Assembly: GCA_017410195.1 (NCBI GenBank)
Contig: JAFQRF010000050.1
Location: forward strand, 1-35,648
Direction: 5' to 3'
DNA from: Clostridia bacterium
GTDB taxonomy: Bacteria > Bacillota > Clostridia > Oscillospirales > Acutalibacteraceae
DNA: 35,648 nt
The translations under genes and the position numbers were made by a program. Shown in pieces: positions 1-35,648 of this stretch. How positions within the stretch are numbered: position 1 is the stretch's first letter; each line of letters begins with the position of its first letter. The notes beneath the pieces are model-generated. The model was not told the origin of the DNA. It made no database searches and saw only the letters and a program-made list of their open reading frames with translations.

Positions 1-255
1 CAACAATAAAGTTGCACTTGCTGCTTAACTAAGCAGCCGTCTCTGTGCGGAGGACTGCGGCCGCATAAGAGGCGTCGATGAGCAGTGAACGTGAACGGGT
101 AACGGCGGATAGCCCGTCATGCATAATCTGTCTACCAAGCACCGAAGCCTGCCCTTCGGCGTCGGTGTAAGGGAATGTTAAAAGACGGGATACACTCGTA
201 GAAAGTCCCTGCAAGGGTTTTTCGGACGCGGTTTCGATTACCGCCATCTCCACCA
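1..255 (+). ncRNA. ssrA: tmRNA (transfer-messenger RNA), 3' part; 5' end outside the window
   Basis: tmRNA rescues stalled ribosomes by acting first as an alanyl-tRNA and then as a short message that adds a degradation tag. The end of the tag reading frame is visible at 2-28: it reads NNKVALAA followed by TAA, and the hydrophobic ALAA end is typical of ssrA tags. The 3' end is tRNA-like: a T-arm with GGTTTCGATTACC, then the acceptor strand TCTCC and an encoded ACCA ending at 255. The region between has the short paired segments expected of the pseudoknot domain. The 5' acceptor half and the start of the tag are cut off by the window edge. The reverse-strand reading frame over this stretch is not a gene. 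Confidence 0.93.
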
Positions 256-256
256 G

Positions 257-288
257 GACATTATCTTGCTTCAATGCAAGATAATGTC
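257..288 (+). terminator. Hairpin just downstream of tmRNA, probable terminator
   Basis: A 13-bp perfect stem (257-269 with 276-288) with a 6-nt loop begins two bases after the tmRNA CCA end. A second, weaker hairpin lies at 295-314 around a run of T. Together they probably end ssrA transcription or mark its 3' processing, although the T-tract follows the second hairpin rather than the first. Confidence 0.55.
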
Positions 289-378
289 AATAAAATCCGT
301 TTTTTCAAACGGATGAAACAGCTTCGCTATGAAAATTATAAATAATAACACGCATAAAACCAAAAAGGAGGAAAAAAG

Positions 379-1461
379 ATGAAAAAGAGAAGCGCAAATC
401 TTCCGGTTATCGGCGTTGCTGCAGTCGCTGTATGTCTTGTGGCGGTCGCAACAACACTCGTTCTTAAGGCGAGAGTTGATATGCCCCCGGCAGAGAATAC
501 CGAACTCACTCAGAGCATCGGCAACAATTATTACTTCCCCGAAACAGAGCCTCAGACGGTTCAGCAGACGGTCGGTTCCATTTTTGACCTCACAACTCAG
601 GTTATAACCGATACATATGTACCCACTCAGGCTCCGACTTCACCGAATAAACCCACTCAGGCAACCAAGCCTCAGACAACAAAACCTGCGGCAACTCAGC
701 CTCAGACTCAGGCAACCAAGCCTGCTGAAACAGAGCCGACTACCGAAGAGGTGACAGTTCCTCAGATTCAGGCAGGAGCAAATACCGGTTCTGCGGTTAC
801 TCCGAGCGGAAATCTTCCTCAGGATATGTCTTTTGCAGGTCTGAGCCTTATGGGCTATGATGTAATCGGTCAGAAGGCATACATATATAATGATGATAAA
901 GACCCTGAATGCTTCCAGAAGAATTTCGGATATAACCCTCTTTATGACTGGGGCGCTCAGTTTATCGATTTCAGCATTGAAACAACAAAGCTTGATTTCA
1001 ACTATGATAACAAGCAGTACAGAATCCAGCTCTGGAAGGGTCAGTATATTTCCGGTTCAATCGGTACTGTCGGCGGTGAAATCGGTGTTTACACCAGACC
1101 CAAGGGTTCAATCGGTGAGCATTATAACTGCGCAACCGAAGATGATTGGCTTAAGATGGAAATGACGGTTTACTGGGATGAATTTGATAACGGCGAATAT
1201 CTTCCTCAGTTTACAAGAAACTATAACGATTTCTGGTGGGCAACCGGATTTGTTGACGGTCAGCTTAAGGACCGTAAGGACTCCAACACTCTCCGTGTTC
1301 TCGGAAGAATCACCTTTGAAAGCGAAGAACAGGCAGCTGCTTTTGATGAAGCTATGTCAAAGAAGGGCTTCACAAAGGTTGAAGAATTCTCACCTTATGA
1401 GATTGATACCTACAAGCGTTACGGCAAGGATGTTATTTTCCTTTGGCAGAACATCAGATAA
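379..1461 (+). CDS. Membrane-anchored extracellular protein with DUF4474-type domain (copy 1)
   Basis: The function is unknown. The 360-residue protein starts at an ATG preceded by AAGGAGG. Residues about 9-29 form one hydrophobic segment with no clear signal-peptidase site, so it is probably a signal anchor. Residues about 78-125 are a Thr/Pro/Gln-rich linker with repeated TQATKP-like units, typical of wall-spanning spacers. The C-terminal 200 residues are a compact domain with WKGQY near W219, GEIGVY near 234, HYNCA, and a WWATGF motif at W286-W287. I assign it to DUF4474 from remembered family features, not from a search. The same domain recurs in the next gene and at 20205-21380. The gap to the next gene is 59 nt with no strong terminator, so the two are likely cotranscribed. 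Confidence 0.8.
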   Translation: MKKRSANLPVIGVAAVAVCLVAVATTLVLKARVDMPPAENTELTQSIGNNYYFPETEPQTVQQTVGSIFDLTTQVITDTYVPTQAPTSPNKPTQATKPQTTKPAATQPQTQATKPAETEPTTEEVTVPQIQAGANTGSAVTPSGNLPQDMSFAGLSLMGYDVIGQKAYIYNDDKDPECFQKNFGYNPLYDWGAQFIDFSIETTKLDFNYDNKQYRIQLWKGQYISGSIGTVGGEIGVYTRPKGSIGEHYNCATEDDWLKMEMTVYWDEFDNGEYLPQFTRNYNDFWWATGFVDGQLKDRKDSNTLRVLGRITFESEEQAAAFDEAMSKKGFTKVEEFSPYEIDTYKRYGKDVIFLWQNIR

Positions 1462-1520
1462 CAAAACCTTAAGGGTTTAATATAATATTATCCGGGCGAT
1501 GCCCGAAGGAGGAATTTGCA

Positions 1521-2837
1521 ATGAACAAGTTTAACTTATCTAAGCAAAAGATACTTATTCTGGCTATCAGTGCAATCGTTGTAATCGGCGGTGCGGTAGC
1601 AGCCGTTGCTATCTTCAGAAATACCGATAAGGCAAAGGAAGATACAACAACCTCGGCAACCGTTCAGCAGTATGTTGAAGAAACTTATTTTGCCGATGTT
1701 CCCGTTTTTGTTACAGACGAAGACAACTCAACCGTAACAGACCCCTCGGGAAATGCTCTCACAACAATGAAGAGAGTTGTCCAGACAACAAGAAGAGTTG
1801 CCAATAACAAAGCAACAACCAAGAAGCCTGCCGCAAATGCAGGCAAGAACCCCAACGCAGGCGGTGCAAACAATGCAACAACCAAGCACCCCAATCAGGA
1901 AGACAAGCTTGTTGATAATGTAATCGGTGAGGGCGGAAGCCAGTTCGCAGGCTACAGATATAATTCTGCAGGTGACTTCTACTACACAGACGATAAGGAC
2001 TGCTGGCAGAAGAATGCGGGCTACAACGAAGTTTACGATAATATGGCTCCCGCAACCGGCATGTTCATCGACCAGGTTCGTATCCGTTTCAATTACGGCG
2101 GTAAGGACTGGATGATTCAGTTCTGGAAGGGTCAGTACGGCTTCCTTCTTGTCGGCGCCGAAATCGGTGTTTATACCGCTCCCGGCGGAACATATAAGGG
2201 CGACACAAGCGGTGTTAACCACTATAACTGTGCAGACCAGGAAGACTGGCTCAATATGCAGCTTGACTGCTACTGGAGCGAAAACAACAACGGTCACTAC
2301 AAGAAGATTTTCACAAGAGAATACGGTAAGTACTGGTGGGCAACGGGCTTCGTTAAGGGTCAGCTCACAAAGTACACAATCCCCAAGACCGAGCTTAAGG
2401 TTAAAGGCAGAATTACATTCAAGTCAACCGAAATGGCAAACCTCTTTGTTTACGGTCTCAGAGATTCGGGCTTTGTAAGAGCTGCAGGCTCAGGTCAGCT
2501 TGTTGATGACTCCTACTATCAGAGCGGTGCTGATGTATGGGTTCTCTGGTCAACTATTTATCACGACTGCTTTGTTAAGCAGGACGGCGGAAACGAGCCT
2601 GCCGCAACAACCAAGGCTCCCGCAACAACCAAAGCCCCCGCTACAACCAAAGTCCCCGCTACAACAGTTAAGGCTACCGAGCCTACAACGGTTAAAGCAA
2701 CAGAGCCCACAACCGTTAAGCCCACAGAGCCTATAACAGAAGAAACAACTGTTGAACCCGTTAAAGAAGACAACAAGTCTGAGGAAAACAAGGCGAACGA
2801 AAATGCTGAGAACAAAGGCGAAAACGCTGCTTCTTAA
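1521..2837 (+). CDS. Membrane-anchored extracellular protein with DUF4474-type domain (copy 2) and Thr/Pro-rich tail
   Basis: This is a tandem paralog of the preceding gene, 438 residues, with an AAGGAGG site 8 nt before the ATG. The N-terminus carries one hydrophobic anchor (about residues 10-32), then a Thr/Asn/Lys-rich linker. The conserved domain follows, with WKGQY at W202, AEIGVY near 214, HYNCA, and WWATGF at W272-W273. Unlike copy 1 it has an added C-terminal tail from about residue 357: repeated TTKAPA and TEPTTVK units, then a Lys/Glu/Asn-rich end. That tail is probably extended and possibly O-glycosylated or wall-associated. There is no LPXTG signal or second membrane segment. Its activity is unknown; a binding or structural role at the surface is only an inference. 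Confidence 0.8.
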   Translation: MNKFNLSKQKILILAISAIVVIGGAVAAVAIFRNTDKAKEDTTTSATVQQYVEETYFADVPVFVTDEDNSTVTDPSGNALTTMKRVVQTTRRVANNKATTKKPAANAGKNPNAGGANNATTKHPNQEDKLVDNVIGEGGSQFAGYRYNSAGDFYYTDDKDCWQKNAGYNEVYDNMAPATGMFIDQVRIRFNYGGKDWMIQFWKGQYGFLLVGAEIGVYTAPGGTYKGDTSGVNHYNCADQEDWLNMQLDCYWSENNNGHYKKIFTREYGKYWWATGFVKGQLTKYTIPKTELKVKGRITFKSTEMANLFVYGLRDSGFVRAAGSGQLVDDSYYQSGADVWVLWSTIYHDCFVKQDGGNEPAATTKAPATTKAPATTKVPATTVKATEPTTVKATEPTTVKPTEPITEETTVEPVKEDNKSEENKANENAENKGENAAS

Positions 2838-2943
2838 GCTTTCGAATCCCTGATATTTCAGGAAAAATCGACCCGATTATGCAATTTGCACATATTTAAT
2901 TAAGAACTTTTTAATTTTTATACGAAGAAAATATTAAAAAGTG

Positions 2944-2972
2944 TTGACAAAACGGTTACAATATGTTACTAT
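2944..2972 (+). promoter_or_regulatory. Sigma-A-type promoter of the exported zinc-finger gene
   Basis: The -35 box TTGACA (2944-2949) and the -10 box TACTAT (2967-2972) are separated by exactly 17 nt. Two GTTAC copies (2955-2959 and 2965-2969) and one inverted GTAAC (2976-2980) lie in and just after it and could be an operator, but this is speculative. Confidence 0.8.
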
Positions 2973-3022
2973 TAGGTAACAATTGTTGCTCTTGCAATAA
3001 AATTTGAAAGGAATGGTTCAAA

Positions 3023-3673
3023 ATGAAGAAAGTACTTGCACTTGCACTCGCACTCGTTATGGCTCTCTCAATGGGCGCTATGGCATTCGCAGCAGAAGCT
3101 ACTCCCGCTGATGCAACAGCTAACAACAACATGTGCCCCAACTGCGGCAGATGGTTCTACAGCGAAAAAGAGTACAACAACCACCTCACACTTTGCGACA
3201 TCAAAGTATGTGACAAGTGTGGCGAAGACTTCGCAAGCGAAGCTGAATACAACAAGCACGTTGCAGCTTGCACAGTAGGTGACACAAAGGATTACGTTAA
3301 CCTTACAGTTAAGGACATCCTTGAAATGATCATCGACATCGCTAAGTCATCAATGAGCCAGTGGGATTCAATCGAGAGCGTTATCATCCGTATCATCGAT
3401 TTCGTTGAAAACATGGGCGGTCTCGTATCAGAAGCAGACGTTAACGGCGCTATCGCTGAGCTCGAAGGCTTCAACATCCCCGGCATCGACGGTCTCCTTG
3501 ATGCTCTCAAGGCAAAGATCAAGGCTATGTATGCAGGCGAAACAGCTACAACAGTTGTTGAAACAACTGCAGCTGCTCCCGCAGACACAGGTTCAGCATC
3601 AGTAGGTATCGCTGTATTCGCAGCTGTTTCAGTTGCAGCAGCAGCAGCTTACGTTTGCACAAAGAAGAACTAA
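3023..3673 (+). CDS. Exported protein with two C2HC zinc-finger-like motifs and a wall-anchor-like C-terminus
   Basis: The product is unrecognised; its 216 residues show a clear layout. Residues 1-23 are a Sec signal peptide with probable cleavage after AFA. Two motifs of identical spacing follow, C-x2-C-x12-H-x3-C, at C38/C41/H54/C58 and C63/C66/H79/C83, five residues apart. The middle (about 90-175) is helical and amphipathic. A short Thr/Ala-rich stretch precedes PADTG, then about 20 hydrophobic residues and a KKN end, which resembles a sortase signal with a divergent LPXTG box. Codon use is strikingly uniform and a strong promoter and terminator flank the gene, so high expression is likely. 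Tandem zinc fingers are usually intracellular, so finding them on an exported protein is odd. Metal binding is inferred from spacing only. Confidence 0.8.
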   Translation: MKKVLALALALVMALSMGAMAFAAEATPADATANNNMCPNCGRWFYSEKEYNNHLTLCDIKVCDKCGEDFASEAEYNKHVAACTVGDTKDYVNLTVKDILEMIIDIAKSSMSQWDSIESVIIRIIDFVENMGGLVSEADVNGAIAELEGFNIPGIDGLLDALKAKIKAMYAGETATTVVETTAAAPADTGSASVGIAVFAAVSVAAAAAYVCTKKN

Positions 3674-3733
3674 TTAAAGTTCGCAATCGTTTATTTGATT
3701 GAATTAGCGCAAGAATTTAATTAAATAACCATG

Positions 3734-3764
3734 GCGGCGTATCCGAAAGGGTGCGCCGCTTTTT
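3734..3764 (+). terminator. Rho-independent terminator after the zinc-finger gene
   Basis: An 8-bp GC-rich stem (3734-3741 with 3752-3759, one G-T pair) is followed by five T residues. Confidence 0.85.
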
Positions 3765-3948
3765 GCTTCATCCGATGCTGAAAATATATCCGGAAAACCT
3801 AACAAACTTAAAAACTTTACAATATTATAAAAAAACAGATGAAAAATCGGCAAATATATGATATATTAAATTTGAACGATGCAAATAATATCAGCAGGTA
3901 CGGCTATATCTGCATTAAAGTTATGATATTACACTTTAAGGTGAGTTT

Positions 3949-5196
3949 ATGGAATTTTATGAAAACAAACAAGAGCCTGAAAAGGCGGTGCTTATTGCTG
4001 TAGATACGGGCGATTATGACTGCGAGTCTTCGCTTGACGAGCTTGAGGAGCTTGCGAAAACCGCAGGCGCCGAGGTTGTCGGCAGATTATGGCAGAAAAG
4101 GGATAAGCCCGATTCCGCAACCTTTCTCGGCAGCGGCAGACTTGAAGAGCTTGCCGAATTCTGCGAGAACAATGAGGTTGACCTTGTTATTGCGGACAGT
4201 GAGCTTTCTCCTGCACAGCTTCGCAACATTGAAAAAGCAACCAAAATCAGAGTAATTGACAGAACAACGCTGATTCTTGATATATTTGCCGAAAGAGCGA
4301 GGAGCAATGAAGGTAAGCTTCAGGTTGAGCTTGCTCAGCTTCGCTATTCTTTGCCGAGGCTTACGGGTCAGGGCGTAAAGCTTTCAAGGCTTGGCGGCGG
4401 TATCGGTACGAGAGGTCCGGGCGAAACAAAGCTCGAATCCGATAAACGTCACATAAGAAGACGAATCAAATCCCTTGAAGAAGAATTTGAAGCGCTCGAA
4501 AAGAGAAGAGGTCTTGCAAGAGCAAGGCGTGAAAAGGACGGCGTTGAAACCGTTGTTATCGTTGGCTATACCAATGCGGGAAAGTCAACTCTTATGAACG
4601 CACTCACTCAGGCGGGTGTGCTTGCGCAGGACAAGCTTTTTGCAACTCTTGATCCGACTTCAAGAGCATTAACCCTGCCTGACGGCAGAAAGGTTATGCT
4701 GATTGATACCGTTGGCTTTATCCGCAGACTTCCGCATCATCTTGTTGAGGCTTTCAAGTCAACTCTTGAAGAAGCGGCATGCGCAAAGGTTATTCTCAAC
4801 GTCTGTGATGCATCAGACCCCGAATGCTCGGAGCATATCAAGGTCACAAACGAGCTTCTTGATGAACTCGGATACTCGGGCAAGCCTGTTATTCCAGTTT
4901 TCAACAAGTGCGATTTGCCTGAAGCAAAAGAGAATATTCTTTTTGAGCCTAATTCGGTTATGATTTCCGCACTCGAAGAAAAAGGCTTTGATACTCTTCT
5001 CAATGCGATTGCAAAGGCGCTGCCGCCGACAAGGGCAAAGGTGAAAATGCTTATCCCTTATTCCGACGGCGGTGCGGCGGCTGTTATTCGCAAGGACAGT
5101 ATTATTAATTTTGAAGAATACAGGGCGGAGGGACTGTTTTTCGATCTTGTTGCAGATGTCGCAATGATTGACAGATATAAGGATTACTGTGTGTGA
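3949..5196 (+). CDS. hflX: GTPase HflX, ribosome-splitting factor
   Basis: HflX binds the ribosome and uses GTP to split or rescue stalled 70S particles, mainly under heat or antibiotic stress. The 415-residue length is normal. The N-terminal HflX domain carries FLGSGRLEEL near residues 60-70 and a glycine-rich loop (GGGIGTRGPGETKLE) near 145-160, followed by a basic coiled-coil linker. The G domain is complete: G1 GYTNAGKST at 206-214, G3 DTVGF at 253-257, and G4 NKCD at 319-322. The start is an ATG preceded by AAGGTGAG. The gene stands alone, with a terminator upstream and an independent strong promoter downstream. Confidence 0.97.
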   Translation: MEFYENKQEPEKAVLIAVDTGDYDCESSLDELEELAKTAGAEVVGRLWQKRDKPDSATFLGSGRLEELAEFCENNEVDLVIADSELSPAQLRNIEKATKIRVIDRTTLILDIFAERARSNEGKLQVELAQLRYSLPRLTGQGVKLSRLGGGIGTRGPGETKLESDKRHIRRRIKSLEEEFEALEKRRGLARARREKDGVETVVIVGYTNAGKSTLMNALTQAGVLAQDKLFATLDPTSRALTLPDGRKVMLIDTVGFIRRLPHHLVEAFKSTLEEAACAKVILNVCDASDPECSEHIKVTNELLDELGYSGKPVIPVFNKCDLPEAKENILFEPNSVMISALEEKGFDTLLNAIAKALPPTRAKVKMLIPYSDGGAAAVIRKDSIINFEEYRAEGLFFDLVADVAMIDRYKDYCV

Positions 5197-5236
5197 TTAT
5201 TCAAAAAATGTCACAAATTATTAAAACTTTCGGGTA

Positions 5237-5265
5237 TTGACAACGGGTTTGTCTTGCATTATAAT
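5237..5265 (+). promoter_or_regulatory. Perfect consensus sigma-A promoter of the 68-residue protein gene
   Basis: TTGACA (5237-5242), a 17-nt spacer and TATAAT (5260-5265) match the consensus at all twelve positions. The roughly 70-nt leader that follows holds two small inverted repeats (ACGGC/GCCGT and TCCTT/AAGGA) before the AGGGGGA ribosome binding site. Confidence 0.9.
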
Positions 5266-5339
5266 AGAACTACGGCTGTTCGTATCGGCCGTGGTTATCC
5301 TTGTTACATATAAGGAAATAAATTTAGGGGGACAAAAAA

Positions 5340-5546
5340 ATGGATTTTTTAGGTACACTTTTAGGCGAGATTGATACAAGCGGAGCTCAGGAACTCATCC
5401 TTGCTTTCTTTAAGTATCTCTCCGAGTTTGACATCAAAGAGATTAACTTTGACTATCTCGGTCAGCTTCTCACTCTTATTGCTCCTATCTGGAATCCCAT
5501 TTGGGCAATGGTTAACGAGTGGCTCGGAGACGTATTCGGTTTCTAA
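5340..5546 (+). CDS. Highly expressed 68-residue hydrophobic/acidic protein, unknown function
   Basis: I recognise no family. The ORF is 68 codons, ATG preceded by AGGGGGA at good spacing. It has its own perfect promoter and a perfect-stem terminator, so it is almost certainly a real one-gene transcription unit. The protein has no signal peptide and no long uninterrupted membrane segment. It alternates hydrophobic and acidic residues, giving amphipathic helices, with a Trp-rich end (PIWNPIWAMVNEWLGDVFGF). It contains essentially two Lys and no Arg or Cys, so it is strongly acidic. Possible roles include a membrane-surface peptide, a leaderless secreted peptide or a scaffold protein; the sequence does not decide between them. 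Confidence 0.8.
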   Translation: MDFLGTLLGEIDTSGAQELILAFFKYLSEFDIKEINFDYLGQLLTLIAPIWNPIWAMVNEWLGDVFGF

Positions 5547-5558
5547 AAAACATTTTTT

Positions 5559-5588
5559 GAACCTGCGGAATTCCGCAGGTTCTTTTTT
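5559..5588 (+). terminator. Rho-independent terminator of the 68-residue protein gene
   Basis: A 24-nt perfect palindrome (5559-5582) is followed by six T residues. It lies 12 nt after the stop codon and also separates this gene from the operon that starts at 5674. Confidence 0.93.
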
Positions 5589-5603
5589 GCAGTTTTTGCG
5601 GTC

Positions 5604-5632
5604 TTGAATATTTTATATATTTATGATATATT
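5604..5632 (+). promoter_or_regulatory. Probable promoter of the Stn-like operon
   Basis: TTGAAT (5604-5609), a 17-nt spacer and TATATT (5627-5632) lie about 40 nt before the first start codon. I see no convincing Rex or Fur operator. Confidence 0.5.
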
Positions 5633-5673
5633 TAAATTGTTATGTCGAAATATGATTTCAGGAGGAAATAATT

Positions 5674-6171
5674 ATGTGTAACTGCAGCTGTCAAGGTCCG
5701 AAAAGCGACCTCTCATTGCTTGACGATGTGCTGAAGGAATACGGCGGTTCATCGGGTAATCTTATCACTATTCTCCAGAAGGCGCAGAATATCTACGGAT
5801 ATCTGCCCAAGGATGTTATGTATTGCATTGCGGAGAAGGTCGGCGTTGCGCCTGCTGATGTTATGGGTGTTGCAACCTTCTATTCGCAGTTCAGACTTAC
5901 CCCTATCGGTAAATATCTTATTATGGCTTGCCAGGGTACGGCTTGTCACGTCAACGGAAGCGAAAGAGTGACTGCCGCAATCTCCGAATATCTCGGAATC
6001 GGTAACGGAGAAACAACTGCTGACGGGCTTTTCACTCTTGAGAATGTTGCGTGCCTCGGATGCTGCTCGCTTGCACCCGTTATTATGATAAACGGCGAGG
6101 CTTACGGTAATCTCACTCCCGATTCGGCGGTTGCGGTTATCAAAGGCATTCAGGAAAAGGAGGGCAAATAA
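5674..6171 (+). CDS. stnA: NuoE-like [2Fe-2S] subunit of a Stn-type transhydrogenase
   Basis: This 165-residue protein belongs to the thioredoxin-like [2Fe-2S] family (NuoE/HndA/HydC). The cluster ligands are C86, C91, C127 and C131, spaced C-x4-C and C-x3-C as in NuoE. A small Cys-rich start (MCNCSC) is extra and of unknown role. In such complexes the subunit sits next to the NuoF-like flavoprotein and stores or relays electrons. It is first in a three-gene operon; its stop overlaps the next start (TAATG), which indicates translational coupling. HydC and HndA are alternative names for the same fold, but no hydrogenase catalytic subunit follows. The stn name therefore rests on the third gene and on knowledge of Sporomusa-type Nfn. 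Confidence 0.85.
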   Translation: MCNCSCQGPKSDLSLLDDVLKEYGGSSGNLITILQKAQNIYGYLPKDVMYCIAEKVGVAPADVMGVATFYSQFRLTPIGKYLIMACQGTACHVNGSERVTAAISEYLGIGNGETTADGLFTLENVACLGCCSLAPVIMINGEAYGNLTPDSAVAVIKGIQEKEGK

Positions 6172-7922
6172 TGCGTATAGTTATCGGCGAAGGCTCCTGC
6201 GGTATTGCGGCAGGTGCGGCGAAGGTGCATAAGGCGATTGAAGCTCTTATGACCGAAAACGAAAGTTTTACTCTCGGCAGCACGGGCTGTATCGGCATGT
6301 GCTTCCTTGAACCCATTGTTGACCTTTATGACGGAAAAATTCTTATCAAGCGTCTTGTTAAAGTCACCGCAGACGATGCAGCGGTTATTGTTGAAGCGGC
6401 AAGAAGCGGCGATCTTTCGGGCGTTGAAAAGCTTGTTATATCGGCAGAGGACGAAGAATTCCTCAACCGCCAGACGAGAATTGCACTGCGTCATTGCGGT
6501 CTTATCGACCCCGTGTCGCTTGACGATTACAGAAATGCAGACGGCTATCAGGCTCTTGAAAAAGCTCTCAAAACTATGACTCCCGAGCAGGTTATCGAAG
6601 AAATCAAAGTTTCGGGTCTTGCGGGCAGAGGCGGTGCAGGCTTCCCGACTTGGTTCAAGTGGAATGCGGCACGTCAGAGCGTCGGCGAGAGAAAATATCT
6701 TATCTGCAATGCCGACGAGGGTGACCCCGGCGCATTCATGGACAGAGCGGTTATCGAATCCGACCCTCACAGCCTTATCGAAGGTATGCTTATCGGCGCG
6801 TATGCAATCGGTGCTTGCGAAATGATAGTTTATGTCCGTGCGGAATATCCTCTTGCAATCACAAACCTTGAAATTGCAATCGATGCCGCAAGAAAAGCAA
6901 ATCTTCTCGGTGAAAACATTCTCGGTACGGGATTTTCTTGCGATATGAGAATCAAGGCAGGTGCGGGCGCATTCGTCTGCGGCGAAGAAACAGCACTTAT
7001 CGAATCGCTTGAAGGCAAGAGAGGTATGCCCAGACTCAAGCCTCCCTTCCCTGCGCAGAAAGGCTATATGGATGAGCCTTCAAATATCAACAACGTTGAA
7101 ACATTTGCGAACGTTTCGTGGATTATAAATAACGGCGGCGAGGCATTTGCTGCTATGGGTACCGAAAACAGCAAGGGTACAAAGGTTTTTGCTCTCACCG
7201 GTAAAATCCGCAAGGGCGGTCTTGTTGAAATTCCCATGGGTAAAACTCTGCGCGATGTCATCTACGGCATCGGCGGAGGAATACGTGACAACAAAGAATT
7301 CAAGGCTGTTCAGATGGGCGGACCTTCAGGAGGATGCATTCCTGCGGATTTGCTTGATACAGTTATCGACTACAAGGCGCTTGCCGCGACTGGCGCAATT
7401 ATGGGCTCGGGCGGTATGGTTGTTATGGACGAAAGCACGTGTATGGTCGGTATGGCGAAATTCTTCCTTGATTTCACAGCTCTCGAATCCTGCGGAAAGT
7501 GCGTTCATTGCCGTATCGGCACCGCAAGAATGCAGGAAATTCTCACCCGTATCGTCAAGGGCGAGGGCAAGGAAGGCGATATCGAGCTTCTCGAGGAGCT
7601 TTGCGATGCAGTCAAAGACGGTGCGCTCTGCGGTCTCGGTCAGACTGCTCCCAACCCCGTACTCACAACCATCAGATACTTCCGCAACGAATATGAAGCA
7701 CATATCCGAGAGAAGAAATGCCCTGCCAAGGAGTGCGTTGACCTTCTCACATATTCGATTGATGCCGATAAGTGCAAGGGCTGTACTCTTTGCGCAAAGA
7801 AATGCCCTGCAAAGGCAATCAGCGGCGAAGTTAAGAAGGCGCATATCATTGATGAAAACATCTGCATCCGCTGCGGTCAGTGCGTAAGCTCGTGCCGTTT
7901 CGGTGCAATTATCGTAGAATAA
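6171..7922 (+). CDS. stnB: NuoF-like NADH-binding flavoprotein subunit of a Stn-type transhydrogenase
   Basis: This 583-residue flavoprotein is expected to hold FMN, react with NAD(H) and carry several Fe-S clusters; in the Stn and HydB families it is the bifurcation centre. An N-terminal thioredoxin-like domain has C10, C40 and C44, with the usual fourth cysteine absent, as in many HndC/HydB proteins. The NuoF core follows: the NADH/FMN loop GRGGAGFPT near 153-161, CNADEGDPGAF, and GYMDEPSNINNVET. The C441/C444/C447 plus C487 set binds [4Fe-4S]. A C-terminal 2x[4Fe-4S] ferredoxin domain has C535/538/541/545 and C565/568/571/575. The start overlaps the previous stop by 1 nt, and the next gene begins 12 nt after the stop behind GGAGG. 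Confidence 0.9.
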   Translation: MRIVIGEGSCGIAAGAAKVHKAIEALMTENESFTLGSTGCIGMCFLEPIVDLYDGKILIKRLVKVTADDAAVIVEAARSGDLSGVEKLVISAEDEEFLNRQTRIALRHCGLIDPVSLDDYRNADGYQALEKALKTMTPEQVIEEIKVSGLAGRGGAGFPTWFKWNAARQSVGERKYLICNADEGDPGAFMDRAVIESDPHSLIEGMLIGAYAIGACEMIVYVRAEYPLAITNLEIAIDAARKANLLGENILGTGFSCDMRIKAGAGAFVCGEETALIESLEGKRGMPRLKPPFPAQKGYMDEPSNINNVETFANVSWIINNGGEAFAAMGTENSKGTKVFALTGKIRKGGLVEIPMGKTLRDVIYGIGGGIRDNKEFKAVQMGGPSGGCIPADLLDTVIDYKALAATGAIMGSGGMVVMDESTCMVGMAKFFLDFTALESCGKCVHCRIGTARMQEILTRIVKGEGKEGDIELLEELCDAVKDGALCGLGQTAPNPVLTTIRYFRNEYEAHIREKKCPAKECVDLLTYSIDADKCKGCTLCAKKCPAKAISGEVKKAHIIDENICIRCGQCVSSCRFGAIIVE

Positions 7923-7934
7923 GGAGGCGGCAGA

Positions 7935-9965
7935 ATGGAACAGATTAAAATTATAATCAACGGCAAGGAATGCGTTGGTAACAAGGGTGAAACCGTTCTC
8001 AACATTGCCGCAAACAACGGAATAGAAATTCCCAATCTCTGCTATAACGGTCAGCTCAAGCTTTACGGTGCGTGCGGACTTTGCCTTGTTGAGGCTAAGG
8101 GCATGCCGAAGCTCATGCGAGCATGTGCAACCGTTGCTCAGGACGGAGCGGTTTACAGCACACAGACTCCGAGAGTTGTCAAAGCAAGAAAAATCGCACT
8201 CGAGCTTATCATGAGTGACCACGAGGGCGACTGCGTTGCTCCCTGCTCGCTCAATTGCCCCGCACACACCGATATTCAGGGTTATCTCAAAGCTATTGCA
8301 AACGGTGATGACAGAGAAGCCGTGCGCATTATAAAAGAAAAAATTCCCATTCCCGCATCAATCGGCAGAGTTTGTCCCCATCCCTGCGAATCGCATTGCA
8401 GAAGACGTTTGGTTGAAGAACCTCTTTCGGTTGCCTATCTCAAGGCTTTTGCTGCGGATAATGACCTCGCATCCGAAAATCCCTTCACCGCTGTCTGTGA
8501 AGAAGCAAGCGGAAAGAAAGTTGCGATTATCGGCGGCGGTCCTGCAGGTCTGACTGCGGCTTATTATCTCAGACTTTCGGGTCACGATGTAACAATTTAC
8601 GAAGCTATGCCAGAAATGGGCGGCATGCTCCGCTACGGTATTCCCGAATACCGACTTCCCAAGGCAGTCCTTGCAAAGGAAGTTGATGCAATCGCAAAGC
8701 TCGGCGTTGAGATGAAAAACAATGTCAAAGTCGGTAATGATATTTCTTTTGAAGAAATCAAAAACAGTGCCGATGCCGTGCTTGTTACCGTCGGTGCATG
8801 GAAGGGCAGCAGCATGAGATGCAAGGGTGAGGAGCTTGAAGGCGTTCTCAGCGGCATTGATTTCCTCCGCGAAGTCAACATGGGCAACATCCCCGATATC
8901 GGCAAGAATGTTGCCGTTGTCGGCGGCGGTAACACCGCAATGGATGCCTGCCGTACGGCTGTCAGATGCGGTGCAGAGAATGTTTACGTTATCTACCGCA
9001 GAACAAGAGCGGAAGCTCCTGCTGAGGATATAGAAATCGAAGAAGCAATCGAAGAAGGCGTTGAATTCCTTTTCCTCACAAATCCCGATGAAATTATCGG
9101 TGAAAACGGCAAGGTCAAGGCGGTTAAGCTCCAGATTATGGAGCTTGGCGAACCCGATGCATCGGGCAGAAGAAAGCCTGTTCCCGTTGAAGGTGCATTC
9201 AAGACCCTTGAAGTTGACACCGTTATTTCCGCAATCGGTCAGAAATATGCTCCCTCGGGTCTTGAAGAAATCGGTGTGACCGGTTGGGGTACAATTCAGG
9301 CTGATGAAGCAACCTGCCTGACAAATATCGATGGCGTTTTTGCAGCAGGCGATGCCACAAATAACGGCGCATCAATCGCAATCGATGCAATTGCCGAGGC
9401 GAATATTGCCGCAAGAGCAATCAATGCATATCTTCTTGGAATGCCCATGGACTTCCCGAAGCCCTATTATTCCGAAAGAAACGTCACTCCCGAGATGCTT
9501 GCGGACAGAGAAAAGATGCCCAGAGCGGTTATGTCTGTCAAGGCTCCCGAATACAGAAAGGGCAACTTTGAAGCCGTTCTCAACGGATTTACCGAGGAGC
9601 AGGCAAGGGGAGAGGCAAAGAGATGTCTTGAATGCGGATGCCACGATTTCAAGGACTGCAAGCTCATCCGCTATGCAAACCAAGACCCGATTGACCCCGC
9701 ACGTCTTGCAGGTGCAAAGCACGAGTGCTTCAAGGAAACCCGACTTGTTACAATTGAGAGAGACCAGGGTAAGTGCATTCTCTGTAATCTCTGCGTACGT
9801 ACTTGTAAAGAGGTTGCAAATGAAAGCATTCTCGGTCTTGTCGGCAGAGGCTTTAAGACTGTTATCAAACCCGAATTCGAGGGTACTGACAGAATTGCGG
9901 TTTGTAAAGATTGCCGCAAGTGTGCTGAGGTCTGCCCGACGGGTGCGTTAAAGATTATAGGATAA
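7935..9965 (+). CDS. stnC: Ferredoxin-GltD/NfnB-like fusion, NADPH-reacting subunit of a Stn-type transhydrogenase
   Basis: The 676-residue protein combines three parts. The N-terminus is a plant-type [2Fe-2S] ferredoxin domain (C36, C47, C50, C64). Next is a GltD/NfnB-type module: a Cys-rich lead-in (C100, C104, C108, C147, C151, C155), an FAD site GGGPAGL near residue 200, and an NADPH site GGGNTAMD near 330 followed by YRRTRAEAPA. The C-terminus has two [4Fe-4S] motifs (C614/617/620/624 and C657/660/663/667). A NuoE-NuoF-NfnB-like set without hydrogenase or formate dehydrogenase matches the Sporomusa-type Nfn (Stn) complex, which couples NADH, NADPH and ferredoxin by flavin-based electron bifurcation. 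That role is inferred from architecture. A selenium- or molybdenum-linked oxidoreductase adaptor is the main alternative. Confidence 0.85.
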   Translation: MEQIKIIINGKECVGNKGETVLNIAANNGIEIPNLCYNGQLKLYGACGLCLVEAKGMPKLMRACATVAQDGAVYSTQTPRVVKARKIALELIMSDHEGDCVAPCSLNCPAHTDIQGYLKAIANGDDREAVRIIKEKIPIPASIGRVCPHPCESHCRRRLVEEPLSVAYLKAFAADNDLASENPFTAVCEEASGKKVAIIGGGPAGLTAAYYLRLSGHDVTIYEAMPEMGGMLRYGIPEYRLPKAVLAKEVDAIAKLGVEMKNNVKVGNDISFEEIKNSADAVLVTVGAWKGSSMRCKGEELEGVLSGIDFLREVNMGNIPDIGKNVAVVGGGNTAMDACRTAVRCGAENVYVIYRRTRAEAPAEDIEIEEAIEEGVEFLFLTNPDEIIGENGKVKAVKLQIMELGEPDASGRRKPVPVEGAFKTLEVDTVISAIGQKYAPSGLEEIGVTGWGTIQADEATCLTNIDGVFAAGDATNNGASIAIDAIAEANIAARAINAYLLGMPMDFPKPYYSERNVTPEMLADREKMPRAVMSVKAPEYRKGNFEAVLNGFTEEQARGEAKRCLECGCHDFKDCKLIRYANQDPIDPARLAGAKHECFKETRLVTIERDQGKCILCNLCVRTCKEVANESILGLVGRGFKTVIKPEFEGTDRIAVCKDCRKCAEVCPTGALKIIG

Positions 9966-9970
9966 AAATT

Positions 9971-10004
9971 AAGGAGCTGTCTTCGTTTCGTGAGACAGCT
10001 CCTT
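9971..10004. terminator. Bidirectional terminator between the Stn-like operon and the convergent esterase gene
   Basis: A 12-bp perfect stem (9971-9982 with 9993-10004) has a T-run on the plus side and an A-run on its left that serves as the T-tract for the minus-strand gene ending at 10010. Confidence 0.85.
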
Positions 10005-10009
10005 TTGCG

Positions 10010-11110
10010 TTATTTGGTTTGTTCAAACATCCATGAATACCAGTCCTCGTTGTGCAGGAAAACACCCGACACTCTGTGGCCGAATTTTTTATAGCGTGAG
10101 TAGCGAAGCTTTGTTGCTCCCGCTTTTTTTAATCCTTCAACGATAACATCGCTGCCGTAGCAGTCATCACGGTTCTTGCCGATTTTTACAGCACTGTCGT
10201 TTTCTGCATGCACTGCCCATATGGCAACATCTTTTATGCTTTCAAAATATTCATCATCAACAACATCGCTGAAGCCCATCATCGGAATTGCGGCGGCATA
10301 GCGGTCAGGATGAAGCCTGAGCTGCGACCATACTCCGCCCGCACCGTTCGAGCTTCCGACCATATAAATGCGGTCTTCGTCAATCGGATAATTCTCCTTG
10401 AGCTTTTCGAAAAGTCCGTTGAATATTCCGTCAAAATCCTTACGGTTTTCGCAGTCATCCTTTTGCGGTGTGCAATAATGGCAGTATCTCGGAATTGACG
10501 GCACGAGAATTATGCAGGGATTTTTCTTCATGTTGCGTTTGATTTTGTTTGAAAAATGAAAGCACTGCGTAAACGGAACAAGGTTTTCTTCGCCGCCGTT
10601 TGTATAGCCGTGAAGAAAGATAACAAGCGGAAGCTTACCTTGAATTTTCTTTGGCTTATAAACAGCAAACGGAAGCGTATAGGGCATCTCATTGTTGCAA
10701 TATCGCAGCCTTTCAAAGCCGAGAATCTTTGTTTTTCGGTTTACGACGATATCATTATCAACCGAAGCATATTTATCTTTGTAAAGCTTTACTTTTTCAA
10801 AGCATCTTTTCCAGGAATTGAAATTTTGCTTTGCCGTGAAATGCCACAGTCTTTGGAATTTCAGTTTTCCATCTTTGTATTCATAAAGTCTGTGACCGCG
10901 CCAGCCGGTGCGGAATATGGGTTCCTTTTCGGCAAGAGCATCAATCTCCTTCAGGGTCAGTTCGGTATAAACAACGGCTCTCTCGGTTATGCCGTTATTA
11001 TAAAAAAATATTTTTTTATAGGGATATTTTCCTAACTTTTCAGTTTCTTCGGGCGTAAATTGCGTTCCGGCGTTATCGGGTTCATATATATAACAGCCTT
11101 TGAGCTTCAT
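10010..11110 (-). CDS. Alpha/beta-hydrolase, feruloyl/acetyl-esterase or PHB-depolymerase-like
   Basis: About 366 residues. The C-terminal 230 residues form an alpha/beta-hydrolase: the oxyanion-hole loop FLHGYTNGG, the nucleophile elbow GSSNGAGG, a candidate acid in HAENDSAVK, and a late His in KKFGHRVSG. This pattern fits the LpqC/PHB-depolymerase-like and CE1 esterases. The N-terminal 140 residues are an unrecognised domain rich in Lys and aromatics. No signal peptide is present, so it is probably cytoplasmic. I place the start at the second Met codon (11110), 9 nt after AAAGGAG; the first Met codon abuts the ribosome binding site. It lies 38 nt downstream of the DUF554 gene and may be cotranscribed with it. 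The substrate is unknown. Confidence 0.75.
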   Translation of the reverse strand: MKLKGCYIYEPDNAGTQFTPEETEKLGKYPYKKIFFYNNGITERAVVYTELTLKEIDALAEKEPIFRTGWRGHRLYEYKDGKLKFQRLWHFTAKQNFNSWKRCFEKVKLYKDKYASVDNDIVVNRKTKILGFERLRYCNNEMPYTLPFAVYKPKKIQGKLPLVIFLHGYTNGGEENLVPFTQCFHFSNKIKRNMKKNPCIILVPSIPRYCHYCTPQKDDCENRKDFDGIFNGLFEKLKENYPIDEDRIYMVGSSNGAGGVWSQLRLHPDRYAAAIPMMGFSDVVDDEYFESIKDVAIWAVHAENDSAVKIGKNRDDCYGSDVIVEGLKKAGATKLRYSRYKKFGHRVSGVFLHNEDWYSWMFEQTK

Positions 11111-11157
11111 GAATTTCATCTCCTTTATAATAAAGACGAATAAAAACAGGAAAAGGT

Positions 11158-11883
11158 CTATGCTTTTATATATTCAATAAGGATGAGAATATAATGATAA
11201 ACCACGGGCAGAATCAGCGCAGGAATCATATTGAGCGTTTTGAATTTCTTTTCAAGAAGAAAATTAAAACCGATCGCCATAATAACCGCATAGCCGACCA
11301 TGCAGACCTGCTCCAGAAGCTCACCCTGAAGTATTCCGCTGAGTGTACCTGCAAGAAGGGAAATACCGCCCTGATAAATCAGCATCGGAATGCAGGTGAA
11401 AATGACGCCGAAGCCGAGCGTTGCGCCGAAAATAATAGCATTAACTCCGTCAAGTGCGCTTTTAACGAAAAGAATTGAGCTGTCGCCCGTCAGACCGTCG
11501 TTTATTGAACCGATAATCGACATTGCGCCTACGCAGAAAAGAACGGTACCGTTGATGAAGCCCGATGCAAAGCCGTTTGCCTTGAATTTGTTTTCGATTT
11601 TATTGCAGAATCGGCTGAAACGCTCGTCAAGCTTCAGAAGTTCACCGATAAGCGTGCCGACAACAAGAAAAACAACCAGCAGCAGCTCACCGCTGCTTGA
11701 AATTTTGCCGTTCTCAACGGTAAACATATTCGCAATGACACCGTTCATACCGATGATAAGCACCGCAAGACCGAGCGCCTTGTTTATTGATTCCGCATAA
11801 GCGGGCTTTATTCCTTTTTTGAAAAGCAGACCGATAAGTCCGCCGATTATAACCGCGACGCAGTTAACGATGGTTCCCGTCAT
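11158..11883 (-). CDS. DUF554 family polytopic membrane protein
   Basis: The 241-residue protein has about six or seven hydrophobic segments. It begins with the characteristic MTGTIVNCVAVIIGGLIG and contains ALGLAVLIIGMNGV and GTLIGELLKLDERF, which mark the DUF554 (YqgA/YdfK) family. Members are inner-membrane proteins of uncertain, possibly transport-related, function. The start is supported by GGAGG upstream of the ATG. It follows feoB on the same strand after a 74-nt gap without a strong hairpin, so read-through from feoAB is possible. Confidence 0.88.
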   Translation of the reverse strand: MTGTIVNCVAVIIGGLIGLLFKKGIKPAYAESINKALGLAVLIIGMNGVIANMFTVENGKISSSGELLLVVFLVVGTLIGELLKLDERFSRFCNKIENKFKANGFASGFINGTVLFCVGAMSIIGSINDGLTGDSSILFVKSALDGVNAIIFGATLGFGVIFTCIPMLIYQGGISLLAGTLSGILQGELLEQVCMVGYAVIMAIGFNFLLEKKFKTLNMIPALILPVVYHYILILIEYIKA

Positions 11884-11957
11884 TTCTGTTTTTCCTCCGA
11901 AAATGATTTATACTCTGAATTTTAATACTTTACAACGGGAAAGTCAACAAAATTCTG

Positions 11958-14087
11958 CTATAACCCCATGACTCTGCCGATCTCAGCCGCTATCATGCAG
12001 GCGATGATGCCCATTGCCGTTGGCAGAGCGGCAGCAAGAAAAGTGTATTTTATGCTGCCCGTTTCTTTTTTTACTGTCATCAGCGTTGTTGAACACGGCC
12101 AATGCATAAGCGAAAAAAGAATCACGCAGACAGCTGTGGTTGCGGTCCAGCCGTTTTCAATAAGCATTGCTCCGATTTCGTAGGACGTACCGAGGTCGGG
12201 CAGAGTGCCGAGCGAATAATATGCCATAAGCATAATCGGAATAACAATTTCATTTGCGGGGAATCCGAGAATGAATGCGAGAAGAATAACTCCGTCAAGA
12301 CCGATCAGCCTTGCAAACGGGTCAAGAAAATCAGCGCAATGCGAAAGCAGACTTGCATCCCCGATGCTGATGTTTGCAAAAATCCAGATTACAAGACCTG
12401 CCGGTGCGGCAACGGCAACAGCTCTGCCGAGAACAAAAAGAGTTCTGTCAAATATTGAGCGTATGAGGGTTTCGGCGATTTTTGGTCTGCGGTAGGGCGG
12501 AAGCTCGAGGATAAACGATGACGGAACGCCTTTAAGAACCGTTTCCGAAAGAATTTTTGTTGCGGCAAAGGTCGCGAGCACGCCGAGAACAATAACCGCC
12601 GTCAATGCCAATGCCGATAAAAACGAGCCGAAAAATCCCGATGCCGTGCCGATAAAAAATACCGTAATTATTGTTATCAGCGTCGGAAATCTTCCGTTGC
12701 AGGGTACAAGACTGTTGGTGAGAATCGCAAGCAGTCTTTCGCGCGGCGAATCAATAATTCTGCAGCCGACAACTCCCGCCGCATTGCAGCCGAAGCCCAT
12801 GCACATGGTAAGCGACTGCTTGCCGCACGCATTGCAAAGCCTGAACGGTTTGTCAAGATTATATGCAACCCTCGGCAGGTACCCCGAATCCTCAAGAAGC
12901 GAAAATAACGGGAAGAAAATTGCCATGGGCGGCAGCATTACGGAAACGACCCAGGCGAGGACACGGTAAACACCGAGAACAAGGCAGTCATGCAGCCACT
13001 CGGGCGAACCGAGTGAATAAAAAAGCTCCGAAAGCTTATCCTGGATGCCGAAAAGCAAATCGGACAGAATTTGTGACGGATAGTTTGCGCCCGTGACCGT
13101 CAGCCAGAAAACCAGGAGAAGCAATAATACCATAACGGGATATCCCGTTGCTCTGCTTGTGAAAAATCTGTCGAGCCTTCTGTCTGTTTTGCTGTAATCT
13201 TTACTGATTTCAACGGCATCCTTGCAGACTTCGTGCGCCTTTGAAATAAGGCTTTGTGCAATGGCATCGCAGATATCCGAGGGCAATAATCCGGCTTTGC
13301 CGAGGACTGCTTTTGCCTTCGAAAGTGCAAGGCGAAGTTCGGGAATATCCGAAAAGCTGCCGATGCGCTTTTCGATTTCAGCTTCAAGGGTCGGGTCAGA
13401 GTCAATAAGCCTCAGGCTGAGCCAGCGCGGATTGATTTTTTCCCTTATACTTTCGGGAATTGCACTTTCGATTATCTCAACCGCAGCCTCAATCGGTTCG
13501 GGATAATTTATATGAAAATATGAACTGTCTTTTATCCCGTCAAGAGCGGCAACAAGCGGAGCGAGGCTCTTTTTTTTTCTTGCCGTAACGCCGATAACGG
13601 GGATTCCGAGCCTTTCGGAAAGAAGAGTTGTATTGATTTTTATTCCCTTGCGTTTTGCTTCGTCCATAAGATTTATGCAGACAATGACATTTTTTGATAT
13701 TTCTGCCGTCTGCAAAACAAGATTCATGTTTCGCTCAAGGCAGGTTGCATCGCACACAACAATAACCGTATCGGGCGAGGCAAAGCAGATAAAATTTCTG
13801 GCAACCTCTTCCTCAGCGGAGTGCGCCATGAGCGAATATGTTCCCGGCAGGTCAACCATAACATAATTACGGCTTTGTGTACGGCAACAGCCCTGAGCAA
13901 TTGCAACCGTTTTGCCCGGCCAGTTGCCCGTATGCTGATTCATGCCTGTCAATGCATTAAAAACCGTGCTTTTTCCGACGTTCGGATTGCCCGCAAGTGC
14001 GATTGTGCAATCGTTTTCACCATGCTTTTTTATTTCAAATCCCGAATCAACAGCGTTTCTGCCGACTGAGCTTGCGGTGATACCCAT
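11958..14087 (-). CDS. feoB: Ferrous iron transporter FeoB
   Basis: FeoB imports Fe2+ across the cytoplasmic membrane using an N-terminal G-protein domain. The protein is about 709 residues. The G domain shows GNPNVGKST near residues 33-41, the DLPGTYSL switch and the NLMDEAKRKG G4 site. The membrane part carries the two Gate-type repeats, with CGKQSLTMCMGFGCNAAGV and TNSLVPCNGRFP as the conserved Cys-containing core. I prefer the ATG at 14087, four bases after the feoA stop and behind GAGGTG. A longer frame would need a GTG at 14117 inside feoA. Cytoplasmic Fe2+ would supply the Fe-S-rich enzymes in this genome. Confidence 0.96.
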   Translation of the reverse strand: MGITASSVGRNAVDSGFEIKKHGENDCTIALAGNPNVGKSTVFNALTGMNQHTGNWPGKTVAIAQGCCRTQSRNYVMVDLPGTYSLMAHSAEEEVARNFICFASPDTVIVVCDATCLERNMNLVLQTAEISKNVIVCINLMDEAKRKGIKINTTLLSERLGIPVIGVTARKKKSLAPLVAALDGIKDSSYFHINYPEPIEAAVEIIESAIPESIREKINPRWLSLRLIDSDPTLEAEIEKRIGSFSDIPELRLALSKAKAVLGKAGLLPSDICDAIAQSLISKAHEVCKDAVEISKDYSKTDRRLDRFFTSRATGYPVMVLLLLLVFWLTVTGANYPSQILSDLLFGIQDKLSELFYSLGSPEWLHDCLVLGVYRVLAWVVSVMLPPMAIFFPLFSLLEDSGYLPRVAYNLDKPFRLCNACGKQSLTMCMGFGCNAAGVVGCRIIDSPRERLLAILTNSLVPCNGRFPTLITIITVFFIGTASGFFGSFLSALALTAVIVLGVLATFAATKILSETVLKGVPSSFILELPPYRRPKIAETLIRSIFDRTLFVLGRAVAVAAPAGLVIWIFANISIGDASLLSHCADFLDPFARLIGLDGVILLAFILGFPANEIVIPIMLMAYYSLGTLPDLGTSYEIGAMLIENGWTATTAVCVILFSLMHWPCSTTLMTVKKETGSIKYTFLAAALPTAMGIIACMIAAEIGRVMGL

Positions 14088-14091
14088 GCCG

Positions 14092-14325
14092 TCACACCTC
14101 AACGAGGATATCGGCACAGTCTGATGCTCTTATTGCGATAACCGCACCGCATATTAGATAAGCGGATGGGTCGCCCATGGGACTTTTGCCGATGCATTCG
14201 ATTTTCGAATTTTCTGTCAGCCCGATATCCATAAGCCTTCTGCGGATGCCCTCGGGCGCGTTTATTTTCCTGACCGTTGCGGTCGCGTTGATTTCTATAT
14301 TGTTCATAGCGATTGGTTTGCTCAT
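14092..14325 (-). CDS. feoA: FeoA, SH3-like partner of FeoB
   Basis: This small cytoplasmic protein (77 residues) has the FeoA fold, with APEGIRRRLMDIGLTENSKIE and a C-terminal AIRASDCADILVEV strand pair. FeoA binds FeoB and is thought to modulate its GTPase or transport activity. It directly precedes feoB, with its stop only four bases from the feoB start, so the two are translationally coupled. The ATG at 14325 follows GGAGGT; an internal ATG seven codons in is an alternative. I could not identify a clear Fur or DtxR box in the divergent region upstream. Confidence 0.93.
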   Translation of the reverse strand: MSKPIAMNNIEINATATVRKINAPEGIRRRLMDIGLTENSKIECIGKSPMGDPSAYLICGAVIAIRASDCADILVEV

Positions 14326-14490
14326 ATTCTTACCTCCGAATGTTGTTGCAATTATCTACCAATATGTTATTCGGAATATGGAAATGATGTTAATTTGAGG
14401 CTCAAAATCCAACATTTTCATAGCGTTATATAGGATTTTTAACATCTTATTAACATTTCGGCAACATATGAACAATAGCGTACATGTAAT

Positions 14491-14496
14491 ATAATA
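14491..14496 (+). promoter_or_regulatory. Possible -10 element for the secreted propeller-like protein
   Basis: TATAAT lies about 30 nt before the ATG at 14528. The matching -35 region is weak (ATGAAC at 17-nt spacing), so only the -10 is proposed. The 200-nt divergent gap toward feoA shows nothing else convincing. Confidence 0.4.
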
Positions 14497-14527
14497 AAAC
14501 CATATTAACACACGAAGGAGAACACAC

Positions 14528-16525
14528 ATGAAAAGCAAAAGAATTTCAAAGCTGCTCAGCCTTGTCATGGCGGTAACCATGATTTTCGGCATGGCAGTCA
14601 GCCCTCTTGCTTCGGCAGGAACAATTACCTACAAATCGGGCGAATACGCCCTTGAAAAAATCTCGCACCCCGAAAAAGGTTCGGGCGAGGTTGACGGCAT
14701 TGTTGACTATGTCGGCAACGGTGTTGTTTCTGCAAGTGACGAAGGACAGGGTGACAGAGGTCAGAACTACGCATGGTCTGCAATAGCATATGGCGACAGC
14801 GTTTATGTTTCGACCAACTACAACTCACTCGGACTTACTCTCGGCTTTATGGATTCCGTTCTCGGAAATGACTTTGACCCTTCGGAAATGAACGCAACTC
14901 TCGATGTTATGTTCAACGGTCATTTTTATACGGGTGAACCCGACGGCGCAAATACCGGCGGCGTTCTTACCAAAATCAATCTCAAAACAAATGAAGTAAC
15001 CGTTCTTATGAGCAAATCGCATGACGGCAACAACGTTCAGCTCCGCAACTGCTGCGAGTTCAATGATAAGCTGTATTTCTGCGGTTCCGTTAACGGTCTT
15101 CCCAAGATTATCGAGGTTGACCCAGCAAATAATGACAAATGCACAATCGTTTATGAAGGCATTAATCAGAAGGATTACTATGCAGCTTATCTTGAAGGCA
15201 TCTGCACCGGTATCAGAGGTCTTTGCGCTTATAAAGATTATCTTATCGTAAGCATGGTAACTCTCGGCGGCGCACAGATTCTTATTTCAAAGAACCCCTC
15301 CGAAGGTCAGGATGCATTTACCGTAATAGCAGATCAGCAGGATCTTTTTGATTATCCCGCTTATCATTTCCCCGACAGCATCTACGGCGGCTCAATCTGG
15401 GAAATGGTTGAATATAACGATGACCTCTATGTTTCAATCTGCACCGGTACACCGGATAACAAGCCCGATGAATTCACAATGCAGTCTTTTGCACTTGTTA
15501 AGGGCGAAATGGGTGAAAGTGCAACAGACTGGACATGGACACCGGTTATCGGCGACAAGGCTGACGGAGCAAAGTACACCTTCGGCATTGACCCCGAAAG
15601 AACAAGAGCGGGTGCAGGCGTTATCTATGTTTATGATGATTACCTCTACATAGGTGAATACAACGATGAAGAAATCCCCCTTGAACACATTCTTTTCAAG
15701 GCTGATTTCACCTTCATGAACAGAAACCTTGAACAGTCCGTAAGCCTTTACAGAATGGATAAGAACGAGGATATCGAGCTTATCATGGGTGATGCAACAA
15801 AGATGTTCCCCGAAGGCGGAAAGTCGGGCTTCGGCTCAGGCTTTGACCGCAACGAAAACCAGTATATCTGGAGAATGGAAGAATATAACGGCAAGCTTTA
15901 CGTCGGTACATTCGATACAAGCAGCCTTCTTGAACCCGTAGGTCAGTTTGCAAACGGCGACCTTCTTTCAATGACTCCCTCGGAATGGGCAAGTCTTATC
16001 GGTTATATCAAGAAGTTCATTTCACTTCAGAGCGATTCAGGCGATGCCGAAACTCAGGCTCTTACAAAGCTTTTCAATGATTACAGCGTAAACGAAATTG
16101 CAAGAATGGCATCAACTCAGGCAAAGGCGACAGCAAGCGATGCTCAGCCTGAAAACGAGCTTGCAATTACCGCTCTTTTCAACACTCTTGAAGGATTTAT
16201 GACTACTGCAGGCTACATGAAGGATGCCGAAAGAGGCTTTGACCTTTATGTTACCGAGGACGGCATCAACTTTGAAACAATTACGATTGACGGCTTCGGC
16301 GATCCCTATAACCACGGCTGCCGTACTCTTGCAGCTTCGGAAGACGGACTTATGGTAGGAACGGCAAACCCCTTCTATGCATGCCAGGTATGGCTCCTTA
16401 CCGACGGTAACGAACCCGAACCCGATACCTTTGAAAGCATCATGGACGGTGTTTTCGGAGATGTTATCAGATATATCATCTCATGGTTCAGAGAAATCGG
16501 AATACTTTTTGATGAAATATTCTAA
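14528..16525 (+). CDS. Large secreted protein with beta-propeller-like repeats, unknown function
   Basis: The 665-residue product starts at an ATG after GAAGGAG. Residues 1-30 are a Sec signal peptide with likely cleavage after ASA. The body has several blade-like repeats of the form aromatic-x-D/N-xLYxxG (for example NDKLYFCGSV, NDDLYVSICTG, YDDYLYIGEYN and NGKLYVGTFDT), suggesting a beta-propeller. Near the end are PYNHGCRTLAASEDGLMVGTANPF and a Trp/Phe-rich hydrophobic tail (ISWFREIGILFDEIF). There is no catalytic signature I recognise, no dockerin and no LPXTG, so it may be free, membrane-associated through the tail, or bound to another surface protein. The gene stands alone between feoAB (divergent) and a strong terminator. 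Confidence 0.75.
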   Translation: MKSKRISKLLSLVMAVTMIFGMAVSPLASAGTITYKSGEYALEKISHPEKGSGEVDGIVDYVGNGVVSASDEGQGDRGQNYAWSAIAYGDSVYVSTNYNSLGLTLGFMDSVLGNDFDPSEMNATLDVMFNGHFYTGEPDGANTGGVLTKINLKTNEVTVLMSKSHDGNNVQLRNCCEFNDKLYFCGSVNGLPKIIEVDPANNDKCTIVYEGINQKDYYAAYLEGICTGIRGLCAYKDYLIVSMVTLGGAQILISKNPSEGQDAFTVIADQQDLFDYPAYHFPDSIYGGSIWEMVEYNDDLYVSICTGTPDNKPDEFTMQSFALVKGEMGESATDWTWTPVIGDKADGAKYTFGIDPERTRAGAGVIYVYDDYLYIGEYNDEEIPLEHILFKADFTFMNRNLEQSVSLYRMDKNEDIELIMGDATKMFPEGGKSGFGSGFDRNENQYIWRMEEYNGKLYVGTFDTSSLLEPVGQFANGDLLSMTPSEWASLIGYIKKFISLQSDSGDAETQALTKLFNDYSVNEIARMASTQAKATASDAQPENELAITALFNTLEGFMTTAGYMKDAERGFDLYVTEDGINFETITIDGFGDPYNHGCRTLAASEDGLMVGTANPFYACQVWLLTDGNEPEPDTFESIMDGVFGDVIRYIISWFREIGILFDEIF

Positions 16526-16530
16526 GTAAA

Positions 16531-16573
16531 ATATCCCCCGATAAAATTCAGACCGAATTTTATCGGGGGATAT
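16531..16573. terminator. Bidirectional terminator with a 19-bp perfect stem
   Basis: Arms 16531-16549 and 16555-16573 pair perfectly around a 5-nt loop between two convergent genes. The outer arm begins ATATCCCCCG, the same as the terminator at 32802-32841. Confidence 0.88.
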
Positions 16574-16583
16574 AAATTTTCAG

Positions 16584-17471
16584 TTATCCTCTAACTGTGC
16601 CGCCCTTCATTTTGATAAGCTCACGGTAGCTGATGAGTTCAACGCCGTGATCCTTGAGATACTTGTGAGTATAGGGGTCTTTCATAAGCTGATATTCCCA
16701 TACTCTGTCCTGCCATCTGGAAGTGATGCCTTTGAGTTCATCGTTCTCGATTGAGGGATGAATAAAGGTTTCGGTTACACCGTCTTCAGGAATGTCTGTC
16801 CAGATTTTGAGAATAGTGTCTCTGTATGTTTCGTAACTTTTGCGCATATCGTCGTTCCAGTCGGGGAAGAGGAGATAATCGGGGATAACAACATTGTATT
16901 TCTTGCCCCATCTCTTTGAAAGTAATGTGATTGCGGCATAAAGGAAATAAGGAGTGCCGTTGGGGCAGATTCTCTTATCGTGCTTTGTGTAAAGACGGTA
17001 AGCATAGCCGTATTCACCGCAAACTCTCAAAGTCATCTTTGCAAGACCGAGTCTGCCCGTGTAGTGACCGTAGAGAGACCCCATATGGTTGTCGGTGTGA
17101 GAAGGTTTCATGCCCATGCTGTGAGCAAGGTCAATCTGTGCACGGATTTCTGCTTCAAGGTCTTCGTAAGAAGCGTTCTTTTCAACCTGGTCGCTTTCGT
17201 GCCACATAAATCCTTCTTCGTCAATGAGCGTTTTGCCGTTTGTGAGGGGCTTCCAGCGGTATTTGCCCCATTCGCTTGTCATTGTGAGGTGAATACCGAT
17301 TGCGTGTTCGGGGTGGTCGTTTGAGAATTTAACCGCATCTGCAGCCGTGGGGCAGGGCATCATAATGGTTGCGGATTTGAGAAATCCGCCTTCAAAAAGC
17401 TCTGCGACAGCTTGATTTGCGGCGTTGCACATGCCATAGTCGTCTGCGTTAACAATAAGATACTTAGCCAT
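16584..17471 (-). CDS. YdjC/ChbG-family carbohydrate deacetylase
   Basis: The 295-residue protein begins with the family signature YLIVNADDYGMC (Asp pair at residues 10-11). It also shows GIHLTMTSEW with His61 and SHTDNHMG with His125 and His129; these Asp/His residues are the expected metal ligands. YdjC/ChbG enzymes remove an acetyl group from N-acetylated sugars such as chitooligosaccharides; the exact substrate here is unknown. It lacks a signal peptide and is probably cytoplasmic. AAAGGGA precedes the ATG. It lies 66 nt downstream of the O-acetyltransferase gene on the same strand, suggesting a small carbohydrate-modification operon. Confidence 0.88.
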   Translation of the reverse strand: MAKYLIVNADDYGMCNAANQAVAELFEGGFLKSATIMMPCPTAADAVKFSNDHPEHAIGIHLTMTSEWGKYRWKPLTNGKTLIDEEGFMWHESDQVEKNASYEDLEAEIRAQIDLAHSMGMKPSHTDNHMGSLYGHYTGRLGLAKMTLRVCGEYGYAYRLYTKHDKRICPNGTPYFLYAAITLLSKRWGKKYNVVIPDYLLFPDWNDDMRKSYETYRDTILKIWTDIPEDGVTETFIHPSIENDELKGITSRWQDRVWEYQLMKDPYTHKYLKDHGVELISYRELIKMKGGTVRG

Positions 17472-17537
17472 ATATATTTCCCTTTCGGATTGATTTTATC
17501 AATTAATTATAGCATACATATAAGTAATTATCAATCA

Positions 17538-18140
17538 TTAAAGTTTTATTTTTCTGTCTTTGAAGTAATATTCTCTGTCATGTTCGCCGATTTCACGCAT
17601 AACCCTGCACGGATTGCCGACAGCAACAACATTTGACGGAATATCCTTCGTGACTATGCTGCCTGCGCCGATAACGGTGTTATCGCCGATTGTAACGCCG
17701 GGAGTGATAACCGCGCCCGCGCCTATCCAGCAGTTTTTGCCGATATGAATGGGCATATTGAATTGATAAGCCTGCTCACGCAGCTCGGGATTTATCGGGT
17801 GACCCGCAGTTGCAACGGTCACGTTCGGGCCGAACATTGTATAATCGCCGACATAGATATCGGTATCGTCAACCATAGTGAGATTGAAGTTTGCGTAAAC
17901 ATTTTTGCCGAAGTGAACGTGCTTTCCGCCCCAGTTTGCATGAAGCGGAGGTTCGATGTAGCAGTCGTCACCGATTTCGGCAAACATACCTTTAAGCATT
18001 TCCGTACGCTTTTTCTGCTCTGTGGGTCGGGTCATATTGTAGTCATAGAGCTTTTCAAGGCATTGAAGCTGCTCGGTCATTATTTCGTCGCCGTTGGGGA
18101 GATAAAGGTCTCCGCTTCGCATTTTTTCTTTTTCCGTCAT
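17538..18140 (-). CDS. Maltose/galactoside O-acetyltransferase-like hexapeptide-repeat protein
   Basis: The 200 residues start with the N-terminal helical Mac domain (MRSGDLYLPNGDEIMTEQ), followed by left-handed beta-helix hexapeptide repeats (for example CYIEPP, VHFGKNVYAN, CWIGAGAVITPG and TVIGAGSIVT). The catalytic His lies in VATAGHPI. The family (Maa/LacA/NodL) transfers acetyl from acetyl-CoA to a sugar hydroxyl. The length matches. GAGGT precedes the ATG. It lies 9 nt downstream of the metallophosphoesterase gene, so the two are probably cotranscribed. The acceptor sugar cannot be told from the sequence. Confidence 0.92.
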   Translation of the reverse strand: MTEKEKMRSGDLYLPNGDEIMTEQLQCLEKLYDYNMTRPTEQKKRTEMLKGMFAEIGDDCYIEPPLHANWGGKHVHFGKNVYANFNLTMVDDTDIYVGDYTMFGPNVTVATAGHPINPELREQAYQFNMPIHIGKNCWIGAGAVITPGVTIGDNTVIGAGSIVTKDIPSNVVAVGNPCRVMREIGEHDREYYFKDRKIKL

Positions 18141-18149
18141 ATGTTTACC

Positions 18150-19310
18150 TCATTTTTCAAGAAACATTCTGCTGTATCTCGGTTTGATGTCGAGCGAGCC
18201 GTCGCCCTTGAGAGTTGTTACGGTAACGCCGAGTACCCATTCGCTTTCCGGTAAGCCGAAATTTGTGCCGTGGTGGTAAAGATAGCCTCCGGGAAGGTTA
18301 TAAACAAAATAAACGCCCTTATATAATGCACACCAGTCGTTGACGTGGTCATGACCGACGAAAACTGCCTTGGTTGTGCCTTTTTCTTCGATTGCGGCAA
18401 ACATTCCGCTGTTATATGGTGAACATCCGACGCTTTCCCACTGCTCACCGTAGAGGACTTCGTATTCGCCCGTGGGTGCATATCTTCCGCCCTCAACCTC
18501 TTTGAAAACATCAGCGAATTCCGGGAAGGCGATGTGCATATACATCATTGAATCAGCGTGGCCGTATTTCTTCATAAGAGCATCGGTTTCGTTTTTGTAG
18601 AATTCAATCTGTTCTTTTTTGAGGAAGTCATAGCCGTTGACATCGGCGGGAATTCCGTATGCTTTCTTGTCTCTTTCAAGCATATCTCTGCCCGAATCAA
18701 AAAGGAAAAGAGTCTGTCTGTGCCTGCCGCCTTCACCGAGAATGTTTATTGTATAGTTGCCGTAGCCGAAAAGCTCCTCGGGACCGAATTTGCATAGGCA
18801 GTGGTCATAATCGGTGAAGCTTTTCCAGAGAAGCCATTTATAGAAGCCTCTGTCCTCACGGGTTTCGTGATTGCCGAAAACCGCCGCCCAGTAAACGCCG
18901 ATTTCCTCCATCATCTGAGCAAACTGGATTGCCTCAATCTGCTGGAATTTGCCAAGAATAACGTCGCCCGTGAGGATAACAAGGTCGGGCTTGACCTCTT
19001 TGATATGTCTGGTGAAGTATTCAACGATCTTTCTGTTTTGTGCATTATCATCGCTGAAATGGAGGTCTGTTGTTGTCACGATAACAAAGTCTTTGTCCGT
19101 AGGATTGCCGTTTTTGTCAACCTTTGCGATTGTTGTTGAATTATCATCCTGAGAAATAATTTTTACGTCTGTTTTGATTTTGTGAGAATCGTCCGCCTTG
19201 CAATAGAGCAAAGACGGCTTCTTTCCGTCTGTTGCTTTGTATACTGCATTTGCCGCAGCAAGATACGCCTTGATTGCGCTCTGCCGAACAAAGCCCCATG
19301 CTTTATACAT
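18150..19310 (-). CDS. Calcineurin-like metallophosphoesterase
   Basis: About 386 residues. The metal-binding blocks are in order: TTDLHFSDD, LTGDVILG, AVFGNHE, a later MYMHIAFPEF, and FVGHDHVND near the end. This resembles the purple-acid-phosphatase/Dcr2-like branch rather than the nucleases. An N-terminal stretch (about 1-30) is helical but not a convincing signal peptide. The start is chosen at the ATG at 19310, which follows AAAGGTGG; the longer frame would need a TTG at 19343 with no ribosome binding site. It is first of three minus-strand genes with the O-acetyltransferase and the YdjC-like deacetylase. Its substrate is unknown. Confidence 0.85.
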   Translation of the reverse strand: MYKAWGFVRQSAIKAYLAAANAVYKATDGKKPSLLYCKADDSHKIKTDVKIISQDDNSTTIAKVDKNGNPTDKDFVIVTTTDLHFSDDNAQNRKIVEYFTRHIKEVKPDLVILTGDVILGKFQQIEAIQFAQMMEEIGVYWAAVFGNHETREDRGFYKWLLWKSFTDYDHCLCKFGPEELFGYGNYTINILGEGGRHRQTLFLFDSGRDMLERDKKAYGIPADVNGYDFLKKEQIEFYKNETDALMKKYGHADSMMYMHIAFPEFADVFKEVEGGRYAPTGEYEVLYGEQWESVGCSPYNSGMFAAIEEKGTTKAVFVGHDHVNDWCALYKGVYFVYNLPGGYLYHHGTNFGLPESEWVLGVTVTTLKGDGSLDIKPRYSRMFLEK

Positions 19311-19497
19311 TATATATAACCACCTTTGATTTTGATAAGTCAATTATATTGCCGAGTGCTTTCTTTGTCAATGATTTGAGGAATAATATTATTTTTTGCG
19401 AATACAATTCAAAAGGGAGTTTTATTGGACACAAGATATCCTATAATGCAGTTGTAAGGTAAAAAGCCAATGAATTCTTAGCGTGAGAGGAGCAAAA

Positions 19498-19530
19498 ATG
19501 AAAATTCATAAAACAAAAAACGGATTGTGA
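19498..19530 (+). other. Possible 10-codon leader ORF upstream of the 91-residue membrane protein gene
   Basis: GAGAGGAG lies five bases before an ATG that reads MKIHKTKNGL and stops. TATAAT at 19442-19447 could be its -10, but the -35 is poor. It may be a chance ORF or the remnant of a longer gene. The rest of the 19311-19599 gap shows no gene. Confidence 0.25.
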
Positions 19531-19599
19531 AAATAAATCAAAAAGCTTTTGAGAAAAAACATATAATATGTCGGATAGCACAAATTGTGGTCGCATCGC

Positions 19600-19628
19600 T
19601 TGACAGCGCATATATGTTGTGGTAAAAT
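19600..19628 (+). promoter_or_regulatory. Upstream promoter P1 of the 91-residue membrane protein gene
   Basis: TTGACA (19600-19605), a 17-nt spacer and TAAAAT (19623-19628). It lies ahead of all the LexA-like boxes. Confidence 0.75.
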
Positions 19629-19646
19629 GGAATCACAAAAGAAGAA

Positions 19647-19743
19647 CGAAAAAATGTTCGACAAAAATCGAACAAATGTATTGACAAACGAATGTTTGTT
19701 TGCTATAATAAATCACACAGAACAAATGTTTAACATCTGTTCG
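19647..19743 (+). promoter_or_regulatory. Cluster of LexA-like (SOS box) sites over promoter P2
   Basis: Four 14-nt sites match the Gram-positive LexA consensus CGAACRNRYGTTYC at 11 or 12 of 14 positions: CGAAAAAATGTTCG (19647), CGAACAAATGTATT (19669), CGAATGTTTGTTTG (19689) and AGAACAAATGTTTA (19719). A weaker fifth, TTAACATCTGTTCG, is at 19730. The second touches the -35 of P2, the third fills its spacer, and the fourth lies just downstream of the -10. The starts of the first three are about two helical turns apart. A TetR-like repressor is a possible alternative. Confidence 0.6.
19681..19709 (+). promoter_or_regulatory. Promoter P2: perfect consensus sigma-A promoter overlapped by operator-like sites
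   Basis: TTGACA (19681-19686), a 17-nt spacer and TATAAT (19704-19709) match the consensus at every position. The spacer is itself nearly palindromic (ACAAAC/GTTTGT flanking GAAT). A promoter this strong implies tight repression. Confidence 0.88.
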
Positions 19744-19761
19744 GCTAAGGAGGACTTGACA

Positions 19762-20037
19762 ATGGCATTTGCAGAAATAATAAAGACATTTTTTGAATTG
19801 GCAGCAGTAGTACTGCTTATAATAGGTTTTGTTAACGAGAAAAAGGTTGTTGCTTTTGAGGTTAAGCTTGCAAGGGCAATAAAAATTCATCTTCGCAACC
19901 GCCGTGTCCGCAAGCAGAGGGAGGCGGCGAGGCAATACAGCGCAAGAGTTCAGATGAGAGCGCCCGAAGATGCTTATTTTGAGGAACCTGTTCTTACGGT
20001 TGTTGAGGATAATAAAAACGCATATTTTGTTGCATAA
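19762..20037 (+). CDS. 91-residue single-TM membrane protein, candidate SOS-induced gene
   Basis: I recognise no family. The reading frame is open further upstream through promoter P2, so the start is set at the ATG at 19762, eight bases after AAGGAGG. Residues about 5-24 form one membrane helix (EIIKTFFELAAVVLLIIGFV). A strongly basic stretch follows (residues 39-58, HLRNRRVRKQREAAR), which by the positive-inside rule puts the C-terminus in the cytoplasm. The last 25 residues are acidic. Regulation by LexA-like boxes plus a short membrane protein recalls SOS-induced division inhibitors such as YneA or SidA, but it has no LysM domain and no sequence resemblance I can claim. That role is inference only. 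A hairpin terminator follows. Confidence 0.75.
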   Translation: MAFAEIIKTFFELAAVVLLIIGFVNEKKVVAFEVKLARAIKIHLRNRRVRKQREAARQYSARVQMRAPEDAYFEEPVLTVVEDNKNAYFVA

Positions 20038-20061
20038 ACTCAAATTTTATTGCAGAAAAAG

Positions 20062-20103
20062 AATCAACATTATAGTCAAAATGGCTGTAATGTTGATTTT
20101 TTT
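20062..20103 (+). terminator. Terminator of the 91-residue protein gene
   Basis: An 11-bp stem (20062-20072 with 20088-20098) is followed by a run of T. Confidence 0.8.
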
Positions 20104-20145
20104 ACATCTTTTTAACGAAATATAAACAAAACAGAAATTTTATGT

Positions 20146-20174
20146 TTGCTTTTTGAAGACAAAAAGCATATAAT
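20146..20174 (+). promoter_or_regulatory. Promoter of DUF4474-type copy 3
   Basis: TTGCTT (20146-20151), a 17-nt spacer and TATAAT (20169-20174), about 30 nt upstream of the ATG. Confidence 0.55.
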
Positions 20175-20204
20175 ATAAAAATCAACTGTTCAAAGGAGTT
20201 TGGC

Positions 20205-21380
20205 ATGAAAAAAATTACAGAAAGAATTATTTCATTGATACTGGTTTTTGCGATTGTCCTGACTGTGTGTTCGGCATTAACTGTCAGTGCATCTGAAAAG
20301 AAGATAACTCAGCCGAGTAATTTTGAAGAATACGAGGATTGGCTTGAACAGGAGGGATATTCCGTTCAAAGAAATACACCTATTGAATTCAAAGCACCGT
20401 CAGGCAAGGATTGGCTTTTAAGAAAGCACTTCAATTTTGTGACCGATGAAATGGTCGGAGAAATATGTGAATACATCAAAGAGGAATCTGGTCTTGATAT
20501 TTTGGGGATTATTACATCGGTTCCCGAAACCAATCAGGCTGTCAGCTTTGTTGTTGAAACATTTGATATTGATACTGCGGCTATGAGAGAAGCGCTATAT
20601 GAAATAAGGTTTAAAATGGATGAGAAGGGTAATCAGCCGATGGCAGTTCTCTTTTATTTTATGGGCCTTTATTTCAGCGTTATGGAAGAATGCAAGGCAT
20701 ACTGTGTTCCTTTAGATGAAGAAAATGTTTATGAAATCGCTCTTGATATCACGCTTAAAGACGGTACGGTTGAAACAATAACCACGGGTGTTGTATTCAA
20801 TTCGGAAACCGGTCAGGCATACGGCAAAAGCGGCAACGGAATTCTCGGCACGGGATATGCTTTCTCGATTCCCGAAGTGTTGCTTTATGCGCAGATCAAT
20901 GCTTGGACAAGAGATTTCGGATTTTGTCTGTTTTATGATATCTTTTCCTACACTACTCCGTTCTTTTTCTATGAAACCCGAAGAATAAAGTTTGATTATG
21001 ACGGACTTGAGTGGATGGTTCAGATATGGAAAGGAAACTATTTTATCTCAAACGGTGCGGAAATCGGTATTTATTCAAGGGATGAGAGCAGTTTCGGTAC
21101 TTACTATGACTGCGCAACCGATGAACAGATGATGAAGATGTCGATGGAGCTTTATCATGGTGATGATCTGATATTCTCCCGTCCCGGGCAGCTTCATTGG
21201 TGGCTTACAGGATTTAAAATCTCATACAATCTTTATCCTGCCGATTCAATGACTTTGAAATTTTCTGTTGAAATGAAAGATAAGGAGATGCTGGATGCAT
21301 TCTGTAACGCAGTTGACAAGCATTATATGCGTGACATGACTTATACCGTTGACGGGCTGACGGTTAATGTTGTGTGGTAA
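20205..21380 (+). CDS. Secreted protein with DUF4474-type domain (copy 3)
   Basis: The 391-residue protein has a Sec signal peptide (residues 1 to about 29, likely cleaved after VSA) instead of the anchor and Thr/Pro linker of copies 1 and 2. Residues 30-240 are a region not shared with those copies. The C-terminal domain repeats their signature: WKGNY at W275, GAEIGIY near 286, YYDCA and HWWLTGF at W332-W333. The same order and spacing of motifs make common ancestry likely; the sequence is clearly more divergent than between copies 1 and 2. AAAGGAG precedes the ATG. It is a one-gene unit with its own promoter and terminator. The function is unknown. Confidence 0.8.
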   Translation: MKKITERIISLILVFAIVLTVCSALTVSASEKKITQPSNFEEYEDWLEQEGYSVQRNTPIEFKAPSGKDWLLRKHFNFVTDEMVGEICEYIKEESGLDILGIITSVPETNQAVSFVVETFDIDTAAMREALYEIRFKMDEKGNQPMAVLFYFMGLYFSVMEECKAYCVPLDEENVYEIALDITLKDGTVETITTGVVFNSETGQAYGKSGNGILGTGYAFSIPEVLLYAQINAWTRDFGFCLFYDIFSYTTPFFFYETRRIKFDYDGLEWMVQIWKGNYFISNGAEIGIYSRDESSFGTYYDCATDEQMMKMSMELYHGDDLIFSRPGQLHWWLTGFKISYNLYPADSMTLKFSVEMKDKEMLDAFCNAVDKHYMRDMTYTVDGLTVNVVW

Positions 21381-21384
21381 AAAC

Positions 21385-21412
21385 AAAGGACTGTTTTGTG
21401 CAGTCCTTTTTT
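21385..21412 (+). terminator. Terminator of DUF4474-type copy 3
   Basis: A 9-bp stem (21385-21393 with 21401-21409) whose right arm runs into six T residues. Confidence 0.88.
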
Positions 21413-21528
21413 GACTGTCGATAAAGTCGCTGAAATATAAACGAAAAGATAATATGACAATCACAATAGCCTTCTTTCTCGACAGTCTTTTTGTTACTGC
21501 AAAAATTTTATCCGAAGCAAATATTTTC

Positions 21529-21556
21529 TTGCATTTAGATTTAAATGTGGTATAAT
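21529..21556 (+). promoter_or_regulatory. Promoter of the GDPD/PHP operon, with extended -10
   Basis: TTGCAT (21529-21534), a 16-nt spacer and TGG-TATAAT with the -10 at 21551-21556. The roughly 90-nt leader that follows shows no recognised riboswitch. Confidence 0.7.
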
Positions 21557-21648
21557 TACTGTATTGTATGCAAATTATACATAAAATTTGAAATATGCAT
21601 CGAGTATTTAGTATTGTTGCCGACGGCTGAGCGGAGGTTAAGAAAACT

Positions 21649-22461
21649 GTGAAGAAATTAATCAGGATAATAATTCCGGTTTGTATAATAGTTGTAATGA
21701 TATTTGCTTATACAAATACTGTTGATACGGTCAAATCTCAGCTTTCTTTCTCGTCGTTAACGAACAAGGAGTTTTATCTTACGGCGCACAGAGGTCTTTC
21801 ATCCGTAGCACCTGAGAATACCGCCGTTGCTCTTGAACAGGCTGGCAAGGCAGGATATTACGCTGCCGAGTTTGATATTTCTCCCACTTCCGATGGTGTA
21901 TGGATACTGATGCATGACGATACGGTTGACAGAATGACCGACGGCGAGGGCGAGATAAGTTCATTTACATACGAAGAAATTTCAGAATTGAAAATTGACG
22001 GTGGCAACGGCGTTAAAGATTATCCCGATGAAAAAATAATCACTCTTGAAGATGCAATTGCTATATGCAGAAAATACTCCATGCGCCCGATGATCGAAGT
22101 CAAGGGCGGCAGCCCCGAGGATATGCGCAGCGTGATTAACGCCGTCAGAATGTCGGGCGTTGAGGATGCTCTAATCATCGATTTCGATGCGGACAGACTT
22201 AAAGAGCTCAGAAGGCTTGATTCTGAAATTGAGCTTTGGTATCTGGTGTCAAAAGGAAACGAAGATACCGTTGAGTTTGCCAAGGAAAACAATACGGCAA
22301 TCGCTTTTAACCACAAAAAGCTTGTCAATTATAAGATGATAAAATCCGCAAAGCAGGAGGGATTAACTCTTGCGGCGTGGACGGTTGATTATCTTCCTCT
22401 TATGGATATTCTCACCGCTCTCGGTGTGAATTATATAACAACAAACAGAATTCTTCCGTGA
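21649..22461 (+). CDS. Membrane-anchored glycerophosphodiester phosphodiesterase (GDPD family)
   Basis: GDPD enzymes hydrolyse glycerophosphodiesters, including deacylated lipid headgroups and glycerol-phosphate polymers, to glycerol-3-phosphate and an alcohol. The 270-residue protein starts at GTG behind GGAGG. Residues about 5-22 are an N-terminal membrane anchor, so the catalytic domain should face outside. The catalytic set is present: TAHRGLSSVAPENT with His47, Arg48 and Glu56, AEFDISPTSDG, and MHDDTVDRMTDG. The C-terminal KSAKQEGLTLAAWTVD strand is typical. The next gene starts 13 nt after the stop, so the two form an operon. Teichoic-acid or phospholipid turnover is a plausible role but unproven. 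Confidence 0.92.
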   Translation: MKKLIRIIIPVCIIVVMIFAYTNTVDTVKSQLSFSSLTNKEFYLTAHRGLSSVAPENTAVALEQAGKAGYYAAEFDISPTSDGVWILMHDDTVDRMTDGEGEISSFTYEEISELKIDGGNGVKDYPDEKIITLEDAIAICRKYSMRPMIEVKGGSPEDMRSVINAVRMSGVEDALIIDFDADRLKELRRLDSEIELWYLVSKGNEDTVEFAKENNTAIAFNHKKLVNYKMIKSAKQEGLTLAAWTVDYLPLMDILTALGVNYITTNRILP

Positions 22462-22474
22462 AAGGGGTATTAAA

Positions 22475-23962
22475 ATGTTGAAAAAATTAACGGCAATTAT
22501 TCTTGCGGTACTCATGGTTATGCCTTTGATGGGTATGAGCGCAACTCCCGGTGATGCACCGTCGGTACCCGAAAAGAACTTCATAATCACCGACCCGTAT
22601 GCAGATGTTGACTGGGATGAATGGGGCGTTTACAAAACACAGCTTCATTGCCACACAACTGCAAGTGACGGTTTCCTTACCATCGATGAATTTGTTCAGA
22701 AGCACTATGACCTTAACTTTGATATCGTTGCTCTTACCGACCACGGTACACTCAATCGAGGCTGGAACAGAGAGCCGGATCTTGTTCCGCTTATGCGTTT
22801 AATCAAAAAAGAACGCACGAAGAATGCTCCCGTTGTTCCCATCAGCGATGGGCTTTATCAGCAGTATCTCAACGGTACGGCTCCTTCCGAAACAAGAACC
22901 CACAAAAACGGAATGATTGATATTCCTCTCGGTATTGAGCTTAATATGGCTACTCCTGTTGCGGACTGCCATCTGACGGGCTACTATGCAGAGTACGGCC
23001 AGGGCCTTGCAGGCGTTTTCGGCGACTATGAAACTCCCACAAAGGGCGTTATGGAAGCAGGCGGCATTTCCATGCTTTCACATGTTGGCGAATACGTTTA
23101 TACCGATAAGGACAGCGAAAACTATGTCGGTCAGCTTATTGATGACTATTATCCCACAAAGTTTGCCCGCCTTTTCATGGATTTTGAAGGTTCAAGCCTT
23201 GGTATGGGCATCAACAGCGCAACCGATGCTCACACACGCTGTGACCGAATTCTTTACGACCAGATTCTTCAGAAGACAATCCCCAACGGCGTTGTACCCT
23301 GGTGCAACACTTTTGCGGATTCTCACAATGAACGTTCAATCAATGATGCATATACTATGTCGCTTATGCCTGAATTGAGCGTTGATGCGTTCCGTACCTG
23401 CCTTGAAAAGGGTGAATATTTCTCGGTTTCTCACTATTCAAACGGCGTTGAGCTTAACGGTATGAAGGAAATGCCCGATTTTGTTGAGAAGGATGTTGAG
23501 GATTCAAAGAGCTATCTTCTCGACAACACTCCGATGGTTACCCGAGTAACTGTCAATCAGGATAAGGATACAATCACAATCGAAGGTACAAACTTCAACG
23601 AAATCACCTGGGTTTCAAACGGAAACGTAATCCTTCGCGAAAGCAACATTAACGATGGCGATGCAACTCTTGATCTTCATTCTGCAGAGCTTCTTGACGA
23701 GCCTTATCTCTTCGTGAGATTCTATATCACGGGTGAAAACGGCATCTGCTATTCACAGCCGTTCGTTCTCAACGTTGAGGGCGAAGAATTCGAGCCTGTT
23801 GAGGTTCCCGAAACCGTTTATGACCTTCCCTGGTTCCTCAGAAAGCTCGTTACGGTTGTTGACCTCGTGTTCTTCAGAGTCAATCCCATTATCTGGATTT
23901 TCAAGTATTTTGCTCTCGGTTATAATCCCATAACCTTCGACAGACTCTTTAATCCGTTCTGA
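22475..23962 (+). CDS. Exported PHP-domain metallo-phosphoesterase-like protein
   Basis: The 495-residue protein has a Sec signal peptide (about 1-23) and then a PHP domain: QLHCHTTASDG (His58, His60, Asp65), VALTDHGTLNRGW (Asp89, His90), and later LSHVGEYV and FADSHNERS. PHP proteins bind two or three metal ions and usually hydrolyse phosphate esters. A C-terminal beta-sandwich-like region (TRVTVNQDKDTITIEGT) resembles the add-on seen in exported PHP proteins. The last 50 residues are hydrophobic and Trp/Phe-rich (FFRVNPIIWIFKYFALGYNP), perhaps anchoring the protein at the membrane. It is translated behind AAAGGGG, 13 nt after the GDPD gene. A joint role with GDPD in extracellular phosphate-ester breakdown is inferred. 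Confidence 0.85.
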   Translation: MLKKLTAIILAVLMVMPLMGMSATPGDAPSVPEKNFIITDPYADVDWDEWGVYKTQLHCHTTASDGFLTIDEFVQKHYDLNFDIVALTDHGTLNRGWNREPDLVPLMRLIKKERTKNAPVVPISDGLYQQYLNGTAPSETRTHKNGMIDIPLGIELNMATPVADCHLTGYYAEYGQGLAGVFGDYETPTKGVMEAGGISMLSHVGEYVYTDKDSENYVGQLIDDYYPTKFARLFMDFEGSSLGMGINSATDAHTRCDRILYDQILQKTIPNGVVPWCNTFADSHNERSINDAYTMSLMPELSVDAFRTCLEKGEYFSVSHYSNGVELNGMKEMPDFVEKDVEDSKSYLLDNTPMVTRVTVNQDKDTITIEGTNFNEITWVSNGNVILRESNINDGDATLDLHSAELLDEPYLFVRFYITGENGICYSQPFVLNVEGEEFEPVEVPETVYDLPWFLRKLVTVVDLVFFRVNPIIWIFKYFALGYNPITFDRLFNPF

Positions 23963-23973
23963 TGATATGATAA

Positions 23974-24011
23974 ATCCCCGGCAGTCTTAGTGGCTGTCGG
24001 GGATGATTTTT
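23974..24011 (+). terminator. Terminator of the GDPD/PHP operon
   Basis: An 11-bp stem (23974-23984 with 23994-24004, one G-T pair) is followed by GATTTTT. Confidence 0.85.
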
Positions 24012-24087
24012 ATTGGTCCCGAGTTTTCAGTGATGCCTATAATATATTTGTTCGGTATTCCTTTGGGAATAAAAAATCACCCCTCCT

Positions 24088-24114
24088 GTTAAACATTATA
24101 CCACAATGTCTAAC
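24088..24114 (-). promoter_or_regulatory. Orphan minus-strand promoter inside an inverted repeat
   Basis: On the minus strand, TGG-TATAAT (an extended -10) sits inside the near-perfect inverted repeat GTTAGACATT-N7-AATGTTTAAC and is followed at once by AGGAGGGG. The only frame behind it stops after 17 codons, close to the terminator of the previous operon. It may be the relic of a lost, self-regulated gene. Confidence 0.4.
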
Positions 24115-24165
24115 ATTTGGGGTGCATTTCAAACTCGGGTTTCAGCTGTTTTTTGGCTTTTTTTG

Positions 24166-24774
24166 TTATTCCGAAACGGAAAGCTCAATATGATTTATTT
24201 CTGCAAAGTTGATAACATTTGTCAAGTCTTGCTTAGCGTAGATTTTAACCTTGGGGCAGGCATCAAACGCAAACTGATGGATGTTGGCGGTGTTGCCTCT
24301 GAAATTTGCAACCTTAAGGCTGTCGCAATAATAAAAAGCGCCTTCGCCGATTGTTTCAAGATTGCGGGGAAAGTCTGCCTGAACGAGGCTGTGGCATTCC
24401 GCAAAGGCTTTGCTTTGAATTTCGGTGAGCGCAAAGCATTTATAGAGATACGCCTTTTTGATTGAACTGCCGGTAAAAGCATCGGTTTCAATAAGCGTTA
24501 TTGTTTCGGGAAATCTGACTGCGCCGATATTCTGAACTCCGCTGAAAGCGCCTGTGCCGATAACCGTAACCGTCATGTCATCAAGGGCAGAGGGGATTTC
24601 AAGCTCTGCCATTTCATCTGAACAGCTGTATTTTGTGATTTTGGCGGTGTTATCTTCGAGTGCAACATATGTAAAATTGCCTGAAACCATGATCTTTTCT
24701 TTGTTCGGTTTGCACGAGGCAAAAAGCACCGTGAGAGTTGCAATGATAAGAATGACTGATATAATCTTTTTCAT
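24166..24774 (-). CDS. Leucine-rich-repeat (BspA-like) lipoprotein
   Basis: The 202-residue protein has a lipoprotein signal peptide with the lipobox LFASC (lipid-modified Cys at residue 20). After about 45 residues come BspA/LRR_5-type repeats of about 23 residues: VTVIGTGAFSGVQNIGAVRFPE, LIETDAFTGSSIKKAYL, EIQSKAFAECHSLVQADFP and TIGEGAFYYCDSLKVANF. These repeats often mediate binding at the cell surface. AAAGGA precedes the ATG. It stands alone between the end of the GDPD/PHP operon and a divergent operon; the 200 nt downstream holds no gene. Confidence 0.88.
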   Translation of the reverse strand: MKKIISVILIIATLTVLFASCKPNKEKIMVSGNFTYVALEDNTAKITKYSCSDEMAELEIPSALDDMTVTVIGTGAFSGVQNIGAVRFPETITLIETDAFTGSSIKKAYLYKCFALTEIQSKAFAECHSLVQADFPRNLETIGEGAFYYCDSLKVANFRGNTANIHQFAFDACPKVKIYAKQDLTNVINFAEINHIELSVSE

Positions 24775-24950
24775 GTTAAAATCCTTTCGGCTTTGTTTTT
24801 GACATTCATGTTTTAAATTTTATCACATACCTGCAAGAAAATCAAGGGGAACGTTAAATATGAATAAAATGCAAAAATTTATATTTTTGTTGAAAATATA
24901 TCCGTTTAATGTTAAAATAAATAAGTTAAAATAATAAGGAGGTGTACTTC

Positions 24951-26525
24951 TTGGATAAAGAACTCATAAACGGCATTCCCGAGGAAGAGGAAAACGCCGA
25001 GGCTGAAGTTTCGGAACAAGCAACTGCAGATGCCGTTCAGGCCGAATCGCAGGAGCCTCAGGAGGAAAATGAAGCTTCGGAGGATGCGGATTCGGAAAGC
25101 ACCGAAATTTCCGAAGAAAAAGCTGACGAAAAATCCGGAGATGAAATTTCTGAGGCTTCCGAAGAAGAACAGGAACCCGACGAGGATATTCTTTGCATCG
25201 TTTGCGGGGAAAACAGAAAGGGAGAAGACAGCGATTATTGTCCCGACTGCGAAGCAGTAATGTATAAAAGCAAAATTCCGTTCCTTGCATGGATTTCGGG
25301 CATTGCGGTTATCTGCGTGAGCATTTTTGCTTTTGTTATTGCGATGCTTGCAAGCGCACCCGCACTTCAGGCTGCAAGGGGAGAAACCTATGCTTCTCAG
25401 AAACGCTGGTATTCTGCTTATCTTGAATATTCGCAGGTTTCATCGGTTGTTGATGAAATAAGCTCTATTCTCGGCGCAGAAAGTCCGTTTGTGGCGGCAG
25501 GCAAGGGAATAGACGAAAAAGCAATTATATGCTATGCAAAGAGCCGTTCACCGCTTGATGCTGCTTATCTTGCAATGATGCTTTACGGCGAGAACGTTGC
25601 GGATGTTCTCCCCGGAGTTAAGGAATATGTCGATATTTACGATGAATTCTATAATAACTATACGCTTATGGGTGAGCCTCTTGATGCTATGCTTGCCGGT
25701 GCAACTGCTGACGAAACATTCAATGCTCTCAATGCACTTAAAGGCACAGAGGGCGTAAATGAGGTTTATCTCAACTATTTCCTTTTTAATGCGGCAGATT
25801 ATTATCAGCTCAGCGTTGATGAAAGACTTGCCTATATCAAGGCGGCGGATGAAATCGCAAAGGCTCAGGGAAGAGATTTTTCGTGGCTTTATAACCTTGA
25901 GATTGCAGATATTCTCTGCCACGAAGGCAGATATGATGATGCGCTTGAATTCATCAATGTTCTTGCTGAAAATGATAAGACAAATTACAGAGCATATGAC
26001 CTTAAAATGAGAATTGCAATTGCAAAGGGCGACACGGACGGCGCAAGCAAGATTCTTGCCGAATTCAAAACCAATAACGAAGGCTTTGACAGTGCATATG
26101 CGCTTGAGGCGGCCTATCACCGCTGTACGGGTGACCTCGAAAAGAGCAAGCTTGTTATTGAAGAAGGTCTTGTTGAAAACGATTCATCCTCTGAGCTTCA
26201 CCGTCAGCTTGCGCTCCTGCATCTTATAAACGGTAAATATAGTGATGCATATGAAGAAGCTTTTACTGCAGACTCCAACGCATCTTATATGGCGAATTAC
26301 TATATGGACAGCAGCGGATTCACTCCTCAGCTCGACAACACTATTTATCTTTGCGTTAATCTTTGCAAAAAGCACGGTCTTACAAGCAGTGCAAATGCAG
26401 TTTATCTTGATCAGATTATTGATTACTACAAGGATTTCGTTCCCTCAAAGCAGGTTTCCGAGGTTCTTGACGGCAAAAAAACCGCTAAGGAAGTTCTTAC
26501 GGAAGGAGTGTGTGATCTCGCATGA
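24951..26525 (+). CDS. Zinc-ribbon, single-TM, TPR-like protein with a highly acidic N-terminus
   Basis: The product is about 524 residues and has no name I can give. Residues 5-78 are almost wholly Glu/Ala/Ser and must be disordered. A zinc ribbon follows (C82, C85, C97, C100; CIVCG and YCPDC), then one membrane helix at about 111-133. The rest is helical and looks like tetratricopeptide-type repeats (for example GRYDDALEFINVLAENDKT and LLHLINGKYSDAYEEAF), outside the membrane if the ribbon is cytoplasmic. I set the start at TTG 24951, 7 nt after AAGGAGG; a GTG at 24942 lies inside that ribosome binding site. Its last codon overlaps the start of the next gene (ATGA), so the two products probably work together. 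Confidence 0.75.
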   Translation: MDKELINGIPEEEENAEAEVSEQATADAVQAESQEPQEENEASEDADSESTEISEEKADEKSGDEISEASEEEQEPDEDILCIVCGENRKGEDSDYCPDCEAVMYKSKIPFLAWISGIAVICVSIFAFVIAMLASAPALQAARGETYASQKRWYSAYLEYSQVSSVVDEISSILGAESPFVAAGKGIDEKAIICYAKSRSPLDAAYLAMMLYGENVADVLPGVKEYVDIYDEFYNNYTLMGEPLDAMLAGATADETFNALNALKGTEGVNEVYLNYFLFNAADYYQLSVDERLAYIKAADEIAKAQGRDFSWLYNLEIADILCHEGRYDDALEFINVLAENDKTNYRAYDLKMRIAIAKGDTDGASKILAEFKTNNEGFDSAYALEAAYHRCTGDLEKSKLVIEEGLVENDSSSELHRQLALLHLINGKYSDAYEEAFTADSNASYMANYYMDSSGFTPQLDNTIYLCVNLCKKHGLTSSANAVYLDQIIDYYKDFVPSKQVSEVLDGKKTAKEVLTEGVCDLA

Positions 26526-27055
26526 CGGCACTTTACATTGCATCAAAAATTCTCACATTTCCCGGGGCATATCTCAGAGGCTTTTGGGAGCAGCTTACAT
26601 GCAAGATTCTTGGTCTGCCGGTTGAAGTTCCCGGTTATCTGAGAATTGACGAAGCCTGCGGCCATGTTGAACACGGGCTTGCTCAGAAGGGCTTTGCCGC
26701 TTATCTTATGGCAACGGGACCCGGTTTTATGAACTTTGTAACCGGTTTCCCGATATTCCTTGCAGGTTTTATTAATCTTGTGTTTCTTGGCATCAGACCT
26801 TCGGATTCAATCGGATTTTTCATCTTATATGTTCTTCTCACCTATGTCGGAATTTCGCTGCTCTGCAACATTTTTCCGCTTGTTGAGGATGCGATGAATC
26901 TTTATGATGTTGCTTTCGCGCAGAAAAAGATGAACATTATCGGAAGAATCTTTGCTTTTATTCCCTCGATAATAGCCTATGCGGGCGCATATCTTGAAAA
27001 ATATGCCGTAACGGTTATTCTCTGGATTGTTTTTATAGTTTTATCTTTTATTTAA
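26522..27055 (+). CDS. Polytopic membrane protein resembling an M50/DUF3267-type protease without the HExxH motif
   Basis: The 177-residue protein has about four hydrophobic segments. Parts of it resemble the DUF3267-like putative membrane metalloproteases as I remember them. Residues 13-27, FPGAYLRGFWEQLTC, fall where those proteins read FPGV-x-x-HExxH; GYLRIDEACGHVEHG matches their GYV-xHE segment; and YVGISLLCNIFPLVEDAMNL matches their WLGISI-x-x-x-FPS-x-x-DA region. If so, the catalytic His-Glu-His are replaced by Arg, Gly and Glu, giving a pseudo-protease. The ATG overlaps the stop of the TPR gene by 4 nt, so the pair is translationally coupled. This homology is from memory and needs a structural comparison. 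A generic transport or scaffold protein is the alternative. Confidence 0.65.
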   Translation: MTALYIASKILTFPGAYLRGFWEQLTCKILGLPVEVPGYLRIDEACGHVEHGLAQKGFAAYLMATGPGFMNFVTGFPIFLAGFINLVFLGIRPSDSIGFFILYVLLTYVGISLLCNIFPLVEDAMNLYDVAFAQKKMNIIGRIFAFIPSIIAYAGAYLEKYAVTVILWIVFIVLSFI

Positions 27056-27065
27056 ATTAATATTA

Positions 27066-27110
27066 AAAAAACACTTTCCTTTAAAGCTCGCCTTGAGGAA
27101 AGTGTTTTTT
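27066..27110 (+). terminator. Terminator of the TPR/pseudo-protease operon
   Basis: A 15-bp stem (27066-27080 with 27096-27110) ends in a run of T, directly after the stop at 27055. A second strong hairpin follows at 27119-27150. Confidence 0.9.
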
Positions 27111-27804
27111 TGCCAAAAACGCAGTGCCATCCGTTTCGGAAGCACTGCGTTGAAGGAGACATTATGCATTATTCAGCGTGTCAGCTGCATCAGATTGCAG
27201 GCTGAAACTGTAATTTTCAATATAATACAATCGCTGCGGTTGCAGGTCTGAAAATTATCTGCAAACAGATATGGAACTGCAAGTATTTCTATGATGAGCA
27301 GGTGCTTTAGGGATAAGCTCTTTGGTTTATAAGAGCTTTTGGCAAGGATTTTATCAATTTCCGTGCGAATTTTTTCTATAAAGCACGCGTGGTTTATAGA
27401 ACCATGAGGGAGTTGCGCACTCGGTAACCGGGTCGTCATCCATTTCCGAAATGTCTTTGCTTGCTTTTAAATAAAGTATTGCTCTTTTTTGCAAGTGTTT
27501 TTTCAGCGGCAGGAATGCGCTCACCTTTCATTGGTTGTCCGTCTCCCTTCATTTAAATTCAAAATCATTACATTTTATCTCCTTCATATATATATGAAGG
27601 ATTTTAAAAAATGTTTCGCAAAAAAACGCAGAGTTTACAAAAAGTTCACAAACTTGCTCTTTCAAACAATATTTAATAAATGCCATTAAAAGAATAATAA
27701 ATACATTCTTTGTGCGCTTTTCTTAAAGTTTCGCCGGCAGCCTTCTTTCTTCAGGGGTAAGCTTTGAAAGAAGCTTGCTTTGTGTTCACATTGACTTTAA
27801 CTGA
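27111..27804. other. Gene-poor intergenic region of about 700 nt
   Basis: No well-supported gene is present. From left to right it holds a strong hairpin (27119-27150) with a nested inner stem; a GAAGGAG-led 13-codon ORF (27164-27205, MHYSACQLHQIAG); an 88-codon minus-strand frame (27173-27439) without a ribosome binding site or recognisable domain; an AT-rich 22-nt perfect palindrome (27580-27601); and an imperfect hairpin near 27745-27785 that may terminate the minus-strand deacetylase gene. Composition does not differ obviously from the neighbours. A decayed mobile gene or an unannotated RNA are both possible. Confidence 0.4.
27580..27601. repeat. 22-nt perfect palindrome
   Basis: The arms are TCCTTCATATA and its exact complement with no spacer. 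It contains a central TA-repeat. It could be a cruciform, a dimer-repressor site or a weak terminator for either strand. Confidence 0.6.
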
Positions 27805-28848
27805 TTATTGCGGTGAGAGATATGCGGCATTTACCCATCCGCTTGCACCGGCAGCTTCGACCAATGCCCAGCCCGGAATGGATTTTATGACCTTTGCGGT
27901 GTCACCGTTGGAAAGCTTGCCGATAACAATGCTTTCTTGCATAGGTTCAATTCTGATATTGAGGTTTCCGCCTTTGGTTTTGACTTTGTAGTTTCCAGCT
28001 TCAAGAATTACGTTGCTCTGAACTGCACTTGAAGCTTCGGGGAATTCAATATTATAATAAACCTTCCCGTCGTTGAGCGGCTTGCCGTAGGCTTTATACA
28101 TTTCGCTGACCGTAACAAGCTTAAAGCCTTTTTCGGTAAGCTCGGGAATGATAATTTCGCTCAGATCTGCGGTGAAATTATATATATCGTGCATGAGGAT
28201 GATATCGCCTTTTTTGGCGTTCTGAACAACCTCATCCGCAATTCTGCGAAGCTCGGCGTTTCTTTCTTCCTCGGTTCTGTTTTTATGTGCCGCATCCTTG
28301 GACTTCCAATCCTCGGTATCGATTGACCACTGTATAAGCGGCATGCCGATATCGTCGGTTACACCCTTGAACGCACCGCCGGGTGCACGGAAAAGAGTCA
28401 TTTCGGAACCTGTAAGCTCTTTTATGCGTGCGTTAGGCTTGTCCACTTGTTCACGCAAGGTTGCCGTATCGCATTTTGTAAGAATTTTATGGTCGTTTGT
28501 GTGGTTGCCGATTTCGCATCCCAATGCCTGTGCGCGCTTGATGGTTTCAATATTTTTATCGATATTGTAGCCGACAACAAAAAATGTTGCCTTGGCACCA
28601 TTCTTTTCGAGAATATCAAGCACTCTGTTAGTGTATTGAGAATGCGGACCGTCGTCATAGGTCAGCGCAATCAGCTTGTCCTTTTCGGAAAGCAGAGGCT
28701 TGGCTTCTGCGGCAGTTGTTTCGGGGAGAACTGCGATATCCGAACCGCCTTCGCCCTCAGGTGACGGATTCTTTTCAACGCATCCGCCGAAAATTATCAG
28801 TAATGCAACAAACAAAGCCGTGATTACGGCAAAATTTTTCCTTTTCAT
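27805..28848 (-). CDS. Polysaccharide deacetylase (CE4/NodB) lipoprotein with C-terminal SH3b domain
   Basis: The 347-residue lipoprotein carries a lipobox ending at Cys23 (IIFGGC). The NodB domain has all five CE4 motifs: TYDDGPHSQYT (metal and base Asp), HTNDH (metal His pair), RAPGGAFKG, WSIDTEDWK and ILMHDIY. Residues from about 287 on form a bacterial SH3 domain (NLNIRIEPMQESIVIGKLSNGDTAKV...GWVNAAYL), which usually binds peptidoglycan. The likely job is deacetylation of peptidoglycan or another extracellular amino-sugar polymer, which can protect against lysozyme. I chose the ATG at 28848, 7 nt after GGGAC; the longer frame begins with TTG. It is transcribed divergently from murD. Confidence 0.93.
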   Translation of the reverse strand: MKRKNFAVITALFVALLIIFGGCVEKNPSPEGEGGSDIAVLPETTAAEAKPLLSEKDKLIALTYDDGPHSQYTNRVLDILEKNGAKATFFVVGYNIDKNIETIKRAQALGCEIGNHTNDHKILTKCDTATLREQVDKPNARIKELTGSEMTLFRAPGGAFKGVTDDIGMPLIQWSIDTEDWKSKDAAHKNRTEEERNAELRRIADEVVQNAKKGDIILMHDIYNFTADLSEIIIPELTEKGFKLVTVSEMYKAYGKPLNDGKVYYNIEFPEASSAVQSNVILEAGNYKVKTKGGNLNIRIEPMQESIVIGKLSNGDTAKVIKSIPGWALVEAAGASGWVNAAYLSPQ

Positions 28849-28999
28849 CAATTTGTCCCTCGTTTTTCGAATGTAGTAATATTATATTCCCTGAAATGAA
28901 ACTTAATTTTACAATTTAGAAAAATGACTGCAATTGTGAAAATTTAATTAATTTGTAATAATTTGTCTTGAAAGAAAGATAAAAACCACATTCTTTTTC

Positions 29000-29028
29000 T
29001 TGAATATAATAAAAAAATTTGGTATAAT
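29000..29028 (+). promoter_or_regulatory. Promoter of murD
   Basis: TTGAAT (29000-29005), a 17-nt spacer and TATAAT (29023-29028), about 30 nt upstream of the start codon. The rest of the 28849-28999 divergent gap is AT-rich; a minus-strand TATAAT at 28886-28881 may be the -10 of the deacetylase gene. Confidence 0.7.
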
Positions 29029-29058
29029 GTAATACAATTGTAAATCCTCGGAGGAAGT

Positions 29059-30369
29059 ATGGCTATGTTTCAGATGTTGATTGAATATTTAAGGGAGAGA
29101 AGGGTGCTGATTCTCGGCTTTGGCAGAGAAGGTCGCTCTACATACAATATTATCCGAAGAAATCTGCCCGATAAAAAAATCGGTATTGCGGATATGCGGC
29201 AAATTGAACTTGACGACCCGAACGTTACTTTTCATTGCGGAGAAAATTATCTTGATGCAATTGAGGAATACGAAACCGTTATCAAAACTCCCGGAATTTC
29301 GTTCAGGGATGTTGCCGTTTCAAGTAATATTGAGGTAACATGTCAGACGGATTTGTTTCTGCGTTTTTCAAAGGGTGTGTGTATCGGCGTTACGGGTACG
29401 AAGGGTAAGACCACGACTTCGACTCTTATCTATGAAATGATAAAGCAGGCGGGTAAGAGTGTTTGCCTTATCGGCAACATGGGAGTACCTGTGCTTGACA
29501 GCCTTGAAAGCGGAAGCACGCTTGCGGCAGTTATAGAAATGTCGTCGCATCAGCTTGAATATACAACCGCTTCACCTCATGTTGCTGTTATGACGAACAT
29601 TTACCCCGAGCATCTTGATCATTATAACGGTTTCGGCGGCTATGTTTCCGCTAAACTCAACATAATCCGTCATCAGGTCGGCTGCGACTATTTCATATGC
29701 AACGCATGGCAGAATTTTGATGAATATTATAATTTCTCGAAGACGGAAACCTCAGTTATCAAGGTCTGCGAAAACGGGGGAAAGGGTGACGAAGAAATCG
29801 TCGCCGCCGCTGCCGAAAACGAGCGCCTTAAAGGTATCCACAACAAGCAGAATGTTCTTTTTGCCGCCGCTGCTGCAAGATGCATCGGCATAAAGGATGA
29901 GGATATCATTGAAGCGGTCAGAAATTTCAAAGGAATCGAAAACCGAATGGAGCCTATAGGCGAATATCACGGAATCAAGTTCTACAATGACTCCATTGCA
30001 ACAATTCCCCATGCGGTTGAATGTGCTGTTGAGGCACTTGAGGATGTTGATACTCTCATTTTCGGCGGCATGGACAGAGGAATTGATTATTCGGGATTTG
30101 AAAAATATCTTGAAAAATGCAAGGTGAGAAATCTTATCGGCATGCCCGATACCGGATTTGATATCTGCAACAGACTGATTGAAAAAGGCTGCAAAAAGAA
30201 CATTGTTCTTGCAGAAACGATGGCTGAAGCGGTTGATGCGGCATTCAGATTAACTGAAAAGGGTAAAAGCTGCATTATGTCGCCTGCAGCATCAAGCTAT
30301 AACGTATATAAGGATTTTGAGGATAAGGGCAACCATTATAAAATGGTTGTAAGGTCCTATGAATCTTAA
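29059..30369 (+). CDS. murD: MurD-type Mur ligase (UDP-N-acetylmuramoyl-L-alanine--D-glutamate ligase)
   Basis: MurD adds D-glutamate to UDP-MurNAc-L-Ala in the cytoplasm during peptidoglycan synthesis. The 436-residue length fits. The N-terminal Rossmann domain has VLILGFGREGRST. The central ATPase has GVTGTKGKTTT (residues 110-120), VIEMSSHQLE and NIYPEHLDHYNG. The C-terminal domain has ENRMEPIGEYHGIKFYNDSIAT and MSPAASSYNVYKDFEDKG. GGAGG precedes the ATG. The gene is alone with its own promoter and not in a division/cell-wall cluster, so it may be a second MurD-like enzyme (for example of the MurD2 type that adds L-Glu) rather than the only MurD. No MurL-like gene is adjacent to support that. 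Confidence 0.88.
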   Translation: MAMFQMLIEYLRERRVLILGFGREGRSTYNIIRRNLPDKKIGIADMRQIELDDPNVTFHCGENYLDAIEEYETVIKTPGISFRDVAVSSNIEVTCQTDLFLRFSKGVCIGVTGTKGKTTTSTLIYEMIKQAGKSVCLIGNMGVPVLDSLESGSTLAAVIEMSSHQLEYTTASPHVAVMTNIYPEHLDHYNGFGGYVSAKLNIIRHQVGCDYFICNAWQNFDEYYNFSKTETSVIKVCENGGKGDEEIVAAAAENERLKGIHNKQNVLFAAAAARCIGIKDEDIIEAVRNFKGIENRMEPIGEYHGIKFYNDSIATIPHAVECAVEALEDVDTLIFGGMDRGIDYSGFEKYLEKCKVRNLIGMPDTGFDICNRLIEKGCKKNIVLAETMAEAVDAAFRLTEKGKSCIMSPAASSYNVYKDFEDKGNHYKMVVRSYES

Positions 30370-30405
30370 TAAATTCTTAAAATTATTAAGATGAAATAAA
30401 CTCTC

Positions 30406-30434
30406 TTGACTTTATCCGATGAAGGCGATAAAAT
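30406..30434 (+). promoter_or_regulatory. Sigma-A-type promoter of the 265-residue anchored protein gene
   Basis: TTGACT (30406-30411), a 17-nt spacer and TAAAAT (30429-30434). An AT-rich hairpin at 30364-30391 just upstream may end murD. Confidence 0.75.
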
Positions 30435-30481
30435 CAAATCACAATAAACGGGCATGACCCGAAAGAGAGGATTTGTATATC

Positions 30482-31279
30482 ATGGATAATTTCATCAAAG
30501 GTATTTCGGCATTTATTCTTGCAATCGTTGTTGCAATCAATGCGTTCGGTAATTTTATCGGCATCGGCGATATTATTCCCACTGAACCCGAAACAACAGT
30601 TATTGAAACCACTCTTCCTGAGGAAACAACAGAAGCGCTCGATAAGGAAGCAATTGCTGATTTCGTTGCGCTTTACAATTCAGAAACCGCAAAAATCGTT
30701 GAAAACGGCACATACGCAATAAACAGAAGCAGTTCATACACAAAGCCTATTGACGTCGGTTCTGCAACGGATATACTCAACAAGCTTATTTCCGCTATCG
30801 ATGAAAACTCAAATCTTGACAGCGTTGTCGGCAGTTTCCTCGGCATCGGCACAATAAAGGTCGAAGCTCCCGAAGATCTTTCTTCTTTTTATGAAGACTA
30901 CCTTCTTAAAGCAGGTACTCTCAAAGCAGAAGACATTACTTCCTTCAGCGAAGAAGGCGGTGTTTACACATTCACTCTTCCCGCTGCAACAAATCCCAAG
31001 GAGAACGGTGAAACAGCCCTTTCAAGATTTACAAACGATTTCGTTACACATGAAGAGGTTGTTGACGGTATCACAGAGGTTACAACAGCGATAAAAGTTA
31101 AAAAAACCAACGCAGAATACGATGATATCAAAGTTGAGGTTACTGTTGTTGAAGGTAAAATTACAAATATTAAATATTCATACGCAATGGATGCCGAGAT
31201 TGACCTTACTGCGGTTGTCGCTATTCGCGGCACAGGCTCAATAGAGGTTAGCGCAGAATATAATAATATCGAATATTAA
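30482..31279 (+). CDS. Membrane-anchored extracellular protein with Thr/Glu linker, unknown function
   Basis: I recognise no domain in this 265-residue protein. Residues about 5-28 are one hydrophobic segment (GISAFILAIVVAINAFGNFIG). A short Thr/Glu/Pro linker follows (TEPETTVIETTLPEETTEA), as in other surface proteins here. The remaining 210 residues are soluble; their last 80 form alternating beta strands (TTAIKVKKTNAEYDDIKVEVTVVEG and TNIKYSYAMDAEIDLTAVV). The fold may be a lipid- or ligand-binding beta sheet, but that is a guess. I set the start at ATG 30482, 11 nt after GAGAGG; the longer frame begins at a TTG too close to it. It has its own promoter and terminator. Confidence 0.72.
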   Translation: MDNFIKGISAFILAIVVAINAFGNFIGIGDIIPTEPETTVIETTLPEETTEALDKEAIADFVALYNSETAKIVENGTYAINRSSSYTKPIDVGSATDILNKLISAIDENSNLDSVVGSFLGIGTIKVEAPEDLSSFYEDYLLKAGTLKAEDITSFSEEGGVYTFTLPAATNPKENGETALSRFTNDFVTHEEVVDGITEVTTAIKVKKTNAEYDDIKVEVTVVEGKITNIKYSYAMDAEIDLTAVVAIRGTGSIEVSAEYNNIEY

Positions 31280-31288
31280 TTAAAAATT

Positions 31289-31317
31289 ACGGGGCTGTAA
31301 AAAACAGCTCCGTTTTT
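31289..31317 (+). terminator. Terminator of the 265-residue protein gene
   Basis: A 10-bp stem (31289-31298 with 31304-31313, one G-T pair) and a 5-nt loop, followed by a T-run. Confidence 0.88.
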
Positions 31318-31372
31318 GCATACTGCTGTGATTCCTGCGAATACTGTTATATATTGCAGTTTGGAGGGATTT

Positions 31373-32800
31373 ATGGAATCGTTATGGAGTAAAAGCGTTG
31401 AAATGCCAGAATTCTCAAGGCTTGATGAGGATTTGGAGATTGATGCTGCCGTTATCGGCGGAGGAATGGCGGGACTTCTGACGGCATATAAGCTCAGGGA
31501 AAAGGGCGTTGATGCCGTTGTTCTGGAGGCAGACAGAATATGCTCAGGACAGACAAAAAATACAACCGCCAAAATCACATGCCAGCACGGATTGATTTAC
31601 GACAGGTTGATTGATGCATTCGGTGAAAGACGTGCAAGGCAATATGCAGCTGCAAATCTCAGGGCAATCGGAGAATATGAAGAAATAATCAGAAAAGAAA
31701 AAATCGACTGTTCGTTCAAGCGGCTGCCGTCATATCTTTACACGCAGAACGAAGAGAAGTTTCTTAACAGAGAATATGAAGCCGCAAAAAGACTCGGAAT
31801 TCCGTTAACGCTTATAAACGGTTCGCCGTTGCCGTTTTCGGTCAAAAAGTCCTTGTGTTTTGAAAATCAGGCGCAGTTCAATCCGCTTGAATTCACGGCT
31901 GAAATCTCAAAAAGGTTGAAAATATACGAAAAAACAAAGGTCATGTCTGCCGAGAAAGGAATTCTGAAAGCCAACGGTAAAACCGTCAAAGCAAAGAATG
32001 TTGTTGTTGCAACGCATTATCCGTTCATAAATGCCCCGGGATATTATTTTCTCCGTCTGCATCAGGCGAGGTCATATGCCGTTGCGTTTGAAAATTGCGG
32101 TAAAATCGGCGGAATGTACTACGGAATTGACCCGGACACACTTTCATTCAGAGAATACGGGAATATGATTATTGCGAGCGGCGGTTCGCATATAACGGGT
32201 GAAGGCAAGGGAAATGAGTTTTCCGATATCGTTATAAAGACAAGAGAAATTTGGGATGGCGCAGCCGAAGTCGCAAGGTGGTCGGCGCAGGACTGTATGC
32301 CACCCGATTCCGTGCCGTATATCGGCAGGTATTCCAAAAGTACGGAAAATTTTTATGTTGCAACGGGTTTTCAGAAGTGGGGAATGACAAGCTCAATGGT
32401 TGCGGCGGATATCATCTCCGACATGGTTTGCGGAGTTGAAAATGAGAATGCTGAAATCTTTTCTCCGCAGAGAAATATTTCTGCGGCAACGGGTGAATTG
32501 TGCCGTCATGCGGTGCGCTCAGTCAACGGACTTGCTGTCAAAAAGCTGAAAATGCCTAAAAAAAACTCCTCACAGCTTAAAAGCGGTGAGGGTGATATAG
32601 TGAGGCATGAGGGAAAAACGGTTGCCGCTTACAGAGATGAAAACGGTAAGCTTCATATTACGAACCCGAATTGCGCACACCTCGGATGCCGTCTTTCGTT
32701 CAACAGCGAGCTTAAAAGCTGGGACTGTCCGTGCCACGGGTCAAGATTTGATGTTGACGGAAAGCTGATTGATAATCCGTCGGTAAAAGGATTGAAATAA
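31373..32800 (+). CDS. FAD-dependent oxidoreductase with C-terminal Rieske [2Fe-2S] domain
   Basis: The 475-residue protein joins a DAO-type FAD domain to a Rieske domain, as in YhfW-like proteins of Firmicutes. The FAD site is AAVIGGGMAGLLTAYKL near residue 30, with the second FAD motif NVVVATHYP and the C-terminal FYVATGFQKWGMT. The Rieske ligands are Cys434/His436 (NCAHLGC) and Cys452/His455 (CPCHGS). The electron acceptor and substrate are unknown; proteins of this kind oxidise amines or amino acids and pass electrons to the cluster. The start is the ATG at 31373 behind TTGGAGGG; the frame extends 19 codons upstream, through the terminator hairpin, so the longer form is unlikely. There is no signal peptide. 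Confidence 0.9.
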   Translation: MESLWSKSVEMPEFSRLDEDLEIDAAVIGGGMAGLLTAYKLREKGVDAVVLEADRICSGQTKNTTAKITCQHGLIYDRLIDAFGERRARQYAAANLRAIGEYEEIIRKEKIDCSFKRLPSYLYTQNEEKFLNREYEAAKRLGIPLTLINGSPLPFSVKKSLCFENQAQFNPLEFTAEISKRLKIYEKTKVMSAEKGILKANGKTVKAKNVVVATHYPFINAPGYYFLRLHQARSYAVAFENCGKIGGMYYGIDPDTLSFREYGNMIIASGGSHITGEGKGNEFSDIVIKTREIWDGAAEVARWSAQDCMPPDSVPYIGRYSKSTENFYVATGFQKWGMTSSMVAADIISDMVCGVENENAEIFSPQRNISAATGELCRHAVRSVNGLAVKKLKMPKKNSSQLKSGEGDIVRHEGKTVAAYRDENGKLHITNPNCAHLGCRLSFNSELKSWDCPCHGSRFDVDGKLIDNPSVKGLK

Positions 32801-32801
32801 T

Positions 32802-32841
32802 ATATCCCCCGAGAAAAATGTTTCATTTTTTCGGGGGATAT
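32802..32841. terminator. Bidirectional terminator, same family as the one at 16531-16573
   Basis: Near-perfect 18-bp stem (32802-32820 with 32824-32841, one-base bulge) between two convergent genes. The outer arm is again ATATCCCCCG. Confidence 0.85.
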
Positions 32842-32849
32842 GAATTTGA

Positions 32850-34208
32850 TCAGTTTTTAAGGCTCTGCATCGGAGCGGGGATTCTGCCGCCTCTGTTAAT
32901 GAATTTTGCGGGGGAGTAGGTTGAAAGCGGCATAACGGGTCCGCTTCCGAGAAGTCCGCCGAAGCTGAGTTCTTCGCCGACCTTCTTGCCGATTGCGGGA
33001 ATAACTCTGACCGCGGTAGTCTTTGAGTTGACCATACCGATTGCGGCTTCGTCTGCGATGATTGCGGAGATAACTTCTGCGGGCGTATCGCCGGGAATGT
33101 TAATCATATCAAGACCGACAGAGCAGACAGCCGTCATCGCTTCGAGCTTGTTGAGGCTGAGAGCGCCGCATCTTGCAGCGTGAATCATACCTGCGTCTTC
33201 GGTAACAGGAATGAATGCGCCCGAAAGACCGCCGACGTGCGACGATGCCATAACACCGCCCTTTTTGACTGCGTCGTTGAGGAGAGCGAGAGCGGCGGTT
33301 GTGCCGTGGCATCCGCAGCACTCAAGACCCATTTCTTCAAGAATGTATGCAACCGAGTCACCGATAGCGGGAGTCGGAGCGAGAGAAAGGTCAACTATGC
33401 CGAAGGGTACGCCGAGTCTGCGTGAAGCTTCGCTTGCAACAAGTTGACCCATACGGGTGATTTTGAATGCGGTTTTCTTTATGAGGTCGGCAACAGCGGT
33501 GAGGTCACAGCCGCCCGCCTTTGCGAGTGCCGCTCTTACAACACCGGGACCCGAAACGCCTACGTTGATAACGCAGTCGGGTTCACCTGCACCGTGGAAT
33601 GCACCTGCCATGAAGGGGTTATCTTCGGGTGCGTTGCAGAAAACAACAAGCTTTGCGGGACCGATGCAGTCTCTGTCTGCGGTAAGCTCCGCACTTTTTC
33701 TGACAACCTTGCCCATAAGACCGACGGCATCCATATTGATGCCTGCCTTTGTTGAGCCGATGTTGACGGATGAGCAGATGTGGTCGGTCACGCTGAGAGC
33801 TTCGGGAATTGCTTCGATAAGCTCTCTGTCACCGGGGCCGAAGCCTTTCTGAACAAGGGCGGAAAAACCGCCGAGAAAGTTGACTCCGCAGGCAACAGCC
33901 GCTTTTTCGAGCGTTTTTGCGAGTTTGACAGCGTCTTTGTTTTCGCATGATGCGAGAATCATCGCCGCAGGAGTAACGGAAATTCTTTTGTTGATGATGG
34001 GGATGCCGAATTCCTTCTCAATCTGTTCGCCCGTTGCAACAAGGTCTTTTGCGTAGCGTGTGATTTTGTCATAGACTTTCCGGCACATAACATCAATGTC
34101 GCTGTGGCAGCAGTCGAGAAGGGAAATGCCCATTGTTATTGTTCTCACGTCCAGGTGTTCGTCCTGGATCATGGTTATTGTTTCAAGAATGTCTCTTGCA
34201 TTAAGCAC
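32850..34208 (-). CDS. UPF0210 / PFL-family protein (DUF711)
   Basis: The 452-residue protein belongs to the UPF0210 family, whose structure resembles the pyruvate-formate-lyase barrel but whose biochemical role is unknown. Typical segments include MISLLDC-type [62 protein letters not shown], and [20 protein letters not shown]. It uses a GTG start (34208), 8 nt after GAGGTG. It lies 17 nt downstream of a small ACT-domain gene; this pairing is conserved across Firmicutes and points to ligand-controlled function, perhaps with an amino acid as ligand. No glycyl-radical or PFL-activating partner is nearby. Confidence 0.94.
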
Positions 34209-34225
34209 GGAATTTTCACCTCACA

Positions 34226-34495
34226 TTATATAGTATGCATTGCGTTGAAAATATCCTCGTGCATTGCATGAATTGAGAGTCCCATATCATCACCGATTTT
34301 CTGGAGCATATCTGAAAATTCGGTGAAAGGAATGTCGGACTTTGTGATGTCAACCATCATAATCATAGCGAACATATCCTGAAGGATTGACTGGGTAACT
34401 TCGAGAACATTTATGTTGTGGTTTGAGCATTCGGTTGATACCTTTGCAAGAATACCGACCATATCTTTGCCGATAACTGTTATAACTGCACGCAT
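34226..34495 (-). CDS. ACT-domain protein (UPF0237)
   Basis: The 89-residue protein is one ACT domain: MRAVITVIGKDMVGILAKVSTE, NINVLEVTQSI, FAMIMMVDIT and a C-terminal helix. ACT domains bind small ligands, usually amino acids, often as dimers. This family is regularly encoded next to UPF0210, as here. GGAGG precedes the ATG by 7 nt. The two genes form an operon; a promoter could lie in the 75-nt gap to the HAD gene, but that gap also carries repeat-like sequence. Confidence 0.93.
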   Translation of the reverse strand: MRAVITVIGKDMVGILAKVSTECSNHNINVLEVTQSILQDMFAMIMMVDITKSDIPFTEFSDMLQKIGDDMGLSIHAMHEDIFNAMHTI

Positions 34496-34497
34496 GG

Positions 34498-34570
34498 TTT
34501 GCCTCCGATTTAAATTAATAATGAAGAATGAAAAATGAATAATTTTGGATAGGATTCGCCTATGACCGTT
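34498..34570. repeat. Repeat-like AT-rich intergenic stretch with a small hairpin
   Basis: The gap contains several near-copies of AATGAA/AATGAAT in a row, then the hairpin ATAGG-ATTCG-CCTAT (34549-34563). Such short repeats with a hairpin are common as MITE-like or dispersed elements in clostridial genomes. No second copy was seen in the window, so the call is weak. Confidence 0.3.
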
Positions 34571-35176
34571 TTATTTGATATTTAAAATTTCGATGATGTC
34601 TTTAACAACAAAATCCGCAGCAGAATTGATGTTTTCTTTCTTTGTGAAAAGACAGCCGTAGGTGCCTGCGTTTTTGCCTGATAAAACATCAATTTCTCTG
34701 TCGCCTATCATGACGGTTTCGCTTCTGTCGAGACCGTAGGTGTCGCAGATATAATTGACCGCATCGGGCGCGGGCTTTGAGGGGAAATTCATCGATGAAT
34801 CGACAAAAGCGGTGAAGAATTTCTTCATGCCGTACTCTTCGAGATAGTGCTGAGAGGTTTCAAAGCCTCTGTGGGTATATAAAAAGTGCTTTTTGCCGCT
34901 GTTGAAAAGTTCTTCGAGAGTTTTATATGTATTCTCAAACGGAACGGCAATGGGGCGGAGATTGTAGTTGTGTTCATATTTGCGGAAAACGGCTTTTTCT
35001 TCTTCGCTGACGTCATAATGCTCAAAAGCGTGGGCAAAAGTAATTTCGAGAAGTGCCTTTGCTTCGTCGTAGTCGGCTTCTTTTCCGAATTCGCCGAGTG
35101 CTTTGAGAAAAGCCGAGGTTATGTGGGGGTAGCTGTCAAACAGCATACCGTCAAAATCCCAGATGTAGTTCTGCAT
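34571..35176 (-). CDS. HAD-superfamily hydrolase, phosphoglycolate-phosphatase-like
   Basis: The 201-residue protein is a HAD hydrolase with a helical cap. Motif I is WDFDGMLFDSYP (Asp8, Asp10), where the usual Thr after DG is Met, a conservative change seen in some members. Motif II is FLYTHRG, motif III is the Lys in NFPSKPAPDAV and motif IV is MIGDREIDVLSGKNAG. The substrate is likely a small phosphorylated sugar or glycolate but cannot be told. It begins 2 nt after the galE stop, so it is translationally coupled to galE; a role in sugar-phosphate removal linked to the Leloir pathway is possible. Confidence 0.92.
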   Translation of the reverse strand: MQNYIWDFDGMLFDSYPHITSAFLKALGEFGKEADYDEAKALLEITFAHAFEHYDVSEEEKAVFRKYEHNYNLRPIAVPFENTYKTLEELFNSGKKHFLYTHRGFETSQHYLEEYGMKKFFTAFVDSSMNFPSKPAPDAVNYICDTYGLDRSETVMIGDREIDVLSGKNAGTYGCLFTKKENINSAADFVVKDIIEILNIK

Positions 35177-35178
35177 AA

Positions 35179-35648
35179 TCAGTCACCGTAGCCGTTGGGG
35201 TTCTGCGACTGCCATCTCCAAGAGTCTTCACACATTTCGTCAATGCCTCTGACAGCTTCCCAGCCAAGCTCTTCCTTTGCCTTTGAGGGGTCGGAATAGC
35301 AGGTTGCGATATCGCCGGGGCGTCTGGGTGCGATAACATATTTGATGGGCTTGCCGCAAGCTTTTTCGAATGCCTTGACAACTTCAAGCACGCTGTAGCC
35401 GTTGCCCGTGCCGAGGTTATAAGTGAAGCATCCGTTTTCGCCGAGAACCTTTTCAACAGCCTTGAGATGACCGAGAGCAAGGTCAACAACGTGGATGTAG
35501 TCACGCACGCCCGTGCCGTCAGGGGTAGGATAATCGTTGCCGTTGACGTTGAGGTGGTCAAGTTTACCGATTGCAACCTGAGTGATGTAGGGAACAAGGT
35601 TGTTGGGAATGCCGTTGGGGTCTTCGCCGATTCTGCCGCTCTTGTGTG
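35179..35648 (-). CDS. galE: UDP-glucose 4-epimerase GalE, C-terminal part (5' end outside the window)
   Basis: GalE interconverts UDP-glucose and UDP-galactose using bound NAD+, in the cytoplasm. The visible 156 or so residues run in from the window edge and match the C-terminal substrate-binding half: [83 protein letters not shown]. The catalytic YxxxK and the NAD Gly-rich loop lie beyond the window. The first Met codon inside the window is not the real start. It is upstream of, and coupled to, the HAD gene. Confidence 0.95.

What the first reader, a model, noticed from the sequence alone, without database searches (positions are those of the whole stretch)
19600..20037. Putative SOS-controlled small membrane protein with a perfect promoter buried in LexA-like boxes
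A 91-residue single-TM protein is preceded by two strong promoters. P2 matches the sigma-A consensus perfectly, and at least four sites fitting CGAACRNRYGTTYC at 11-12 of 14 positions cover and flank it. Tight repression plus strong release is the pattern of SOS-induced division inhibitors (YneA in Bacillus, SidA in Caulobacter). The protein has no LysM domain and no family I recognise, so it could be an unrelated solution to the same task. The LexA link is inferred from motif matching by eye.
Basis: partly seen in the sequence, partly recalled or inferred. Interest (0 to 1): 0.72.

Follow-up and report, generated by a model that had tools for sequence, protein, structure and literature searches.

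The report
SOS-controlled small gut-bacterium membrane protein
An uncultured gut bacterium and many of its relatives carry an unrecognised small membrane protein gene whose promoter is packed with binding sites for the DNA-damage repressor LexA, and possibly also with sites for the repressor that senses DNA building blocks, so it looks like a protein made when DNA copying is in trouble.

Summary
A 91-aa single-TM ORF (19762-20037) follows a perfect extended -10 promoter and five LexA-like sites. This genome's lexA, recA and uvrB promoters carry the same motif. With a matrix of nine sites from outside the window, the window's six best positions all lie in this promoter. All 27 distinct family loci found in the genus keep three or more sites; six distant relatives keep one to three. 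Operator bases are far more conserved than their surroundings, and the protein is under purifying selection.

New: promoter P1 carries two NrdR-box-like elements 32 bp apart; their only near match outside coding sequence in the genome is the nrdG promoter. The gene may thus answer to DNA damage (LexA) and to dATP shortage (NrdR). The C-terminus is -VA/-IA in 26 of 26 complete loci, like a proteolysis tag.

Function is inferred: a division-checkpoint effector is most likely. The protein matches no family, and its predicted topology is opposite to YneA and SosA. LexA control about 0.95, NrdR input about 0.55, division inhibitor about 0.4.

The parts
19575..19590 (+). P1 NrdR-box-like element A (ATAGCACAAATTGTGG); right half intact, left half degenerate
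   Evidence: the own nrdG promoter has the same right half AAATTGTGGT
19600..19628 (+). Promoter P1: TTGACA-17-TAAAAT, 11/12
19607..19622 (+). P1 NrdR-box-like element B (CGCATATATGTTGTGG), 32 bp after A, abutting the -10
   Evidence: the only hit above 8 bits in the window with the nrdG-trained pair model
19647..19660 (+). LexA-type site CGAAAAAATGTTCG, 15.4 bits; seen at 8 bits or more only in the nearest relatives
19669..19682 (+). LexA operator O1 CGAACAAATGTATT, 13.9 bits, runs into the -35; mean majority fraction 0.97 in 25 aligned promoters
19681..19709 (+). Promoter P2: TTGACA-17-TATAAT, 12/12, extended -10
19685..19698 (+). LexA operator O2 CAAACGAATGTTTG, 15.0 bits, in the P2 spacer; mean majority fraction 0.86
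19719..19732 (+). LexA operator O3 AGAACAAATGTTTA, 16.6 bits, at the expected transcription start; mean majority fraction 0.94
19730..19743 (+). Weak extra LexA-like site TTAACATCTGTTCG, 11.5 bits, overlapping O3
19747..19753 (+). Ribosome-binding site AAGGAGG
   Evidence: sequence; GGAGG conserved
19762..20037 (+). 91-aa small membrane protein: hydrophobic stretch 6-24, F32-E33 invariant in 24 aligned rows, basic segment about 35-53, variable tail, C-terminal VA
20057..20103 (+). Intrinsic terminator, so the gene looks like a single-gene unit
   Evidence: -24.8 kcal/mol, z -7.5

Best explanation
The gene encodes a stress-induced small membrane protein of the SOS regulon. Shown by sequence: LexA-type operators cover P2 from the -35 to the start site, match the sites before this genome's own lexA, recA and uvrB, and are conserved across the family. 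Supported but not proven: P1 carries an NrdR-type box pair like that of nrdG, giving a second, SOS-independent input when dATP falls. Inferred: the protein sits in the membrane with a basic cytoplasmic tail, holds cell division while replication is blocked, and is removed quickly through its conserved C-terminal -VA (read by a cytoplasmic protease such as ClpXP or Lon) when repression returns. It would work like SidA, DidA, YneA or SosA without being shown to be related to them.
For: LexA: boxes in the lexA promoter, before uvrB and recA (genes confirmed by NCBIfam). Window sites 19647, 19669, 19685 and 19719 score 13.9-16.6 bits against 12.2-18.9 for nine outside sites, each left out in turn; with a matrix of only the four lexA/uvrB/recA sites they score 12.6-16.5 against 15.4-17.4 for those four, which trained it. 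27 of 27 distinct family loci have three or more sites of at least 8 bits within 135 bp of the start; the rest of the 50 loci scanned (duplicates and dropped hits included) has 0.27 per kb; six distant relatives have one to three. Mean majority fraction 0.97 (O1), 0.86 (O2), 0.94 (O3) against 0.59 and 0.41 in the spacer before O1 and the 5' UTR, 25 promoters. NrdR: the P1 pair searched in the own genome with up to 2 mismatches hits P1 (0), the nrdG promoter (1) and a place inside a coding ORF (2); with a model from 21 nrdG upstreams, 21 of 26 homologue promoters reach p<0.05 against their own shuffles, and the upstream region holds the best hit of its locus in 18 of 26. The genome has nrdR. 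Protein: dN/dS 0.05-0.30 in the 19 pairs computed from 16 loci. C-terminus VA in 25 and IA in 1 of 26 complete loci. The tmRNA tag is DNNKVALAA in 10 of 12 relatives read. Division role: small SOS-induced single-TM proteins with that role are known (PMC13396833, PMC6851548, PMC4211646; passages).
Against: No expression or binding data. The genome search that gave the nine outside sites used a motif taken from the window's own box O3, and I kept 9 of its 26 matches outside the window (those not inside long ORFs); genome-wide that motif is not commoner than its reversed control (29 matches against 57). One of the nine (L008) stands before no evident gene. No sequence relative of known function. 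Known Gram-positive inhibitors have an extracellular C-terminus; this one is predicted cytoplasmic. The gene was not found in 15 of 41 genus genomes, among them 5 of the 14 at least 90% complete. NrdR: a model trained on nrdD promoters does not find P1 in the window (13 of 100 shuffles as good); only 8 of 23 homologue upstreams had 5 or fewer of 100 shuffles as good. A strict TTG[TCA]G[GA] pair 31-32 bp apart is in 13 of 23 upstreams. P1 as a whole is hardly more conserved than the spacer (0.65 against 0.59). In L040, L058 and L059 the best nrdG-model hit is element A alone. The window's left half-sites lack the conserved C, and inverting conserved G-C pairs cut NrdR binding 50-60 fold in Streptomyces (PMC9110341, section 10), though the own nrdG element A has the same defect. 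The -VA tag rests on conservation alone.
Confidence: 0.4

Rival explanations
1. A TisB-like membrane-active protein: when SOS is on it weakens the membrane potential and makes cells dormant, rather than acting on the divisome.
For: Small, one hydrophobic stretch, a strong promoter covered by operators, cationic segment after the TM.
Against: A conserved charged segment and an invariant C-terminus after the TM are more than a pore peptide needs. Whether an antisense RNA partner exists was not searched for.
Confidence: 0.2
2. A membrane-anchored helper of DNA repair or of ribonucleotide supply, for example a scaffold for RNR, replisome or nucleoid, induced together with nrdG and recA.
For: Possible shared control with nrdG and shared LexA motif with recA and uvrB; the basic tail could bind nucleic acid or a protein.
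Against: No repair or nucleotide gene was noticed beside it in the loci inspected: the phosphoesterase is upstream in 12 of 23 loci, other neighbours differ (neighbours of 15 loci listed), and the window gene has its own terminator.
Confidence: 0.2
3. The boxes belong to another regulator with a LexA-like motif, and the gene is not part of the SOS response.
For: No induction or binding data exist; the motif is not enriched genome-wide over its reversed control.
Against: The same motif stands before lexA, recA and uvrB in this genome with similar scores.
Confidence: 0.05
4. P1 is an ordinary promoter whose repeated TTGTGGT has nothing to do with NrdR.
For: The nrdD-trained model does not find it in the window; left half-sites are poor; P1 is only slightly more conserved than the spacer.
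Against: The 32-bp spacing, position over the promoter and sequence match nrdG; the distant relative L073 has ACACAATATATTGTGA at the same place, and L046 has ACACAATATATTGTAG.
Confidence: 0.43

Closest known systems
YneA (Bacillus subtilis) / ChiZ
   Same: SOS-induced, small, single TM; division checkpoint is the suspected role here
   Different: YneA has an extracellular LysM domain needed for its activity (PMC13396833, passages); none found here, and the tail is predicted inside
SosA (Staphylococcus aureus)
   Same: SOS-induced single-TM protein without LysM (77 aa); its extreme C-terminus governs turnover
   Different: SosA's C-terminus is extracellular and a likely CtpA target (PMC6851548, passages); the two sequences were not compared directly, only family models were searched
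SidA and DidA (Caulobacter crescentus)
   Same: Small single-TM proteins blocking division under DNA damage, one by an SOS and one by an SOS-independent input (PMC4211646, passages)
   Different: Two separate genes (29 and 71 aa) and DriD as second regulator; here both inputs would meet on one gene
NrdR-controlled nrdG/nrdD promoters, and the NrdR target topA of Pseudomonas aeruginosa
   Same: Box pair 31-32 bp apart laid over the promoter; topA shows that a gene outside RNR can be an NrdR target (PMC4409342, passages)
   Different: topA has a single box; the product here is neither RNR nor topoisomerase
Predicted LexA regulon of Clostridioides difficile
   Same: Same kind of operator (GAACnnnnGTTC/T), and a putative membrane protein, CDR20291_2689, is among the predicted targets (PMC4234289, passages)
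   Different: That protein was not compared with this one

Membership tests
LexA (SOS) regulon of this genome | Operators of the native LexA motif over the promoter | tested here: met
   with the selection caveat given in the Against line
LexA (SOS) regulon of this genome | Operators conserved in orthologues | tested here: met
   27 of 27 distinct genus loci
LexA (SOS) regulon of this genome | Induction by DNA damage, LexA binding | not testable with these tools
   needs bench work
NrdR regulon | Two 16-bp NrdR boxes with a 15-16 bp spacer (31-32 bp start to start) | tested here: inconclusive
   spacing and right halves met; nrdG-trained model p<0.05 in 21 of 26; left halves poor, nrdD-trained model negative for the window
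NrdR regulon | Binding of dATP/ATP-loaded NrdR | not testable with these tools
   needs bench work
YneA/ChiZ division inhibitors | LysM domain | tested here: not met
   no LysM match in Pfam or NCBIfam scans
SosA/DivS-type inhibitors | Single TM with extracellular C-terminus | tested here: inconclusive
   one hydrophobic stretch; charges predict the C-terminus inside (positive-inside rule recalled); no experimental topology
SOS-induced division inhibitors (as a function) | Blocks division when made | not testable with these tools
   needs bench work

The most novel reading that the evidence does not exclude
A previously undescribed checkpoint gene in Oscillospiraceae-like gut bacteria that joins two alarms on one gene: a LexA-repressed promoter for DNA damage and an NrdR-repressed promoter for dNTP shortage, driving a short-lived membrane protein that stops division whenever replication stalls for either reason.
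Probability: 0.23. Interest if true: 0.75.

Novelty: new variant of a known kind. Interest (0 to 1): 0.55.

Why it matters
SOS-induced division inhibitors are small membrane proteins that show little homology to one another (PMC6851548, passages). The papers inspected describe them in Bacillus, Listeria, Staphylococcus, actinobacteria and Caulobacter; the listings showed none for this gut lineage. If NrdR control is real, the nucleotide-pool sensor and the DNA-damage repressor would meet on a single gene, a simple and directly testable way for cells to notice stalled replication with or without SOS.

Tried and rejected
Rejected as chance: the Pfam Hjc match (best E 0.022, window 0.037, below cut-off; best of any Pfam family 0.011), NCBIfam (best 0.016), PHROG (best 0.019) and the PDB match (0.41). 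Viral contigs: 16 pattern hits, none confirmed. Four order-level hits (L076-L079) have stops inside the match and carry no boxes; dropped. L143 (54 aa, one weak 9.2-bit site) and L144 (106 aa, no box) are partial genus matches left out of the 27. The minus-strand ORF 19633-20043 was taken as a shadow ORF. The nrdD-trained NrdR test (20 promoters) was negative for the window and is told as evidence against. In the nrdG training set 2 of 23 upstreams were skipped, several nrdG starts were placed too far downstream or upstream, and box A was taken simply as the bases 32 upstream of box B. L134 was left out (its pair is visible). No tmRNA over cut-off in the own assembly, so the tag comes from 12 relatives; one reads otherwise entirely (L117) and one is a variant (L120). 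Two translations were off by one base and one script failed; none was used. No structure model was obtained.

Papers: passages of PMC4234289, PMC13396833, PMC6851548, PMC4409342, PMC12051234, PMC9110341 (also its section 10), PMC4211646 and PMC6051672; all others only in listings. In the listings for NrdR with LexA, NrdR with cell division (15 of 47 shown) and LexA with Ruminococcaceae no title or abstract start described such a gene; this is an open-access library only. The NrdR consensus used was recalled.

Because of the weaker P1 facts I lowered NrdR from 0.6 to 0.55, the novel case from 0.27 to 0.23 and the composite from 0.45 to 0.4, and raised its rival from 0.38 to 0.43.

Full report
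What is there. The window is one contig of a 2.36-Mb, 88-contig genome. The closest named records are MAGs labelled Clostridia or Oscillospiraceae; 9 of the 11 titles name a ruminant hindgut. Between a divergent metallophosphoesterase gene (18150-19343, minus) and a DUF4474 gene (20205-21380, plus) stands a 91-codon ORF, 19762-20037, with a ribosome-binding site and a strong terminator at 20057-20103. Promoter P2 is a perfect TTGACA-17-TATAAT with extended -10; the -35 of P1 lies 81 bp before that of P2, with 11 of 12 matches.

Is it a gene? Yes. It was found in 26 of 41 genus genomes (9 of the 14 that are at least 90% complete and at most 5% contaminated), 27 distinct loci because one genome, possibly a mixed MAG, has two copies. 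dN/dS lies between 0.05 and 0.30 in the 19 pairs computed from 16 of these loci. Among 295 genomes of the order six further relatives without stops were found, all in the same family (L070-L075); four hits with stops were dropped. The phosphoesterase is upstream in 12 of the 23 loci L031-L053 and other neighbours differ (flanks of 1.5-2.5 kb), so gene and promoter are kept largely apart from their neighbours.

Are the boxes LexA sites? The single lexA gene has CAAACAAATGTTTG and TGAACATTTGTGCT in its promoter. A genome search with GAACAAATGTTY, up to one mismatch, gives 29 matches, 3 of them in this promoter; among the others are sites just before uvrB and recA (confirmed by NCBIfam), a serine recombinase, and a small ORF with a tyrosine integrase. 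That motif came from the window box O3, and its reversed control is commoner genome-wide (57), so numbers alone prove nothing; what counts is where the sites stand and the lexA promoter, which was read on its own. A matrix from nine sites outside the window scores the window sites at 15.4, 13.9, 15.0, 16.6 and 11.5 bits; the nine, each left out in turn, score 12.2-18.9. With the four lexA, uvrB and recA sites alone the window's four main sites score 12.6-16.5 and the four themselves 15.4-17.4. The six best positions of the window by the nine-site matrix are all in this promoter, and none of 1000 shuffles of the 130 bp reaches five sites.

Is the operator conserved? In 27 of 27 distinct family loci three or more sites of at least 8 bits lie within 135 bp of the start codon, against 0.27 per kb in the remaining DNA of the 50 loci scanned. 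In 25 aligned promoters the mean majority fraction is 0.97 in O1, 0.86 in O2 and 0.94 in O3, and every base of the -10 is kept at 0.95 or more, but 0.59 between P1 and O1 and 0.41 in the 5' UTR. The usual layout is O1 running into the -35, O2 in the spacer, O3 at the start site. The sites at 19647 and 19730 have counterparts only in the nearest relatives. L070-L073 keep O1 and O3; L074 and L075, with proteins of 54-57 aa, have one perfect CGAACAAATGTTCG near the start.

P1 and NrdR. Two TTGTGG-like elements 32 bp apart (31 in L036), one before the -35 and one abutting the -10, are found by a strict pattern in 13 of the 23 upstreams L031-L053. NrdR sites are two 16-bp boxes with commonly 15-16 bp between (PMC12051234, passages). 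The pair pattern of P1, searched in the whole own genome with up to two mismatches, hits three places: P1 (0), the nrdG promoter (1) and a place inside a coding ORF (2). The genome encodes NrdR, NrdD and NrdG. A pair model from 21 nrdG upstreams of the genus gives p<0.05 in 21 of 26 homologue promoters (200 shuffles each, lowest possible 0.005); P1 is the only hit above 8 bits in the window, and the upstream region holds the top hit of its locus in 18 of 26. Against this: the nrdD-trained model does not single out P1 of the window (13 of 100 shuffles as good) and gives 5 or fewer of 100 in only 8 of 23; L035, L045 and L050-L052 fail the nrdG model; in L040, L058 and L059 its best hit is element A alone; P1 is barely more conserved than the spacer (0.65 against 0.59); and the left half-sites are poor. 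I put NrdR control at about 0.55.

The protein. One hydrophobic stretch (6-24), an acidic residue kept inside it (E12, D in a few), F32-E33 invariant in the 24 aligned rows, then a strongly basic segment, so the positive-inside rule (recalled) puts the tail in the cytoplasm. The tail varies but closes with VA in 25 and IA in 1 of 26 complete loci (L051 is cut by a contig end), and with VA or IA in 4 of the 6 distant relatives. A hydrophobic C-terminus of this kind resembles a ClpXP-type tag (recalled); the tmRNA tag is DNNKVALAA in 10 of 12 relatives read. No Pfam, NCBIfam, PHROG or PDB match is significant and no viral relative was found.

Function. A strong promoter covered by operators, small size, one TM and a likely turnover signal fit a division-checkpoint protein such as YneA, SosA, SidA or DidA. 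It is not a member of the LysM group (tested, not met), and the predicted topology differs from SosA and YneA. If P1 answers to NrdR, the gene would combine what Caulobacter splits between SidA (SOS) and DidA (SOS-independent; PMC4211646, passages). An NrdR target outside RNR has a precedent in topA of Pseudomonas, where recA and lexA expression also shifts in an nrdR mutant (PMC4409342, passages). These are analogies, not tests. A membrane-active toxin or a helper of repair or RNR cannot be excluded.

Verdict. Observation confirmed; SOS control strongly supported by sequence; function inferred; the possible second, nucleotide-pool input is the new and most interesting element.

Noticed in passing
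L016:1250-1263 (own genome contig 28): A strong LexA-type site (CAAACAAATGTTCG, 18.9 bits) about 160-175 bp before a gene with Sigma70 region 2 and 4 domains: possibly an SOS-linked sigma factor.
   Followed up: partly
L015:1501-1512 (own genome contig 23): LexA-type site GAACGAATGTTC about 50 bp before a gene with Sigma70 region 4 and HTH_3 domains.
   Followed up: partly
L008:146-157 (own genome contig 10): LexA-type site GAACATTTGTTT near a contig end, with no evident gene behind it; the neighbouring DUF2500 gene (298-642, minus) points towards it and ends before it.
   Followed up: partly
L003:1501-1512 and L012:1501-1512: LexA-type sites directly before a serine recombinase and before a small ORF followed by a tyrosine integrase: mobile elements that may be wired to SOS.
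   Followed up: partly
L144 (G334 contig 14): A 106-aa protein with a similar N-terminal TM segment but no LexA boxes, in a genome that also has two full copies of the family; a non-SOS relative or chance similarity.
   Followed up: no
window 1521-2837 and 20205-21380: Two DUF4474 proteins in the same 35-kb window, one right behind the small membrane protein gene here and in L032 and L034.
   Followed up: no
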